DNA of 64,000 bases from Candidatus Binatia bacterium (GTDB lineage Bacteria; Desulfobacterota; Binatia; HRBIN30). Position numbers and translations under genes: made by a program. Below are positions 1 through 64,000 of this stretch, in pieces. The notes under the pieces are model-generated. The model was given only the letters and a program-made list of their open reading frames with translations. It was not told where the DNA came from and did no database searches. The stretch spans positions 1 to 64,000 of the forward strand of contig JAKLJW010000005.1 of the NCBI GenBank assembly GCA_023150935.1, given 5' to 3'. How positions within the stretch are numbered: the first letter of the stretch is position 1; each line of letters begins with the position of its first letter.

Positions 1-210
1 CCATCCCCGTGGGCGACACTTGCGCTCTCCATGGTGTTCGAAGGGGGAAGTATTGCTATTAGCGTTCGAGCGCTGCGAGCGTCCCGCAGCGTCTGGAAGG
101 TGGCGTTTGCCGCACAAGCCATTGGTGCGAGTGTCGTGCTGATAGATGGCCTTGGGCGTCTGCTGTTACAGGTGAGTCTGATCGGTCTTCTCGTTGAAGG
201 GAGGCCGTGA
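1..210 (+). CDS. Partial hydrophobic protein, C-terminal end only
   Basis: An open frame enters from the left edge and stops at 208-210 (TGA), giving 69 residues. It is rich in Leu, Ile, Val and Ala, with two probable membrane-spanning stretches (about residues 4-23 and 40-62) joined by an Arg-rich loop. The N-terminus lies outside the window. I do not recognise the family; the [14 protein letters not shown] stretch is loosely like the membrane core of cation diffusion facilitators, which is not enough for a call. It overlaps the start of the RHS fragment by 17 bases in another frame, so one of the two is probably a relic. Confidence 0.3.
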
Positions 211-805
211 GCGGGTCTATCTCCCGTATCGGACTTCAAGACAGGTGAATGCGGCCGACCGGAGGATCGCCCAACGTATCGACTTTGATGAGTTTGGGAA
301 CGTCATGAACGACACCCTCCTCGGTTTCCAACCATTCGGCTTCGCCGGCGGGCTCTACGATCCCGACACGGGGCTCGTGCGCTTCGGGGCGCGGGACTAC
401 GACCCGCAGACCGGGCGGTGGACGGCCAAGGACCCGATTGGGTTCGATGGGGGCGATTCGAATCTTTACGGATACGTCTTGAGTGATCCGGTGAACAGGA
501 CCGACCCAGGCGGACGGGATGCGACATTGGGTGGAACGCTAGGTGCCATCGCGCTGAGCGCGGTCGTAGCTGACATCGGGCTGAACATCCAACTCATCGA
601 GGGTCGGTACGGGAGGACCACGGTTCATATTCCGCCGCCGAGCACATTCGAACGTGGCCTGCCTTTGCCGTTCTTTTTCGGTGCGGATTTTGTGCTGCGA
701 GGGGTCCGCCTACCGCTGCTTGGCATCGTCGGTATCCCAGAATCGTTCTACATCACCGCAGACCCTGTTCTGAGATACCTGCTGGCGCAGGGCTACATTT
801 CTTGA
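194..805 (+). CDS. RHS repeat-associated core domain protein, C-terminal fragment
   Basis: The protein carries the conserved end of the RHS core: [44 protein letters not shown] and [18 protein letters not shown]. Full RHS proteins are usually over 1000 residues and form a secreted shell that carries a variable C-terminal toxin. Here only about 60 core residues precede a unique, rather hydrophobic tip (residues about 108-203), and the usual YLVSDHLGSVR segment is degraded to [10 protein letters not shown]. The only upstream start is a TTG without a good ribosome site, after an in-frame stop at 179. I read it as a 3' remnant of an RHS gene, possibly a displaced tip cassette. The tip has no toxin motif I recognise. 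Confidence 0.7.
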
Positions 806-846
806 GGTGCTGACAGAAGCACAGAAGACCACCCGAGGATGGACAG

Positions 847-1023
847 GTGCGGCAAGAAGCCAAGTTCTGGACGTGGTTCCTGCTCCTCCTTTTTGTCGTG
901 ATTCCGCTTCTGGTGGTCTTGATCGCTCCACGTCTAGGACGAAGGAGCGGGTACCTCCTTGACTTGCTTCTCAAGTCGTCTCCCACTGTCGACGCGACTC
1001 CGGGAAACGACGCATCGAATTGA
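847..1023 (+). CDS. Possible small single-pass membrane protein
   Basis: A 58-residue frame starts at GTG 847. It has a charged N-terminus (MRQEAKFW), one strong membrane segment (about residues 8-27, rich in Leu/Val/Ile/Phe), then a basic patch (APRLGRRSG) and a polar tail. It lies 41 bases after the RHS fragment in the same direction, where immunity genes often sit behind RHS tips. There is no convincing ribosome binding site, so this could be chance. No family recognised. Confidence 0.3.
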   Translation: MRQEAKFWTWFLLLLFVVIPLLVVLIAPRLGRRSGYLLDLLLKSSPTVDATPGNDASN

Positions 1024-1044
1024 GATCTGCTTTTGTGTGCCCGG

Positions 1045-1293
1045 TTACCCGACCAAGCCGAGCCGCTGCAAATCGTTGTCGGTCCAGCGGGCTTGGACTT
1101 CGATCATGCTCTTGAGCGTGCCAGGCGGGAAGGTGTCGGCCAGGCGGTGGGCGGAGACGGTGACGCGGCGGCCGTCGGCGTGGCGGTAGAGGCGATGGCT
1201 GCCGCGTGTGCGCGCCGGCGTGAAGCCATCCTTTTCGAGTGCCGCAATGATCTGGCGGGCAGTGAGCGAGCGGAGCTTGGAGTAATCGGGCAT
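1045..1293 (-). CDS. hicA: HicA-family mRNA interferase toxin
   Basis: This 82-residue protein has the HicA (YcfA-like) fold signature. ARQIIAALEKDGF at residues 12-24 is the first helix, and GSHRLYRH at 31-38 carries the conserved catalytic His. A strand with VTVSAH and the ending LKSMIEVQARWTDNDLQRLGL follow. HicA proteins are double-stranded-RNA-binding-fold ribonucleases that cut mRNA and are held inactive by HicB. The ATG overlaps the hicB stop by one base (TGATG) and has no Shine-Dalgarno of its own, so its translation is probably coupled to hicB. All the usual residues are present and the toxin looks intact. Confidence 0.87.
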   Translation of the reverse strand: MPDYSKLRSLTARQIIAALEKDGFTPARTRGSHRLYRHADGRRVTVSAHRLADTFPPGTLKSMIEVQARWTDNDLQRLGLVG

Positions 1294-1526
1294 CAGAGCG
1301 TGACCGCCACCACCGGCTCATCGGTCACGGTCACGCCGACGGGCAGCGCCTCGCCCGCTTCGAGGAGGTCCTCCAGCACCATTTCCAGGACCTCATGCAT
1401 GTTCTGGATCGCTTCCTGGCGCGTCTGACCCCAGGTCGCGGCACCTTTGGCTTCGAGCGCCGGCACATAGGCGCGCCAGGCGTCGGCGTCGGGCTCGACC
1501 TTCACCGCGAAGACGTAGGATTTCAT
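1293..1526 (-). CDS. hicB: HicB-family antitoxin
   Basis: This 77-residue protein has the HicB N-terminal fold: MKSYVFAVKVEPDADAW, then AYVPALEAKGAATWGQTRQE (a partial RNase H-like fold), then QNMHEVLEMVLEDLLEAGEALP. It neutralises HicA. Many HicB proteins carry a C-terminal DNA-binding domain; this one stops right after the partial RNase H fold. DNA binding is therefore probably supplied by the XRE protein encoded just upstream. The start is set by GGAGG six bases ahead, inside the end of the XRE gene, and by a 4-base ATGA overlap with that gene. The order antitoxin-then-toxin is the reverse of the classic hicAB order. Confidence 0.87.
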   Translation of the reverse strand: MKSYVFAVKVEPDADAWRAYVPALEAKGAATWGQTRQEAIQNMHEVLEMVLEDLLEAGEALPVGVTVTDEPVVAVTL

Positions 1527-1897
1527 GAGGTGCCTCCAGTGGCCTGGTGCGCCACCATCGCCTCGACCACGTCGATGATCTTCTGCTGCTGATGGCGCGG
1601 CAGCCGTGAGACGGCCTCGAGCACCTGGCGCGCGCGGCCGACTGGACCACTGCCGCGCTTTTTGGGCTCGTTGCGTCCGACCAGATAGTCCGCCGTCACT
1701 CCCAGCACATCGGCCAGCGCAGAGAGCTGATCGGCGCGCAGGGCCACGGGCGCGCGCTCCCAATGCGCGATGACGCGCTGCACGGTGCCGAGCTTGTCGG
1801 CGAGCTGCTGCTGCGTGAGGCCGGCTTGCAGCCGGGCCGCAGCGAGTCGCTCACCAAACGGAGATCGTTTCGTCTTCGCGGGACGTCCTCCAGGCAT
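1523..1897 (-). CDS. XRE-family helix-turn-helix regulator heading the hicBA operon
   Basis: A Cro/CI-type HTH occupies about residues 15-75 (FGERLAAARLQAGLTQQQLA, LSALADVLGVTADYLVG), followed by a basic linker (RNEPKKRG) and a C-terminal helical segment (LPRHQQQKIIDVVEAMVAHQ). It is first in a three-gene operon: its stop overlaps the hicB start by 4 bases (ATGA). I chose the Met at 1897 over a Met at 1945. The latter sits three bases from a perfect palindrome that should be promoter/operator, leaving no leader. Neither start has a strong Shine-Dalgarno. It probably represses the operon through that palindrome. Confidence 0.85.
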   Translation of the reverse strand: MPGGRPAKTKRSPFGERLAAARLQAGLTQQQLADKLGTVQRVIAHWERAPVALRADQLSALADVLGVTADYLVGRNEPKKRGSGPVGRARQVLEAVSRLPRHQQQKIIDVVEAMVAHQATGGTS

Positions 1898-1947
1898 GAG
1901 TGGATCATAGCCTGGGATTTCCGAGATATACCTCAGCGCTTGCATAA

Positions 1948-1970
1948 TAAGTTATATTATGTATAACTTA
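1948..1970. promoter_or_regulatory. Perfect 9-bp palindrome, candidate operator/promoter of the XRE-hicBA operon
   Basis: TAAGTTATA and its exact reverse complement TATAACTTA flank a 5-base spacer (TTATG). The site is a short AT-rich island in an otherwise GC-rich sequence, 51 bases before the chosen XRE start. On the minus strand it contains TATAAC/TAATAT-like -10 hexamers, so repressor binding would cover the promoter. It also lies 58 bases ahead of the plus-strand primase gene and could affect both directions. Confidence 0.6.
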
Positions 1971-2028
1971 CTCGCGAGTCAAATTCCCCCATCTCGCTCT
2001 TGACAGGGGGTGGAGAAACGGAGGTTGG

Positions 2029-2868
2029 ATGGCACGCATCCCGGAAGCGGAGCTGGAACGCCTGAAACAAGAGATCGCCGTGGAGCGACTCGCCGCCGCA
2101 CGCGGAGTGGAGCTCGAGCCGCACGGCGGCAATCTCATCGGGCTCTGTCCGTTCCACGATGACCATGAACCGAGTCTGGTGATCACCCCGGCGAAGAATC
2201 TGTGGCACTGCCTGGGTGCCTGTCAGATGGGCGGTAGCGTCATCGATTGGGTCATGAAGGCGGAAGGCGTCAGTTTCCGTCACGCGGTGGAGTTGCTGCG
2301 CAGCGACTCCCCTTCTTTAGCTGCTCCTGCTTCTCCGAAGGCGGTCAAGCGCGCGACGGTGCCCGTCTGGTCGGCGCTAGCGGACGCGGAGACGAGCGAC
2401 GCGGAGCTGCTGCGCCAGGTGGTGCGCTTCTACCACGAGACGCTGAAAAAGAGTCCCGAGGCGCTGGCCTACCTGGACAGCCGCGGCCTGCGATCGGCCG
2501 AGATGATCGGCCACTTTCAGCTCGGCTTTGCTAATCGCACCTTGGGCTACCGGCTGCCGTTCAAGACCCACCTCGCCGGCGCGTGGCTGCGCCGTCGCCT
2601 CCAGGCGCTCGGCATTCTGCGCGACAGCGGCCACGAGCATTTCAGCGGTTCGCTGGTGATCCCGATCATCGACACTCACGGCAGCGTCACCGAGCTCTAC
2701 GGGCGCAAGATCACCCCGAAGCTGCGTCCCGGCACGCCGCGGCATCTCTATTTGCCTGGCCCACACGAAGGCGTACGGGGCGTGTCCCCGGCCCATCGCT
2801 ATCAAGGGCCCTGCCGCCAGGTCCGCGTGCGCTCGTTGACTGCCTGTCGAAATGCGCGCAGCATATAG
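2029..2868 (+). CDS. CHC2 zinc-finger DNA primase, truncated before the toprim domain
   Basis: The N-terminus has a DnaG-type CHC2 zinc finger: CPFHDDHEPSL at about residues 45-55, then the Cys pair in WHCLGACQMGG. A primase catalytic N-terminal domain follows, with YLDSRGLRSAEMIGHFQLGF, LVIPIIDTHGSVTELYGRKI and HLYLPGPHEGV. In related plasmid/phage-type primases this runs straight into a toprim catalytic domain. Here the sequence turns after GPHEGV into 30 unrelated residues and stops, so the metal-binding toprim half is missing and the enzyme should be inactive. The start is well supported (GGAGG five bases ahead). It is likely a relic of a mobile element, next to the XRE-HicBA operon. Confidence 0.75.
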   Translation: MARIPEAELERLKQEIAVERLAAARGVELEPHGGNLIGLCPFHDDHEPSLVITPAKNLWHCLGACQMGGSVIDWVMKAEGVSFRHAVELLRSDSPSLAAPASPKAVKRATVPVWSALADAETSDAELLRQVVRFYHETLKKSPEALAYLDSRGLRSAEMIGHFQLGFANRTLGYRLPFKTHLAGAWLRRRLQALGILRDSGHEHFSGSLVIPIIDTHGSVTELYGRKITPKLRPGTPRHLYLPGPHEGVRGVSPAHRYQGPCRQVRVRSLTACRNARSI

Positions 2869-3370
2869 TGCATTATGACAGGGTAGCGACCGCACGCGGG
2901 GGGCGGCATCGTGCGCGACGCGGGTCTGACCGAGGAAGCGGTCGAGAGCCTCCTGGGATGGAGGAGCATCGGAAGGATCTCGATCCGACGGACCGCAGCA
3001 AGGGGTCGTCCTCGATTCCGACCCTGACCCCGACCCAGATCGGGCCAAGCCCAACCCTGCGTTTCAGGCGCGGCGCCGCCGAGCCGGCCTCTCCTCCGTA
3101 CTCGTACTCGTTCACGTACTCGTGCACGGCCACTTCCTCGTAAACGTCCAACCGTTCGTAGTCCAACTGCATCGCCGCGTGCCGTCAGTCCGTGTACGAG
3201 TACGTGTACCGCTTCGCTGAGTACGTGTACGGAGGGGAGCGTCGTAGTTCGGGGGACGGCGCGCCAATGCGGACAATTCGGCGAGAAGGGATGGGGGGCG
3301 GCGTTCGATTTCCGGGGCGCCACGGGGTCCGCTTGGCACGGCGCGGCCGAGACGGCTAGGGTACGCGGGC
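2869..3370. other. Gene-free stretch with decayed sequence
   Basis: No supported gene lies here. On the minus strand an ATG at 3172 begins MQLDYERLDVY, the usual opening of four-helix-bundle (S23/IVS-type) proteins. The similarity ends after 11 residues and the frame runs into a TAC-rich repeat, so this is at most a relic. The toprim half of the upstream primase is not found here in any frame. Confidence 0.45.
3097..3230. repeat. GTAC-rich hexamer repeats in opposite orientations
   Basis: Around 3097-3127 the sequence is built of TACTCG/TTCACG/TACTCG/TGCACG units. Around 3191-3230 the reverse complement appears as TGTACGAGTACGTGTAC and GTACGTGTAC. The two blocks could pair. They flank the decayed four-helix-bundle start at 3172. 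The block is too short and irregular to be a CRISPR array. Confidence 0.5.
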
Positions 3371-4258
3371 ATGAGCGAGCGGCGGCGCATTGGCATCGAC
3401 CTCGGGGGCACCAAGATCGAGGGGGTAGTGCTGGACGCGGACCTGCGGGTGGCAGTCAGGGAACGCATCGCCACCGAGAGTAGCCGGGGATACGGCAACA
3501 TCGTCGAGCGCGTGGTCATGTTGGCCACGCACCTGCGCACGCATGCACCGGAGGTCGATATCATCGGCATTGGCACGCCGGGCGCGGTGTCGAGCCGTAC
3601 CGGCCGCATGAAGAACTGCAACACCACGTGTCTCAACGGGGAACCTCTGCGGGAAGACATCGAGGCGCGATTAGGCCTGCCGGTGCGCCTCGAGAACGAC
3701 GCCAACTGCTTCACCCTGGCGGAAAGCCTGGGCGGCGCCGGCCGGGGAGGGCGGGTCGTGTTCGGTGTGATCATGGGCACCGGGGTCGGTGGCGGTATGG
3801 TCTTCGGCGGAGAGGTATGGTCAGGCCCGCAACACCTGGCCGGAGAGTGGGGGCACCATTGCCTCGATCCGGCGGGTCCGCAGTGTTACTGCGGGCAACG
3901 CGGTTGCGTCGAAAGCCTGATTTCGGGTCCCGCGGTCGAACGCCAGTACCGGGCACGGAATGGCAGCGCGGCGCCGTTACCGGAGATCCTCGAACGAGCC
4001 CGGGCCGGCGAGTCCGCGGCGTCGGAAACCGTAGAGCGCTTTCTCGCTCATTTCGGTCGCGCCCTGGCCAATGTCATCGACATCGTCGATCCGGAGATCG
4101 TCGTCCTCGGCGGGGGACTGTCGAACATCGACGAACTGTACACGCGCGGGCGCGAGGCCGTGACGCGGTGCGTGTTCAACGACGAATTGCGCACCCCCAT
4201 CGTGCGCAATCAGCTCGGCGACTCGGCCGGCGTCATCGGCGCCGCGCTGCTGGTGTAG
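3371..4258 (+). CDS. ROK-family sugar kinase
   Basis: This 295-residue protein matches the usual length of bacterial ROK kinases. The ATP-binding DLGGTK motif is at residues 10-15 and the ExGH-type motif EWGHH at 159-163. The zinc-binding signature CYCGQRGCVE at about 172-181 provides three Cys ligands, with the nearby His as the fourth. VVLGGGLSN near the C-terminus is the second nucleotide-site motif. ROK kinases phosphorylate hexoses such as glucose, fructose or N-acetylhexosamines; sequence alone does not fix the substrate. The 3' end overlaps the convergent trmB gene by 49 bases. Confidence 0.88.
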   Translation: MSERRRIGIDLGGTKIEGVVLDADLRVAVRERIATESSRGYGNIVERVVMLATHLRTHAPEVDIIGIGTPGAVSSRTGRMKNCNTTCLNGEPLREDIEARLGLPVRLENDANCFTLAESLGGAGRGGRVVFGVIMGTGVGGGMVFGGEVWSGPQHLAGEWGHHCLDPAGPQCYCGQRGCVESLISGPAVERQYRARNGSAAPLPEILERARAGESAASETVERFLAHFGRALANVIDIVDPEIVVLGGGLSNIDELYTRGREAVTRCVFNDELRTPIVRNQLGDSAGVIGAALLV

Positions 4259-4824
4259 GGCGCGTTGCCGGCGGTCCGGTTTGCGAAGGCCGCCTCGTAA
4301 ATCTTCGCGCCCCGGGCCAGGCCCTTGCGCTCGAATATCGTCACGCCCGGGCGCGGCGACGAGCGCTGCGGTGCGAGCGCGAACGCGGGGACGGCGGCCA
4401 GCGTCGCGTGGACGACTTCGATCACCATGGGCACGTCGGTGGCGACGTACAGGGTGCCGTCGGGTTCGAGCGTCCGCGCCAGGTCGTGAGCGAGCGCCGG
4501 GGTGAAGAGACGGCGTCGATGATGGCGCCGTTTCCACCAGGGATCGGGAAAATACACGTGGTAGGCGCGCACCGAGGCGGCCGGCACCAGGTGGGCGACA
4601 ATACAGGTGGCATCGCCATGGATGGCGCGGGCATTGTGCAGACCGCCGTCCGCGATCGCACATTGCAGGTCGCCGGCACGCCGCCGCGCATTCTCGATGC
4701 CGAAGTAATTCGTGGCCCGGTTGGCCGCCGCCGCCGGCAGCAGGAACGTGCCGGTGCCCGCCCCGATCTCGATCTCTACCGGATGGGCGTTTCCGAAGAC
4801 GGCCTGCCAGAGCGCATGACTCAT
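4210..4824 (-). CDS. trmB: tRNA (guanine-N7-)-methyltransferase TrmB
   Basis: This 204-residue SAM-dependent enzyme forms m7G46 in the tRNA variable loop. The SAM-binding motif IEIGAGTGTFLL is near residue 18, and the TrmB hallmark YFPDPWWKRRHHRRRLF, which carries catalytic and tRNA-contacting residues, lies around 92-108. TDVPMVIEVV and GVTIFERKG complete the family pattern. It is slightly shorter at the N-terminus than E. coli TrmB, as is common. The ATG overlaps the upstream reductase stop by 4 bases (ATGA), so it is the last gene of a three-gene overlapping operon, and its end overlaps the convergent ROK kinase. Confidence 0.9.
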   Translation of the reverse strand: MSHALWQAVFGNAHPVEIEIGAGTGTFLLPAAAANRATNYFGIENARRRAGDLQCAIADGGLHNARAIHGDATCIVAHLVPAASVRAYHVYFPDPWWKRRHHRRRLFTPALAHDLARTLEPDGTLYVATDVPMVIEVVHATLAAVPAFALAPQRSSPRPGVTIFERKGLARGAKIYEAAFANRTAGNAPYTSSAAPMTPAESPS

Positions 4825-5558
4825 GTCGAGACGATGGACCGTCCGCCATCGACGGGCAGCACGACGCCGGTGATGTAGTCGTTGGCGACCAGGGCTACGA
4901 CCGCATCGGCGACATTGTCGGCGCGCCCCTGGCGGCGCAACAACGTGCGGTCGATCTCGCGTTGCCGGTGAGCGGGATCGAAATCGTCCGGCAGCAGGAC
5001 CGGGCCCGGTGCGATAGCGTTGACGCGCACACCTGGAGCGAGCGCCTTGGCGAGGCCGAGCGTGAGCGCGACGACGCCGGCCTTGGCGACGGAGTAGGGG
5101 AGGTAGTCCGCCCACGGCCGCTGCGCGGCGACGTCCGCGATGGTCACGATGGCCCCGCCGGCGTGCCGCCGCATGTGCAAGCCGAAGCGGTGGGCACAGA
5201 GGAAGGCCGTGCGCAGGTTGCCGTCGAGTATGGCGTCCCAGTCGGCTTCCGTAAGCGCTTCGATCGGCGTGCGCAGGAACACGCCGGCGTTGGCGACGAG
5301 AACGTCGACCCGGCCGTAGGCCGCGACGGTCTCGTTCAGCAACCGGTCGACGTCGGCGGCCGAGGACATGTCTCCGGGCACGGCCAGGGCGCGTACGCCG
5401 GTCGCCTGCGCCGCCGCGACGGTGGCGGCGGCGCCGCCGGCACTGCTGCGGTAATTGACGACGACGTCGCAGCCGGCGCGAGCCAGCGCCAGCACGATCG
5501 ACGCCCCGAGGCGATGCGCGCCGCCGGTGACCACGGCGACTTGTCCGCGGCGCATCAT
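4821..5558 (-). CDS. Short-chain dehydrogenase, pteridine-reductase-like
   Basis: An SDR of 245 residues. The cofactor motif is TGGAHRLG (11-18), with Arg replacing the usual second-to-last Gly spacing, as in the TGxxxRxG motif of pteridine reductases. The catalytic Ser of classic SDRs is absent; instead Asp142 sits 13 residues before Tyr155, with Lys159 four further on. This is the Asp-Tyr-Lys spacing of PTR1/FolM-type enzymes. NYRSS after the second strand suggests NADPH preference. It probably reduces dihydropterin/dihydrofolate or a related pterin, which is an inference from motifs. The start at 5558 is supported by GGAGG six bases ahead and a 4-base overlap with the upstream SDR; a second ATG follows directly. 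Confidence 0.82.
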   Translation of the reverse strand: MMRRGQVAVVTGGAHRLGASIVLALARAGCDVVVNYRSSAGGAAATVAAAQATGVRALAVPGDMSSAADVDRLLNETVAAYGRVDVLVANAGVFLRTPIEALTEADWDAILDGNLRTAFLCAHRFGLHMRRHAGGAIVTIADVAAQRPWADYLPYSVAKAGVVALTLGLAKALAPGVRVNAIAPGPVLLPDDFDPAHRQREIDRTLLRRQGRADNVADAVVALVANDYITGVVLPVDGGRSIVST

Positions 5559-6292
5559 TGGCGTCCTCCAGATCCCTCCGGATCCGCCAGCGGCTCCAGC
5601 ACGATCTCGGTCGGGCATGCGCGAGTCGGACTGGCAACGGCCGCCACGATTGCCGCCGCCACGTCATCCGGTTGCAGGAACTTCCCGCGATCCACGCGCC
5701 GGTTGGGGGGGACGAACGCCGTGTCGACGTAGCCGGGCATGACGGCGATCACCTTGACGCCGTGGTCTCGCACCTCGGCGTACAGGGCACGGCTGAAGGC
5801 CAGCAGTCCCGCTTTCGCGGCCGCATAGACCGCTTCGCCCGCACGGGGACGAAGGGCGGCCGTCGAGCCGACGTTGACGATGCAGCCGCGGTGGCGAGCG
5901 AGCATGTCGGGCAGCACGGTCCGGCAGAGGCGCAGCGGAGCTTCGAGGCAGACGGCCAAAGTGCGGGTCCAGTCCGATGGGCTCATGCGGGCGTGCGGAC
6001 GGCGCCCCGATGCGCTGCCGGCGTTGTTGATCAGGATCGAGATCGGCCCGAGCGCGGTGGCCTGTTCGGCCACGCGATCGAGTTGCTCTGCGTCAGCGAG
6101 GTCGGCGGTCAGTGCGAGGGCACGCACGCCGTGCCGCCCTACCGCGGCGGCTGTGGCTTCGACCTCGGAAGCGGTGCGAGCCACGACGACGACGTCGCAA
6201 CCGGCGGCGGCGAGAGCCACGGCAGTGGCGCGGCCGATGCCGCGGCCACCGCCGGTGACGAGGGCCACGTGCGACGCAAGACTGCCGGCCAT
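5555..6292 (-). CDS. SDR family oxidoreductase
   Basis: A classic 245-residue short-chain dehydrogenase with cofactor motif TGGGRGIG (13-20), NNAG (89-92), and catalytic Ser143, Tyr156 and Lys160 (VYAAAKAG). The segment VMPGYVDTAFV after the active site is typical of 3-ketoacyl-ACP-reductase-like SDRs. The cofactor loop VVVARTASEVE suggests NADP(H). The substrate is unknown. It is first in an operon with the pteridine-reductase-like SDR and trmB, each overlapping the next by 4 bases. The C-terminal PEGSGGRQ tail is encoded over the next gene's ribosome site. Confidence 0.87.
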   Translation of the reverse strand: MAGSLASHVALVTGGGRGIGRATAVALAAAGCDVVVVARTASEVEATAAAVGRHGVRALALTADLADAEQLDRVAEQATALGPISILINNAGSASGRRPHARMSPSDWTRTLAVCLEAPLRLCRTVLPDMLARHRGCIVNVGSTAALRPRAGEAVYAAAKAGLLAFSRALYAEVRDHGVKVIAVMPGYVDTAFVPPNRRVDRGKFLQPDDVAAAIVAAVASPTRACPTEIVLEPLADPEGSGGRQ

Positions 6293-6389
6293 GAAGTCAA
6301 CCTTGACCGATCGAAAGCCGACTTTTCCCCTGCCTGGGCGCCGCCGCGCCGAGGTTGGTTTCGTCTGGCCTGCGAACGACGTCGATCAC

Positions 6390-7085
6390 TCAATCGTAGT
6401 CCGGCTGCGGTGTGCTGCCGGGCATGGGTATCGGCACCACTTCCGACGGCGCCCCGACTTTCGGTGGCGCGGGCATGAAGACCCCTGCCGGACCGGCGGT
6501 ATCGGGCACCGCCGGACGATCGACCTGCGTGGGATCGACCTCGTCGGGGTTTTCGACCCCTGGCACTTCGACCTCGCCGCCGTCGGCTTCGTCCGCCTGT
6601 GCGAGATCGCCTTCTGCGCCGCCGGTATCGTCAGGTTCGTATTCCGGAAGCGGCCGGATTGCCCGCATGACTTCGGCCAGCGGCCCCAGGTCCGGCACCG
6701 GCTCGGCGACAAGAGAGAAGTCGGATTCGTCGCGGTCGTCGATCTGCATTTCCGCCGCGGCGTCGCGTTGGGCTCCGGCGTAAAACCCCGGTGGAAGTTG
6801 CGTCCGCACCGAGCCGACGGTGATGTCCTTGATCGCGCCGCTGCGTACCGTTCCGGTCACGGAACCGCCGACCGAACCGACGCTGCCCGACTCGACGCTG
6901 AGACCGCGTACCGGACCGCCGTCGCCGAACACGGGTCCGCTGTCGCGCTTGATGCCACGGCTGATCTCGGAGACCGGTCCCGACCCTTCACCCACGGGCC
7001 GACTGGCCACCTGAGCCATCGCCGGCGCGACGACGAAAGCCGCAGCAACGGCAAGCAAGCACGGGAGAGGATTACGGCGATTCAC
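6390..7085 (-). CDS. Secreted hypothetical protein, Gly/Ser then Pro/acidic rich
   Basis: This 231-residue protein has a clear signal peptide: basic start (VNRRNP), hydrophobic core (LLAVAAAFVV) and cleavage near APAMAQ. I chose the GTG at 7085 because a GAGGAG ribosome site lies just ahead and the signal peptide then starts correctly. The mature part begins with imperfect Gly/Ser/Val repeats (GPVSEIS, GPVFGDGGPV, GSVGSVGGSV). The second half is acidic and proline-rich (EVEVPGVENPDEVDPTQVD). No catalytic motif or known domain is visible. It probably acts in the periplasm or on the cell surface. It is followed by the SDR operon and preceded by the thiolase gene, all on the same strand. Confidence 0.65.
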   Translation of the reverse strand: MNRRNPLPCLLAVAAAFVVAPAMAQVASRPVGEGSGPVSEISRGIKRDSGPVFGDGGPVRGLSVESGSVGSVGGSVTGTVRSGAIKDITVGSVRTQLPPGFYAGAQRDAAAEMQIDDRDESDFSLVAEPVPDLGPLAEVMRAIRPLPEYEPDDTGGAEGDLAQADEADGGEVEVPGVENPDEVDPTQVDRPAVPDTAGPAGVFMPAPPKVGAPSEVVPIPMPGSTPQPDYD

Positions 7086-7125
7086 GGTACTCCTCACTCC
7101 AGGCCCCCAGGCCCCCAAGACCCCA

Positions 7126-8361
7126 TCAACCCTCGTACCCAACCACAAACACGCAACTGGTTGTGCCGCTGCCGCCGATGTTGAGGCAGGCGAAGCGGCG
7201 GGCGCCGTCGACCTGATAATCTCCCGCCTGCCCGGTGACCTGCTTGTAGGCATCGAGCACCTGGCGCGTGCCGGTGGCGCCGACCGGGTGGCCGCACCCG
7301 ATCAGGCCGCCGCTCGGATTGATGGGCATCTTGCCGCCTATTTCTATCACTCCCTCTTCGACCGCGCGCCACGACTCCCCGGGCCTGGTGAGGCCGAAGT
7401 GGTCGATCGCCATGTACTCCGAGGTCGTGAAGCAGTCATGCGTCTCGATGCCCTGCACACCCCAGACGTCCCGGACGCCGGCGCGGCGGAACGCGTCGAC
7501 GATGGCCTGCCGCGTATGCGGCAACACGTACGGGTTGTCCTTGCTCTCCGCCACCTTCGTGCTGAACTCGATCGGGGCGGTGCGATGGCCCCAGCCGAGT
7601 AACCTCGGAAGCCGGTCCAGTTTGATGGAGCGCTTCCTGGCGTAGGCGGCGGCCGCCTTTTCGGAGGCGAGGAAGAGGCTGGCGGCTCCGTCAGTAACCT
7701 GGGAGCAGTCGGAGATCTTGATGCGCCCGCCGATGACGGTGTTGAACTTGTCGGTCGACATGGCGTGGTCTTCGGTCATGTACCAGCTTCGCGTTTGCGC
7801 CAGCGGGTTGCGCTTGGCGTTCGAGTAATTGACCGCGGAGATGCGCGCCAGGTGTTCGTCCTTGAGACCGAAGCGCTTGTCGTACTCGTCGCCGAGTTTG
7901 CCGAAGAGCTTGGGAAAGGGGAACTCGACACCCTTGGCCTCGCGTTCGTACCACGCGGCCGTACCCAGGAAGTCGCCGCCGCGGGCGGGGTCGACCGTCT
8001 TCATCTGTTCGACGCCGACAACCATGGCGAGGTCGTAGCGCCCGGCTTCGATCTCCGCGCTGGCGGCGAGGATGGCGATGCTGCCCGAGGCGCAGGCGGC
8101 TTCGTGACGAGCGGTGGGCAGGCCGGAGAGGGCCGGGTCGGTGTCGACCAGAAAGGCGCCCAGATGACCTTGCATGGCGTACAACTCGGCGGCGAAGTTG
8201 CCGACGTGGCCGGTCTCGATTTCCCTGGCCTCGATGCCGGTTGCGGCGAGCCCGCCTTCGACGGCCTCGCGCATCATGGCCACGATGTGTTTGTTCTCTT
8301 TGTTCCAGTTGCGCCCGAAATCGGTCTGGTATCCGCCGAGTACGTAGATGGGGGTTGCCAT
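7126..8361 (-). CDS. SCP2-type thiolase / acetyl-CoA acetyltransferase family protein
   Basis: A 411-residue thiolase-superfamily enzyme. The nucleophilic Cys is Cys90 in EAACASGS, the first catalytic His is in [12 protein letters not shown], and the C-terminal motif is [10 protein letters not shown]. The arrangement is that of the thiolases resembling sterol carrier protein X, which cleave or form 3-ketoacyl-CoA rather than acting as classic acetoacetyl-CoA thiolases. The substrate is not predictable. The start is backed by AAGGGAG six bases ahead. It lies downstream of the 3-hydroxyacyl-CoA dehydrogenase on the same strand, and the two would act consecutively in beta-oxidation. Confidence 0.88.
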
Positions 8362-8442
8362 ATCGTCTCCCTTCGCGGGCTGGTTGCTGCCGTCAGGCTA
8401 CCATCGGGACATTTGCCGCCGCAACGCGGGGCCGGCGGCGAT

Positions 8443-9750
8443 CTAGGCCGAGAAGAAACGACCGACGTTGACGAACTTCTCGCGGAACATCGGTTCGCCG
8501 GGTTTCGCGGCAGCGAGCACTTTGGGCAGCGGCAGACCGTACTTCTCGATCGCCTTACGGATCTCCGCGACGCCGACGATATCGACCAGCACGGTGGGCG
8601 GGGCCCAGTTGAAGCCGAAACCCATGATCAGATCGACGTCGCGCGGCTGGCGAACCACCTCGTCGTCGCCGACGCGGTTGAGGGCGTAGCTGACGTACCC
8701 GAAGACGACCCGCCGTGCGAGGTCGGCCTCGGCACCGGACGCCGTCGCAAACACCCGCATGGCTTCGCGGTAACGACCGACGCGGTGCAGGGCGCGGATT
8801 TCCTCGACGAAGGGTATCGGTTGCACCGGGTGCGCCCTGGACTCGACGTAGTGGCCGGTCGCAGGATCGAGCGCGAACAGGGTCGTCTGCTTGCCGTCTT
8901 TGACGCGCCTGAAGAAGCCGCCCTTGGCGGGGGTCTTGTTGCCGAGATGCCCCTGCCCGATCAGGTTGTCCATGAACTTCGGCATCTTGAACTGGGCGTG
9001 CGCTTCGTCGCGGGTGTTGGCGTACACGTTGTCGACGATGGCCTTGTGCACGTCCCAACCGACCAGGTCGATGGTGGCCAGGGGTGGCATGGCACGGCCG
9101 GTATAGGGTCCGATCAGGTAATCGACAAAGGCGGGACCGTGGGTTTCGGCGAGGGCGGCGACCTCGTTGAGGACTTTGAAGCCGACCCGATTGCCGGCGA
9201 ATGCCGGTCTGTCGTCGCAGACGATAGCGACCCGGCCGAAGCGCTCTTCGAGCAGTCTCACGCTGGCCGCCACGAGGGCCGGATCGGTGCCCGTGTGCGG
9301 GATCACCTCGGTGCCGACGATGACGTGCGGCGGGTTGAAGAGGTGCATGCCGAGAAAGTTGCGCTTGAACGTTTCGGACCGGCCTTCGGCCATCGCGGCG
9401 ATGGAGAGACCCGAGGAGACGGTGGCGACGATCGATTCCGGCCGGCGCACCTTGTCGACGCGCTCGAAGAAAGTCTTCTTGAGGGCGAGGTCTTCCGCCA
9501 GGGCCTCGAAGATGAGATCGGCCTCGGCGCACACACGTTCGAGGTCGGCATCGTAAGAGCCGACGGAGATGCGGTCCGCGACGCGGGCGGACTTGGCCAT
9601 GTTCTGCGCGGTGGCGACGCCCTCGGCGGCCTTGTCGGCGGAGCGCGCGAGAAACACGACTTCGCACCCGCCGGCAGCGAAGACCTCGCCACTGCCCGCA
9701 CCCATCGTGCCGTTGGCACCCAGTACCACCACCTTCTTGATATCGATCAT
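8443..9750 (-). CDS. 3-hydroxyacyl-CoA dehydrogenase, NAD-dependent
   Basis: The Rossmann fold opens with VVVLGANGTMGAG (GxxGxxG-type, residues 11-17) followed by the NAD loop FLARS. FNPPHVIVGTEVIPHTGTD, DDRPAFAGNRVGFKVLNE and IDLVGWDVHKAIVDNVY are typical of the catalytic and C-terminal domains. GFGFNWAPPTVLVDIVG marks a second C-terminal 3HCDH repeat. It oxidises L-3-hydroxyacyl-CoA to 3-ketoacyl-CoA. At 435 residues it is the dehydrogenase part only, without a fused enoyl-CoA hydratase. I start it at Met 9750, right before the Rossmann strand; a longer frame upstream adds only unlikely Arg-rich sequence. It is divergent from the ethylmalonyl-CoA mutase. Confidence 0.88.
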   Translation of the reverse strand: MIDIKKVVVLGANGTMGAGSGEVFAAGGCEVVFLARSADKAAEGVATAQNMAKSARVADRISVGSYDADLERVCAEADLIFEALAEDLALKKTFFERVDKVRRPESIVATVSSGLSIAAMAEGRSETFKRNFLGMHLFNPPHVIVGTEVIPHTGTDPALVAASVRLLEERFGRVAIVCDDRPAFAGNRVGFKVLNEVAALAETHGPAFVDYLIGPYTGRAMPPLATIDLVGWDVHKAIVDNVYANTRDEAHAQFKMPKFMDNLIGQGHLGNKTPAKGGFFRRVKDGKQTTLFALDPATGHYVESRAHPVQPIPFVEEIRALHRVGRYREAMRVFATASGAEADLARRVVFGYVSYALNRVGDDEVVRQPRDVDLIMGFGFNWAPPTVLVDIVGVAEIRKAIEKYGLPLPKVLAAAKPGEPMFREKFVNVGRFFSA

Positions 9751-9894
9751 TGTTGTTGTCGCGCTCCCGCGTGGTAATCGGCGCCGGTCCGGCCCGGCGC
9801 GGCCCTCCCTGATGTCATGTTTTCTATGGTGCATCAAGGGTACTTGGGCCGCCCACCATTGCCTCCGGCGGCGGTCGGGGGGTATTGTGCGCCC

Positions 9895-11859
9895 ATGTCA
9901 AAGTCACAAGAGCCCTGGTTGATGCGGACCTATGCGGGCCACACCGACCCGCAGGCGGCGAACAAGTTATTCCGGACGAATCTGGCCAAGGGTCAGACCG
10001 GATTGAGCGTGGCTTTCGACCTGCCGACGCAGACGGGTTACGACTCCGACGACCCGATGGCCGCTGGGGAGGTTGGCAAGGTGGGTGTGCCCATTTGCCA
10101 TATCGCCGACATGGAGCAGCTCTTCGCCGAGATCCCGCTCGGGAAGATGAACACCTCGATGACGATCAATGCCACGGCCCCCTGGCTGCTGGCACTTTAC
10201 GTCGCCACCGCGGAACGCCAGGGCGCCAACTTGCGGGATCTGCGCGGAACGACCCAGAACGATGTTCTCAAGGAGTTTCTGGCTCGCGGCACGTACATCT
10301 TCCCGCCCGAGGACTCGTTGCGTCTGACCGCGGACACCATTCAGTACACGGTCGAGCACATCCCGAAGTGGAACCCGGTGAACATCTGCAGCTATCACCT
10401 GCAGGAAGCCGGAGCGACGCCGGTGCAGGAGGTCGCCTTCGCGCTGGCCAACGCCTTCGCCGTGCTCGATCGGGTCAGCGAGCGGCCGGGGATCTCGATG
10501 CCGAACGTCGTCGGTGCGATTTCGTTCTTCGTCAATGCGGGCATCCGCTTTGTCGAAGAGCTCTGCAAGATGAAGGCGTTCACGCGCCTGTGGGATCGCC
10601 TGGTGCAGGAGAGGTACGGCATCGAGGATCCGGTCAAGCGGCGCCTGCGCTATGGGGTGCAGGTCAACTCGCTCGGATTGACGGCGCAGCAGCCCGAGAA
10701 CAACGTGCAGCGCATCGTTCTGGAATTGCTGGCGGTCACGCTGTCGAAAGAGGCCCGGGCCCGGTCGGTACAGTTGCCGGCATGGAACGAAGCTCTTGGT
10801 TTGCCGCGGCCCTGGGATCAGCAGTGGTCGTTGCGTATCCAGCAGGTGCTGGCGTTCGAGACCGACCTGCTCGAATACGAGCGGGATATCTTCGCGGGGT
10901 CGGCGGTCATCGAGGAGAAGGTCGGGGAAATCATGGACGGGGCCGTCGCCGAGCTCGAACGCATTCGGAAGATCGGGGACGCGGCAGAGGCGATCGAGAT
11001 CATGAAACGCTCCCTGGTCGCGAGTCACGCCGAGCGCCAGCGCAAGATCGAAACCGGCGAGCTGACGGTGGTCGGCGTCAACAAGTTCACCGAACACGAG
11101 ACCTCGCTGCTCATGACCGGCGAGGACAGTATCCTCGTCGTCGATCCCGAAGCCGAACGGCAGCAGATCGAGCGCTTGCGGACGTTCCGTTCCGGGCGCA
11201 ACGCCGCGCAGGTCGAAGCGGCGTTGACTGCGCTCGCGGACGCCGCGAAGAGCGGAGCAAATATCCTGCCGGCGTCGCTGCGCGCCGCGCACGCCGGCGT
11301 CACCACGGGGGAGTGGTCGGCGACGCTGCGCAAGGCGTTCGGCGAATACCGCGCCCCGACGGGCTTACAGGGCGCTACCTTCGTAGGTCAGGGGGAGGCG
11401 ATCGACAAGATACGGGCGCGCGCCGCGGCCGTGGCCAGGGCCCTCGGCCACCCGATCCGGCTGCTGGTGGCGAAACCCGGCCTCGACGGGCACTCCAACG
11501 GCGCCGAGCAGGTGGCGGTGCGCGGCAAGGAGGCGGGCCTCGAAGTCATCTACGACGGCATTCGACTGACGCCCGAGCAGATCGCCGCTTCCGCCGCTGA
11601 CGAGGACGTCGATGCGGTCGGCCTGTCGATTCATTCCGGGTCGCACATGACCCTGATTCCGAAGGTCCTGGAGTTGCTGCGGGCCAAGGGCGTTACGGAC
11701 GTACCGGTGGTCGTTGGGGGCATCATCCCGCCGGCGGACCATGCGGCGCTGAAGGCGCAGGGGGTGGCCCGCATCTACACCCCCGGCGAGGCGACCCTCA
11801 CCGAAATCATCGGAGACATGGTGGAACTGGTGGCCGAGACGCGCGCGCGGGCGGCCTGA
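9895..11859 (+). CDS. meaA: Ethylmalonyl-CoA mutase-type B12 mutase (MeaA-like)
   Basis: A 654-residue fusion of an acyl-CoA mutase barrel and a C-terminal B12 domain. The N-terminal barrel has the MeaA/Ecm pattern: [64 protein letters not shown]. Methylmalonyl-CoA mutase instead has FDLATHRGYDSD and SMTMNG. The cobalamin motif DxHxxG is present (Asp531, His533, Gly536, in DGHSNG), followed by LSIHSGSH and VVGGIIP. Ethylmalonyl-CoA mutase converts ethylmalonyl-CoA to methylsuccinyl-CoA in the ethylmalonyl-CoA pathway of acetyl-CoA assimilation. The downstream malyl-CoA-lyase-like gene fits that pathway. The substrate call rests on motif similarity; a related acyl-CoA mutase is the alternative. 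Confidence 0.82.
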
Positions 11860-11912
11860 GGGCCGCCGCTTCGCCGTTAGCCGGTTCGGTTCGATCGAAG
11901 TGGAGGAGAAGC

Positions 11913-12962
11913 ATGCGTAATCCGAGGCAGTTCTTTCACCCGCTCGCCATTGGTGCGCCCGAGCCCATGCCGGAAATCCCGGTCAAGCCGTCGCGCATGA
12001 TCCATTTCTTCGATCCCAGCAACCCGAAGATGGCGGCGAAGATACCGGAGCTTGGGAGGAAGGCGGACATCCTGCTCGGCAACCTCGAAGACGCGATCGC
12101 GGCCGACAAGAAGATCGATGCGCGCGAAGGCCTGGTGAAGATCGGCCGCGACGTCGACTTCGGCAACACGCCGCTGTGGACCCGGATCAACAGCCTCGAC
12201 AGTCCATGGGTTCTCGACGATCTGGTGCGCCTCGTGGGCGAGATCGGCAACCGGATCGAAGTCGTCATGGTTCCCAAGGTCGAGGGTCCGTGGGACATCC
12301 ACTACATCGACCGCCTGCTCGCGCAGCTCGAAGCCAAGCACAGCATTGGACGTCCCATCCTGGTGCACGCGATTCTGGAGACCGCGCTGGGAGTAACCAA
12401 CGTCGAGGAGATCTGCGCTGCCAGCCCGCGCATGCAGGGGGTGAGCTTCGGACCGGCCGATCTCGCCGCCTCACGGCGCATGAAGACCACTCGTGTCGGC
12501 GGCGGCCACCCGGCCTATCTCGTGCGCAGCGACCCGGACCGCGCCAAACCGGAAGCGCCGCGCCCGACCGCGCAACAGGACCCGTGGCACTACTCGATCG
12601 CCCGCATGGTCGACGCCTGTACGGCCAGCGGGGCGCTGCCGTTTTACGGACCCTTCGGCGACATAGCCGACGGTCTCGGCTGCGAGGATCAGTTCCGGGC
12701 CGCGTTCCTGCTCGGCTGCGTCGGCGCATGGTCGCTGCACCCGAGCCAGATCGATATCGCCAGGAAGGTGTTCAGCCCGCCGGTCGAGGAAGTCGCCTTC
12801 GCTCGCAAGGTGCTCGAAGCGATGCCGGACGGCCGTGGAGTCATGATGCTCGACGGCAAGATGCAGGACGACGCCACCTGGAAGCAGTGCAAGGTCATGG
12901 TCAACCTCGCCCGGATGCTGGCGGAGAAGGACGCCGACCTGGCAGCGGCCTACGGCTTCTAG
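11913..12962 (+). CDS. HpcH/HpaI aldolase family, malyl-CoA/beta-methylmalyl-CoA lyase-like
   Basis: This 349-residue TIM-barrel protein of the citrate-lyase-beta/malyl-CoA-lyase group shows [24 protein letters not shown] (metal-binding acidic region), a conserved Arg in [43 protein letters not shown] and [13 protein letters not shown]. The C-terminal [25 protein letters not shown] and [18 protein letters not shown] match Mcl1-type lyases closely. These cleave L-malyl-CoA to acetyl-CoA and glyoxylate, and beta-methylmalyl-CoA to propionyl-CoA and glyoxylate. The normal LDLED is GNLED here. It has a strong ribosome site (GGAGGAG) and follows the mutase by 53 bases. Confidence 0.82.
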
Positions 12963-12975
12963 ACGGAAGGGAAGT

Positions 12976-13818
12976 ATGCGATTTGCCAACGTGAAGGGCA
13001 GGGCGAGCGTTCTCGCCGGCGACCGCGTGGTCGACGTCGAGCGGGCATCCGGGGGGCGCTTCGGTGCCGACCCGATGCACGCGGTCAGCCAATGGGACGC
13101 TTTCCGGTCGTGGGCGGAGCACGTCGCCGTTACCGGCGATACGCCGGTGCTGGACGAGACCGATCTGGGTCCGCCCGTACCGCGACCATCGAAGGTTTTC
13201 GGCATCGGGATGAACTACCGCGAGCACGCCCGCGAGGCAGGGCTCGACATTCCGTCGTCGCCGGTGGTGTTTACGAAGTTCCCGAGTTGCCTCAGCGGGG
13301 CGCGCGCCGACGTGCCGCTATCGTCGGGTTTCGTCGACTGGGAGGTCGAGTTGGTCGTGGTCATCGGCCGCGGCGGGCGGCGCATCGCGGCGGGAGCCGC
13401 CCTGTCGCACGTTGCCGGCTACTGCATCGGGCAGGACATTTCCGACCGCAAGGTGCAGTTCACCGATCGGCCGCCGCAGTTCTCGATGGGCAAGTCTTTT
13501 GACGGTTACGGTCCGCTGGGGCCGGCGCTGGTATCCATCGACGCCTTTGCCAACCCGGACGACCTCGCCATCGCGTGCGACATCTCCGGCGAGTTGGTAC
13601 AGTCGGCAAGCACCAGCGACATGATCTTCCCGGTCGCCGAGCTGATCGCCTTCTTGTCCGGCGTGTGCAAGCTCGAACCGGGCGATCTCATCTTCACGGG
13701 CACGCCGGCGGGGGTGGGGTCGACGCGCGACCCGCGCCGCTACCTGAAAGCGGGCGACGTCATCGAGAGCCGGATAGAGGGAATCGGCCGGCTCGTGAAC
13801 CGCTGTACGGCGGGTTAG
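12976..13818 (+). CDS. Fumarylacetoacetate hydrolase (FAH) family protein
   Basis: A 280-residue FAH-fold protein. Family motifs are KVFGIGMNYREHAREAG, VFTKFPSCLSG, the metal ligands in VDWEVELVVVIGRGG, YCIGQDISDRKVQ, GKSFDGYGPLGP and PGDLIFTGTPAGVG. This family includes fumarylpyruvate hydrolases, 2-oxo acid hydratases and oxaloacetate decarboxylases/tautomerases. It starts 13 bases after the lyase gene behind a GGAAGGGA ribosome site, so it is third in the mutase-lyase operon. A role in tidying C4/C5 acids from the same pathway is plausible but not shown. Confidence 0.87.
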   Translation: MRFANVKGRASVLAGDRVVDVERASGGRFGADPMHAVSQWDAFRSWAEHVAVTGDTPVLDETDLGPPVPRPSKVFGIGMNYREHAREAGLDIPSSPVVFTKFPSCLSGARADVPLSSGFVDWEVELVVVIGRGGRRIAAGAALSHVAGYCIGQDISDRKVQFTDRPPQFSMGKSFDGYGPLGPALVSIDAFANPDDLAIACDISGELVQSASTSDMIFPVAELIAFLSGVCKLEPGDLIFTGTPAGVGSTRDPRRYLKAGDVIESRIEGIGRLVNRCTAG

Positions 13819-14124
13819 TCTCGCCGCCGATCTAGGAATTCCGCGACGCGCGCCCCGCGCGATGAAAACGGATGGGGAGGGCGAGGCTCCCGCCGAGCCG
13901 TCGCCAGAGCGTCGCGGCTCGGCCGGAGCCTCGCCCTCCCGAAGGCATGGGTGGTCAGGTCATGGGTTGCGGGGCCGCACCCGCGATGAAGCGGCGTGAC
14001 ATGGGGACACCGGGCGAGCGACTGGCAGCCCGGGACCGTCCGCCAGCCGGCGTGACGTGAGAAGGGCAATTAATGCGGGCGGCGCGCTTGGCAACGCGGC
14101 GACAAACAGGTACGAGCGCACGCC
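13819..14124. other. Intergenic region holding a palindromic repeat
   Basis: About 300 bases without a gene between the FAH gene and the VWA gene. Its main content is the long stem-loop element at 13874-13973. The rest shows no promoter or terminator I can support. Confidence 0.5.
13874..13973. repeat. REP-like dispersed stem-loop repeat, copy 1
   Basis: Two 26-base arms (13875-13900 and 13915-13940) pair at 25 of 26 positions around a 14-base loop, from GGGAGGGCGAGGCTCC on the left to GGAGCCTCGCCCTCCC on the right. A conserved 3' flank follows (AAGGCATGG, then CATGGGTTGCGGG). About 100 bases match a second copy at 55002-55101 at 84 of 100 positions. It is intergenic and noncoding. Confidence 0.75.
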
Positions 14125-15720
14125 ATGCGATGCCGGAGCCGCGCGGTCTCAGTTCTCCTGTTCGTGCTCGTTTCTGCGCTGCGATCGAGCTCGGGCGCGG
14201 CTGGGGAGCCGCAACCCGGGATGTACGTCATCTTCGATGCGTCCGGCTCGATGCAGGCGAAGCTTGCCGACCGCACGACCCGCATCGATACGGCAAAACG
14301 GGTGCTGGCCGGGCTTCGGGAGCAGGACTTCGCAGGCTACGACGTGGCGCTGCGCGTGTACGGGAGCCGCCGTAAGGAAGATTGCTCCGACTCGGAGCTG
14401 CTGGTCCCGTTCGGTGACGCTGAGCAGACGCTGCCGCGGATCAAGGACGCGGTTGCGAAGCTGACGCCGCTCGGACGCACGCCGATCGCGTTCAGCTTGC
14501 AGCAGGCATTGAAGGACTTCGGCGAGCGGCGCGGCGAGATTGTCCTGATTACCGACGGGATCGAGTCCTGCGACGCGGACCCGTGCGCGCTGATGCGCGA
14601 GTGGCGCGGGAAAAACGTGGACATCCGCGTACACGTCGTCGGCTTCGGCGTTTCCGGCAAAGAGCGCGAGGCGTTGAAGTGTATCGCCGACGAAAGCGGC
14701 GCCGAGTACCGCGACGCCCGGACCGGAGCGGAGTTAAAAGGTGGCCTGGAGGGGATCCGGAAGCAGGCCGCGAAGCCGGCCCTCTGGCTGCACGGGGTGG
14801 ACCGGGCCGGGAACCAAGTCGCCATCGCCGGCACGCTCGCGTCCGCAGACGGGAAGACGAAGCCGATCGAGGTGTCGAGCGCCAGCGCCGTGTACGTTGC
14901 CCCCGGACGGTACACGCTCCTGGCAGGCGTGCGCACGGCAAACGGCAACCTCTACCGGCCGGTCGATCGGGCCGTCGACGTGAAAGAGCACGGTGCCACC
15001 GTCGTGCGGGTGGAAGTCGAGCTGCCGCCGCGAGTGAAGGTGCGCTTCGATCAACCCGACAACCGCCGCGTGACGGCGAGTATACAGGCGCTTCGGCAGG
15101 GCAGGGAGGCGTTCAAGTTCCGCTCCATCGACGAGGTTTTCGTCGACGAAGGAGAGTACGAATTCCGCTCCCGGCCCGAAGCCGACAACGATCTTTCGGT
15201 GCGCGAATCGTTCGCGGCCGGAGATCGCAAGGAAGTGGTGTTCGCCATGCGGCGCACGGTGCTGGTGAGGATCAAGGTGATCGCTTCCGGTTCGGGGGCG
15301 CATCTGCGCGACAATGTCGAACTCTGGCAGGACGGCAAGAAGCGCTACATGGTGCACATGACCAACGGCGCTTGGGTCGTCCCGGGGACCTATACGCTGC
15401 GCTTCGGCGCGCCGCTGACCGAGTACGAACAGCCGGGCTTGGTCATCGCGGAGAAGCCGCAACAAGACATCGAAATCGAGGTTCCGGTCGGGTTCGTCAC
15501 CGTGGTCTACCAGAAGGCGGACGGATCGCGGGACGGGGATAAGCGCAGTTTCATCGGCCGGTCCGGAACGAACGAACGCCATTTTCGCCAATCCGGGGAA
15601 AAGCATCCCGTCCGGCCCGGCCGCTATCGGGCGATCGGTTGGGGCGGAGCCTACGACGAGGTGACGTTCGAGATCGCCGCCGGCGAAGAGAAGGAGATCG
15701 TGCTGCGCGCCAGACCATGA
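14125..15720 (+). CDS. Secreted von Willebrand factor A domain protein
   Basis: This 531-residue protein opens with a signal peptide (about residues 1-26) and goes directly into a VWA domain (about 32-215). The MIDAS metal site has Asp38, Ser40 and Ser42 (DASGSM), a Thr in LGRTPIAFSLQQAL and an Asp in VLITDGIESCD. The remaining 300 residues are beta-rich and look like several Ig/carboxypeptidase-regulatory-like modules (YVAPGRYTLLAG, FVDEGEYEFRSR, VVPGTYTLRFG, VRPGRYRAIGWGG). No membrane anchor is visible, so it is probably periplasmic or released. It resembles bacterial VWA proteins of unknown partner; no MoxR ATPase gene is nearby. Confidence 0.78.
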   Translation: MRCRSRAVSVLLFVLVSALRSSSGAAGEPQPGMYVIFDASGSMQAKLADRTTRIDTAKRVLAGLREQDFAGYDVALRVYGSRRKEDCSDSELLVPFGDAEQTLPRIKDAVAKLTPLGRTPIAFSLQQALKDFGERRGEIVLITDGIESCDADPCALMREWRGKNVDIRVHVVGFGVSGKEREALKCIADESGAEYRDARTGAELKGGLEGIRKQAAKPALWLHGVDRAGNQVAIAGTLASADGKTKPIEVSSASAVYVAPGRYTLLAGVRTANGNLYRPVDRAVDVKEHGATVVRVEVELPPRVKVRFDQPDNRRVTASIQALRQGREAFKFRSIDEVFVDEGEYEFRSRPEADNDLSVRESFAAGDRKEVVFAMRRTVLVRIKVIASGSGAHLRDNVELWQDGKKRYMVHMTNGAWVVPGTYTLRFGAPLTEYEQPGLVIAEKPQQDIEIEVPVGFVTVVYQKADGSRDGDKRSFIGRSGTNERHFRQSGEKHPVRPGRYRAIGWGGAYDEVTFEIAAGEEKEIVLRARP

Positions 15721-16147
15721 TCGGCGGCGATGGAATGCTCTGCGGCGGCGCTGCCGCTGCGCAAGAACTCGGCATCTATGATCGATCGGCTGAAATCGAG
15801 AGGGAATGTCGGGCCGACCTCCGGCTGCGACCGCGACTGGGGACAATGATCTGCCGGCGGATCGTTTTCCGCGCCTCGCGCCGCGGAACGCTCAGGTCGG
15901 TCGGACGAACCTGGAATTGCAGCTCGCCTGCAGGCTGTTCGCATCGTTTCTTCGTCCGTGAAATCGACACCTTGACGAGCCGTTTGTGCGTCTCGTATAC
16001 AACGGGCGACGCGAGTCCCGCGGCCCGTGGGGAAAAGCTTCGGAGTGGCCTGCAAAGGGGAGTATCTGACGGGAAACTCGCCCTCCAGGGTGGGCCGCAT
16101 GGCGACACCCGGGGCCCGCGACGTAAACCCATGGTCGGGCGGCTGGA
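15721..16147. other. Gene-free intergenic region with a candidate promoter
   Basis: Over 400 bases with no supported gene. The only feature I can point to is the sigma70-like promoter at 15972-16001. The start of the next gene follows about 150 bases further on. Confidence 0.4.
15972..16001 (+). promoter_or_regulatory. Candidate sigma70-type promoter
   Basis: TTGACG, an 18-base spacer, then TATACA. It is oriented toward the membrane-protein/glycosyltransferase pair and would give a leader of about 140 bases. The match is by eye only. Confidence 0.4.
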
Positions 16148-18193
16148 ATGCATCGAGCACTGTATCTGGTATTGGCGGTACTCTGCTTCGCCCTGCAAGG
16201 CGTGAGCGCGGCGCGCCTCCTTCTTCCGCACCAGATTGCGGACGACGACACCGGCGAGGCGGTACGGTTGGCGCGGACCTGCCTGCTAGGCGGCGAGTGC
16301 CCCGCCCAGGGTACGCACACCTCGATGCTGGGGTTGCGCCACGGGGCGTCATGGATCCGCCTGATCGGTTACGGATTTGCCAGCGGTTGGGGGCTGAGCG
16401 CGGTTCAGCGCATTGTCCTGGGGTTGCTGCTGGGGGCGGGATTGGTCCTGGCGGCCGTCGTCTGGCGGTTCGTCTCGCCGCGCGCGGCAGTGCTTGCGCT
16501 CTTGCTGAGTTTGCAGCCGACGATCGGCACGGCCGATTTCGTCAAGCTCGCGAACTCGAATCTGCTGCCGTTGCCGCTGGCGCTCTATTATGCCAGCGTC
16601 GCCATTACGGCGGCGTACGCCAGCCTCGTGGCGGGAGTGTTCGGTGCCCTCTGCGTGAGCGCCGCCATGAGCTTCAATCTCACCTGTGGGCTGATGGTCC
16701 CGTTTCACCTCGCGCTTGTCGGGCTGTCGGCGCGACGGCCCTACGTCGCCGTTGCTACCGTGGGTCTGGTGTTGCTGGTTGCCCCCGCCCTGGAATCCGC
16801 CGACGCAGCGCGACTGATAGCTGGCCTGCTCGTCGGCACGCCACCGGTCATCGTCGCCGTCGCGCTGGTCATCGTCGCCGTCGCGCTCGCCGTCCGTCCG
16901 CTGAGAGGGCGCCTCGCCGCGCTCCCGCTGCGCTTGCGGAGGTGGCGCGCGCGCTTCGCGGGGCTGCCGGTGCGCCTGCGTGTGCGCCTGACGATGAAGG
17001 CCGCCATCGTCTACGTCAGCCTTGCCCTGTGGACAGGCAGCCTCGTCCTGGGTTCGGTTCCTGGTCACTATCTCGCTCCGCTGGTCGTCCCGCTCGTGTT
17101 CCTCGCCGTCGACGCGACGGAGTCCATGTCGTCACGCGCGGTCATCGCGCTGGCGGCTGTCGGTCTGGTTGCCCTCCTAGCGCTACCGTTCGCACCGCTG
17201 GCGTTCATCCTGCTGAATGGCTTCATCCTGGCATGGTCCGCCGGCGTCGTTGCGATGAGCGTAGTCCGGGCGATCCGGTGGCGAACGCTCCCCCTCCTCG
17301 GACGCGACCGATTGGCACCGACTCCCGCCCTGCCGTACGTCCTGGTGGCGGCCGTACTCGTCGGAAGCGTTCCCGATGCGATTCTCTTTCCGAGAGATCG
17401 GCAGTCGTGGCCGGTGTCCGCGGCGGAACGGCTCGCGACCGGTCTGTATGCGTCGGGATACACGTTTGTGGAGCTGGCCGTGGCGGTACAGCGGCATTCG
17501 CCAGGTACGGTCGAACTGATGACGGCCATGCTCGATCCGCAACTGTCGCGGCCACCGCAGTTCGTGTCCGATCCGGGATGGTCGCTGCTGCCGCTCATCG
17601 TCGACCAGGCGATCGTCGCGCGCACGGGGGGCGTCGTGTTCGCGACCCCGATCACTGCGTCGCGGACCGCTATTGCTGTCCGCCTGCCGTCCTATCTCGA
17701 CCGCACGCGTCTGCGTACCTGCGTCCTCGCCGACTGCGGCGACGAGGCGACCGGTGATGCATGTGTCGAGCGAGACCCGCGGCGGCCGCTGAGCCATCTG
17801 CCGCCGTTCTTTACCGCGGCGCGGGTGGATGCCGGCGGGGCGGGAGCGGCATCCAGCCCCGCCCACGCGGACGGGCGGTACTGCGTCACCTTCTCGTTGC
17901 CGGTGCGCACCCCCGGTGAAGGAGTTCCTCACCTGATCCACGTGTCCGAGCAGTGGTTTCAGACGACGGAAATCGTTCGAGTGACGGGTGTCGCATTCGA
18001 GGGCGAGTTGCCGGGCCCCGAAATCCGCCTCCTCGACGACCGCGAGGCGGTCGGCACGCTAGAGGTGCAGGTCACGAGTGAGGGCTTTGGTCCAGGTGCG
18101 GATTGGCTCTCGGATCCCCCGCTCGTCGAAGTGGATACCGCCAACGAGCACCTCCTGAAACCGTTCCGCACGGGACGGACCAGCCGCTTGTGA
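16148..18193 (+). CDS. Large polytopic membrane protein of unknown function
   Basis: This 681-residue protein has a hydrophobic N-terminal segment that may be a signal anchor (ALYLVLAVLCFALQG), then about ten membrane segments up to residue ~400. They are interrupted by an Arg-rich cytoplasmic loop (LRRWRARFAGLPVRLRVRL). A soluble C-terminal part of about 250 residues follows, with several Cys (RTCVLADCGDEATGDACVE) and probably lies in the periplasm. The layout recalls GT-C type membrane glycosyltransferases, but I see no diagnostic DxD or family motif. It precedes a family 9 glycosyltransferase by 43 bases in the same direction, which supports a role in surface polysaccharide, as inference. 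Confidence 0.6.
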   Translation: MHRALYLVLAVLCFALQGVSAARLLLPHQIADDDTGEAVRLARTCLLGGECPAQGTHTSMLGLRHGASWIRLIGYGFASGWGLSAVQRIVLGLLLGAGLVLAAVVWRFVSPRAAVLALLLSLQPTIGTADFVKLANSNLLPLPLALYYASVAITAAYASLVAGVFGALCVSAAMSFNLTCGLMVPFHLALVGLSARRPYVAVATVGLVLLVAPALESADAARLIAGLLVGTPPVIVAVALVIVAVALAVRPLRGRLAALPLRLRRWRARFAGLPVRLRVRLTMKAAIVYVSLALWTGSLVLGSVPGHYLAPLVVPLVFLAVDATESMSSRAVIALAAVGLVALLALPFAPLAFILLNGFILAWSAGVVAMSVVRAIRWRTLPLLGRDRLAPTPALPYVLVAAVLVGSVPDAILFPRDRQSWPVSAAERLATGLYASGYTFVELAVAVQRHSPGTVELMTAMLDPQLSRPPQFVSDPGWSLLPLIVDQAIVARTGGVVFATPITASRTAIAVRLPSYLDRTRLRTCVLADCGDEATGDACVERDPRRPLSHLPPFFTAARVDAGGAGAASSPAHADGRYCVTFSLPVRTPGEGVPHLIHVSEQWFQTTEIVRVTGVAFEGELPGPEIRLLDDREAVGTLEVQVTSEGFGPGADWLSDPPLVEVDTANEHLLKPFRTGRTSRL

Positions 18194-18236
18194 CGCCATC
18201 CGCACGTACTCGCCGCAGACCGAAGAGGGCGTAGCC

Positions 18237-19514
18237 GTGTCACCCGCAACCATGCGCCGGCTCGATTACTGGGTCGGCGTACCGACTTGCTTCCTTCTGA
18301 CGATCGCCGACCGCCTGCGACGGCTGTTCGGTCGGAGCGGCGAACGTTCCACGGCGCCCCCGAGGCGCATCTTGTTCGTGCAACTGGCCGAGATGGGCAC
18401 CATGGTGGTCGCGATTCCAGCTCTGCGGAAGGCACAGGAGCTGTTCCCGGCCGCCGAGCTGCATCTGCTTTGCTTCACCGCCATCCGGTCGAGCGCGCAG
18501 CTCATCGGCGTCTTCGATCCAAAGAACATCGTGACGATCGACAGCAGCACGCTGCCGTCCGTCCTTCGCACCACCCTGCGGTTTCTCGTCCGGGCCCGCC
18601 GCGAACCGTTCGACACCGTCGTCAACCTCGAGACCTTCGTTCGCCTCAGCACCGCCCTGGGGTATCTGATCGGTGCGGGCACGCGGGTGGGATTCCACCG
18701 CTTCAACCTGGAAGGGGTCTACACCGGCGATCTGCTCACCCACCGCGTCCTGTACAACTCCCATGTGCACGCCGGGCACACGCTGCTCGATCTCGTTTAC
18801 GCGCTCGTCACGCCGGACGGGCAGGTGCCGCACGTGAAACGCTCGATTGCCGGCGAGCGGTTGACGATCCCCACGATGGCGCTCGATCCCGCGGTGACGC
18901 GGACCGTCTGGCGGACGTTGCAGCAGGCGAGCACGGCGATCGACCCCTCCTCCACCATTGTGGTTCTAAACCCGAACGGCAGTGAGCGCTTCCCGATGCG
19001 GAAACTGCCGCTCGACTCCTATGCAACGCTCGCCGAGCGGCTGGTCAAGGATCCGTCGGTGGTGGTCGTCGTCACCGGTGTCGCCAGCGAACGCGCCGAC
19101 GCACAGCACATCTGCGCGCGCGCGAACTCGGCACGGGTGATCGACCTGACAGGTCGGACGACGCTGCGCGAGTTGCTGCACCTGTTCGCCATCGCCCGCG
19201 CGGTGATCACCAACGACTCCGGCCCGGCCCATTTCGCCTGCCTCACGCACACCCATGTCGTCGTATTCTTCGGCCCGGAGGAGCCCAACCGCTACCGCCC
19301 GCTGACCGAGCGCTGCGACGTCGTCTCCAACGGGTTTTCGTGCAGTCCGTGTGTCGGTCCGCACAATCAGCGCCTGACGCCGTGCAATAACAACCTATGC
19401 ATGCAGAGCATCGATATCGAACAGGTGGCAGCGCTGGTGCGCGAGCGCCTCGCAGCACCGCGGGCGCGGGGTGCGGCACCGGTACTTGACGGGCCCGTTG
19501 TGCGCTCCGTATAG
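18237..19514 (+). CDS. Glycosyltransferase family 9 (heptosyltransferase-like)
   Basis: A 425-residue GT-B enzyme. RRILFVQLAEMGTMVVAIPAL is the N-terminal family pattern, in which the usual RxGDMV is LAEMGTMV. The sugar-nucleotide domain has VVLNPNGSERFPMRKLP, VVVVTGVASERADA, DLTGRTTLRELLHL and the signature ITNDSGPAHFACLT followed by VVFFGPEEPNRYRPL. The four-Cys segment FSCSPCVGPHNQRLTPCNNNLC near the end resembles that of related GT9 proteins. Such enzymes transfer heptose or another sugar to lipid A core or related glycans. I start at GTG 18237 because GAGGG is positioned ahead; an ATG at 18252 is possible. Confidence 0.83.
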   Translation: MSPATMRRLDYWVGVPTCFLLTIADRLRRLFGRSGERSTAPPRRILFVQLAEMGTMVVAIPALRKAQELFPAAELHLLCFTAIRSSAQLIGVFDPKNIVTIDSSTLPSVLRTTLRFLVRARREPFDTVVNLETFVRLSTALGYLIGAGTRVGFHRFNLEGVYTGDLLTHRVLYNSHVHAGHTLLDLVYALVTPDGQVPHVKRSIAGERLTIPTMALDPAVTRTVWRTLQQASTAIDPSSTIVVLNPNGSERFPMRKLPLDSYATLAERLVKDPSVVVVVTGVASERADAQHICARANSARVIDLTGRTTLRELLHLFAIARAVITNDSGPAHFACLTHTHVVVFFGPEEPNRYRPLTERCDVVSNGFSCSPCVGPHNQRLTPCNNNLCMQSIDIEQVAALVRERLAAPRARGAAPVLDGPVVRSV

Positions 19515-19809
19515 AGACCCTGGCCGCGATATTCGCACGAACGGTCGAAGGGTTGGAACATCGGGGAACGGGTAATATGTCGCGCAAGTTCGGTGGGCCC
19601 TCTATGCGGGTGACCCGCGACCCTTCGACGGCCTGGATGCGCACCCGGCCGCGGGACGACTGAGCCGTGAACCCGACGCGCCTCCAGCATGTCGGCCCGG
19701 TCGAAGCACGATTCGAGCGCGGTATGCCGATCTCGCGGCGGTTGCCCATGGAAGGGCAGGGTGCGTCCGAGCCGCCGGCGCTCGGCGAGCTTATCAAGGA
19801 GTGACCCAG
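19515..19809. other. Intergenic region, nothing supported
   Basis: About 295 bases between the glycosyltransferase and the NarK-type gene. I see no gene, RNA or convincing promoter; the only functional sequence is the AAGGAG ribosome site at 19796-19801 for the next gene. Confidence 0.4.
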
Positions 19810-21318
19810 ATGGAAGCGCATGCCACGGCAGCCTCGCACAAGGCGTTGATTCTGAGCACCACGGCGTTCACCGTGTGCTTCGCGGCCTGGATGCTGAACG
19901 GTGTGTTGGTGACCTTTCTGGCCAGCAACCAGGTGTTTCCGTGGGGGCCGGTCGAAGTGGGTTGGCTCATGGGTATCCCGGTGCTCACCGGGTCGATCTT
20001 TCGGCTGCCGGCCGGACTGCTGACCGACCGCTACGGCGGCAAGCCGATCTTCAGCGGCCTGTTGGTGCTGTGTGCCGTGCCGATGTGGGCGCTGTCGTAC
20101 GCCGACAGCTACTGGGCGTTCGCGCTCTGCAGTTTCGGTTTCGGGCTGGCGGGGGTCGGATTTTCGGTGGGCATTGCGTTCACGTCGGTCTGGTATCCGA
20201 AGCGTCGCCAGGGTACGGCCCTCGGTATTTTCGGGACCGGCAATGCGGGGGCGTCGCTGACGACCCTGGTCGCCCCGACTTTGCTCGATCGCTTCACCGC
20301 GCACGGCAGCAATCTGGACGGTTGGCGTGCGCTGCCCAGGGTGTACGCGGCGATGCTGCTGGTCATGGGTCTCGTGTTCTTGCTGCTGGCCACGAACAAG
20401 CGGCCCGCGAGCAGCACGCTGACCGTGCGCGAGCAACTGGTGCCGTTGAAGTCGATGCGGGTCTGGCGTTTCGGCCTGTACTACTTCCTCGTGTTCGGTT
20501 GCTTCGTTGCGTTCTCGCAGTGGTTGGTGCCCTACTACGTCAACGCGTACTACATGCCGCTGGTCACCGCCGGGGCGCTGGCGGCGGTGTTCAGCTTCCC
20601 CTCCGGAGTGATTCGCGCCATGGGCGGGTGGATGTCCGACCACTGGGGCGCACGCCGGGTCATGTTCTGGGTGTTGTTCTCGTCGTGCCTGTTCAGCTTC
20701 GCCCTGATCGTTCCCCGGATGGAGATCTTCTCGCCCGGCAAGGGCATCATGGCGACGCGGCCCGGCGTGGTGACCGACGTGGAGAGCGAACGCATCGTGG
20801 TCGGCGAGCAGGCCTACCCACTGGTGCGCAAGCCGGACGCGCTGGCGGGTGGCGACTCGGGCATCGTCGTGTTTCCGAGAAAGGACATGTGGCAGGAGCC
20901 GGCAGTGGCGGTGGGCCAGGAAGTACAGCGGCGCGAGCTGCTGGCGCGCGGTGTCACGCGCATCTATTTCCAGGCCAACGTGTGGATCTTCACCGCCATC
21001 GTGATGCTGCTCGGTGTCATCTGGGGGATCGGCAAGGCGGGCGTGTACAAGTACATTCCCGACTACTTCCCCACGCAGGTGGGGGTCGTGGGCGGAATGG
21101 TCGGCGTCATCGGCGGGTTAGGAGGTTTCGTCTGCCCGATCCTGTTCGGCTACCTGCTCGAGGCCACCGGGTTGTGGACGAGCTGCTGGATGTTGATGTT
21201 CGGACTGTCGGTCGCCTGCCTGGTATGGATGGTCCGCACCGTACGCCTGTTGGAGGCGAAAGCGGCGCCGGAGCGGTCGCGCCGGATCGAGGAACCCAGC
21301 GGCCTGGAGGCGATATGA
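19810..21318 (+). CDS. NarK/NasA-type MFS nitrate/nitrite transporter-like protein
   Basis: A 502-residue major facilitator protein. The conserved Arg in FRLPAGLLTDRYGGKP (64-79) and the glycine-rich stretch GFSVGIAFTSVWYPKRRQGTA then GIFGTGNAGAS (about 118-149) match the nitrate/nitrite porter family. The second half-repeat has GVIRAMGGWMSDHWGARR. A hydrophilic segment of about 85 residues (303-388) is inserted between two membrane helices, which is not usual for NarK proteins. The start is ATG 19810, eight bases after AAGGAG; the in-frame GTG at 19801 overlaps that site. No intact nitrate or nitrite reductase gene is in the window. Confidence 0.8.
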   Translation: MEAHATAASHKALILSTTAFTVCFAAWMLNGVLVTFLASNQVFPWGPVEVGWLMGIPVLTGSIFRLPAGLLTDRYGGKPIFSGLLVLCAVPMWALSYADSYWAFALCSFGFGLAGVGFSVGIAFTSVWYPKRRQGTALGIFGTGNAGASLTTLVAPTLLDRFTAHGSNLDGWRALPRVYAAMLLVMGLVFLLLATNKRPASSTLTVREQLVPLKSMRVWRFGLYYFLVFGCFVAFSQWLVPYYVNAYYMPLVTAGALAAVFSFPSGVIRAMGGWMSDHWGARRVMFWVLFSSCLFSFALIVPRMEIFSPGKGIMATRPGVVTDVESERIVVGEQAYPLVRKPDALAGGDSGIVVFPRKDMWQEPAVAVGQEVQRRELLARGVTRIYFQANVWIFTAIVMLLGVIWGIGKAGVYKYIPDYFPTQVGVVGGMVGVIGGLGGFVCPILFGYLLEATGLWTSCWMLMFGLSVACLVWMVRTVRLLEAKAAPERSRRIEEPSGLEAI

Positions 21319-21782
21319 ACGCGGGGCGGAAGGATCGGCGTGTCGCCGTCCCCGAGCTGTCCTGAAGGTCTGCTATTCCTGCCACCACGGCTTGGTCCGC
21401 CCCCGGGACAAAGTGACGGTCGACGTCCGACTGCGCGCGTGTTCGTAGCAGACGAAACGCAGAGCAAGTATCGCATCGGAAGGAGAGCGGTATGCCGACC
21501 GAGACACGGGCATTCGTGTCGAACGGGCGGCCGGCTTTTTCAGCCGGCTGTTCCTCACCGCCGAGGGATGTGTCGATCCGCATGCGCCGTATCGCCAGTC
21601 GCGGCGGACGGCGCCGGTGCACCGCGCCAGGCAGGGGATGTGGCTCCACGACGACTGCTGGGCCGCGTCGCGCGTGAGGTGGTGGGTTTCAGTCCGGCGA
21701 TCCGGACCCCCGCCGGCGTTGCCGATGCGAGCTAATCGGCAACGCGATTGACAATTAGCCCCGCCGTGCCGATGCTGCCCAC
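21315..21782 (+). pseudogene. Decayed sequence after narK-like gene, with a CxxCH motif
   Basis: An ATG overlaps the transporter stop (ATGA, 21315-21318) but the frame ends after 16 codons. In the neighbouring frame a CYSCHHG heme-c-type motif follows at once (21370-21390) and also ends in a stop. A further short frame starts at 21492 behind a strong AAGGAGAG site (61 codons, Arg/Ser rich, unrecognised). The pattern suggests a frameshifted gene, perhaps a c-type cytochrome or reductase partner of the transporter. This is weak, and random sequence cannot be excluded. Confidence 0.3.
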
Positions 21783-22958
21783 ATGATCGAGCGGACGCTT
21801 GCAGCAAAGCTCGCTGCGCTGGCCCGCACGTTTCCCCTGGTCACAGTCACCGGCCCTCGGCAGTCGGGCAAGACGACCCTTTGCCGGGCAGCTTTTCCGG
21901 ACAAGGCATACGTGTCGCTCGAGGCGCCGGACGTCCGCGAGTACGCTCGGCGCGATCCACGCGGACTCATTGCCGACCATGCCCGGGGCGCGATCTTCGA
22001 CGAGATCCAGCGCGCGCCGGATCTGCTCTCGTATCTGCAGGGCGAGGTCGACGAGCGCCCCGCAGCCGGACGTTTCATCCTCACCGGTTCGGCAAACTTC
22101 GCTCTGCTGCAGTCGGTGTCGCAATCGCTGGCTGGACGCACGGGCCTGCTGCAACTGCTGCCGCTGAGCCTTGCTGAAGTGCGCCGTTTTCCGAACCCGC
22201 CGGATGATCTCTTCACCCTCTTGTGGCAGGGAACCTACCCCGCGCTTTACGATCGCGGCAGCGCACCCGGCGATTGGTACGGCGCCTATGTGGGCACGTA
22301 CGTCGAGCGCGATGTGCGCCAGATTCTTGATGTCGCCGACCTGGTTGTCTTCCAAACCTTCCTCCGTCTCTGTGCCGGACGGACAGGGCAACTGCTCAAC
22401 GCCTCCGCCCTGGGCGCCGATGCGGGCGTGACCCACAACACCGCACGGGCATGGCTGGCCGTGCTCGAGGCCAGCTATTTGGCCCTTCGCCTCCTGCCCT
22501 TTCATACGAACCTGAACACCCGCCTGGTCAAGACGCCGAAGCTCCACTTCTACGATTCCGGGTTGGTGTGCTACCTGCTCGGGATCACGCGCCCGGAGCA
22601 GCTCCGCGACCATCCCCTCCGCGGCCCCATCTTCGAGTCGTGGGTGGTCTCGGAAATCATCAAGGCACGCCTGCACCAGGGACTGCCGCCGAATCTGTCC
22701 TTCTATCGCGACCGCAAGGGCCTCGAGATCGACGCCATCCTCGAGAGCGGGCGCGATCTCCTCGCCGTAGAGACGAAGTCGGGACAGACGGTCGCCGAGG
22801 ATTTCTTCGCGGCCCTGCGGTCCTTCGCCGCCATCTTTGCGGGCAAGCCGACTCCGCGAGTGCGAAGCATGGTCGTTTATGGCGGTAGCCAGTCGCAGCG
22901 GCGGTCGGACGCAACCGTTGTGCCGTGGACAGCGCTCGATGGCGTCGACTGGACCTGA
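21783..22958 (+). CDS. ATP-binding protein, AAA_14 / DUF4143 family
   Basis: This 391-residue ATPase has Walker A GPRQSGKT (24-31), Walker B AIFDEIQRAPDLLSYLQ (Asp73, Glu74) and a sensor region LTGSANFALLQSVSQSLAGRT (about 100-120). The C-terminal DUF4143 part has GTYVERDVRQILDVADLVVF, VTHNTARAWLAVLEASYL and the nuclease-like ending FYRDRKGLEIDAILESG with VETKSG, a PD-(D/E)xK-type core. The family is widespread, patchily distributed and of unknown cellular role. Here it stands alone between the narK region and a convergent Kelch gene. Confidence 0.88.
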   Translation: MIERTLAAKLAALARTFPLVTVTGPRQSGKTTLCRAAFPDKAYVSLEAPDVREYARRDPRGLIADHARGAIFDEIQRAPDLLSYLQGEVDERPAAGRFILTGSANFALLQSVSQSLAGRTGLLQLLPLSLAEVRRFPNPPDDLFTLLWQGTYPALYDRGSAPGDWYGAYVGTYVERDVRQILDVADLVVFQTFLRLCAGRTGQLLNASALGADAGVTHNTARAWLAVLEASYLALRLLPFHTNLNTRLVKTPKLHFYDSGLVCYLLGITRPEQLRDHPLRGPIFESWVVSEIIKARLHQGLPPNLSFYRDRKGLEIDAILESGRDLLAVETKSGQTVAEDFFAALRSFAAIFAGKPTPRVRSMVVYGGSQSQRRSDATVVPWTALDGVDWT

Positions 22959-23076
22959 AGCGATGAGGAGCAGGGATCGAGCTTCCTGGGCATCGTCCGT
23001 CGAGCGAAGGAGCACTTGCAGGCGCAGCGTTGAACTATTCACGTTGCCGAACCGTCCCCAGCCCCGGGATCGTCGG

Positions 23077-24453
23077 TCACTCGCGGTAGAGCTCCGCGGT
23101 GTCCTCGGCATACGGGTTCGCTCCCCCGGCAACCAGCACCTCTCCGTTCGGCAACAGGGTGGCGGCCGGGCCGAGGCGCCTCGCCGCCATGGGGCCCGTA
23201 AACGAGAAAGTTCCGGTACTTGGATCGTAGACTTCGGCAACGTTCAGGGGGATGAAGGGGAAGAAGATCCCGCCGGTCACGAGCACCTTGCCGCTGGCAA
23301 GTCCGACCACGGTCGGGGACCTGCGATTGTCGGCGAGGCTGCCGGTGGCCACGAAGGTCAGGATGGAAGGATCGTACAGCTCAGCCGTGCCGAGTACGTT
23401 GCCGTCGACATCCTCCCCGCCTACCACGAGCACGGCGTCGCTCCCCGGGATGCGCGTCGCGGCGGCGTAACGGCGTGCCGTCGTCATGTCGCCGACGGGG
23501 GAAAAGGTACCCGTGACGGGGTCGTAAAGCTCGGCGACGGCCGTCGGGAAGTAGGTTGCGCCGAGCCCGCCCGCCACGAGCACGTGGCTCCCCGTGAGTG
23601 CTGCCATGGCGTCGAAGCGCTCGATCGTCATGTCACCGGTTGCGGAGAAGGAACCCGTTTCCGGATCGTACAGTTCCGCCGTTCGGGTGACGCCCCCCGC
23701 CATGCGGGTCGTCATCCCTCCCGCGACGAGCACCTTGCCGTTTCCGAGGAGTGCTGCCGCGCAAAGGATGCGGGGCCTGATCATGGCGCCGGTCGGGACA
23801 AAGCTTCCCGAGACCGTATCGTAGACCTCGGGGCGCTCGATCGGTTCGCCGTCTCCGTCTTGTCCACAGATCATGAGCACCTTGCCGTCAGGAAGCAGGA
23901 CCGCCTGAAAACCGGACTGTTCCGCGTTCATGCTCCCGGTCGCGGTGAACTGTTGCGTCTCCGGATCGTAAATCTCCGCGCGCGGGAGTAGCTCCCCGGA
24001 GTAGCCGATCCCGCCTGCGATGAGCACCAGCCCATTCGAAAGAGGCGTTGCGGTGGGGCCGCGCATCCGTTCCGTGGTCATCTGGCCTGCCGTGGTTACG
24101 AAACCCGGTAGCACCTCGAGGGTCAACGCGACCGTAGTGCGCCCCGACCCGTTCGCGCCGGTGACCGTGTACTCGGCGCGTCCCGTCGGATAGGTCGGAG
24201 TTCCGCTGATGAGGCCCGTCCTGACGTCCAGTGTCAGGCCGGGAGGGAGGGCAGGGGAGACGGAATAGGAGGCGATCGCCCCGCCGCGGCTGGTCGGCGT
24301 GTTCTCGAGTGACAGGCCCACGGTGTAGCTCGCGGGGTTCTCGGCGTACGCGAGCTGCGCAGGCGCGGGTTCCGCGTCGCTGCCGCAGCTGGCGGTCATC
24401 CCGGCCGTTGCGATACCGACGAGTGCCATCACCGTTCCGAGGCGATCGAGCAT
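23077..24453 (-). CDS. Lipoprotein with Ig-like domain and Kelch/attractin-type repeats
   Basis: This 458-residue protein has a lipoprotein signal: the lipobox TASC places Cys23 as the lipidated residue. Then comes a putative Ig (He_PIG) domain of about 75 residues (YSVSPALPPGLTLDVRTG, LISGTP). At least seven Kelch-like blades follow, each with a motif such as VLIAGG, VLVAGG or VLVTGG followed by AELYDPETGSFSATG-type sequence, ending in LLPNGEVLVAGG. This should form a surface or periplasmic beta-propeller for binding; no enzyme residues are evident. The start at 24453 fits a GAGGAGG ribosome site; a longer frame upstream adds only unlikely sequence. Confidence 0.82.
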   Translation of the reverse strand: MLDRLGTVMALVGIATAGMTASCGSDAEPAPAQLAYAENPASYTVGLSLENTPTSRGGAIASYSVSPALPPGLTLDVRTGLISGTPTYPTGRAEYTVTGANGSGRTTVALTLEVLPGFVTTAGQMTTERMRGPTATPLSNGLVLIAGGIGYSGELLPRAEIYDPETQQFTATGSMNAEQSGFQAVLLPDGKVLMICGQDGDGEPIERPEVYDTVSGSFVPTGAMIRPRILCAAALLGNGKVLVAGGMTTRMAGGVTRTAELYDPETGSFSATGDMTIERFDAMAALTGSHVLVAGGLGATYFPTAVAELYDPVTGTFSPVGDMTTARRYAAATRIPGSDAVLVVGGEDVDGNVLGTAELYDPSILTFVATGSLADNRRSPTVVGLASGKVLVTGGIFFPFIPLNVAEVYDPSTGTFSFTGPMAARRLGPAATLLPNGEVLVAGGANPYAEDTAELYRE

Positions 24454-24655
24454 TGCGCATTCCTCCTCGTGCCATCTGGCGCTAACTGTCCCCCTGTGCG
24501 ACGGGGCCGGAAGTCGAGCCGGGGACGGAAGTATGCAAGGCGCGAGCCTCCACGGCCGCGATGGCACAGGCTGGGGAGCCGTTCCACCAACGACCGCGGC
24601 TTTCCCCATCTTCGGAACGCCCGGCTATGGAGCCGATTGGCTGCGATCGTTCCGG

Positions 24656-24916
24656 TTACCGCCACCCCGACGCGACGATGGCGAGCAACACGCCGACCAT
24701 GCCGACGCCGGCACCGCGGAGCAGGGCGGTCGCCGCCAAGCGCGCGGCCGGTTCGTCGAGCCCGGCCCCGCGACGGGCGATTTCCACGAACCGCTCCGGT
24801 GCACCCAGTGGCCGCGGGTCCGGCACGATGCAGAGCAGAACGAACCAGACCACGAGTGCAAGACCGGCGATGCGTGGTGCCCGGGGCCGATCGGCAATCG
24901 AAACCGCTGCCGACAT
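24656..24916 (-). CDS. Small VanZ-like membrane protein
   Basis: This 86-residue protein has two probable membrane helices (about residues 16-32, ending in LLCIVPDPRPLG, and 66-84). The segment between them, APERFVEIARRGAGLDEPAARLAATALLRG, resembles the start of VanZ-type proteins, which are usually longer. It may be a short stand-alone member or the front of a truncated gene; the frame ends in a stop with nothing similar after it. The ribosome site (AGAGGAG) is 14 bases away, longer than ideal. No function can be assigned. Confidence 0.5.
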   Translation of the reverse strand: MSAAVSIADRPRAPRIAGLALVVWFVLLCIVPDPRPLGAPERFVEIARRGAGLDEPAARLAATALLRGAGVGMVGVLLAIVASGWR

Positions 24917-25141
24917 AGTCAGCGCGACGGCTCCTCTGGAGACGTGGCGGCCGACAATCGGCCTCCGGGAAACATCGCATCAACGTCGCTACGGCACGGA
25001 AGAGGGCATTCCGGGTCGCACCGGGTCAGGCTGTCGAAGTTCCATGCGTGGGCCGTCAGACGGCGGCCGTTTTCGCGCCTTCGCGGCTGTTTTCGCGGGA
25101 CGGCAAGGCTGCCGAAGCTCGCCGGTCCAGGTTCGGACGGT

Positions 25142-25189
25142 GCGGTGGCGAGTCAGGCGACGCGTGAGAAGACGTCGTGGGGGTCCAAC
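25142..25189. repeat. 48-bp dispersed repeat, copy 1
   Basis: It matches 26453-26500 in the same orientation at 38 of 48 positions, with shared cores GCGAGTC, GGCGAC and GTCCAAC. The two copies bracket the VapBC-like pair. It may be a footprint of duplicated or transposed sequence. Confidence 0.4.
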
Positions 25190-25373
25190 GCCAGTCAACG
25201 CGGTCGCCGTGTCCTTGTGGGTGCTCGGTGGCACCCGCCCGCGCAGCCCTCGCCTCATCAGCCGCCTTGAGCTAGTGGATGCAGCGGGAGAGATGTGGAT
25301 GAAAGGCGAGCGCGCGGTTTCGGTGGCACGGGCTCGACGGCAGGGCGGTGAAAACCTCGTGGCGACTCGCTTT

Positions 25374-25628
25374 ATGGTGCGTGTTCCGCCGAGCAGGCGG
25401 GTCACGCTCGCCGTGCCCTCAGAGAGCGAGCCCGGGGAAGCCGAGGTAATCGTGCTGCATCGGCCCGCGAGGCCCGCGCCGCGGCAAGCGCCGGGATCAA
25501 GATCGCGACGGCATCCTGCCTTCGGACTTTGGGCGTCACGACCCGAGGCCGCCGACCCCGTCGCATTCGTGGACGGGCTGCGCCGTCGGATGACGGAACG
25601 GGGCGCACCAGTGCGCAAAGCTCGGTGA
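25374..25628 (+). CDS. Probable antitoxin of a VapBC-type pair
   Basis: This 84-residue protein overlaps the PIN toxin start by 4 bases (GTGA), as VapB-type genes do. The N-terminal half is beta-like (MVRVPPSRRVTLAVPSE, EPGEAEVIVLHR). The C-terminal part, FGLWASRPEAADPVAFVDGLRRRMTERG, has the extended-then-helical character of segments that wrap around a PIN domain. A charged linker rich in Pro, Arg and Ala lies between. No standard AbrB or RHH motif is evident, so the call rests mainly on context. The start is uncertain: no good ribosome site precedes ATG 25374 and the frame is open far upstream. Confidence 0.6.
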   Translation: MVRVPPSRRVTLAVPSESEPGEAEVIVLHRPARPAPRQAPGSRSRRHPAFGLWASRPEAADPVAFVDGLRRRMTERGAPVRKAR

Positions 25629-25999
25629 TCATCGAGACGACCATTCTCGATGATCTCTTGCGAGGATCGGCCCAGGCACGGGCGTTCCTCAGAGGGGTTC
25701 CGCTCGGAGACCGCCTGATATCCTCTGTCACAGTCGCAGAACTCGTCGAAGGATGTCGCAATCGTCGCGAGCTTGGGGTTCTCGACCGCGAGCTTCGCCT
25801 TTACGAGATCGTTTGGATCGACGAGGCCCAATCGCAGCTGGCCGACCGCTGGCACCGTCGCTTCCGCCTGAGTAAAGGCATCGGTTACCTGGACTGCCTC
25901 ATTGGTGCGGCGGCCTTCTGTTCGTCGACTCCTCTCTCGACCCTCAACGACAAGCATTTCAGGATTCTACCGGGCGTCGTTGTCTCACGCCCCTACTGA
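25625..25999 (+). CDS. PIN-domain ribonuclease toxin, VapC-like
   Basis: This 124-residue PIN protein follows the VapC layout. The start SVIIETTILDDLLRG holds the first acidic position, VTVAELVEGCR the second (Glu), IGYLDCLIGAAA the third (Asp) and STLNDKHFRIL the fourth (Asp). The first catalytic residue, normally Asp (xxIDTxxL), is Glu here (IIETT), with an extra Asp pair close behind (LDD), so activity may be altered. VapC toxins cleave tRNA or rRNA and are blocked by the partner encoded just upstream. I use the GTG at 25625, which gives the GTGA overlap with the antitoxin. Confidence 0.78.
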   Translation: MIIETTILDDLLRGSAQARAFLRGVPLGDRLISSVTVAELVEGCRNRRELGVLDRELRLYEIVWIDEAQSQLADRWHRRFRLSKGIGYLDCLIGAAAFCSSTPLSTLNDKHFRILPGVVVSRPY

Positions 26000-26685
26000 C
26001 GGACGGCATGGACTCGCCCGCTCATCGCCCGGCCCGGCCCGCCGCCCGTCGCCATGCGCAGTCCCGGTCGCTTCGCCGAGCCGTTCGAGCGAGCGTTCTA
26101 AGGTAGCCACGTGGCGCTGGAGCGTTGCGCGAGTGGGGGCGAAGAACCAGTGGCAGCGCGCGTTCCGGCGCAAGAGCAGGAAGGGCGGCTGACGAGATAC
26201 CTGTACGCGCAACTACGTTCGGACGCACCCAACTGGCAACCGCAGGTGCAGGCGGCGGTCTGATCCGGCGGTTGCCCGAAATGGCTCCCCATCGCGCATA
26301 GTTCTCGACATTGACGTGTTCGACGCGAGCACAGCGCCGCGGGGTCAAGCAGTGCAGTGGCTCCCGGGCCGCCGACGGCGTCCTCGCGGCGATCACACAA
26401 ACCCTAAGCCGCCCGATACCCGCGTGGGCTCGCCGGTACGGGTCGCGGCAGCGCGGTAGCGAGTCCGGCGACCCGTGACCAGGGGTGATGGGTGTCCAAC
26501 AGCACCCTGTCACGTGACCCCTCGCGGCTGTCGAGTTCTTTGGTGCCGTTGAGTTTGTCCGCCTGCGCGGGAGCCTGGCACCGGCAGAAGGGCGATGGCG
26601 AGTAGCGAGTATGCCAGGTGCACCAGCGGGCTCTTGGGAAACGCCGGGAAATCGACGATACGCTCTGGCCCGGATGGGCACAGCC
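26000..26685. other. Gene-free stretch between the PIN toxin and the MmeI-type remnant
   Basis: Nearly 690 bases with no supported gene in either strand. On the minus strand a short VLLDTHHPW stretch (around 26490-26516) is reminiscent of the start of a PIN protein, but the frame does not continue as one. Copy 2 of the 48-base repeat lies at 26453-26500. Confidence 0.4.
26453..26500. repeat. 48-bp dispersed repeat, copy 2
   Basis: It matches 25142-25189 at 38 of 48 positions in the same orientation. It lies just ahead of the broken MmeI-type gene. Confidence 0.4.
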
Positions 26686-27351
26686 ATGACACCGGCAACC
26701 TTCACCGCGAAATGGGGCCGGGCCGACCTGACCGAGCGGGCCAGCTACCAGCAGCATTTCCTCGACCTCTGTGACCTGGTGGGGCACCCGAAGCCGGCGG
26801 AGGTCGACCCCACCGGCGAGTCGTTCTGCTTCGAGAAGGGCGCCTCCAAGTCCACCGGCGGCGACGGGTTCGCCGACGTCTGGAAGCGCGATGCCTTCGC
26901 GTTCGAGTACAAGGGCCGCCACAAGGACCTCGACGCCGCCTATCAGCAGCTCCTGCAGTACCGGGAAGCCCTCGGCAACCCGCCGCTGCTCGTCGTCTGC
27001 GACACCGATCGTATCGTCATCCACACGAACTTCACCGCCACCGCAAAGCGGGTGCACGAGATCACCCTCGCCAACATTGGCACACCGGCGTCAATCGAAC
27101 TGCTCCGGCATCTGTTCCACGACCCCGAACGGCTGCGGCCGGGACTGACCCGCCAGGCGATCACCGAGGACGCGGCAGCCCGCTTCGCCACCCTGGCGCA
27201 GCGCCTGCGCGATCGCGGCATCGAAGCCGATGCGGTGGCCCGGTTTCTCGACCGCGTCGTGTTCTGCATGTTCGCTGAGGATGTCGGCCTGCTGCCGACC
27301 GGGAGACGATTCCGCGAATCAAGGCCACGGGCGATGTGTTCTTTGCCGTGA
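26686..27351 (+). pseudogene. MmeI-type restriction-modification enzyme, N-terminal fragment
   Basis: The fragment matches the front of single-chain MmeI-like (type IIL) enzymes: MTPATFTAKWGRADLTERAS, DPTGESFCFEKGASKSTGG, then the nuclease core with Asp64, Glu74 and Lys76 (DVWKRDAFAFEYKG). The helical spacer follows, including LTEDAAARFATLAQRLRDR-type sequence and VVFCMFAEDVGLLP. Homology breaks off at LLPTG (about 27302), after which about 15 frame-shifted residues lead to a stop at 27349-27351. The DNA methyltransferase domain that should follow is absent. The start at ATG 26686 fits the family; ATG 26674 is also in frame. Confidence 0.8.
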
Positions 27352-28559
27352 GCGATCGCGAATGGATTCTGAACGGCGCGAACGTTCACATCTCGATGCT
27401 CGGCTTTGACGACGGCTCCGAGAAAGGCCGGACGCTGGACGGCCACACTGTGGCCAGCATCCACACGAACCTGACCGCGGCTGCGGACGTAACAGCCGCA
27501 CGGCGCCTTCAGGACAACTTGAACCTGAGCTTCATGGGCGACACCAAAGGAGGCGACTTCGACATCGACGCGACGACTGCGGTACGACTGCTCCTGCAGC
27601 CGAACCCTGCCGGACGACCCACAAGCGACGTCGTTGTCCCGTGGGTGAACGGGCTCGACATCACCCGCCGCAACCGGGATTGCTGGATCGTCGACTTCGG
27701 AACGACGCTCGATCAAGGCAGTGCGTCTCGGTTCGAAGCCGCGTTCGAGTATGTGCGCGCGAAAGTCTTCCCATTTCGCCAGGCTAACAAACGACCGACG
27801 TACCGTGATCGCTGGTGGATCCATATGGAGCCCAGGCCGGCTATGCGAGCGGCGCTCGCGAAGCTGCCTCGTTTTCTCGCGACGCCAACGGTCGCCAAGC
27901 ACCGGCTGTTCGTCTGGATCTCCGGCCCGACTCTTCCTGACCATCAACTGATTGTGGTGACGCGGGATGACGACTCTTCGTTCGGCGCGCTGCATTCGAG
28001 GTTCCATGAGGTGTGGGCGCTTGTTCATGGCACCCAGGTGCGAGAGAGGGAATCGGGGTTTCGCTACACGCCGACCACGTGCTTCGAGACCTTCCCTTTC
28101 CCCGAACCGACCGACCGCCAGCGGGATGCAATCGCCGCCGCGGCCGCCGAGTTGAACGCTCTGCGCGAGCGGTGGTTGAACCCGCCGGAGTGGACGCGCG
28201 AGGAGGTGCTGACGTTTCCCGGCAGCATCGACGGACCCTGGGCCAGGCATGTTCGAGAACCCGGTGCAGACGGCATCGGAACCGTCCACTACCCGCGCAT
28301 CGTTCCTGCCGATGACGGGGCGGCCCGCGAGCTGAAGCGCCGGACCCTCACCGCGCTCTACAACCAGAGGCCGACCTGGCTCGTGAACGCCCATCGCGCC
28401 CTGGACGAGGCGGTGGCAGCCGCTTACGGCTGGCCGGCAGACCTGCCGGACGACGATCTTCTGGGCCGGCTGTTGGCGTTGAACCTGGAGCGGGCCAGTA
28501 GTGACGGGTCCGTCGACGCGGGCGCCGCAGAACGCACATCGACGCAAGGGGAGAGCTGA
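27303..28559 (+). pseudogene. MmeI-type restriction-modification enzyme, C-terminal fragment
   Basis: In the +1 frame relative to the upstream fragment, the protein resumes with ETIPRIKATGDVFFAVSDRE and WILNGANVHISMLGFDDGSE, the region that in MmeI-type enzymes follows the methyltransferase catalytic core. It continues through the target-recognition part (WWIHMEPRPAMRAALAKLPR, FVWISGPTLPDHQLIVVTRD, YTPTTCFETFPFPEPTDRQR) to a normal C-terminus (ALYNQRPTWLVNAHRALDEA). The NPPF/NPPY catalytic motif and the SAM-binding motif are nowhere between the two parts, so several hundred residues were deleted. The remnant is not expected to methylate or cut DNA. DUF2513 follows three bases later. Confidence 0.8.
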
Positions 28560-28562
28560 ATC

Positions 28563-28919
28563 GTGAAGCGCGATATGGACCTGATCCGCGAGATCCTCAT
28601 CGCGATGGAGGAGCGTCCAGCCGAGGCGCGGGGGGAGACGCTCCACGTTGCCGACCGATCCGATACCGAGGTGGCCTACCATCTGCGCCTGCTGGTCGAT
28701 GCGGGGTTCATCACAGCGATCAAGGCGTCCAGCAATGCCGGTCCGGCGTGGTTGCCGCTGGACCTCTCCATGAAGGGGCACGACTTCCTCGACGCCGCGC
28801 GCGACAAGACCAGGTGGACCAAGGCCACGACACTCATGAAGGAGAAGGCCGGCGGGTTCGCATTGGATGTCCTGAGAGATCTGCTCGTCGGCATGGTGCG
28901 CGGAACGATCAGCCCGTAA
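28563..28919 (+). CDS. DUF2513 domain protein
   Basis: This 118-residue protein matches DUF2513 (YjcQ-like): MKRDMDLIREILIAMEERP, then a winged-helix-like part (DTEVAYHLRLLVDAGFI), LSMKGHDFLDAARDKTRW and VLRDLLVGMV. The start is GTG 28563 behind GGGGAG. The fold suggests a small DNA-associated protein, and members often sit in phages and mobile islands; function is unknown. It is only three bases behind the broken MmeI-type gene, so it may once have been part of that operon. Confidence 0.83.
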   Translation: MKRDMDLIREILIAMEERPAEARGETLHVADRSDTEVAYHLRLLVDAGFITAIKASSNAGPAWLPLDLSMKGHDFLDAARDKTRWTKATTLMKEKAGGFALDVLRDLLVGMVRGTISP

Positions 28920-28959
28920 CCGCTTGCGACAGGCACGGCCCCCTGTCAGGAGTCCCCGC

Positions 28960-29133
28960 ATGATCGCGGAACCCAATCGCGCCGACCTCCACATGCTCCT
29001 CGCCCTCATCGAGTCGCCGGGCCAGCAGGCCACCCCGGACGCACTCGTGGAGAGGGTGAAGGAACTACCGGCGTTCGACGACGATGCGTTCGAGAAGTAC
29101 GGGCGGCAGGTGCACAACCGGCAGCGGAACTGA
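28960..29133 (+). CDS. Small hypothetical protein
   Basis: This 57-residue acidic protein (MIAEPNRADLHMLLALIESP, then VERVKELPAFDDDAFEKYG) sits behind a good ribosome site (AGGAG eight bases ahead). It is the fourth frame in the restriction-modification remnant cluster, 40 bases after DUF2513. It is predicted all-helical. I do not recognise it; it may be a short accessory protein or the front of a longer lost gene. Confidence 0.5.
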   Translation: MIAEPNRADLHMLLALIESPGQQATPDALVERVKELPAFDDDAFEKYGRQVHNRQRN

Positions 29134-29203
29134 CGGTCAGTCCGCCGGCCGGCCCAGCCGCCTGGTCGTGCGAGCCGGAACTCGACGATTGGAGGGGACC
29201 AGG

Positions 29204-29806
29204 ATGGGCAAGGACTCCAGCTTCAGCAGCCGCCGAGAGGGGCACACTTTCGTCGATCTGTCTCACGGCGCAGACGTGCTCATCGCGAAGTCGGAGTGGG
29301 GTTAGGACGACAACTACTACACGACCATGGGGGCCTTGCTCCTGACGGCGTTCACGTTCGAGGCGTACCTGAATCACCTCGGTGAGCATCTGCTGAGCTT
29401 GTGGTCGTACCCTGAACGGCGCGGGGTCGAGAAAAAATACGATGTGCTCTGCGACGCCCTGGGTATCGCTCCGGATTTCTCGCGGCGACCGTACCAGACG
29501 TTGGGCCAGCTCCTGCGGTTTCGGGACGCTCTGGCGCACGGCCGGTCCGAGATCCTCGAAGAGACCAAGATGATCAGCGTCCGCGATGATCCCGAGCGGC
29601 ACTCACCCAGGACGCGGTGCGAGGAGTGTTGCACGCTGCAGAACGCCAGGCTCGCAAAGATAGGCGTCGAGGCGCTCATCACAGGAATGCACGAGCGCGC
29701 CGGCCTCGGGGACCACCCCTTCAAGAGCGGCATGACCGAATCGCACATCTCCGTGTCTGAGCAGGGAGTCCGCAGCCACAAGGCCAGGAAACCCGACAGG
29801 CGCTGA
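29204..29806 (+). pseudogene. HEPN-type protein gene interrupted by an in-frame TAG
   Basis: A strong ribosome site (GGAGGGG) precedes ATG 29204. After 33 codons there is a TAG at 29303-29305 (SEWG-stop-DDNYY), and the same frame then stays open to 29806, giving 200 codons in all. The downstream part looks genuine: LLLTAFTFEAYLNHLGEHLL, then RRPYQTLGQLLRFRDALAHG with an R-x4-H motif (Arg107, His112) typical of HEPN ribonuclease-like proteins. One base change (for example AAG or GAG to TAG) would explain the stop. HEPN proteins often act as toxins or in defence. An internal restart at ATG 29327 could make a shortened product. Confidence 0.7.
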
Positions 29807-29943
29807 GGCTGCCGGCCGCCCGTCGCCGCGGAGAAATCGCCGGCCTCGCACTTGCCGCTGTCGACCCTGTTTCTCCTCCGCTGTGCCTGCAGGGTGCCTC
29901 CAGGCCCCCGAATGGCCGGCGGCGACGCCGGCGCCAGAAACGC

Positions 29944-29971
29944 AGAAAGCCCCGATTTCTCGGGGCTTTCT
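29944..29971 (-). terminator. Rho-independent terminator of tRNA-Lys
   Basis: A perfect 12-bp stem (AGAAAGCCCCGA with TCGGGGCTTTCT) closes a GAAA tetraloop on the minus strand, five bases downstream of the tRNA 3' end. The short T-rich end (CTTTCT) fits a terminator. Confidence 0.75.
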
Positions 29972-29975
29972 CGAA

Positions 29976-30049
<74 letters not shown>

Positions 30050-30257
30050 GTTTGTGGTGCGGCATCGCGCTACGACCGCACCCGCGTGGCGAAGTCGATC
30101 TTTTAGCGATGCACAGTCGCCGGCGTCAAGCCGCGCAGCTCCCGATCGGCCGTCCCCGCGTTCCGCGCTTGACCGCCGCGCGCGCCGATGGTTTCCTGCC
30201 GGCAGACGGGCCGGGTCCGTCGCATCCAATATGACGAACAGGCACGGGAGGATTGCT

Positions 30258-30821
30258 ATGCGGTGGGGTTGGCGGCTGGGGTGGGGAGCGCTTGTGGTCG
30301 CCCTGAACGTACTCGGGGGCGCGGGACGGGCCGCGGCGGCCAGCGACGATACCGGCATGTCCCTGCGGATCTTCAAGCGGCGCCACGAGATGGTGCTCGT
30401 CGACAACAAACAACTCGTGCGGAAGTTCACCGTCGCCCTCGGGCGTGCCCCGGTCGGTGCCAAGCTCGTACGCGGCGATAATCGCACCCCGGAAGGCCGC
30501 TATTACGTGTGCGAGAAGAACGCCAACAGCCGCTTTCACCGCTTCCTCGGGCTCAGCTATCCGAACCGCGAAGACGCCGACCGCGGCTTCGCTCGCCGCC
30601 TGATCAGCGCTGACCAGTGGGGCGACATCTTCTTCGCCAACCTGCAACGCACCGTCCCGCCATGGAGCACCCCCCTCGGCGGTCGCGTCGGCATCCACGG
30701 CCAGAGCGGCCGCGATATGAGCCTCGACTGGACCGAAGGCTGCATCGCGGTGAGCGACGCCGATATCGATTACCTCTACGCCACCGTGCCCGTCGGTACG
30801 CCGGTGATCATCTCGGACTGA
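30258..30821 (+). CDS. L,D-transpeptidase (YkuD family)
   Basis: This 187-residue protein has a signal peptide (about 1-28, ending GRAAAA) and then a YkuD catalytic domain. HG at 147-148 (VGIHGQSG) and the nucleophile Cys162 in DWTEGCIAVSD form the active site; this DWTxGCI variant is common in one branch of the family in place of SxGCIR. The front of the domain has MVLVDNKQLVRKF and RGDNRTPEGRYYV. It acts in the periplasm on peptidoglycan cross-linking or lipoprotein attachment, in keeping with the family. ATG 30258 has GGAGG six bases ahead. Confidence 0.88.
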   Translation: MRWGWRLGWGALVVALNVLGGAGRAAAASDDTGMSLRIFKRRHEMVLVDNKQLVRKFTVALGRAPVGAKLVRGDNRTPEGRYYVCEKNANSRFHRFLGLSYPNREDADRGFARRLISADQWGDIFFANLQRTVPPWSTPLGGRVGIHGQSGRDMSLDWTEGCIAVSDADIDYLYATVPVGTPVIISD

Positions 30822-30894
30822 CGCTCCGGCAAGACTGTTCGACTCCGGGCCCGTCGCCTGAGCGTTCGCCGCCCGACAGCCTCCGACCCGACCG

Positions 30895-31443
30895 TCAGTC
30901 CATCCCCAGTGACTGCCGGCCCTCCGGCGAAATCATCTGCGGGCTCCACGGCGGTTCCCAGACGACTTCGACGTCGGCCTCGCCGATCCCCGGCACCTGC
31001 AGGAGTTTGTAGCGCGCATCCTGGGCGATGTGCCCGCCCATGCCGCATCCCGGGGCGGTCAGGGTCATCTTCACATCTACCCGGTGCTTGCCCTCCGGCA
31101 GGTCGCTGATCTGCATGTCGTAGACGAGGCCGAGATCGACGATGTTGACGGGAATCTCGGGGTCGTAGCAGGTCTTCAGTTGCGTCCAGACCTGGGATTC
31201 GAGATCGCCCTGTGTTGCTGCCGCTGCCCCCGGCGCCGCTTGCTCGTCCGCCTTGCCGATGGCGTCGCCATTGGCGCTGGAGATGCGGAACAGCCCCCCG
31301 AGGCTGGGCACCTGCAAGGTGTAAGTGCCGCCCAGCGACTGCGTGATGATGCCGACCGTACCCCTCGGTAACGTAACCGTGTAGCCGGCGGGAATCTGCA
31401 CGGCTTCGCAGTCCCGGCGCAGCTCAACCTGCTCGGTGCTCAT
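30895..31443 (-). CDS. sufT: SufT-family Fe-S cluster assembly protein
   Basis: This 182-residue protein has a C-terminal DUF59 (MIP18) domain. DPEIPVNIVDLGLVYDM starts at residue 94, and TAPGCGMGG holds the conserved Cys133. The N-terminal 60 residues (PAGYTVTLPRGTVGIITQSL) are the extension typical of stand-alone SufT proteins. SufT helps mature Fe-S proteins, especially when demand is high. No other suf genes are near. Its 3' end faces the L,D-transpeptidase gene. Confidence 0.88.
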   Translation of the reverse strand: MSTEQVELRRDCEAVQIPAGYTVTLPRGTVGIITQSLGGTYTLQVPSLGGLFRISSANGDAIGKADEQAAPGAAAATQGDLESQVWTQLKTCYDPEIPVNIVDLGLVYDMQISDLPEGKHRVDVKMTLTAPGCGMGGHIAQDARYKLLQVPGIGEADVEVVWEPPWSPQMISPEGRQSLGMD

Positions 31444-31517
31444 AGCTCACCCTCCCGACTCTGAACCGATGTGACGCGAGTGTAAGCTCCTGCGCCGGCC
31501 CCGGCAAGCGGGGCGCG

Positions 31518-31742
31518 TCACCTCGGCAAGGGGAGGGGAATCTTCTTCCACCACGGGGCGCCCGCCTGATCGTACTTTGCGGGTGTCGACGGGCTGGCGG
31601 CACGCGGGGCCGCGGCCTTCCGCGCGGCGGTCTTCTTCGACGGGGCTTTCCGGGCTACCGCCTTGCTGGCCGTCGCCGGCTTCTTCACGGCCGGACCCTT
31701 GCGGGCTCCGGCGGTCTTCTTCCTGGGGGTCTTCGTTGCCAT
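31518..31742 (-). CDS. Lysine/alanine-rich histone H1-like protein
   Basis: This 74-residue, very basic protein is built of Lys-, Ala- and Pro-rich units (TPRKKTAGARKGPAVKKPA, APSKKTAARKAAAPRA), ending in a hydrophobic-aromatic tail (PWWKKIPLPLPR). It resembles the tails of eukaryotic H1 and bacterial Hc1-like proteins, which bind DNA nonspecifically. The start at 31742 follows GGAGG by six to seven bases. The PWWKKIPL tail is not part of the usual H1-like pattern. Confidence 0.7.
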   Translation of the reverse strand: MATKTPRKKTAGARKGPAVKKPATASKAVARKAPSKKTAARKAAAPRAASPSTPAKYDQAGAPWWKKIPLPLPR

Positions 31743-31948
31743 GCCTTTCCTCCACCTCCTGCACGCGGCCCATCGGTCTGACCGCGCCCGACTACATGGC
31801 AACGATCCCCGGCCACGTCAATGAAGCCCCCGGCACTGCGCGTAAGACTTCGAGTAAAGCGGACTCTTGATCGTCCGAGGGCATATCGGTACACAGGAGG
31901 GGCTGTTCGTCGCCGGGTGTCTGCGCCGGCGGTCGCTGCCCAACATAC

Positions 31949-32023
31949 GTCCCCGTCGTCTAGCCCGGCCCAGGACACCGGCCTTTCACGTCGGCAACAC
32001 GGGTTCAAATCCCGTCGGGGACG
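31949..32023 (+). tRNA. tRNA-Glu (anticodon TTC)
   Basis: The acceptor stem GTCCCCG pairs with CGGGGAC, with discriminator G. The D arm contains GTCTAGCCCGGCCCAGGAC. The anticodon stem CCGGC/GTCGG closes loop CTTTCAC (anticodon TTC), and the T arm is CACGGGTTCAAATCCCGT. The gene is 75 bases without encoded CCA. Confidence 0.95.
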
Positions 32024-32311
32024 CTTTCTTTCCGCAAGGGCTTCTCGCCATCGTGCGGGGCGATTCCGCGCTCCGTATCGCGGTGACAAACGCAAGCCGA
32101 TCGTCGATTCTTGCGCGCTGTGGATGGCGCCGAGGAAACAGCCGTTAGTTCCGGTCGATCACTGCCAGCGGAGTGCCGCAATATTCCGCGCTAAACCCCG
32201 TTCCTGCGTCTACATTTCGTAAGCGGAAGAAAGCCGCTTATATGCGCAGGAATCAGGATGCGGGCAACGATATTCTGGCCCACACGGTCGCCAGAAGCGG
32301 CCGCCCCAGGG
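32024..32311. other. Intergenic region, nothing supported
   Basis: About 290 bases between tRNA-Glu and the GNAT gene. A short perfect stem TAAGCGG/CCGCTTA (32220-32240, 7-base loop) is present but has no T-run, so I do not call it a terminator. Confidence 0.4.
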
Positions 32312-32824
32312 CTACGTGCCGGAAATGGCAGCGCGGATGTCGGACAGGGTCACCATCAAGGTCATCGGTTCGCAAGGGCTCTCCTCGAAGCCCAAAGCGA
32401 GGTAGAACTTCTTCGCCCGGTCCGAAAGCGCGTGAACGATGATGCCGCGGATGCCGATGGCGTCCGCCGCCTGCGTCACGCGGAGCGCCGCCTCGCGGAA
32501 CATGGCCCGCCCAATGCCCTGTCCCTGCCATTCGCGATCCACGGCCAGGCGCGCCAGCACCGCCACCGGAACAGGGCTCGGCATATTCCGCCGCAGGCGC
32601 CCGGTTGCACTGTCCGCCGCAACTACACCAGCGGCCAGGGCGTAATATGCGACGGCGCGCCGCCCTCGGCAGACGACGTACGTACGCGTCGCGCCGCTCG
32701 CCTGATTCCCCCGGGCAGGGCGCTGCAGCCAATCGTCCAGGCTCGGCTCGCCCGAATTGAAGCCGCCGATCTCGTCCTGCTCCGTCAGCGGCGCGGGCGG
32801 CAGCAGCGGACCTACTTCTCCCAT
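32312..32824 (-). CDS. GNAT acetyltransferase, TacT-like toxin
   Basis: This 170-residue GNAT protein has [21 protein letters not shown] at the start, a hallmark of TacT/AtaT-type toxins paired with DUF1778 antitoxins. [10 protein letters not shown], the acetyl-CoA loop [17 protein letters not shown] (V-x-x-x-x-Q-x-x-G-x-G) and [20 protein letters not shown] follow. These toxins acetylate aminoacyl-tRNA and block translation. Here the gene overlaps the end of a DUF1778 antitoxin gene by 13 bases, the usual arrangement, but that antitoxin has lost its front half. The toxin itself looks complete. Confidence 0.85.
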
Positions 32825-32973
32825 GGCGCGGGCGCCTGCAAGCTGCGCCGCAGGCGGGAATTGGGCCGTGGCGGCGCATCCAGCCGCGCGACGAAGTCGG
32901 CGTAGGCTTTTGGGCTGATGGCGAACACCGTCCGATCCAGCAGGGCATTCTCGGCGGCGTGACGGGCAGCGTC
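32812..32973 (-). pseudogene. DUF1778 antitoxin, C-terminal half only
   Basis: The 53 residues [37 protein letters not shown] and [13 protein letters not shown] match the second half of DUF1778 antitoxins, the part that wraps the GNAT toxin. The ribbon-helix-helix DNA-binding half that should precede it is gone. At 32973/32974 the sequence switches exactly to a HigA fragment on the other strand. The frame remains open upstream through antisense HigA sequence, so a fused product is possible but has no evident start signal. Confidence 0.75.
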
Positions 32974-33123
32974 CTGTCGGTAACCGACGCCGCCAAGGCC
33001 CTCGGCGTCACCCGTCCTGCGCTCTCGGCCTTGCTCAACGGCCACGCGGCGCGGTCGCCCGAGATGGCCATCCGCGTCGAGAAGGCGTTCGGTCCGAAGA
33101 TAGATACCCTTCTGCGAATGCAG
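32974..33123 (+). pseudogene. HigA-type (XRE) antitoxin fragment
   Basis: The 50 residues [40 protein letters not shown] and [10 protein letters not shown] match the HTH core of HigA antitoxins. The usual start (HPGEILREEFL-type) is missing at the junction with the DUF1778 remnant, and after LLRMQ the frame goes into unrelated sequence where AYDLAQARK is expected. Both ends are therefore lost. No HigB toxin gene is found nearby. Confidence 0.72.
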
Positions 33124-33208
33124 CCTTTTTGTTTGACAAGAGACCGGATCCGGAGCAAGGTCGCAAAAACGGGAACCAGACACGGCCATGGGGCCACGGG
33201 GGAGAGCC

Positions 33209-33940
33209 ATGTTGGCAAGACTTATAGTTCTGGGGATCGCCGGGGGTGTCGTTGCCGGTTGCATGCCCAGTGCCGTCTACGGCGCCGAAACGCCGGAGCA
33301 ACACTGCCATCGGGAGCGTTATCGAGCGGCAGCGAAGTATGCCGCCTGCCATCAGAAGGCCATGGGGAGGCACCACGGCTCGGGCGGGGTGGGAGACCCC
33401 TCCGTTGCGGCCAGTTGGAAGTGTACCGTCAAGTACGCCGCGAACTGGTCGAGGCTGCGGGCGATCGGGGCGGGACCGTGTGACGGAAATCGGTTCGAGA
33501 CCGACGTCGACGGAAAGACGGTTACGGACAAGCTCACCGGGCTCGTATGGGAGCGCAAGACGGGCGACGGGACCGTGCACGACGTGAACAATTCCTACAC
33601 CTGGAGCGCCGGTTCCGCGGACGCCGACGGGACCGTTTTCTCGGGGTTGCTGCAGAGCCTGAACGGCGGCGCCTGCTTCACCGGCCAGTGCGACTGGCGT
33701 CTCCCTACCATCGCGGAGCTGGCAACGATTCGGCTTCTGTCCACTTCCCCCGTTACATGCAGCGGATTGCCGTGCATCGATCCGATCTTCGGAACGACAA
33801 TGGCGGCGATATACTGGTCGTCGACGACCGATGCGGTTACCCCGAGCGATGCCTGGGTGGTGTTCTTCGATAGCGGTCACGTGTCGAGGGCGGGCAAGGC
33901 ATATGCGAACTACGCCCGCGCCGTGCGTGGCGGATTGTAA
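33209..33940 (+). CDS. DUF1566 (Lcl-type) lipoprotein
   Basis: This 243-residue protein has a lipoprotein signal with lipobox VAGC (Cys18). The C-terminal half is a DUF1566 domain: [20 protein letters not shown], the pattern [38 protein letters not shown] and ARAVRGGL. Such domains occur in surface and adhesion proteins such as Legionella Lcl and have a C-type-lectin-like fold. The middle has several Cys that may form disulfides. ATG 33209 follows GGGGGAG; an earlier ATG at 33188 would spoil the signal peptide. Confidence 0.8.
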
Positions 33941-34626
33941 TGCGGTAAAGGGGGCGATTCCGTTCCCACCTTCGCGTCTGTTCCCCTGGCCGCTTCCCGC
34001 CGCAAGGCGAAGCCAGGGAGTGGATCGAAAATGAATACCTGCGGTCCCCGCGGAGCGGCGGGCGGGTTTCTTCGTTAACCCTGATGTGAGAACAAATCTG
34101 CCGTCCGCAGATGGCGCAGATGAACGCAGATGCCGGCAAACAGCCGCCGGCAGTGACGGGGCCCTCGAAGCTCAGGAGCCGATCCGAAGCTCATTGGCCA
34201 TGGGTTCGAAGACGAGTTCCGCGGGCGGCGATTCCGGCGCCTGATCTGTTTTACGATTTCCGAGTGTGCGCGCACGGCGCGAAGAAATCTTCAGGCCATG
34301 GAGCGGCAGTGCCTTCCCGTTCGTCCCGAGTAGCGCCTTCTTCTGGCGCGTATCGAGGGACAGGCTCGGCAGGGGCGCGCCCCTCGATACGGAGCCCGGG
34401 GGAAGGGCTCCTACTCGGGGCGAACGGGGTCGGTGCCACCATTGGGTTGCGGGTGTCAGCCCGCGCTAGGTTACTAGTTCGCGAGTTCGTCGCATGGTGC
34501 GAAAACTTTCGGAATGCGGATTTCGGATTGCGGACGAGGGATTCATGAGTTCCGCAATCCGCATTCCGCAATCCGCAATGGGTTGCGGGCGAAGCCCGCG
34601 CTGAGAACTCTGCGTCATCTGCGGAT
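33941..34626. repeat. Cluster of palindromic intergenic repeats
   Basis: About 690 gene-free bases carrying several inverted repeats. A CCCTGGC/GCCAGGG stem lies at 33984-34018. TCCGCAGATGGCGCAGA at about 34104-34120 is matched inversely by CTGCGTCATCTGCGGA near 34610-34625. A nested hairpin covers 34316-34428. Near 34508-34580 there are GCGGATTTCGGATTGCGG and its near-complement CCGCAATCCGCATTCCGC. The unit GGGTTGCGGG...AGCCCGCGCT occurs twice (about 34444 and 34578). These are REP/BIME-like. I found no gene in the region. Confidence 0.65.
34316..34428. repeat. Nested REP-like hairpin
   Basis: Outer arms CCCGTTCGTCCCGAGTAG (34316-34333) and CTACTCGGGGCGAACGGG (34411-34428) pair at 17 of 18 positions. 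Inside, CGTATCGAGGG (34349-34359) pairs perfectly with CCCTCGATACG (34381-34391). This is a two-level cruciform-like element. Confidence 0.7.
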
Positions 34627-35595
34627 TTATTCTGTCGTATCGAGGTTAACCACGTTGATCGGCGACCCGGCGAGGAACGCCTCGACGTTGCGGACGGTTG
34701 TCGCCATCAGCCGGCGGCGCGCCGCCAGGCTGGCCCAGGCGACATGCGGCGTGATTAGACAATTGCGGGCGCCGAGCAGCGGATTGTCCGCCCGGATCGG
34801 CTCCGTCGACGTGACGTCCACCGCCGCGCCCGCGAGCCGGCCGGCGTCGAGCGCCGCCGCAAGCGCGGCTTCGTCGATGAGCCCCCCGCGCGCCGTGTTG
34901 ATCAGGTACGCCGTCGGCTTCATGCGCGCGAGCAGGGTACCGTTCACGAAGCCCGCCGTCGCCGGCGTCAACGGACAGTGCAGGCTGACCACATCGGCCG
35001 CCGAGAAAAGCTCCGGCACATCGAGCCACGTCAGCGGGTACGGAGCGGCGTCCATGCCCCGCGGACGGGTGGCCAGCAACTGCATGTCGAAAGCCCGCGC
35101 GATCGTTCCCACCCGCCGGCCGATCCGACCGAATCCGACGATCCCGAATTTCAGCCCGGTCAGCTCGACGATCGGTTGCCGCCAGAAACAGAAATCCGCC
35201 GCGCGACTCCATTCGCCCTCGTGAACGGCAGCGTCGTGCAGGGCGACGTGGGCGCATAGCTCCAACAGCAGGGCAAAGACGTGCTGCGCGACGGAGTCCG
35301 TCCCGTACTCGGGGACGTTCGACACCGCAACGCCGCGCGCCCGCGCCGCTGCCACATCGACGACGTCGTAGCCGGTGGCCAGCACCGCCACGAAGCGCAA
35401 ACGCGGGAGCCGCTCCAATACGTCGGCCGCGAGACGCGTCTTGTTGGTCAGTACGATACTTGCGTCGCAGGCCCGCTCGACAACCAGTTCCGGAGGCGTA
35501 CGATCGTAGACGGTCAGGGACCCGAGTTGCGCGAGCGCGTCCCACGGATTGTCACCCGGGTTCAACGTCTGGCCGTCGAGAACGACGATCTCCAT
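34627..35595 (-). CDS. D-2-hydroxyacid dehydrogenase (glycerate dehydrogenase-like)
   Basis: This 322-residue NAD(P)-dependent enzyme has the nucleotide motif GIVGFGRIGRRVG around residue 150. Catalytic Arg lies in YLINTARGGLIDE, Glu in DVTSTEPI and His in LITPHVAWASLAARRR, the Arg-Glu-His triad of the family. The opening MEIVVLDGQTLNPGDNPWD is typical of glycerate/hydroxypyruvate reductases. It interconverts a 2-oxo acid such as hydroxypyruvate or glyoxylate with the D-2-hydroxy acid. I start at Met 35595 to match the family start. Confidence 0.88.
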   Translation of the reverse strand: MEIVVLDGQTLNPGDNPWDALAQLGSLTVYDRTPPELVVERACDASIVLTNKTRLAADVLERLPRLRFVAVLATGYDVVDVAAARARGVAVSNVPEYGTDSVAQHVFALLLELCAHVALHDAAVHEGEWSRAADFCFWRQPIVELTGLKFGIVGFGRIGRRVGTIARAFDMQLLATRPRGMDAAPYPLTWLDVPELFSAADVVSLHCPLTPATAGFVNGTLLARMKPTAYLINTARGGLIDEAALAAALDAGRLAGAAVDVTSTEPIRADNPLLGARNCLITPHVAWASLAARRRLMATTVRNVEAFLAGSPINVVNLDTTE

Positions 35596-35670
35596 GCCCG
35601 CAGAGTCGACGGAGTGCGCCGCGGAGTCAACCTTGGACTTTAGACTCGCGATGTGGTTCGGAAGACGCCG

Positions 35671-35820
35671 ATGATCCCAGCACGTGCCGTTCTCTTCGAC
35701 CTCGGCGGAACGCTCTACGACTACGGCGCCCTGGCGGGCGCCGAACGCGAGAGCCTGGTCGAACCGGCGAGATGGGCAGGCGTCGACGCCGGGCACTCGC
35801 GTGCGGTGGCCTTGCGTGCA
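35671..35820 (+). pseudogene. HAD hydrolase, N-terminal remnant
   Basis: MIPARAVLFDLGGTLYDYGA at 35671 onward is a textbook HAD motif I (DxGxT; here Asp then GGT). It runs on as GAERESLVEPARWAGVDAG, as in phosphatase-type HAD proteins, then leaves the family after about 45 residues. The BON lipoprotein gene with its own ribosome site starts at 35837. Motifs II-IV are absent, so the gene lost its body by deletion or by replacement with the lipoprotein gene. Confidence 0.6.
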
Positions 35821-35836
35821 AGGAGGAACGATCGCG

Positions 35837-36451
35837 ATGCGGAATCGGGTTTGGATGGGGGCCGCCTCGTTGGCCGTGGCGATGGCGTTCGTTGGCGGTG
35901 TGGCGGCGTGCGGTGGCTTTGTGCCGTACCGTAAGATGGCACAGGCTGCCGGCAGCCTGTTGAGTGCGCGGGCTCAGGCAGAGGACCAGATCATGCAACT
36001 CGATCTGCGCCGCGCGATCATGACGGACGACGCTCTGGCCGCCCTGGGGATCAGCCCCCACGTGTACATGGCGCGGGGATTTATTGTCGGGCGGGTGGAC
36101 AACCGGGCGCAGGCGGATGCACTGGTGGCCGCGGCGCAGGGCGTTACCGGTCTGCGCTCCGTGAACTACTACCTGCCCGTTGCGCCAGGGGGCGCTACGG
36201 TTCTGGCCGAGGACGTCGAAAAGGCGGCCGAAATCAAGGCTGCGATTGCCGGCGCCGGCGACCTCGTCGTGACGCGGTACGACGTCAGCGTCGTCGACGG
36301 GCACGCCGTGCTGCTTGGAGTGGTGGGGTCCGCGGAGGAGAGCGCCGGCGTCGAAACGGCGGCGCTCTCGGTCGACGGGATCGGCGGAGTAACCAACTTC
36401 CTGTTGCCGGTGGAAGGCCCTTACGCGGCCCTGCGACCGCGACTGCGCTGA
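35837..36451 (+). CDS. BON-domain lipoprotein
   Basis: This 204-residue protein has a lipobox at VAAC (Cys25) after a hydrophobic signal. Two BON-like domains follow: about 60-115 (VYMARGFIVGRVDNRAQADA, VTGLRSVNYYLP) and about 130-200 (VTRYDVSVVDGHAVLLGVVG, VDGIGGVTNFLLPVEG). These resemble OsmY/DolP-type modules that bind phospholipid at the outer membrane, so a role in envelope integrity is plausible. The start at 35837 has AAGGAGG ten bases ahead. Confidence 0.8.
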   Translation: MRNRVWMGAASLAVAMAFVGGVAACGGFVPYRKMAQAAGSLLSARAQAEDQIMQLDLRRAIMTDDALAALGISPHVYMARGFIVGRVDNRAQADALVAAAQGVTGLRSVNYYLPVAPGGATVLAEDVEKAAEIKAAIAGAGDLVVTRYDVSVVDGHAVLLGVVGSAEESAGVETAALSVDGIGGVTNFLLPVEGPYAALRPRLR

Positions 36452-36513
36452 GTGAATCGTCAATTCCCGCCTGCCGTCGACGATCGGAAGCGGGGAGCCC
36501 AGCCGGCGTCCCC

Positions 36514-38784
36514 TCAAGGGCGCGGGCTGCTCGTAGGATCGACGTAGATCGGCGACGACCAGGCGCGCTCTTCGATGGTCGCCAGGCAATCGTCGTCTTT
36601 CGGAGTGCGGTAGTCGCCCCAGCACGGATTGACCTGAATGCAGCGTCCGTTCTCGTCGAACTTGCAGCGCAGGTTGGCGCCGTTCACCGCCGGGCTCGGC
36701 TCCTCGATGGCCCGGGCGTAGTAGACCGCCGGGCGTGCGCCAGCGACGAAGTCGGGGTCCTCGAACTGAACGACGCAACCAGCCTCGCTCGGTTCGCAGG
36801 CGAAGGTGCGCCACGGGTCCTCGATCAGTCCGGCAATCGCCTCGTTCGGTGCGACCTGCGGGCGAACCCGGACCACCTCGATACGCGTGATCCGCTTACG
36901 TTGGTCGGACGGGTTGTAGCACTCGCCCTTGCAGAGGCTGGCAAGGCGCTCCGGCGTCAGCGCCTGAGCGGCGTAGTCCGGGCAGCCGGCGTTCTGTCTC
37001 AACGCTCCGACGGCACGAACCTCGAAGCGCGGCGTGCGGCCGAGCCGCACCTGACTGCCCATCGGGACGTTGGCGATGCCCCCGCCGGGGCTGTCGGCGT
37101 TCAAGAGATCGAACCAGAGCAGAATCCGATCGCCGCTGGTTCCGTAAACTTCCTTGCGCTTGACGGCGTTCCAGACCTCGTCGCGACTGCGCCCGCTGGC
37201 GTGGACGGCGACGAGGCCACCGGTCATGAAAAACGACGCCTGTCGTTCCGCTTCGAGCGCCGCGAAGCCGCGCCGGCCGACTTCCTGTATGTCGACGACG
37301 ACGGCCCTGGGCTCGGGTGCCGGACGTTCTCCCAGGAGACGCCGGCGCCACTCCGCGCTGACCGCACCGCCGTTCTCGGTGTTACCGAGGCGGCCGTACT
37401 CTTTGTAGCCCGTGCCGGGGCGGGCCTGATGGTTGTCGCTGGAGGCGATAAAGCCGAAACGGAACCGCCGCGGGTTGCCGGGGTCGTCGAAGTTGGAAAT
37501 GGCGAGTGCGTACTGGACCGACCCTCCGGGTCGATAATTGAACGACGGGATGAAGCAGTCCTTACACTGACCCGAGTCCAGCCACTCCTCGGCGGTGTTG
37601 CCGGGGACGGCCCAGGGGCCGAGGATGCCCGCTTCCGCGTATCGTTGTCGGGCCTCGGCGGCGCGCCGCTCGCATTCGTCCTTGCCGAGACCGGCGGCGG
37701 CGCAGCGCGCGGCAACGATTTCGCCGGCGCGCCAGCAGCTCGGCAGGTAGTCTTCCGTCGGCGCGGCGCAACGTGGTGTACCGTTGACGTCGAACTCGAC
37801 TTCCTTCCAACTGCGGTATTCTTCGGAGTTGCCGTGGCCCGACATGACCTCGACAATGAACTGCCGGGCGGGGTCCTGCATCTTCCCGGCCAGTTGCTTG
37901 TCCCAGGTCGTGCCCGGCGGGGAGTAGAAACCCCACGTGTTGCCGTGCGGGATAACGACGCTATCGAAACCCCACTGGTCGAGCTTTTCGAACAGATCGG
38001 CCGGCGTCGCCGCGGAGTCGTAGCAGTCGGGCGGCAGGTCGCGGCTGGCGACGCCTCTGGGGCAGTCGGGCACGCTCCGAACCTCGTTCATGAACTCGAT
38101 GAAGTTGTAGTACCGCTGCCGGTTGGGGAAATCGAGCAACGGCAGCAGGAGCGGCACGCGGCCTACCGATCCGCGCAGTCCGTCGCTGGCAATCCCGGCG
38201 GCGGCAATCGGCCGCGTGGGCACCTCGTCGTCGGCGAGTCCTTTGAAGATGACGTTCTTGTGCCCGTAGTGGTCCTGCGGCGTGGCGCCCACCTGACTCC
38301 ACTCCCAGCCGAGAAAGACGGCGACGTCCGGGTTACTGGGATCGCCGGAAACGGCTTCGCACTGGCGGATCGCCTCCTTGGTTTCCGCCCAGCGCCGCGG
38401 CGTACTGGCCTCGGCGTGGTCGTTGATCGACCAGAAGTCGAGGGCAGCGCAGAAGCGCGCGAAGTCGCAGGCGTCGGACACGGGGTGAGCGCCTTCGCCC
38501 TGCAGCATGGGCAGGCTCCAGAGAAATGCATCGGTCGAGTAGGTGCTATGGACGTGGAAATCACCGAAGAGGATCTGCTTCGGTTGCGAGGTGGTGACGG
38601 CGCGGGCGGCCACGGCGTCGGTCCTGGCGCGCGCCTGCACCAGCGCCGCGGGGATGCGGCTGTCGGTGGGTGTTCCCGCGCCTTCGTGTTCGCCGTAAAG
38701 CTGGAAGTATGCGCCGAGGACATAGCCCCCGACTGCAAGCGCGATCGCGAGAACAACAGCGGCGCCGGCCTTGAGCATTCGCAT
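36514..38784 (-). CDS. DUF3604 protein, PHP-like metallo-hydrolase
   Basis: A 756-residue protein anchored by an N-terminal signal/membrane segment (about 5-27). The DUF3604 domain begins with ILFGDFHVHSTYSTDAFLWS, the His-x-His of PHP-type metal sites. LDFWSINDHAE, FLGWEWSQVG, VVIPHGNTWGFYSPP and FGFIASSDNHQARPG supply further likely metal ligands. Many Cys in the middle and C-terminal parts suggest disulfides in the periplasm. The substrate is unknown; the PHP relationship suggests a phosphoesterase or amidohydrolase-like activity. The start at 38784 follows a G-rich ribosome site; a longer frame upstream adds non-signal sequence. Confidence 0.82.
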   Translation of the reverse strand: MRMLKAGAAVVLAIALAVGGYVLGAYFQLYGEHEGAGTPTDSRIPAALVQARARTDAVAARAVTTSQPKQILFGDFHVHSTYSTDAFLWSLPMLQGEGAHPVSDACDFARFCAALDFWSINDHAEASTPRRWAETKEAIRQCEAVSGDPSNPDVAVFLGWEWSQVGATPQDHYGHKNVIFKGLADDEVPTRPIAAAGIASDGLRGSVGRVPLLLPLLDFPNRQRYYNFIEFMNEVRSVPDCPRGVASRDLPPDCYDSAATPADLFEKLDQWGFDSVVIPHGNTWGFYSPPGTTWDKQLAGKMQDPARQFIVEVMSGHGNSEEYRSWKEVEFDVNGTPRCAAPTEDYLPSCWRAGEIVAARCAAAGLGKDECERRAAEARQRYAEAGILGPWAVPGNTAEEWLDSGQCKDCFIPSFNYRPGGSVQYALAISNFDDPGNPRRFRFGFIASSDNHQARPGTGYKEYGRLGNTENGGAVSAEWRRRLLGERPAPEPRAVVVDIQEVGRRGFAALEAERQASFFMTGGLVAVHASGRSRDEVWNAVKRKEVYGTSGDRILLWFDLLNADSPGGGIANVPMGSQVRLGRTPRFEVRAVGALRQNAGCPDYAAQALTPERLASLCKGECYNPSDQRKRITRIEVVRVRPQVAPNEAIAGLIEDPWRTFACEPSEAGCVVQFEDPDFVAGARPAVYYARAIEEPSPAVNGANLRCKFDENGRCIQVNPCWGDYRTPKDDDCLATIEERAWSSPIYVDPTSSPRP

Positions 38785-38973
38785 CCGTTCACCCCCGGGG
38801 ATTGACGACGGGTCCAAGGCCATAGCACGGTGTGGGTCGGAGGCCAACGACGACAGGATGGGCGGCGGCTCGTTGCCCTCGGTCGTCGTCGCCGCTCGGT
38901 GCTCACCCGGGAGCGCTCGTTCCGAGTGTCCCTCGGGCACTGCCGACCACACAGGATGGATTAGGGAGGCCGC

Positions 38974-39948
38974 ATGCGTGCCATTGTCGTGAATGAATGG
39001 ACCGACCCTGCCGACTTGCGGGTTACGGAGGTGGCCCCACCGGAGGTACCGGCGGGTTCGCTCGGGGTGGAGGTGCGGGCCGCGGGCTGCAACTTCTTCG
39101 ACATACTTCTGGTCAAGGGGCAGTATCAGCTCAAGCCGCCGTTCCCGTTCGTTCCCGGCGGCGAACTGGCGGGGGTAGTGACGGAGGTTGGCGAGGGGGT
39201 CAAGGGCTTCGCGGTGGGGGATCGCGTGTTGGCCGCCGTGCCGTTCGGCGCTTACGCGGAACGGGCCGCGGTGTCGGCGCGGGCCGCGTTCGTCATACCT
39301 GCATGCATGTCGTTCGAAGAGGCTGCCGCCTTTCCGGTGGTATACCCGACGTCTTACGCGGCCCTCGTCTACCGGGCGCAGCTACGTCCGGGCGAATGGC
39401 TGCTCGTGCACGCGGCGGCTGGCGGCGTGGGATTGGCGGCGGTGCAGATCGGCAAGGCACTGGGTGCGCGCGTGATCGCCACGGCCGGCGGTCCGGACAA
39501 ACTCGAGGTGGCGCGCCGGGCCGGCGCCGACGCGCTGATCGACTATCGCGGCGAGGACTGGGTAGCGCGAGTTAAGGAGATAACCGGCGGGCATGGAGCC
39601 GATGTGGTCTACGACTCGGTCGGCGGCGACACCTTCGACCTGTCGCTCAAGTGCATTGCCTGGAGCGGACGCCTGCTGGTCATTGGTTTTGCGGGCGGGC
39701 GCATACCGGAGGTGAAAGCGAATCGCATCCTGCTCAAGAACATTGCCGTTATCGGTCTGCACTGGGGTGCCTATGCGATCCATGAGCCGCAGCGAATTCC
39801 GGAGACGTTCGCGGCGTTGTTCCGCCTGTACGACGAGGGCAAGCTGACGCCAGTCATATACAAGGTGTTCCCGCTGCAGGATTTGCCGGCGGCGCTGGCC
39901 GCGCTGGGCGGCCGACAAACGCACGGAAAAGTGGTGATACACCCGTGA
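38974..39948 (+). CDS. Zinc-independent quinone oxidoreductase, MDR family
   Basis: This 324-residue NADPH:quinone oxidoreductase-like protein has GCNFFDILLVKGQYQLKPPF, the conserved PFVPGGELAGVV and the dinucleotide motif AAAGGVGLAAVQIGKALGA. VVYDSVGGDTFDLSLKCIAW and GKVVIHP close the family pattern. The Cys ligands for structural zinc in true alcohol dehydrogenases are absent. It probably reduces quinones or enone/acyl-CoA-type compounds. GGGAGG precedes ATG 38974. Its stop overlaps the start of the MBL gene. Confidence 0.87.
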   Translation: MRAIVVNEWTDPADLRVTEVAPPEVPAGSLGVEVRAAGCNFFDILLVKGQYQLKPPFPFVPGGELAGVVTEVGEGVKGFAVGDRVLAAVPFGAYAERAAVSARAAFVIPACMSFEEAAAFPVVYPTSYAALVYRAQLRPGEWLLVHAAAGGVGLAAVQIGKALGARVIATAGGPDKLEVARRAGADALIDYRGEDWVARVKEITGGHGADVVYDSVGGDTFDLSLKCIAWSGRLLVIGFAGGRIPEVKANRILLKNIAVIGLHWGAYAIHEPQRIPETFAALFRLYDEGKLTPVIYKVFPLQDLPAALAALGGRQTHGKVVIHP

Positions 39949-40841
39949 TGGACCTGGGCCATACAACCGTCATCATCGGCGAGCGCGGCGGGCGCTACCC
40001 GTTCGGCAACTCCGTGCTGGTGAGCGGCACCGAGCGGCGGGTGCTCATCGATCCGTCGCTATCGATCGTCGCGCGGCGCGGCGAGCTGCCGCCGATCGAT
40101 TTTGTCCTGAACAGCCACTGCCACGAAGATCATCTTGCCGGGAACCATCTATTCCCGGAGGTGCCCTGGTACGTACACGAGCGCGATCGCCCCGGATTCG
40201 TATCCATCGAGGGCATGATGGAGATCTACGGGTTCGAGGACGCCATGCGTGCGGCGTTCGAGCACACCGTCGTGCAGGAATTCCACTACGTGGCCCGGCC
40301 GGACGCCTCGGGCTTCGATCGCGATGCGGTCTTCGATCTGGGTGGCGGGGTGCGAGTCCGGGCTCTGCACACGCCAGGGCATACGCGCGGCCACTGCTGC
40401 TTCTTCGTCGAACCCGACGAGGTGCTCTATCTCGGAGACATCGACCTTTCGAGTTTCGGCCCGTACTACGGCGATGCCTGGTCGTCGCTGGAGGACTTCG
40501 AGCGGAGTATTGCGTTGATCCGGGACGTGGATGCGCGGTGGTATGCGACCTTTCATCACGTGGGTGTGGTGGATGGCCGGGCTGCCTTCCTGACACGGCT
40601 GGACAAGTTTGCCGCCGTGATTCGTTCACGGGAGGAGAGGCTACTCGCCTTCCTGAGGGTGCCGAGATCGCTGGAGGACATTGTGGCGCACCGTTTCGTA
40701 TACCGGCCACAAGACGCCGTTCCATGGGCGGACGCCTGCGAGCGGCGCAGCATGGGACAGCATCTCGAGCGACTGGTACGCGAGGGGCGGGTTCGCGAGA
40801 TCGAAGCCGGCCGTTTCTTGGCGGCGGTCGGGTGCGAGTAA
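39948..40841 (+). CDS. MBL-fold metallohydrolase
   Basis: This 297-residue metallo-beta-lactamase-fold protein has the metal motif HxHxDH as HCHEDH (His57, His59, Asp61, His62), a third-site His in HTPGHTRGH and an Asp in LYLGDIDLSSFG. The C-terminal helical part (RRSMGQHLERLVREGRVREI) resembles the winged-helix tail of LACTB2-like members. Coupling to the oxidoreductase is tight: TGATG gives a 1-base overlap (or a 4-base GTGA overlap if GTG 39945 is used). The substrate is unknown; thioester hydrolysis is a common activity in this family. Confidence 0.87.
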   Translation: MDLGHTTVIIGERGGRYPFGNSVLVSGTERRVLIDPSLSIVARRGELPPIDFVLNSHCHEDHLAGNHLFPEVPWYVHERDRPGFVSIEGMMEIYGFEDAMRAAFEHTVVQEFHYVARPDASGFDRDAVFDLGGGVRVRALHTPGHTRGHCCFFVEPDEVLYLGDIDLSSFGPYYGDAWSSLEDFERSIALIRDVDARWYATFHHVGVVDGRAAFLTRLDKFAAVIRSREERLLAFLRVPRSLEDIVAHRFVYRPQDAVPWADACERRSMGQHLERLVREGRVREIEAGRFLAAVGCE

Positions 40842-41163
40842 CGAGCTGGAGCCACGCGTGAGGAGATGGCACGGCGCCGAGTGTGCCGCGACAGAGGTGG
40901 GTCGGTACCGAAGGCAATAGCGATACGGACCCCGGCGCGTTCGGCCGCTTAGGGCGCCGAAGGCCCCCGGGGACGGGCGAACGGCGACGTGGTGACCTTC
41001 TGTGCCCTGGACGGGGCAACCGGCGCAAAGGCCGGGTGCCGGCCTGGGAGGGCGGGTGCGGGCGGTACTGGACATAACCGCGCGCTAAGGGTGTAATCGA
41101 CCGTTGTTTCCGGAGCCGCCACATGCAACCGACGTTCCGACCGGGTGAAGGGCAGGGGGCCGC
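40842..41163. other. Intergenic region ahead of the RND pump
   Basis: About 320 bases without a gene. It contains the candidate promoter at 41069-41097; otherwise GC-rich sequence with no further support. Confidence 0.4.
41069..41097 (+). promoter_or_regulatory. Candidate sigma70-type promoter of the RND operon
   Basis: TGGACA, a 17-base spacer, then TGTAAT. Each hexamer differs from consensus at one position and the spacing is ideal. It is oriented toward the membrane fusion protein gene at 41164. Confidence 0.5.
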
Positions 41164-42330
41164 GTGCTGACAAGCGAAAGGTTCTTTAACGCGCGCGCCG
41201 CGGCGCGCACCGGAGTGGCGCTAATGGTGGTGACCGCCCTGTCGGCGGCATCTGCCTGCCGGCGCACCGATGTGGTGGCTGCCGGTCCGGCCACCCCGCT
41301 CGCGCCCGCCGCGGCAAGCGAGCCGGTGGTGGACGTGACGGCCGCGGTGGTGCGCCGCGGACAGATTCTGCAGCCGGTCTTGGCGCCGGGGAGTCTGGTG
41401 GCGTCGCGAGAAAGTCAGATCGGCACCGAGGTGACCGGGCGAGTTCAGAAGGTTCATGTCGCGGAGGGCGATCGGGTCGCGGTTGGCGCGCCGTTGTTCG
41501 AGATCGATCCGGTCCCGTACGAAATGGCGTTGCGGCAGGCGGAGGCGGTCATGGACGTGGCCAGGGCCGAGCGCGCGCAACTGGAGAGCGACCTCGCGCG
41601 TTCGCGAACGTTGCGCAAGCAGGAGGTCGTGTCGCAGCAGGACTTCGATCGGCTGACGACACAGCTAGCGGTGGCTCAGGCGCGAGAACGTCAGGCGGCC
41701 GAGACGTTGGCGTTGGCGCGCTACAACGTTTCGCGCACCGTCGTGCGTGCGCCTTATGATGGGTCGGTTGCTCGACGTCTGGTGGACGAAGGCACGACAG
41801 CGCTGGTGCAGCCGCAAACGATCGTGGTCGTGCTGCAGGAGACGGCGGAGCTGGAGGCCAATGCCTCGATTCCGGAAAGCCAGTTGGCCGTGGTGGAGGC
41901 AGGCGACAAGGCGCTCCTGCGGGTCGAGGGGATTCCCGACCCTATAGAGACCGCGGTTTCGGCGGTAAGCGACAGCATCGACCCGGCGACGCGGACCTAC
42001 CTGGTGAAGATGCGCGTACCGAACGCCGACCGGCGGCTGAAAGCGGGGGTGTTCGCGCTGGTGGAGATCATCCCGCGCTCGAAGTTCGACGTGCTCGTCG
42101 TACCCGCGGATGCGGTTCGAACGGAGGAAGGCCGGACGCGGGTCATTGTCGTGCGCGACGGGCGCGCGGTGGCGGTACCGGTGGAAATCGGCCTGACCTC
42201 CGAGCAAGCGGCCGAGGTGTTGCGGGGAGTGGACGTCGGCGATCAGGTGCTGGTCGGCGAAGCGGCGCGCTCGATTGCGCCGGGGATGCGCGTCCGAGTG
42301 GCCGCGGCACCGCAAGAGGCGAAGTCGTGA
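41164..42330 (+). CDS. RND efflux periplasmic adaptor (membrane fusion) lipoprotein
   Basis: This 388-residue HlyD/AcrA-type adaptor has an N-terminal signal ending in lipobox SAC (Cys32). The barrel-sandwich domain has ESQIGTEVTGRVQKVHVAEG and VGAPLFEIDPVPYE. A short helical hairpin (AQLESDLARSRTLRKQEVVS) follows, then VVRAPYDGSVARRLVDEG and the beta-barrel parts SIDPATRTYLVKMRVPN and LLKAG-type sequence. It links the inner-membrane pump to an outer-membrane channel. The start is the GTG at 41164 behind a G-run. The next gene begins within a 4-base GTGA overlap. Confidence 0.88.
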   Translation: MLTSERFFNARAAARTGVALMVVTALSAASACRRTDVVAAGPATPLAPAAASEPVVDVTAAVVRRGQILQPVLAPGSLVASRESQIGTEVTGRVQKVHVAEGDRVAVGAPLFEIDPVPYEMALRQAEAVMDVARAERAQLESDLARSRTLRKQEVVSQQDFDRLTTQLAVAQARERQAAETLALARYNVSRTVVRAPYDGSVARRLVDEGTTALVQPQTIVVVLQETAELEANASIPESQLAVVEAGDKALLRVEGIPDPIETAVSAVSDSIDPATRTYLVKMRVPNADRRLKAGVFALVEIIPRSKFDVLVVPADAVRTEEGRTRVIVVRDGRAVAVPVEIGLTSEQAAEVLRGVDVGDQVLVGEAARSIAPGMRVRVAAAPQEAKS

Positions 42331-45300
42331 AACTGGCCGACACGTCGATTCGGCGGCCGGTTTTCGCGGTCATGCTCATCGGCGGCCTGGTGCTGCTCGG
42401 GCTGATCTCGATTCCCCGACTCGGCCTCGATTTGTTTCCGCGCGTCGAGTTCCCGATCGTGACGGTGACCACCGTGCTCGAGGGCGCCGCGCCCGAGACG
42501 GTCGAGCGCATGGTGTCGCAGGTTCTGGAGGAATCGATCAATACGATCGAGGGGATCCGGACGCTGCGCAGCGCCTCCAGCGATTCGCTGTCGTTGCTGT
42601 TCATCGAGTTCGAGCTCGAGTACGACATTCAGGGGAAGGCGCAGGAGGTCCGCGATAAAGTCGCCGCCGTGCGCGGCAAGTTGCCGCGCGACATCGAGCC
42701 GCCGGTGGTCGACCGCGTCGATCCCGACTCGTCGCCGATTCTCGCGGTGATGGTGGCGGGTCCGCATTCGATCCGCACGCTCAGCGAGTACGTCGACAAG
42801 CGTATCAAGCCACAGATCGAGCGCATCGCCGGCGTCGGTAGCGTCGAGCTGGTCGGCAACCGACCCCGCGAGATCCGCATCTGGATAGATCCGATCCGGC
42901 TGACCGGTTACGCGTTGTCGGTCGACGATGTGCTGGCGGCGCTGCAGCGCGAGCACGTCGAGCTGCCGGGAGGACGCATCGAAACCGGGCAGCACGAGTA
43001 CACGGTAAAGACCAAGGGCAAGCTCACCGACGCCAGTCGCTTCGGCGGGATTGTCGTACTCGAGCGGAAAGGCCGGGTCGTGCACCTGCGCGACGTGGCG
43101 TGGGTCGAAGACGGCATGGCCGACGAGCGCACCGTCTCGTATCTCAACGGCAAGCGAGGGGTGGCCATGCTCGTGCGCCGCCAGTCGGGCGAAAACACGG
43201 TGGCGGTGGTGGACGCCGTGCGCGGGCAACTCGACGAGATCCGGAAGAACCTGCCGCAGGGGTACGAGATCATCGAAGCGATGGACCTGTCGCGGTTCAT
43301 TCGCAGCGCCATCCGCGATGTTGCGGTCGATCTCGCCTGGGGAGCGGTGCTGGCGTCGGCAGTGGTACTGCTGTTCCTGCGTAACGTGCGCTCGACGTTG
43401 ATCGCGGCGATCGCGATTCCGTCGTCGCTGCTGGGCAGCTTCGTTTATTTCTATTTCTTCGGGTTCACGCTGAACACAATGACCCTGATGGCGTTGTCGC
43501 TTTCCATCGGGGTGCTCATCGACGACGCGATCGTCGTGTTGGAAAACGTGTACCGTCACATGGAGCTGGGACAGACCGCACGCGAAGCCGCGTCGGCCGG
43601 CACGGGGGAGATCGGCCTTGCCGTGGTGTCGACGACACTGGCGTTGTGCGCGGTGTTCGTGCCAATTGCCTTCATGAGCGGCGTCGTCGGACGGTTCTTC
43701 CGGGAGTTCGGTCTGGTGGCCTCGTGTGCGGTGCTGAACTCGATGCTGGTGTCGCTGACACTGACGCCGATGATGTGTTCGCGTTATCTGCGCATCGAAA
43801 ACCGCGAGTCCCTTGCCTACAGGTCGCTGGAGCGCGGCTACGGGGCGCTCGAGGCCGGTTACCGGCGGGTGCTTGGTTGGGGACTGCGTCATCGCCCGAT
43901 AGTGGTGACGATTGCGCTGGCGGCAGTGCTCGGTGGTGTGGCGATAGCGGCGCGGGTGCCGGTGGATTTCGTGACCTCGGAGGATCGCAGCGAATTCAAC
44001 GTCTGGCTGAAGCTTCCGCTGGGCAGCACGGTGGCGCAGACGCAGACTGCAAGCCGGGCGCTCGAGGCGGAGCTGGAGAAGTATCCGGAGGTCGTCGCCG
44101 TGTTCTCGACCGTGGGTGGCGGCCTCAAAAAGAGGGTCAACGAGGCGATCGTCTACGTGCAGTTGGTCGAGAAGGGCGAACGGACCCGTTCGCAGCAGGC
44201 GATCATGAGCACGTTGCGTGAGCGCATCCGGGCGTTGCAGTTGCCGGTAGCCGACTACGCTGTCGAGGACGTGCCGATGATTAACTTCCCTGGCTCGCGC
44301 AACGCGCAGATCATGTATTCGTTGCGCGGTCCGGACATCGACCGCCTGCAATACTACGCCCGGTCGCTGGTGGAGAGGATGCGCGCGCAAGGGGGTTACG
44401 CCGATATCAACATCTCGTACGAGACCGGGAAACCGGAGATCGCGCTGGACATAGCGCGCGAGCGGGCCGCCGATCTCGGCGTGCCGGCGTTGCAGATCGG
44501 GCGGACCATTGCCGCGCTTCTCGCCGGTTACGAGGCGACGACCTTCGAGGAGAAGGGCGAACGCTATGACGTGCGATTACAGGTACGGCCCGAGTACCGC
44601 GACGACCCGACGAAGCTGGACTTCCTGCGTGTGCGCTCGGCCAACGGCGCGCTGGTACCGTTGCGCAATCTGGTTGTTCCGCGCATCGGCAGCGGCCCGG
44701 TCCAGATCGACCGGGAAAACCGGACGCGGTCGATCACGGTGTACGGCAACCTCGACGGCAAGGCGGCCGGGACGGCAGACGAGGAAGTGATTCGGATCGC
44801 CAGGGAGCTTGGCATCCAGGGGGAGTACGAGCTCGATGCCGTCGGACCGTCGGAGCGACTGCGTGAGACCACCGCCGCCGTGGGATTCGCTTTTTTCCTG
44901 GCGCTCGTGGCGATCTACATGATCCTGGCTTCGCAGTTCAATTCCTTCGTTCACCCCTTCACGATCATGCTGTCGGCTCCGCTCTCGTTCATCGGGGCGT
45001 TCGCGTCGGTATGGCTCCTCGGTTATCCGCTGGATCTAATGAGCCAGATCGCCTTTCTGATGCTCATGGGAGTAGTGATGAAGAACGGCATCCTGCTGGT
45101 GGATTACACGAACACCCTGCGGGAGCGCGGGTTGGGGCTGTACGATGCCGTTCTGGAGGCGGGTCCGACGCGGATGCGCCCGGTTCTGATGACGGCGGTT
45201 TCGACGATCTTCGGCATGTTGCCGGTGGCGCTGAGCACCGGCGACGGTTCGGAGTGGCGTAATCCGATGGGTATCGTGTCGATCGGCGGATTGCTGGCCT

Positions 45301-45443
45301 CGACCTTCCTTACGTTGCTCGTCGTGCCGGTCGTCTACACGCTGTTCGATGACGCCGGGCGCATCTTCGTTCGCGTTCTGGGCGGCGGTCGCCGGGCTGC
45401 GGTGGTGGAATCGCCGCGGCCGACGCCCACGCCGAGTGCCTGA
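42327..45443 (+). CDS. RND efflux pump, inner-membrane permease (HAE1-like)
   Basis: A 1038-residue AcrB-family pump with twelve predicted membrane helices in two repeats and two large periplasmic parts. The proton-relay Asp pair is Asp399 and Asp400 in GVLIDDAIVVLENVYRHME. The start ADTSIRRPVFAVMLIGGLVL and the second repeat MILASQFNSFVHPFTIMLSA, LMGVVMKNGILLVDYTN, GPTRMRPVLMTAVSTIFGM are standard. It exports amphiphilic compounds driven by protons. The operon lacks an outer-membrane channel; a TolC-family gene is at 57-58.7 kb. Confidence 0.93.
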   Translation: MKLADTSIRRPVFAVMLIGGLVLLGLISIPRLGLDLFPRVEFPIVTVTTVLEGAAPETVERMVSQVLEESINTIEGIRTLRSASSDSLSLLFIEFELEYDIQGKAQEVRDKVAAVRGKLPRDIEPPVVDRVDPDSSPILAVMVAGPHSIRTLSEYVDKRIKPQIERIAGVGSVELVGNRPREIRIWIDPIRLTGYALSVDDVLAALQREHVELPGGRIETGQHEYTVKTKGKLTDASRFGGIVVLERKGRVVHLRDVAWVEDGMADERTVSYLNGKRGVAMLVRRQSGENTVAVVDAVRGQLDEIRKNLPQGYEIIEAMDLSRFIRSAIRDVAVDLAWGAVLASAVVLLFLRNVRSTLIAAIAIPSSLLGSFVYFYFFGFTLNTMTLMALSLSIGVLIDDAIVVLENVYRHMELGQTAREAASAGTGEIGLAVVSTTLALCAVFVPIAFMSGVVGRFFREFGLVASCAVLNSMLVSLTLTPMMCSRYLRIENRESLAYRSLERGYGALEAGYRRVLGWGLRHRPIVVTIALAAVLGGVAIAARVPVDFVTSEDRSEFNVWLKLPLGSTVAQTQTASRALEAELEKYPEVVAVFSTVGGGLKKRVNEAIVYVQLVEKGERTRSQQAIMSTLRERIRALQLPVADYAVEDVPMINFPGSRNAQIMYSLRGPDIDRLQYYARSLVERMRAQGGYADINISYETGKPEIALDIARERAADLGVPALQIGRTIAALLAGYEATTFEEKGERYDVRLQVRPEYRDDPTKLDFLRVRSANGALVPLRNLVVPRIGSGPVQIDRENRTRSITVYGNLDGKAAGTADEEVIRIARELGIQGEYELDAVGPSERLRETTAAVGFAFFLALVAIYMILASQFNSFVHPFTIMLSAPLSFIGAFASVWLLGYPLDLMSQIAFLMLMGVVMKNGILLVDYTNTLRERGLGLYDAVLEAGPTRMRPVLMTAVSTIFGMLPVALSTGDGSEWRNPMGIVSIGGLLASTFLTLLVVPVVYTLFDDAGRIFVRVLGGGRRAAVVESPRPTPTPSA

Positions 45444-45460
45444 AGGCGATGTGAGCATCG

Positions 45461-46846
45461 ATGGCGGCAAGAGCGGACGCAGAGGCCCGTCCGGTCCGGC
45501 AATTGGCCGCACTTGCCGATGCCGATCCGGTCTTTCGCGACCTCTATCTGGCGCGGGCGCGGACGCTCCTGGGGCCGGTGCTGGCGGAGGCTGAGTACGA
45601 GCGGCTGCGGCTGGCGCCCCTACAAATCGAGCGCGGGCTGCACGAGATTCGGCACGCAGCCACCGCTCGCGATTGGTCGAGGGTGAAGGAACTGGTGACC
45701 TTCGTCGCCGGTCTGCGCCAGGCGCTGGGGGCCCGGGAGGGGCTGCTCCATCTGGGGGATGCCGTGTACGGCGGGCGGCGGATCGCCCTGGACCCGTTCT
45801 CGCGGCTGACGCGCGGCAACGGAGATATGCGCGCGTTACGCGAGCGGGTGATCGCCGATCTCGAGTCGTTGGCGCGGCATGACGCGGAGTGGCGCGACTT
45901 CTACGAGGTCCGACACCGGCACTTCGGCAACCTCTCGCCAGGCGGTGGCGCGGCGGCGATCGAGGCGACGGAGACGCGGCCGGACGCGATCGAGGAGGCG
46001 GCGCTGGCGGCGGCCGAGCGCGGCGAGGTGGACCGTCTGGCCTCGCTGCTCGACGCGCTGATGGATGGCGCCGCCGGGATACGAACCGCGCTTGGATCCG
46101 CGGTGGCGCCGAAGGTTAGGCGAAGCGGCATCGCCGATCACGGTGGCCCGTTTGCGGACGACGTCGTGCGGCGAGCGGCGGGTGTGGGTTTGCGCGCGTT
46201 CGCGTTACGCCGATACGTACGGGTGGGGGCAGTGGTCAGGGACGGCGTCCGTCACGGGGCCGCGTCGTGTGCTGGCGCCGCGCCTGCGGGCGGGGGGCCG
46301 CTATTCCGCCCTGGACTGCCGGCGCCGTTCCGCGACGTGCTGGGCGTCTTCGGCCGCCAGCGCGTGGTCACCTCGGCGGGGACGCTCTACAATCCCGTTC
46401 TTGGGCGGGAGTGCGTTCTGGTAGAGGACTTCGCGGAAGGAGAAAGCGAACGGCTCGAAGTGTCGGGATTGATCGAGTCCCTGCGCCTGGCCCGGCGGTG
46501 GGGTATATCGCGCGACGTGCTCGAAGCGCGGCTGGAACGTCTGGGGCCGTCGGTGATCCGGGATGTGTTGGGGCTCGACCCGTTCGAGTACCGGCTGGTG
46601 TGTGTGCCGTTCGACGTCTACGTGCGCGCCGGCGTTCGTCAGGGATGGGGGCGCTGTCCACGCTGGACGCACTTCGACGGTTATCAGTTGCTTCGCGACG
46701 GAACCGCGCGGGCGCTCGTCGGCGGCGATGTCCGCTACGGCGGCGTTTACGACCTGTGCAGCATCGACCGCAGCGACGAACGCCCAGGGGTGCTGGTTCG
46801 CCTTGCGGTGGTCAGACGCCTCCGCTTCCGTTCTGCGAGCGACTGA
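45461..46846 (+). CDS. Hypothetical protein
   Basis: This 461-residue protein is Ala/Arg/Leu-rich and mainly helical in the first half (LARARTLLGPVLAEAEYERL, RHAATARDWSRVKELVTFVA). The C-terminal half is more conserved-looking: LIESLRLARRWGISRDVLEA, PFEYRLVCVPFDVYVRAG, WTHFDGYQLLRDGTARALVG and VRYGGVYDLCSI. I know no function for it. It sits 17 bases after the RND permease and 67 before the sigma54-type activator, so it may be cotranscribed with either. No signal peptide or membrane segment, so cytoplasmic. Confidence 0.65.
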   Translation: MAARADAEARPVRQLAALADADPVFRDLYLARARTLLGPVLAEAEYERLRLAPLQIERGLHEIRHAATARDWSRVKELVTFVAGLRQALGAREGLLHLGDAVYGGRRIALDPFSRLTRGNGDMRALRERVIADLESLARHDAEWRDFYEVRHRHFGNLSPGGGAAAIEATETRPDAIEEAALAAAERGEVDRLASLLDALMDGAAGIRTALGSAVAPKVRRSGIADHGGPFADDVVRRAAGVGLRAFALRRYVRVGAVVRDGVRHGAASCAGAAPAGGGPLFRPGLPAPFRDVLGVFGRQRVVTSAGTLYNPVLGRECVLVEDFAEGESERLEVSGLIESLRLARRWGISRDVLEARLERLGPSVIRDVLGLDPFEYRLVCVPFDVYVRAGVRQGWGRCPRWTHFDGYQLLRDGTARALVGGDVRYGGVYDLCSIDRSDERPGVLVRLAVVRRLRFRSASD

Positions 46847-46913
46847 AACCCGGAGTGGGGGGGCGCCATTACTTTCGGATCGGCGTCGATTGTGCGATAG
46901 AGCGCGGCACGGA

Positions 46914-48467
46914 ATGAGCGGCGCTATCGGCACACCGGTTACTGGGGACGTCCAGGCAACGCTGGCACGGGTCGAGCGGGAGCGCGACCTTTACTGGCGA
47001 CTACTGCAGCTCGGTTTGCTGCGCGAGGTCGATCCGCTGCTGCGGGAGGCGCTCGAGCTCGTGGTCGAGGTCACCGAGGCGCGGCAGGGGTACATAGAAA
47101 TCCACGAGAACGACGATTGGGGCGGTTCGCCGCGGCTGTGGTTCGCGCACGGTTTCTCGACGGCGGAACTGGAGCGGGTCCAGGCCGCGGTGTCGCGTGG
47201 CATCGTCGCGGAGGCCGTGGCGACCGGCACGACGATCGTCACCGCGTCGGCGCTGCTCGACCCGCGGTTTTCGGGTCTCACCAGCGTGCGCACCGGCAAG
47301 ATCGAAGCGGTGCTGTGCGTGCCCATCGGCGATGATCCGCCGCAGGGCGTCCTTTACTTGCAGGGTCGCGTTGCCGCCGGGCCGTTCACGGCGGAGGAGA
47401 TAACCCGGGCGGAGACCTTTGCGCGTCACCTCGGTCCGTTTGTCCGGCAATTGCGGGCGGCGGCAGTGACGGAGGTGTCCGGCGATGCGACGGCGGCGGT
47501 GAGAGCCAGACTGTCGGCGGCAGGGGTCGTCGGTCGCAGTCGGGCGCTGGCGCAGGTGCTGGAACAGGTCGCGCTGGTATCGCCGTTGGACATCGACGTG
47601 CTGCTCACGGGCGAGTCGGGGACCGGCAAGGGTCAACTGGCGCGGGTCATACACGATAACAGCCCACGGGCATCGCGGCCGTTCATCGAGCTCAACTGCG
47701 CCGCCCTGCCCGAGGCTTTGGTCGAGAGCGAGCTGTTCGGAGCCGAGTCCGGCGCGCATTCGACGGCGACACGCCGGATCGAGGGAAAGGTCGCGGCGGC
47801 GAACGGCGGTACCCTTTTTCTGGACGAAATCGGAGAGATCCCTCCTCGCGTTCAGGGGGCGCTCCTGCAACTGCTTCAGTCGAAGGAGTATTTTCCGCTC
47901 GGGGCGCAGCGGCTGGTACGTGCCGACGTGCGGGTGATCGCGGCAACCAATACCGACTTGCAGGCCGCGGTGATGGAGAAGCGTTTTCGCGAGGATCTGT
48001 TCTTCCGGCTGCAAGTGCTGCCGTTGCGTCTGCCCGCGTTGCGGGAGCGGCGTGAGGACCTTGCGGTGTTGGCGCCATACTTCTGCGAGGAGGCGTGCGA
48101 GCGGCTGCGGCTGCCGAGCGTGCGGTTGTCGCGCAACGCCATGCGAGCCCTGGAGGAGGCGCCATGGCCGGGCAACATTCGGCAGCTTGCGCACGTTGTG
48201 CAGGCGGCGGTCATACGATGCACGGGGGCGGGTTTGGCGCAGATCGAGCCGGCGCATATTTTTGCGGAAGCGCCTGGCGTCGAATCGACGGATGCGTCAC
48301 TCAGTCTGCAGGAGGCGACGCGCCGGTTTCAGGAGCAGTTTTTGCGCCGGACGCTCGACGAGACGGGCTGGCAAGTCGTCGAGGCCGCACGCCGGCTCGA
48401 TGTGTCGCGCTCGACCGTTTACAACCTGATTCGCGCCTACAACATCCGCCGGGATACCAAGAGTTAG
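46914..48467 (+). CDS. Sigma54-type activator with GAF-like sensor and altered GAFTGA loop
   Basis: This 517-residue regulator has a GAF-like domain (about 25-170: VVEVTEARQGYIEI, AVLCVPIGDDPPQGVLYLQG), an AAA+ domain and a Fis-type HTH. Walker A is GESGTGKG (233-240), Walker B GGTLFLDEIGE, with sensor VRVIAATNTDLQ. The loop that contacts sigma54, normally GAFTGA, reads GAHSTA (280-285) after LFGAESG. This variant recurs in a subgroup of such proteins and may not drive sigma54 in the usual way. The HTH is EAARRLDVSRSTVYNLIRAY. The protein probably controls neighbouring genes in response to a ligand bound by the GAF domain. Confidence 0.88.
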   Translation: MSGAIGTPVTGDVQATLARVERERDLYWRLLQLGLLREVDPLLREALELVVEVTEARQGYIEIHENDDWGGSPRLWFAHGFSTAELERVQAAVSRGIVAEAVATGTTIVTASALLDPRFSGLTSVRTGKIEAVLCVPIGDDPPQGVLYLQGRVAAGPFTAEEITRAETFARHLGPFVRQLRAAAVTEVSGDATAAVRARLSAAGVVGRSRALAQVLEQVALVSPLDIDVLLTGESGTGKGQLARVIHDNSPRASRPFIELNCAALPEALVESELFGAESGAHSTATRRIEGKVAAANGGTLFLDEIGEIPPRVQGALLQLLQSKEYFPLGAQRLVRADVRVIAATNTDLQAAVMEKRFREDLFFRLQVLPLRLPALRERREDLAVLAPYFCEEACERLRLPSVRLSRNAMRALEEAPWPGNIRQLAHVVQAAVIRCTGAGLAQIEPAHIFAEAPGVESTDASLSLQEATRRFQEQFLRRTLDETGWQVVEAARRLDVSRSTVYNLIRAYNIRRDTKS

Positions 48468-48665
48468 GGTTATTGAATTCGCCCACGTCTCGGAGGGGGA
48501 CGGAGGTTCGCGCGGTCGCGTGTGCAGTGGAGCGGACACGCATGAACGAAGAAGGCTCCCGAAGGTGCGGGGCGAGATCGTAACCGGAGACATTGCACGA
48601 TCGTGCGAAGCCGTCGGTTGAGCCCGTGGGAGACCGTGGGATAGGGGTGGCGGTTACGTCCACCC

Positions 48666-49859
48666 ATGACCCGCACCGAACGGACATATTATCTCGTCTT
48701 CGGGCTGTACAGCTTGTCGTGGTCGTTCATCGGTCCGATGTACGCCCTGTATCTGCTGTCGCGCGGATTGGACGTCCTCCAGGTCAATCTCGTCAGTGCG
48801 ACGTATCTCATCTCGGTATTCGTTTTCGAGGTGCCCACCGGGGCGGTAGCCGATCTGGTCGGCCGCAAGGTGTCATTCCTGCTCAGTTGCGCCGTGCGGG
48901 CGCTGGCCTTCGGTCTTTACGCGTACGCCGACACCTTCGTCGACTTCCTGGCCGCGGAGGTCGTCGACGCTCTGGGTTCGACGCTTGCCAGCGGGGCGCT
49001 CGATGCCTGGGCGGTCGACGGCATGCGTGCCGAAGGGGACCGGCGCAGTCCCGATCGCTTCTTTGCCCGGGCCCAGGTGGTGGCACGGGGGTTCATGATC
49101 GTCAGCGGTCTGTGCGGCGGGTATGTTGCCGAGCTTGACATGAGGTTGACCTGGGGGATTGCGGCCGGGGCATTCGTCCTGACCGGCGTGGTGGGAGCGG
49201 TCGGAATGCGGGAAGCGTCCCGGCCCCGGCGCGTCTCGCCGCGCGAGATGTCGAGCGCTTTCGTGGCGACCGTGTACGGCGGTTTCGGCATCGTGCGCCG
49301 GAAGCCGGTGTTGCTGACGATCTGTCTGCTCACCGGGGTGGCGGCGTTTGGCAGCGTGCCGATGCATATGTATTGGCAGCCGCAACTGCAGAACCTCTCC
49401 GGGCAGGGGGCGTGGTTCATGGCCTGGGTCTGGGTGGGTTTCAATCTCGCCGTGCTCGCGGGCAGCAGCCTGATTCCGCGCCTCAGCGTCCGCTTTCGCC
49501 GCGAGTGGTTTCTGGCGGTTGCCGCCCTGGTTCGCGGCGCCATGCTGCTGATTGTAGGACTGACGGCGAACGTCAAAATTGCGGTCGGCGCGTTGCTCGT
49601 ACAGGAAGCGGGCTTCGGAGTGACCGATCCGGTCGTGCAGGCATGGATGAACGACCATGTGGACGACGAGCTGCGCGCCACGGTACTGTCGGTGCGTTCG
49701 ATGAGTTGGACGTTCGGTGGTGCGCTCGGTCTGGTGGCTGCCGGACTCGTTGCGCGCACGGCCGGTCTCGGGCCGGCGTGGTTGCTCATGGGCGCGGCGC
49801 TGCTGCTGGTGGCTCCGGGCTTTCTGCTGCTCGGGCCGCTGCGGTCGCCGCGCCGGTGA
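48666..49859 (+). CDS. MFS transporter
   Basis: This 397-residue protein has about twelve membrane helices. The conserved loop motif is VPTGAVADLVGRKVSFLLSC (about 57-76), typical of MFS loop 2-3, and the second half has LIPRLSVRFRREWFLAVAAL. A Trp- and Phe-rich N-terminus (YYLVFGLYSLSWSFIGPMYA) precedes it. It is likely a small-molecule exporter; the substrate cannot be told. It stands between the sigma54-type regulator and the hybrid kinase in the same direction. Confidence 0.85.
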   Translation: MTRTERTYYLVFGLYSLSWSFIGPMYALYLLSRGLDVLQVNLVSATYLISVFVFEVPTGAVADLVGRKVSFLLSCAVRALAFGLYAYADTFVDFLAAEVVDALGSTLASGALDAWAVDGMRAEGDRRSPDRFFARAQVVARGFMIVSGLCGGYVAELDMRLTWGIAAGAFVLTGVVGAVGMREASRPRRVSPREMSSAFVATVYGGFGIVRRKPVLLTICLLTGVAAFGSVPMHMYWQPQLQNLSGQGAWFMAWVWVGFNLAVLAGSSLIPRLSVRFRREWFLAVAALVRGAMLLIVGLTANVKIAVGALLVQEAGFGVTDPVVQAWMNDHVDDELRATVLSVRSMSWTFGGALGLVAAGLVARTAGLGPAWLLMGAALLLVAPGFLLLGPLRSPRR

Positions 49860-49954
49860 CGTGCGTGGTGGTGGCAGGCCCTCGGATACAAAGTGCACGC
49901 GGCGGGGACGGTGGGGCTGGCTTGACGTCGCGCCGGGCTTTGGGAAAGGATTCG

Positions 49955-52528
49955 GTGGACACGGCGGAACACGTGGTGGCAGGACAATCAGGTAAGCGCA
50001 GGACCTCGTCCGGCGGTCGGCGGCGGGCGCCGCGCGGCCCGTCGGTCGCGCGCCAGGCCCCCCGGACGGGGGCGCCGGCCCTGCCGAATCAGGTCGACCT
50101 GTTGGATACCGTCAACGACGCCGTTATCGCGGTCGACCCGGAGATCCGGCTGACCGCCTGGAATCGGGCCGCCGAAACCCTTTACGGCTGGGCGGCGGCC
50201 GAGGTGCTCGGTCGGGATGCCGGGGACGTCATGCCGACGGAATTCGTCGGCACCGACGCCGACCGCGCCCTGCGCTCGCTGGTCGATAACGGGCAATGGA
50301 GCGGCGAGATTCTGCAACAGCGTCGCGACGGCACTGCCGTCAGGGTCGAAGCGAAGGCGATTGCCTTCCGCGATCCGACCGGTGCGTTTACCGGGTTCGT
50401 CAGCGTCAACCGCGATATCACGGACCGCAAACGCGCCGAGGACGCCCTACGGGCGAGCGAGGCGCGTTTTCGCCTGCTCATCGAGCATGCCTCGGACATG
50501 ATCATGATCGTCAACGCCGACGGCACCTTCCGGTATCTGAGTCCGGCGCATGAACGGCGCGTGTTCGGGTACTTCCACCCGGAGGACCTGCCTGCGGTCA
50601 TTGGCGCCTTTCGCGCCGTCGCCCAGAGTCCCGGCGTGGGACCGCCGGTCGAGTTCCGGGTGCGGCATCGGGACGGCACCTGGCGAGTCATCGAAGCGAT
50701 CGGCAACAACCAACTCGACAACCCCGGCATTCAGGGCGTTGTGGTCAATGCGCGCGACATCACCGGCCGCAAGGCCGCCGAGGAGGCGTTGCGTTACCGA
50801 GTTGCCTTCGAGCAGTTGCTGGCCCGCATCTCGACGAGCTTTATCAACCTGCCCCCGGAAGATACCGCTGCCGGTCTGCACAGCGCGCTGCGGGCCATTG
50901 GCGAGTTCTTCCAGATCGACCGTGGGTACATCGTCTCCTTCTCCGAGCAGGTCGCCGCGTGCGTCGAGCAGGAATGGTACGCCGTGGGCCTGGAGCCCCT
51001 GGGGTCGGCGGCGAGCGAGGTGCTGGCGGCTACGGAGCCGTGGTGGGCCGAAAGGCGCAGCCGCCTGGAACCGATTCAGGTGCCGCGGACGCACGAACTG
51101 CCGGCCGACGGCGGGGCGCGGGGGTTCCTGCTCGCACACGGCATCGAGTCGCTGGTCGAAGTGCCGATGGTTTCCGGCGGATCGCTCATCGGCGTCCTGG
51201 GCCTTGCGGCGCGGCGCCAGCGCGAGTGGACGGAAGACGATCTGACGCTGCTGACCATGGCGGGAGAGATGTTTCTCAACGCGCTGCAAAGGCAGCGCGC
51301 CGAGCAGGAACGGATAGAGTTGGAGCGACGTCTGTTGCAGGTGCAGAAGCTCGAGGCGGTCGGTCGTCTCGCCGGCGGCGTGGCGCACGACTTCAACAAC
51401 CAATTGACGATCATCAAGGGTTGCGCGCAGTTCCTGTCCGCCGGTTTACCGGCCGGCGATCCGCTGCGCGACGACGCCGAGCGCATTCAGGCCACCGTCG
51501 ACCGTGGCGCGCAACTGGTACGTCAGCTTCTGGCCTTCAGCAGCGAACAGCCAACCGAACCGCATCTGATCGATTTGGGCGAACTGGTAGAGGAAATGGC
51601 GCCGATGTTGCGCCTCTTGCTCGGGGAGCAAGTGACTCTGGTGAGCCACACCACCCCGGAGCGCTGGCCGGTGCTCGCCGATCCGGTGCAAATCGAGCGC
51701 GTTATTCTGAACCTCGTGGCCAATGCCAAGGACGCCATGCCCGAATCGCGCGAGGGTGGGTACGCTGCCAGGGTGACTCTCGAGACGATACCGGTGGGCC
51801 CGGACTACAGCTTTTCAAGTCCCGCAGACGGCCCCCCGGTTCCGGGTGACTACGTCATGCTGGCCGTTCACGACAACGGGTGCGGCATGACGACAGAAGT
51901 GCGGCAGCGCATTTTCGAACCCTATTTCACGACCAAGGCGTTCGGCCGCGGTACCGGTCTCGGCCTCTCGACAACTTTCGGCATCGTCAAGCAGCATGGC
52001 GGCTATATTTCCTGTGTGAGTCAACCGGGGCAGGGCACCACGTTCCGTGTCTTCCTGTCCCGGGAGCCGGGAGCCCGCGGGGGGGAGACTCGATCGCAGC
52101 AGGTTGCGCCGCCGGTTGCGGAGGTGCCTGCGCCCCCGCCGCCCGAGCGGGACCGCGTCACGCATGTGCTGGTCGTCGAGGACGAAGAGCAGGTGCGCAC
52201 GCTGCTCGTGGGCGTTCTGCGTGCGGCCGGTTACGAGGTGCGTGCGGCGGGATGCCTTGACGAGGCAATGGATGCGTCCCTGGGAATGGATCGCGTGGAC
52301 CTTCTGGTTACCGATGTCGCCATGCCCGGTGGGAGCGGCCTCGTCCTGGCCCGTCGCCTACGCGAGGCGCACCCGCACGTCGGCGTGCTGTTCATTTCGG
52401 GCTACCCGGAACGTTGGGATATCGCCGGCACGCCCGGGGCGCGCTTCCTTCAGAAGCCCTTCAGCCTCGACCTGCTTCTCTCGCAAGCCCGCCAGGTCAT
52501 CGAGTGGTCGACTTCTGCCGCAGTGTGA
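49955..52528 (+). CDS. PAS-PAS-GAF hybrid histidine kinase with receiver domain
   Basis: This 857-residue cytoplasmic sensor has a basic N-terminal tail, PAS 1 (about 48-160: VNDAVIAVDPEIRLTAWNRA), PAS 2 (about 165-285: LIEHASDMIMIVNADG) and GAF (about 290-440). The HisKA has phosphoacceptor His478 (GGVAHDFNNQLTIIKG). The HATPase domain has NLVANAKDAMPE, VHDNGCGM and GRGTGLGLSTTFGIVKQHGG. The C-terminal receiver carries Asp787 (LLVTDVAMPGG). No membrane segment. GTG 49955 with AAAGGA ahead is the likeliest start, although the frame is open upstream. It is followed by a stand-alone receiver protein, its probable partner. Confidence 0.9.
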   Translation: MDTAEHVVAGQSGKRRTSSGGRRRAPRGPSVARQAPRTGAPALPNQVDLLDTVNDAVIAVDPEIRLTAWNRAAETLYGWAAAEVLGRDAGDVMPTEFVGTDADRALRSLVDNGQWSGEILQQRRDGTAVRVEAKAIAFRDPTGAFTGFVSVNRDITDRKRAEDALRASEARFRLLIEHASDMIMIVNADGTFRYLSPAHERRVFGYFHPEDLPAVIGAFRAVAQSPGVGPPVEFRVRHRDGTWRVIEAIGNNQLDNPGIQGVVVNARDITGRKAAEEALRYRVAFEQLLARISTSFINLPPEDTAAGLHSALRAIGEFFQIDRGYIVSFSEQVAACVEQEWYAVGLEPLGSAASEVLAATEPWWAERRSRLEPIQVPRTHELPADGGARGFLLAHGIESLVEVPMVSGGSLIGVLGLAARRQREWTEDDLTLLTMAGEMFLNALQRQRAEQERIELERRLLQVQKLEAVGRLAGGVAHDFNNQLTIIKGCAQFLSAGLPAGDPLRDDAERIQATVDRGAQLVRQLLAFSSEQPTEPHLIDLGELVEEMAPMLRLLLGEQVTLVSHTTPERWPVLADPVQIERVILNLVANAKDAMPESREGGYAARVTLETIPVGPDYSFSSPADGPPVPGDYVMLAVHDNGCGMTTEVRQRIFEPYFTTKAFGRGTGLGLSTTFGIVKQHGGYISCVSQPGQGTTFRVFLSREPGARGGETRSQQVAPPVAEVPAPPPPERDRVTHVLVVEDEEQVRTLLVGVLRAAGYEVRAAGCLDEAMDASLGMDRVDLLVTDVAMPGGSGLVLARRLREAHPHVGVLFISGYPERWDIAGTPGARFLQKPFSLDLLLSQARQVIEWSTSAAV

Positions 52529-52649
52529 GTGGCATGATTGTTGGTTGCCAACACGGCAGGGCGATGTACTGGGACGGGAACACTACCGGGAACTCAAAGC
52601 TTTCAAGCATAGGCCGGCCCGTGGGGGCGGGACCTATGGAGTGACTTCC

Positions 52650-53105
52650 ATGGCGAGCGACGACGGAAGGCGGGTTCGCGCCACAAGAAAGCGAATTCTG
52701 ATCGTCGACGACGAGGAAGACATCCGCGCCCTGCTGGCGCGGCTGGTGCGCCGAGAAGGGTACGAGCCGGTGGTGGCCTGCGATGGCGAAGAGGCTCTGC
52801 GAGCGACCGCGGCGACGCGGCCGGACATTATGCTCCTCGACGTCAAGATGCCCGGTCTGGACGGGATCGAAGTGCTGCACGAGGTACGGCGGGCCTGGCC
52901 GGATCTGCCGGTGATCATGATCACCTCGCAAGCCGGCGCCGCCGACGTGCGCGGCGCACTGCTCGCCGGGGCGCGCGATTTCATCAAGAAGCCTTTCGAT
53001 CATGCCGAGGTTCTGGGCGCCCTGCGCAGCATCGTCGCCGCCGGGTCGGAAGGGGCGGGGGCGATCGATGGATGGCGTAACCGGGCCTCGGCCGGGCCGG
53101 CCTGA
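52650..53105 (+). CDS. Single-domain response regulator
   Basis: This 151-residue protein has one receiver domain: RILIVDDEEDIRALLARLVR with acidic pair Asp20-Asp21, phosphoacceptor Asp64 in IMLLDVKMPGLDG, the switch region VIMITSQ and Lys in FIKKPFDHAEVL. No output domain follows; the C-terminal tail is short and Gly/Ala-rich. It probably relays phosphate from the hybrid kinase just upstream to another protein. The start at ATG 52650 is supported by GGAG eight bases ahead. Confidence 0.87.
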   Translation: MASDDGRRVRATRKRILIVDDEEDIRALLARLVRREGYEPVVACDGEEALRATAATRPDIMLLDVKMPGLDGIEVLHEVRRAWPDLPVIMITSQAGAADVRGALLAGARDFIKKPFDHAEVLGALRSIVAAGSEGAGAIDGWRNRASAGPA

Positions 53106-53224
53106 GCGGCGCTCGACTTTGGATCCGGCTGCCTGCCGGGCCGGCAAAGGTCTCTTTCACTCGTGACGTTCTGGTAGTCTCGTATCGAGACGGACAGGGG
53201 TTCCAGCGGCTCCGTGCGGGGTGC

Positions 53225-53257
53225 ACGAGCGTACGCATTCGAGTATGGTACGCTCGT
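53225..53257. promoter_or_regulatory. Perfect 10-bp inverted repeat upstream of ppx/gppA
   Basis: ACGAGCGTAC and GTACGCTCGT flank a 13-base spacer, ending 36 bases before the chosen start of the Ppx/GppA gene. It could be an operator or a leader hairpin; no T-run follows, so a terminator is unlikely. Confidence 0.45.
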
Positions 53258-53292
53258 CATGCGGTGCTTGGGGTCGTGTGGCGAGGCGCGGG

Positions 53293-54885
53293 ATGCGAGT
53301 CGCGGCAATCGATATCGGTAGCAATTCCGTTCACATGATCGTGGCCCAGGTCGAGACCGACGGGCGGTTTCGGGTTCTCGACCGGGCTAAGGACATGGTG
53401 CGCCTCGGCGAGCGGACACTAACCAACGGTCGGCTGTCGGCCGACGCCATGAACGCGGGCATTCGGACTCTGGCCGCCTTCAAGAAGCTCGGGGAGCGAC
53501 ATGGAGTAATGCGCTTCAAGGCGGTGGCCACGAGTGCGGTACGCGAAGCGCGAAACGGCGGCGACTTCGTGCAGCGCGTGCGCGACGAGGTCGGGTTGCG
53601 GGTGAAAGTCATCCCGGGACGCGAAGAGGCCCGCCTGATCTATCTCGGCGTGCGTCACGCCATCGATCTGCGGCCGGAACCGACGTTGATCGTCGATGCG
53701 GGAGGGGGCAGCGTCGAGCTCGTATTCACGGAGGAGGGCCGGGCCGTGGCATTCCACAGCCTGAAGATCGGTGTCACCCGCCTTACGGAGCGCTTCATCC
53801 GCGACGACCCACCCTCGGGCAAGGAATTGGACGAACTTGAAAAGTTCCTGGCCGCGGAACTGGAGCCCGCACTGAGTCGGGCCGCCAAGCGCCCAACGCG
53901 ACGCATTGTGGCAACCTCGGGCACGTTGTTGAATTTGGTGGCAATCGCGGCATCGTTGCGGGGTGAACCACCGGAGGGGCGGCTGCACAACTTCGCGGTC
54001 AGCGCATCCGATATCGGGCGCGCGCGTCGGGCGGTCGTCAAGGCGGATCGCAAGCAACGTCTCGACGTCAAGGGGCTCGAAGCGAAGCGCGTGGACCTCA
54101 TCGTTGCCGGGGCCTGCCTCGCTGACTTCATCTTGCGCCGCATAGATGCACGCGAGATCATCGCGTGCACCTGGGCACTTCGAGAGGGAGTCTTACTGGA
54201 GTTTATCGCCCGGCATCGCCACGGCATCGAGGAGATCCAGCGATTTGCCGACCCGCGCCGCCTCAGTGTCGCCCGGTTTGCGCGTCACCTGGGGGAAATG
54301 GGCGACCATCCCGAGCACGTCGCCCGCCTCGCGTTACAGCTCTACGATCAACTGGAACAGGATCTCGGTCTCGAGCCGGAGTCGCGCGACTGGCTGGAGT
54401 ACGCCGCGCTACTGCACGACATCGGCCACCATATCGGACACAAGGACCATCAGCGGCATTCGTACTATCTGATTACCAATGGGGAGCTGCTGGGTTTTCG
54501 GCGCGATGAGCTGGAGATCATTGCCCTGACAGCGCGCTACCATCGCAAAGGTCCGCCAAAGGATTCCGACGACGGCTATCGAGTGTTGTCGCGAGCCGAC
54601 CGGAACACCGTGCGCGCCTTGAGTGCCATCTTGCGCGTCGCCGACGGTCTCGATCGCAGCCATTATGGGGTCGTCAAGGACGTCGCCGTGCAGCGGCGGG
54701 GAGATAAGCTCACGCTGCTGCTGCGCACCGCGGGGGACGATGCGGCGTTGGAGGTCTGGGAGGCCGAACGCCGTACCGGCTTGCTGGCCGAGGAACTCGG
54801 GGTTGACGTGGCGCTGCAGGTTCAGGATGAATCGTCGCATGGCGAACGTCCTGTCCTCTCCGCGCGGGAAGCCCATCGAGCCTAG
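53293..54885 (+). CDS. ppx: Ppx/GppA exopolyphosphatase with HD domain
   Basis: This 530-residue protein has an ASKHA-fold phosphatase (about 1-300: RVAAIDIGSNSVHMIVAQVE, KAVATSAVREARNGGDF, LIVDAGGGSVELVF, IVATSGTLLNLVAIA). The HD-type C-terminal domain (about 320-480) has YAALLHDIGHHIGHKDHQRH. This layout is that of long Ppx/GppA proteins, which release phosphate from polyphosphate or convert pppGpp to ppGpp. I start at Met 53293, immediately before the phosphatase fold. It leads a group with CYTH-CHAD and SixA genes, which favours a polyphosphate role. Confidence 0.9.
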   Translation: MRVAAIDIGSNSVHMIVAQVETDGRFRVLDRAKDMVRLGERTLTNGRLSADAMNAGIRTLAAFKKLGERHGVMRFKAVATSAVREARNGGDFVQRVRDEVGLRVKVIPGREEARLIYLGVRHAIDLRPEPTLIVDAGGGSVELVFTEEGRAVAFHSLKIGVTRLTERFIRDDPPSGKELDELEKFLAAELEPALSRAAKRPTRRIVATSGTLLNLVAIAASLRGEPPEGRLHNFAVSASDIGRARRAVVKADRKQRLDVKGLEAKRVDLIVAGACLADFILRRIDAREIIACTWALREGVLLEFIARHRHGIEEIQRFADPRRLSVARFARHLGEMGDHPEHVARLALQLYDQLEQDLGLEPESRDWLEYAALLHDIGHHIGHKDHQRHSYYLITNGELLGFRRDELEIIALTARYHRKGPPKDSDDGYRVLSRADRNTVRALSAILRVADGLDRSHYGVVKDVAVQRRGDKLTLLLRTAGDDAALEVWEAERRTGLLAEELGVDVALQVQDESSHGERPVLSAREAHRA

Positions 54886-55001
54886 TGGGGTGTTCCACGC
54901 TTCTCCGGTGCGCCGCCTTCGCAGGTCCTCGGGGCTGGCCGTTCGCGGGCACTCAGCGCGGGCTGACACCCACCACCCAGGATGTGACCAGACGGGCCCC
55001 G

Positions 55002-55101
55002 GGGGAGGGCGAGGTTCCTACCGAACCGTCGTCAGACCGTCGCGGCTCGGCGGGAGCCTCGCCCCCCCAAAGGCATGGCCGATCGGGCCATGGGTCGCGG
55101 G
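55002..55101. repeat. REP-like dispersed stem-loop repeat, copy 2
   Basis: It is 84% identical over 100 bases to 13874-13973, with the same AAGGCATGG and CATGGGT-CGCGGG flank. The right arm CGGCTCGGCGGGAGCCTCGC is conserved; the left arm has several C-to-T and G-to-A changes that weaken the stem. It lies between ppx and the CYTH-CHAD gene. Confidence 0.75.
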
Positions 55102-55157
55102 CGCCAGGGCGCGCTAGGCAGCGACGAAGGGCCCGAGCCGGATCGATCGAGTAACCG

Positions 55158-56816
55158 ATGACCGACGTCGCGATTGCCACCGAGCTGGAAGCCAAGTTGC
55201 TGGTCACCGATCCGGCCGATCTGACCCGCATTGCGCGGCTGGCGCGTATCGGGCCGTACCCCCTGAGTCGTCGGGACATGGTGCGTCTGCACAGTGTCTA
55301 TTTGGATACCTCGAATCACGTGCTTGCCCGTCACGGGGTTGCCCTGCGCCTGCGGCGTTGCGCCGGTCGCTGGGAGGTTACCCTGAAATATGAAGGGCGG
55401 CAGCGAGGGGTCTTGCACGAGCGCACCGAGCTGACGTTGCCGATCGAGCGGGCCCCGCGGCTGCCGTTCCAGCTCACCGATCCCGAGCTGCGACGGCGCC
55501 TCACGGCCCTGGTCGCGGGTCGTGAACTCGAAGCGTCCGTGGTGACGGATATCCGGCGCCGCCGGATCGACGTTCTGGCGGCGGCAGCGCCGGCCGACGC
55601 CGGGGCAATCGCCGAACTGTGTTTGGATCGTGTCCGTGTCGGCGGCGTGCCGCCGCACGACCGGACGCTGGAATACTGCGAGGTCGAGATCGAGGCTACG
55701 GGCGGCAGTCGCCAGGACATCAACGCGATGGCGCGCAGTCTGCGGCGGGTGTTCGAGTTGGCTCCGGCGCACGATTCGAAGCTGGCGCGGGGGTTGCGCC
55801 TGCTCTACGGAGCGGAGGCGCTGCGTCCGGCTGGCGCACCGCTGACGGCCGACGATACCGTCGAGCAGGCTGTGCGCAAGATCGCCGGTCGACTGCTCCA
55901 GCGCTTACGGCGCTGCGATCCGGGCACGCGACTCGGCGAAGATGTAGAGGCGCTGCACGACATGCGGGTCGCAACCCGCCGCCTGCGGGCGCTCGTGCGC
56001 GCACTGGGAGGGGGAGTCCCCACGGCGCTCCGCGGCCGCCTGGAAACCGAACTGCGCTGGTTGGGCCAGACGCTGGGCGGCGCGCGAGATGCCGATGTAC
56101 AGTTAAACAATGTGCGTGGTTTTGCCGCGGGCGCACCGCCCGGACATCGTGGCGGACTGAAAAAGCTGGTCGAGTACCTGGAACGGGAACGTCAGGCCCG
56201 GCGCACGGCGATGCTCGCCGACCTCGATTCCGAGCGTTACACGGCGCTCCTGTTGAGTCTGGAGCAGTTCGCCGACGGGCCGGCGCGATCGCGGGCTGCC
56301 GCGGCCCGCGAACCGATCGCCGCAGCCGGGCGGCGGGCCATCAAACGGGCCTTTCGGCGCCTTCTGAAACGGGGGCAGCGCGTCGAGGCGGCGGCGCCCG
56401 CACCCGAGGATCTGCACGCGCTGCGCATCCGCGCAAAACGCGTCCGCTATCTGCTCGAGTTCATGCGCGAGCTTACCGGCAAGCCGGGCCGCCGCCTGAC
56501 TCGCCAGTTGGTCCGCTTGCAGGATCTCCTTGGAGCTTATCATGATGCGGTGGTGGCCGCCGACTTCGTGCGCCAGTTCGTCGAGGGACCCGGCAAGGAG
56601 GTTCCGCCGTCGACGCTATTGGCACTCGGTGCGCTGGTCGGCAGCGACTTGCGGGTTGCGGAACGCACGCGGGCCGACTTCCAGCGCACCTGGAAGCGGT
56701 TCGCCCGCCCACGGAATCTCGACACGCTGGAGAACTTGCTTGCCGCTCTGGAAACGGCTGCAAGAGCGAAGCCTGTCCGGCAGGGCCAGGCCGGGGAAAC
56801 CGCGGAGGACGCATGA
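55158..56816 (+). CDS. CYTH-CHAD domain protein
   Basis: This 552-residue protein has an N-terminal CYTH domain (about 1-215) opening with the ExExK signature ELEAK (Glu9, Glu11, Lys13) and containing VALRLRRCAGRWEVTLKYEG and YCEVEIEATGG. A CHAD domain (about 225-530) follows: HDMRVATRRLRALVRALGGG, LGGARDADVQLNNV, LHALRIRAKRVRYLLEFMRE. CYTH enzymes are triphosphate tunnel metalloenzymes and CHAD domains bind polyphosphate. Its place between Ppx and SixA supports a polyphosphate-binding or triphosphatase role. Confidence 0.92.
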   Translation: MTDVAIATELEAKLLVTDPADLTRIARLARIGPYPLSRRDMVRLHSVYLDTSNHVLARHGVALRLRRCAGRWEVTLKYEGRQRGVLHERTELTLPIERAPRLPFQLTDPELRRRLTALVAGRELEASVVTDIRRRRIDVLAAAAPADAGAIAELCLDRVRVGGVPPHDRTLEYCEVEIEATGGSRQDINAMARSLRRVFELAPAHDSKLARGLRLLYGAEALRPAGAPLTADDTVEQAVRKIAGRLLQRLRRCDPGTRLGEDVEALHDMRVATRRLRALVRALGGGVPTALRGRLETELRWLGQTLGGARDADVQLNNVRGFAAGAPPGHRGGLKKLVEYLERERQARRTAMLADLDSERYTALLLSLEQFADGPARSRAAAAREPIAAAGRRAIKRAFRRLLKRGQRVEAAAPAPEDLHALRIRAKRVRYLLEFMRELTGKPGRRLTRQLVRLQDLLGAYHDAVVAADFVRQFVEGPGKEVPPSTLLALGALVGSDLRVAERTRADFQRTWKRFARPRNLDTLENLLAALETAARAKPVRQGQAGETAEDA

Positions 56817-57319
56817 AGACGACGCTGTATCTCGTCAGGCACGGTATCGCCGAACCTCCGCAAGGGAGCGCGCCTGACGCCGATCGGAGGCTCACGCCGG
56901 TTGGCCGTCGGCGCCTGCGTCGGGCGGCGACCGGCCTGGCGCGCCTCGGCCTGCAACCGGCGGCAATCCTTACGAGCCCGCTGCTTCGAGCCCGGGAAAC
57001 GGCAGCGATTCTGGCGGCGGCCCTGACGCCGGGAGGAGAGGTGGAGGTGTTCGCCCGCCTCGAAGGCGGACATGTTCCAGCGGATGTCGTAGCTGGTTTG
57101 CACCGGCACCGGGCGGCCGGGTCGCTCATGCTCGTGGGACATCAGCCGGACCTCGGCCGGCTGGCTTCGTATCTCCTCGCCGGCAACCCCGGGGTCGTCG
57201 ACCTGCCGTTCAAGAAGGGGGCGGTGGCCGCCGTCGAGGTTTCGGGTTTGCCTCCACAAGGGTCAGGCCTGTTACGCTGGTTCCTGACTCCCGGTCAACT
57301 GCGGGCCATCGCTCGCTGA
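56813..57319 (+). CDS. sixA: SixA-type phosphohistidine phosphatase
   Basis: This 168-residue histidine-phosphatase-superfamily protein has the RHG motif at residues 9-11 (LYLVRHGIAEP). LTPVGRRRLRRAATGLARLG, ILTSPLLRARETAAIL and the second catalytic His in LMLVGHQPDLGRLASYL complete the SixA pattern. SixA removes phosphate from His residues of phosphorelay proteins. In many bacteria this gene sits beside CYTH-CHAD genes, as here: its ATG overlaps the CYTH-CHAD stop by 4 bases. The C-terminus faces the TolC gene. Confidence 0.9.
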   Translation: MKTTLYLVRHGIAEPPQGSAPDADRRLTPVGRRRLRRAATGLARLGLQPAAILTSPLLRARETAAILAAALTPGGEVEVFARLEGGHVPADVVAGLHRHRAAGSLMLVGHQPDLGRLASYLLAGNPGVVDLPFKKGAVAAVEVSGLPPQGSGLLRWFLTPGQLRAIAR

Positions 57320-57343
57320 GCGGCGGGCGACGGCGGCCGCCGG

Positions 57344-58723
57344 TCAGTATTCCAGTCCGGCGAGTTCGCGTCCGACTGCCTTGCTGAGTTGACCGACGGC
57401 GACGTTGAAGTCGTAAACGGCGCGCAGGTAATCCGAACTGGCTTCCGTGTACACACCGATGGCCTTGAAAAGCTCTTCCGCCTCGCCGATTCCGAGATCG
57501 AAATTGGCAACGGTGAGCAGGAGCAGGCCGCGACCTGCCTTGCGGCCGTCCTCGGCAACGCGCACCGAGTCGCGCGCCTGGACAAGGCCGGCGTAGGCTT
57601 TGTGCACTTCGAGGGCGAGGCCGGTCGCGGCTTCGCGGCGGGCGGCTTCCAGACGCTGGAGCTCGGCTCTGGCCCCGTCGATCTTGGCGCTCGTCATGAA
57701 GACGTTGAGATCCCACTGCAGACCGACGATCCAGATGGGCGCAATGAAGTTGAACGGGTCGTAGGCGAACGGGTTGGTCTGCTCCGTGCGATTGCCGGCC
57801 CAGGCGTACTGAAAACCGGTGGTGACGAACACGTTCGGATAGTACCCGGCTACCTCCAGATCGAGTCTTGCCACCTGCGCGGCGATGCCCGTTTGCAGTG
57901 CCCGGGTCTCGGGGCGCCGACTCGGGCCCTCGGCGATGTAGTTGTCGAGCGGTTCGATAGTCGCGTCGATGGGCTTGAGTTTACGATCGGCAATCTCGAA
58001 GTCGACCGCACTATCCAGTCCGATGGCTCGGGCGAGCGCGCTGCGCGTGAGCGGGAGAGAGGCGTCGATCTCGATGACCCCTCTGGCGAATCGGGCGCGG
58101 CCGGCCTGGAGTTTGAGCAGGTCAATTTCGGTTACGGCGCTGGAGCCTTCGTCGAGCCGCCGCTTGGTTTTCGACAGCGCCTGGTCGAGAGTATCGAGGT
58201 TGTCGTGCAGGACATCGGCAAGCTGGCGGCCGAGGATGAGACCGTAATAGAGCTGTTTGACGCTCAGGATGACGTCGGCGCGCTTGCTGTCGCCGCGTGC
58301 CTGCTCCGCTTGCACGCCCTCCTGGGCGGCCCGCAGGGCAGCGTCGAGTTTGCCGAACGTATAGACCGGGATGTTGACCTCGACATCGATCCGGGTGAAC
58401 GGTCCCAGGCCCTGAAAGACGTCGTTCTTGTCGTTCGGCGAGTAGAGAACGCTGCCCTTGGCTTCGTTGACGAGACCGAGGAGCTGAACGTATTCGGCCG
58501 TTCCCCAGCGTCGTGCCCTGGCCTCTTCCAGCTTGGCGCGGGCCGCGCTCAGGTCCGCGGCGACGGCGCCGAGGTCCGGGCTGCCCGCAAGCGCAGCGCG
58601 AATACATGCGGCCAGGTCGTAGGGCGAGCCGGCCGCGTTTCCCCGCGCCGCGGTAATCGGGCCGAGCACAAAGCCGACGACAACGGCGCAGGCTATTATC
58701 CAGGACTTGCTTCGTATCCTCAC
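57344..58723 (-). CDS. TolC-family outer-membrane protein
   Basis: This 459-residue protein has a signal peptide (about 1-28) and two long helical repeats with an OEP pattern: LAACIRAALAGSPDLGAVAA, AARAKLEEARARRWGTAEYV, VNIPVYTFGKLDAALRAAQE, EVAGYYPNVFVTTGFQYAWA, ARAELQRLEAARREAATGLA and LEVHKAYAGLVQARDSVRVA. It should form a trimeric channel across the outer membrane. I start at GTG 58723 for the signal peptide. It diverges from the ABC/MlaC-like cassette across 146 bases, suggesting a joint function, and faces sixA with a 24-base gap. Confidence 0.85.
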   Translation of the reverse strand: MRIRSKSWIIACAVVVGFVLGPITAARGNAAGSPYDLAACIRAALAGSPDLGAVAADLSAARAKLEEARARRWGTAEYVQLLGLVNEAKGSVLYSPNDKNDVFQGLGPFTRIDVEVNIPVYTFGKLDAALRAAQEGVQAEQARGDSKRADVILSVKQLYYGLILGRQLADVLHDNLDTLDQALSKTKRRLDEGSSAVTEIDLLKLQAGRARFARGVIEIDASLPLTRSALARAIGLDSAVDFEIADRKLKPIDATIEPLDNYIAEGPSRRPETRALQTGIAAQVARLDLEVAGYYPNVFVTTGFQYAWAGNRTEQTNPFAYDPFNFIAPIWIVGLQWDLNVFMTSAKIDGARAELQRLEAARREAATGLALEVHKAYAGLVQARDSVRVAEDGRKAGRGLLLLTVANFDLGIGEAEELFKAIGVYTEASSDYLRAVYDFNVAVGQLSKAVGRELAGLEY

Positions 58724-58869
58724 GATCCCTGTCCCACTCCGATCGACCTGCGGGCCCGCGGTCGGCCCGGGTCGGCGCCCCATCCTACGCCGCCGCGGCT
58801 CTTTATTAAGCCAGGCGGATCTGCTTGAACAGCACCGTTTACAGGTACTCTGGCCCTCCTCGAGCACGC

Positions 58870-59880
58870 ATGTCTACTGCGACGAGCGCAGTTTCACCTT
58901 CGCCCCCACGACCGCCCTCGATACTACATCCGGGGGCGGGGCGCACGCCCGTAGCCGCGCTTCGGCTCGAAATGCTGTGCAAGCGCTACGAGCACGTGGA
59001 AGCGGTCGCCGGCCTGAGTTTCGAGATCGGGCAGGGCGAGGTGTTCGGCTTGCTGGGCCCCAACGGCGCCGGGAAGACGTCGACCATTTCCATGGTCGCG
59101 ACTCGCCTGCGGCCGACCTCCGGGGACGCTTTCGTGTTTGGTCGCAGCATCCTCCGTGACGTCGCCGCGGTCCGACAGACGATCGGCGTCGTCCCCCAGG
59201 ACATTGCCCTGTATCCGCGTCTGACGGCGGCGGAAAACGTGCGCTTTTTCGGCCGCATGTACGGCGTCCCGAAAGCGGAACTGGAGCGTCGCCTCGATGA
59301 GCTGCTGGAGGAGGTGGGTCTGGACGCGCGGCGCAACGACCCGGTGGCCACGTTCTCGGGCGGCATGAAACGGCGCCTCAACCTGGCCGTCAGCCTGGTG
59401 CACCGGCCGCAATTGGTCCTGCTGGACGAGCCGACGGTGGGGGTGGATCCGCACTCGCGGGAGAACATTTTTTCGATCGTCCGCAACTTGCGCGAGAGCG
59501 GAACGGCGATTCTCTATACCACTCACTACATGGAAGAAGCGGAGCTGCTGTGCGACCGCATCGGGATCATGGACGAGGGCAAGATCATTACCATGGGAGG
59601 CCTCGACGAACTGCTGGCGGCAGCCGGTTGTACGGAGATCGTGGAGGTCCGCGGGATACCGCCGGGTGGAGACATGACCCGCTGGCAGCGCCTGCCGGGT
59701 GTCTGCAAGGCGGAGACCACAGAGAGCGGTGTTCGTCTGTTCGTTACGAGCGCCACACCGGTGCTCGCGCCGTTAAGCCAGGTCATGAGCCGCCTGCCGG
59801 GCGAACCCTCGGTGCAGATCGCGCCGATGAGCCTGCAGACCTTGTTCCTGCAACTTACGGGCAAGGAGCTTCGCGACTGA
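58870..59880 (+). CDS. ABC transporter ATP-binding protein (ABC-2 type exporter)
   Basis: A 336-residue ATPase: Walker A GPNGAGKT (63-70), Q-loop VVPQDIALYPRLTAAENVRF, signature FSGGMKRRLNLAVSLVH, Walker B QLVLLDEPTVGVDP and the switch His in YTTHYMEEAELL. It matches the DrrA/NatA-type ATPases that work with ABC-2 permeases. A variable Pro-rich N-terminal tail of about 30 residues precedes it, and a C-terminal extension follows the core. It begins the cassette with the MlaC-like and permease genes; the next start is two bases after its stop. Confidence 0.9.
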   Translation: MSTATSAVSPSPPRPPSILHPGAGRTPVAALRLEMLCKRYEHVEAVAGLSFEIGQGEVFGLLGPNGAGKTSTISMVATRLRPTSGDAFVFGRSILRDVAAVRQTIGVVPQDIALYPRLTAAENVRFFGRMYGVPKAELERRLDELLEEVGLDARRNDPVATFSGGMKRRLNLAVSLVHRPQLVLLDEPTVGVDPHSRENIFSIVRNLRESGTAILYTTHYMEEAELLCDRIGIMDEGKIITMGGLDELLAAAGCTEIVEVRGIPPGGDMTRWQRLPGVCKAETTESGVRLFVTSATPVLAPLSQVMSRLPGEPSVQIAPMSLQTLFLQLTGKELRD

Positions 59881-59882
59881 CC

Positions 59883-60497
59883 GTGCGGCGCCGCGATCCC
59901 ATTGTCGCAGCCGCGGCTGCTGCGTTTCTCTGCCTGATCGCGTCGCCGATCGCGGCCGCTCCGTCGCCTTTGGAGTACACGCGATCCATCCTCGAGCAGA
60001 CCCGCCTTATCGTCGATGGTCAGCAACCCCACAACGCCAAGCTAACCGCATTGTCCGACTTGCTGAAGAAGTTCCTCGACACGGACACCATGGGCCGCGC
60101 CGCGCTCGGAAACAACTGGGACAAGTTCAAGCCCGATCAACAGCAGGAGTTTCTGAGCCTCTTTCGGGAGTTGTTCCAGCGCACCTATGTTCAGAAGCTG
60201 CTGCTGTTCGAACGCCCCGACTTCGAGTACGTCGGGGAAAAGATCGACAAGAACACGGCCCAGGCCGATACGAAGATCGTTACCCCACGGGACGAGTTCG
60301 CCGTGGTCTATCGGCTACGCCGTGACGGCGAACGCTGGCTGGCCACCGACATTCAGATCGAGGACCTCAGCTTGACGACGAATTTCCGCCGACAGCTCGA
60401 TCGCATGCTCGCGAAATCGACGCCGGAGGAGGTTCTCAGCCGGATGCGGCGCAAGTACGGCCCCGGTGGCAAGGGTGCGGAGGATGAGGAGCTGTGA
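59883..60497 (+). CDS. MlaC/Ttg2D-like periplasmic protein
   Basis: This 204-residue protein has a signal peptide (VRRRDPIVAAAAAAFLCLIA, cut near AAA/PSPLE) and an MlaC-type body: FLDTDTMGRAALGNNWDKFK, QQQEFLSLFRELFQRTYVQK, LRRDGERWLATDIQIEDLSL and TTNFRRQLDRMLAKSTPEEV. MlaC ferries phospholipid between membranes in the Mla system. Here it sits between an ABC ATPase and an ABC-2 permease rather than MlaE/MlaD. The start is GTG 59883, two bases after the ATPase stop; its own stop overlaps the permease start (GTGA). Confidence 0.85.
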   Translation: MRRRDPIVAAAAAAFLCLIASPIAAAPSPLEYTRSILEQTRLIVDGQQPHNAKLTALSDLLKKFLDTDTMGRAALGNNWDKFKPDQQQEFLSLFRELFQRTYVQKLLLFERPDFEYVGEKIDKNTAQADTKIVTPRDEFAVVYRLRRDGERWLATDIQIEDLSLTTNFRRQLDRMLAKSTPEEVLSRMRRKYGPGGKGAEDEEL

Positions 60498-61588
60498 AGC
60501 TGCTGCGCATCATGCTGAAGGATTTGCGGCTGATTTCGCGCGACTACTCGGCCTTCGTCTCGATCCTGATTGTGCCGCTGGTCATTATCTTCGTCATCGC
60601 CGAGACCCAGTCGGGCGAGGGTACGGAGAGCATCGTCTTCCCGATCGTCAATGAGGACCAGGGCCCGGTGGCCAATGCCCTCATCAAGGTCTTCAAACAA
60701 CATCTTAAGGTAATCGAAGTCGACCGCTCTGCGGCCGAGCGCCTTGTCGCGATCGAAAACACCGCGCCCGCCATGCTCGTGCTGCCGGGCGGCATGAGCA
60801 AACGTTACCTGACGGAGAAGCCGAGCACCGTAGAGCTGCTGACCGACCCGGCGCAGTGGGAAGCACTGCAGGCGATCCGCGTGATCTTCCTGCTGGCGGA
60901 TCGCGAGGCCGCCTCGCTCGGCGACCCGTTCAGCGAGGAACTGCTCGAGCTCAAGGAGCGCAACCTCACCGGCAAGAGGCTCAAATTCAGCTCGCTCGAA
61001 CAGAACATTCCCGGGTTCAGCGTCATGTTCGTGCTGCTCAGTCTGATCTTCAGCGTCGCGTTCGGGCTGCGCGAGGAGGAGGCCTGGGGGACCAGTGCCC
61101 GCTTGTCGATCGCACCGGTAACTCAGGAGACCGTGCTCGGCGGGAAGCTGCTGGCCCGCATGGTTGTCGGCACCGGGCAGTTGCTCATCCTGCTCGTCTT
61201 TGGGCATTTCGCGTACGGGCTGTCGCTGGGAAGCTCGCCGGCGACGCTCGTTCTGGCCGCAACGTGCATCGTTTTCTCGATGGCCTGCTTCAGCGTTATT
61301 GTCGCGGCTCTGGCGCGGACCCGCGAGCAGATCATCCCGATCGGCCTTTCGGCCGTCTTTATCCTTGCCGCGCTCGGCGGTCTCTGGTGGCCCTTCTTCG
61401 AGCAACCGAAGTGGATGCAGGCGATCGGTCAGGGGGTCATGACGAGTTGGTCGATGTTCGCGATTCAAGACGTCATGTTGCGCGACCGAACGCTCGTGCA
61501 GATCGCGCCGAAACTCGCCTTCCTGATCGGCTACGGGCTGATCTCTTTTGCCATCGGCAGCCGTTTCTTCCGCTACGCGGACAAGTGA
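60494..61588 (+). CDS. ABC-2 type permease
   Basis: This 364-residue membrane protein has one N-terminal helix (about 21-38: [17 protein letters not shown]), a large periplasmic domain (about 40-175, [20 protein letters not shown]) and five or six helices in the C-terminal half ([58 protein letters not shown]). This is the layout of ABC2_membrane_3/DrrB-YhiH-type exporters. It starts with GTG inside the MlaC-like gene's stop and so is translated as part of the same operon. The substrate is probably a lipid or hydrophobic molecule, inferred from the MlaC-like partner. Confidence 0.87.
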
Positions 61589-61694
61589 CCCGCGGTTGCA
61601 TGAAGGTGGCGAAACTGGCAGCTTCTCGGCAGCGCGCCGTTGGCCGCTGCTCAGCCGCCGCGTCGCAATCACGCATTACGGAGGAACGATCGCT

Positions 61695-62882
61695 ATGGGG
61701 CGCAAGGTCTACGTCATCGGCGTCGGCATGACCAAGTTCGAAAAGCCGGGTTCGCGCAATTGGGACTACCCGGACATGGCCAGGGAGGCCGGAGAGAAGG
61801 CGCTGGCGGATGCCGGCATAGAATACGGCCTGGTCGAGCAGGTAGCGGTCGGTTACTGCTACGGCGACTCCACCTGCGGGCAGCGCGCCGTTTACCAACT
61901 CGGTCTTACCGGGGTGCCCATCTACAACGTGAACAACAACTGCGCCACCGGATCGACCGCCCTGTTCATGGCGAAGCAGTTCGTCGAGGCGGGTATTGCC
62001 GATTGCGCCATGGCGCTCGGTTTCGAGAAGATGGAGAAGGGCTCGCTCGGGGCCAAGTTTACCGACCGCATCAACCCCATGGACAAGCAGTTCGAGTTGA
62101 TGGTGTCGCTGCGCGGCTTTGCCAAAGCGCCGCCGGCGCCGCAGTTCTTCGGTAACGCCGGACGCGAGCACATGGACCGCTACGGCACCAAGCCGGAGCA
62201 CTTCGCCAAGATCGGTTGGAAGAACCACAAGCACTCGGTGAACAACCCGTACTCGCAGTTCCAGGACGAATACACGCTCGAGCAGATCCTCAACGCCCCG
62301 ATGGTATACGAACCCCTGACGAAGCTGCAGTGCTGCCCGACGTCGGACGGCTCGGGAGCGGCCATCCTCGCCAGCGAGGATTTCGTCAAGCGGCATAATC
62401 TGCAGGCCCGCGCGGTGGAAATCGCCGGTATGGCGATGGCCACCGACCTCCCCAGCACCTTTGGCGAGCAAAGCTGCATCAAGCTCGTTGGCTACGACAT
62501 GTCTCGGACGGCGGCGCAGAAGGTGTACGAGCAGAGCGGTCTCGGACCGGAAAACGTCGACGTGGTCGAGTTGCACGATTGCTTCTCGTGCAACGAATTG
62601 GTGACCTACGAAGCCCTCGGTCTCTGTCCCGAAGGCAAGGCGGGCGAGTTCGTCGATTCCGGAGCCAACACGTACGGCGGCAAGGTGGTCGTCAACCCCT
62701 CCGGCGGTTTGATCTCCAAGGGGCATCCGCTTGGAGCCACCGGCCTGGCCCAGTGTGCCGAGCTGACGTGGCAGTTACGCGGCGCAGCCGATAAGCGGCA
62801 AGTAAAGGGTGCGAAGGTCGGGCTGCAGCATAATCTCGGCCTCGGCGGCGCTGCCGTCGTGACCATGTACCGCAAGAACTAG
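61695..62882 (+). CDS. SCP2-type thiolase (lipid-transfer protein/thiolase)
   Basis: This 395-residue thiolase-superfamily protein is of the sterol-carrier-protein-X type: nucleophile Cys83 in [13 protein letters not shown], His in [20 protein letters not shown] and C-terminal motif [31 protein letters not shown] ends the protein. Substrates of this group include long or branched 3-ketoacyl-CoA and steroid-side-chain CoA esters. It follows the ABC-2 permease by about 100 bases behind its own GGAGG site and may be separate from that operon. It is a different branch from the thiolase at 7-8 kb. Confidence 0.88.
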
Positions 62883-62982
62883 CTTACCCCGATCTCCATT
62901 TCTTCTTGCGCCTCCCGTCCCCCCGCCTCCGCTCGGGCGTGCTATTAGCGGCGGCGGGGCGGCCGGGGCGCAGGGGAGGGAT

Positions 62983-64000
62983 CTAACGCGGCAGTGGCAG
63001 CTCGAAATGGTCGAGCTTGGATCGGGTGGCCGCGTGCCTGCCGTCTACGTACACCGAGAATCCTTCCGGGTAGCCGCGATAGCGTACGTTGCCGTCGGGT
63101 CGGTCCCAGACGATCGTCAGGTCGTGGCCCTTGTAACGTAACCGGTGCAACGCGAAGTGATCCCAGTTTTTCGCAGCGGGGTTTAGCTCGATGACGTCGT
63201 CGACCCGCGGGGTCAGGCCGACGGCGCCCTCCACCACCAGCGCGTTGTACATCGAGTGGAAGTCGTGCGAGATGTCCGACGGCTTCGGTCGTGACGAGCC
63301 CTGGTGCGGTTCCCACTTCGAGTAGTATTCGTGTGCGTTCGGCCGCCAATAGGGATCGAAGGGGTTGACGCCGGGATAGACGAGCGCGTTGTAGCGCTCC
63401 ATCAACGCCATGAAATGCTCCGCCGTCACCGGACCGCCGGGATATCGTTTGTAGGCTTCGAGGGCCGTGCGGGCGCCCATGCTGATCGGGTGCGGAGCGA
63501 TGTTTCGCGTCAGACCGTCCATTTCCCAGGTCCACCCGCGGTAGTGCGCCTGGCTTGTGATCACCGGTGGAAAGCGCGCCCAGAACTCTGCCGGGTCGAC
63601 CAGCTTGGCCAGCGCTCGGTGATAACGCGGATCGTTCGGCGTTAGCCCCATCGCAAACGGAAACAGGCCGTGCAATTCGCGCACGGGGATACGCGCATTG
63701 TCGGCCGCGCGCCGCGGAAAAAAGAACCCGGCGTCGTCGTCCCAGAGCTGCTGCAGTACGGCTGCCTGGAGTCGGTCCGCGACCGGCGCGAACTCGCGGG
63801 CCAGCGGATCCAGACCCGCGGCATTTGCCAGCTCCACAATGCCACGCGCGTTGGCGTAGACGAAGCTCGCGAAATCCACGCGCTCGAGGTCGGGTAGGTC
63901 GGCATGCAGATCCAGCTTGAGGCCGAAGAAGTACCAGAAGGACAGGATGTCGAGATCGTACCCGGTGACCCGTGGGGCGGCGCGTTGCGGTAAACCGTCG
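62983..64000 (-). CDS. MGH1-like/trehalase-fold glycoside hydrolase, partial
   Basis: An open frame runs in from the right edge; 338 C-terminal residues are in the window and the start lies outside. It shows an (alpha/alpha)6-barrel pattern: LQQLWDDDAGFFFPR, ELHGLFPFAMGLTPND, HYRGWTWEMDGLTRNI, YYSKWEPHQGSSRPKPSDIS and HDFHSMYNALVVEG. A beta-sandwich tail follows (LRYKGHDLTIVWDRPDGNVR, GFSVYVDGRHAA). Glu and Asp in WEMDG and SDISHD are candidate catalytic or binding residues. Substrate and export cannot be judged without the N-terminus. Confidence 0.78.
   Translation of the reverse strand, partial: DGLPQRAAPRVTGYDLDILSFWYFFGLKLDLHADLPDLERVDFASFVYANARGIVELANAAGLDPLAREFAPVADRLQAAVLQQLWDDDAGFFFPRRAADNARIPVRELHGLFPFAMGLTPNDPRYHRALAKLVDPAEFWARFPPVITSQAHYRGWTWEMDGLTRNIAPHPISMGARTALEAYKRYPGGPVTAEHFMALMERYNALVYPGVNPFDPYWRPNAHEYYSKWEPHQGSSRPKPSDISHDFHSMYNALVVEGAVGLTPRVDDVIELNPAAKNWDHFALHRLRYKGHDLTIVWDRPDGNVRYRGYPEGFSVYVDGRHAATRSKLDHFELPLPR

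Follow-up and report, generated by a model that had tools for sequence, protein, structure and literature searches.

In Escherichia coli, the direction of transport that is best supported for MlaA and MlaC is retrograde (review PMC10212509). In Veillonella, mlaEFD is located upstream of a tolC homologue (mlaEFD-tolC-tamB) and both MlaC and MlaA are absent (PMC10665443), while a Mla-Pqi hybrid is known from Brucella (PMC12436622). Hopanoids are moved by the RND transporter HpnN (PMC6394551, PMC10942540), which reportedly works without dedicated periplasmic or outer-membrane partners (PMC6394551).

The 64,000-nucleotide stretch of Candidatus Binatia DNA analyzed here, referred to below as the window, encodes an MlaC family carrier locked into an operon with an export-type ABC-2 pump and not with the usual Mla pump. 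Such an arrangement points to a route, as yet unstudied, by which lipids would pass between the inner and outer membranes, and bears on the supply of phospholipids and other lipids to the outer membrane as well as on the direction in which MlaC and MlaA carry them. No published description of MlaC with an ABC-2 transporter, with or without TolC, was found in the open-access literature. Most characterised ABC-2 transporters export.

The window cassette and its gene products

The cassette is encoded on the + strand and consists of an ABC ATPase of the DrrA/NodI type (58870-59880; ATG at 58870, stop at 59880; PF00005, 114 bits), an MlaC-family periplasmic lipid carrier of 204 aa (59883-60497; GTG at 59883; PF05494, 110 bits against a cut-off of 26) and an ABC-2 permease of 364 aa (60494-61588; GTG at 60494; PF12698, 83 bits). 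The ATPase stop and the MlaC start are separated by a 2-nt gap, and the MlaC stop and permease start overlap by 4 nt. By these coordinates the three genes form a single operon-like unit in which MlaC is coupled to both of its neighbours, as the preliminary description of this DNA had it. A TolC-family OEP with a signal peptide is encoded on the - strand (57344-58723; GTG start at 58723; PF02321, 128 bits), and is divergent from the cassette across an intergenic region which, by direct reading, spans 146 nt (58724-58869). The Pfam scores of all four gene products are far over cut-off. The same description had noted this divergent TolC and the lack of MlaD, MlaE and HlyD, and both points hold: none of the three was found within or adjoining the window cassette, and more than 12 kb separate the cassette from the closest HlyD gene found, a member of the AcrB-type operon at 41164-45443. 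A promoter scan of the 146-nt divergent region found no sigma-70-type match, and promoter and terminator scans of the cassette gave nothing above chance level. Directly 3' of the cassette, the + strand encodes a thiolase-type lipid-transfer protein (61548-62882; PRK08256, 678 bits); no PRK08256-type match adjoins the other fetched cassettes.

The best NCBIfam matches of the ATPase are TIGR01188 (drrA) and NodI, both under the curated cut-off. Its Walker A motif reads GLLGPNGAGKT, its signature FSGGMKRR and its conserved C-terminal motif LTGKELRD, and invariant residues were identified across an alignment of 18 proteins. With a DrrA/NodI-type ATPase (PF00005) and an ABC-2 permease (PF12698) in one operon, the cassette has the make-up of an ABC-2 exporter.

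The MlaC gene begins with a putative Sec signal peptide (59883-59960, + strand; MRRRDPIVAAAAAAFLCLIASPIAAA), read from the translation and lacking a lipobox. The AlphaFold2 model of the protein (pLDDT 89.5) has MlaC/Ttg2D structures as its best PDB matches, lipid-bound ones included, with target-normalised TM-scores of up to 0.85, and so fold and PF05494 score both place it in the MlaC family. Its best NCBIfam match is HpnM (TIGR03481), at 37.5 bits well under the curated cut-off of 160. Net charge is very variable in cassette and canonical MlaC proteins alike, and gives no reading on loss of the basic MlaD-binding groove.

For the permease the AlphaFold2 model is of moderate quality (pLDDT 80.5, pTM 0.65). 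It places a domain of about 120 residues (approximately residues 45-165), predicted from the model to be periplasmic, between the first transmembrane helix and the remaining ones. The nearest solved folds are ABCH-9C, which is ceramide-bound, followed by ABCA-type transporters; the model also matches 3cni, the structure of a domain from a putative ABC-2 transporter. A search of plasmids with the permease returned weak, partial matches to general permeases only. At five loci (L088-L090, L092 and L093) a paralogue of the ABC-2 permease, belonging to the cassette family, was observed without MlaC, and no ATPase was detected adjoining it. In both of the loci scanned (L088, L089) a Sulfotransfer_3 gene precedes this paralogue, and three of the assemblies that carry it also contain a full cassette. 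The paralogue is possibly a sulfated-lipid exporter that borrows the cassette ATPase. Because it belongs to the same family and occurs without MlaC, the fold of the cassette permease can serve without MlaC.

Contig C18 of the same genome carries the canonical mlaF-E-D-A-C operon in complete form (L064), and the MlaE and MlaD genes of this genome are located on contigs other than that of the cassette. The cassette is therefore an addition to Mla and not a replacement of it. With MlaD (PF02470) and MlaE (PF02405) absent beside it, the cassette falls outside the Mla system as defined by those two proteins, yet it probably works like Mla.

Conservation of the cassette and its outer-membrane partners

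When 84,980 species' genomes were searched with the permease alignment, 29 loci emerged, most of them under Candidatus Binatia/Binataceae or Deltaproteobacteria MAG labels. The cassette set, with duplicates removed, comprises 32 loci, and the order ATPase-MlaC-ABC-2 is kept in every one of them, from which we conclude that the arrangement is not due to chance. Intergenic gaps in these 32 cassettes are mostly between -4 and +13 nt, usually overlaps of 1-4 nt. MlaC orthologues with 42-68 % identity were found in relatives from the family and order of the window genome and from two further families of the class. Neither MlaD nor MlaE adjoins the cassette in any locus scanned, and the arrangement that the preliminary description had named as damaging to its proposal, with the MlaC gene of relatives beside mlaDE, does not occur in cassette orthologues. 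A profile built on the cassette MlaC scores cassette members at 138-309 bits, and no MlaC outside the class exceeded 132 bits among the 395 genomes sampled in the phylum, to which deep sampling was confined. A contig titled Klebsiella pneumoniae (CAMBZJ010000008.1; L081, L092) bears Binatia-type cassette genes, and its title is probably wrong. Additional MlaC-ABC pairs seemed to be present in other families, where ABC ATPase genes lie near some MlaC genes (L132, L133, L135), but these were dropped because the genes checked between the two (L133, L135) are RadC or alcohol dehydrogenases.

The flanks of 28 of the 32 cassettes are decidable, the remaining four ending at a contig edge. A TolC gene of the same subfamily adjoins the cassette in 19 of the 28, so that the conservation of TolC on which the first proposal had been made to depend was mostly upheld. 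Among these 19 the gene is divergent in nine, as in the window, downstream on the same strand in another nine and upstream on the same strand in one; because adjacency is seen in three different arrangements, the linkage has outlasted rearrangement. In five further loci (5/28) a gene for an MlaA lipoprotein is coupled to the cassette instead of TolC; the window cassette itself has no MlaA. In three Binataceae-type genomes the MlaA gene lies 3' of the permease with a 4-nt overlap (L071:8089-9066, L076:8104-9042 and L077:2313-3248), while in family f11 it lies 5' of the ATPase (L050:9274-10131, with a 4-nt overlap, and L051:5972-7015). The cassette MlaAs score 200-212 bits with PF04333. Neither TolC nor MlaA adjoins the four remaining cassettes (L078, L079, L083 and L085), which are divergent members of the set.

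The linkage to TolC and to MlaA is mutually exclusive, and for the TolC subfamily the exclusion extends to whole genomes. Genome-wide, the five MlaA-linked genomes contain no cassette-type OEP (no match, or a general OEP at 103 bits), whereas in the TolC-linked genomes tested the cassette-type OEP scores 639-698 bits. With this profile, which was built on the cassette OEPs, the window protein reaches 691 bits; no other OEP found in its genome exceeds 110. Each of the five genomes carries the cassette MlaA and at least one other MlaA. In a tree of 29 MlaA proteins, based on full domains, the five cassette MlaAs form one clade (support 99/97), and the cassettes that bear them occupy two distinct regions of the permease tree. 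From the alternation of partners, the genome-wide absence of the OEP and the MlaA clade it follows that one of two kinds of outer-membrane partner is dedicated to the cassette.

Other neighbours were recorded along the way. At one locus (L038:2354-5184) an LPG-synthase TM-type protein and a sulfotransferase are encoded immediately 5' of, and in line with, a TolC-ATPase-MlaC-ABC-2 row. Neighbours of the sulfotransferase, LPG-synthase and LpxL types give a hint that the substrate is a lipid, and their distribution is too scattered for a particular lipid to be named. Additionally, nine genomes (L246, L250, L254, L255, L258, L260, L264, L266 and L267) have a third MlaA lineage (a clade with support 100/100), encoded on the strand opposite to that of a separate MlaC-like gene.

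The TolC subfamily and other MlaC engines

The TolC subfamily of the cassette is also found elsewhere in the phylum. Among the 40 strongest matches to the OEP profile outside the cassette, taken from the 395 genomes, 24 have an MlaC gene within 4.5 kb, far over the chance expectation from one to five MlaC genes per genome. Operons of the form mlaE-mlaF-mlaD-TolC-mlaC are present in other families of the phylum (L127, L130, L197, L198 and L200-L202). At a further group of loci three genes stand in a row, TolC and MlaC with one for a protein of about 920 residues between them (L203-L207, L210-L212, L215, L216, L220 and L230); membership of the long protein in the MMPL family was confirmed by Pfam for L204, the one scanned. 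MlaC and this TolC subfamily therefore recur around three engines, namely MlaEFD, MMPL and, in Binatia, ABC-2, and the subfamily is more likely a partner of MlaC than a drug-efflux duct.

The MlaC clades largely track engine type. In the MlaC tree all 16 of the cassette MlaCs sampled form one clade with support of 100/100, whichever outer-membrane partner they have, and all nine MMPL-linked MlaCs form another (100/99). TolC genes of the same subfamily were also seen divergent from a lone MlaC-like gene (L054:6782-8846 and L192-L194), where no ATPase or permease was seen; neighbours of these pairs include, at L054, a gene resembling a lipid A acyltransferase and, at L192, one with a CDP-alcohol phosphatidyltransferase domain.

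Proposed transport and comparison with known systems

In our reading the cassette represents a third form of the MlaC lipid shuttle, one driven by ABC-2. We consider it somewhat probable that it encodes an Mla-like shuttle with an ABC-2 transporter, and not an MCE-type MlaFED(B), as the inner-membrane engine. The cargo, contacts and direction that we infer are as follows. Two DrrA-type ATPases would drive a homodimer of the ABC-2 permease, and this unit may bring an amphiphilic lipid to the periplasmic side of the inner membrane. The secreted MlaC would dock on the predicted periplasmic domain of the permease, take the lipid into its acyl-chain pocket and cross the periplasm. There the lipid would be handed to the MlaC-associated TolC-family protein in most lineages, that of the window included, and to the cassette-specific MlaA lipoprotein in others.

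Of the two directions we prefer the outward (anterograde) one as more likely, because most characterised ABC-2 transporters export. Tentatively, then, we propose that an ABC-2 exporter loads MlaC for delivery to the outer membrane by way of a TolC-type protein or a dedicated MlaA, which would make it a third engine class, besides MCE and MMPL/RND, on a shared MlaC and outer-membrane shuttle module. The four divergent cassettes that have no adjoining outer-membrane partner count against the shuttle reading, as do the moderate quality of the permease model and the paralogous permease that occurs without MlaC.

Retrograde lipid transport by the cassette strikes us as rather doubtful. It sits poorly with the complete canonical mlaFEDAC operon in the same genome and with the exporting character of most known ABC-2 transporters, and a TolC-type partner is hard to imagine extracting lipid. 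It nevertheless keeps substantial weight, since for MlaA and MlaC of E. coli a retrograde direction has the best support (PMC10212509) and a cassette-specific MlaA is present in two lineages; the E. coli case argues against export, at least for cassettes of the MlaA type.

The preliminary description had suggested that the MlaC-like carrier replaces the adaptor of an exporter. In such a tripartite TolC-dependent system MlaC would act as a periplasmic adaptor or binding protein in place of one of the HlyD type, and a hydrophobic small molecule such as a lipid-like metabolite, solvent or pigment would be released outside the cell. Much of the setting for this stands: MlaC is fixed in an ATPase/ABC-2 operon, a PF02321 protein adjoins it in 19 of the 28 decidable loci, no HlyD/MFP adaptor was found beside the cassette, and toluene-tolerance protein is an alternative name for members of the MlaC family. 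However, MlaA takes the place of TolC in five loci, in genomes without this type of TolC, and TolC does not adjoin four more. Phospholipids are bound in MlaC structures, and a soluble carrier of about 20 kDa offers no obvious sealed duct. We consider tripartite export of this kind improbable; the suggested replacement of the adaptor is supported only in part. That TolC and MlaC are neighbours by descent only, beside an ATPase and permease forming an ordinary drug or lipid exporter, would agree with the existence of a permease paralogue without MlaC, yet is hardly credible because the arrangement is conserved across the class, with MlaC between ATPase and permease in 32 of 32 loci, usually coupled, and with the cassette MlaCs in a clade of their own.

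The swap between TolC and MlaA, the cassettes without TolC and the pairing of the subfamily with MlaEFD and MMPL engines thus speak for a soluble lipid shuttle between the membranes, in which engine and outer-membrane partner are exchangeable, more than for a TolC duct that MlaC seals as its adaptor. As a natural hybrid of MlaC, and in some lineages MlaA, with an engine of the export class, the cassette provides a direct test of what sets the direction of transport, the engine or the carrier and outer-membrane parts.

With the Mla system (MlaA-OmpC/F, MlaC and MlaFEDB) the cassette shares an MlaC-family carrier, an ATP-driven inner-membrane engine and, at five loci, an MlaA in the operon. It differs in lacking MlaD (the MCE ring) and MlaE, its engine being a DrrA-type ATPase with an ABC-2 permease, and in that the outer-membrane partner in the window genome is a TolC-family protein. 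The MlaEFD-TolC operons of Veillonella (PMC10665443) and of this phylum (L127, L130 and L200-L202) likewise encode a TolC-family protein with a lipid-transport ABC system, and those of this phylum resemble the cassette further in having MlaC; their engine, however, is of the MCE type, and the Veillonella system has a long MlaD bridge and neither MlaC nor MlaA (PMC10665443). The TolC-MMPL-MlaC triads also place an MlaC-family protein and the same TolC subfamily around an engine of lipid-transport type, which is MMPL/RND in those transporters and ABC-2 in the cassette. The DrrAB/NodIJ exporters and the ABC-2 exporters of the ABCA, ABCG and ABCH types have the ATPase and permease families and the fold in common with the cassette and, to our knowledge, have neither an MlaC carrier nor MlaA encoded alongside. 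The cassette further indicates that the engine (MCE, MMPL or ABC-2) and the outer-membrane partner (TolC type or MlaA) are exchangeable around a conserved carrier.
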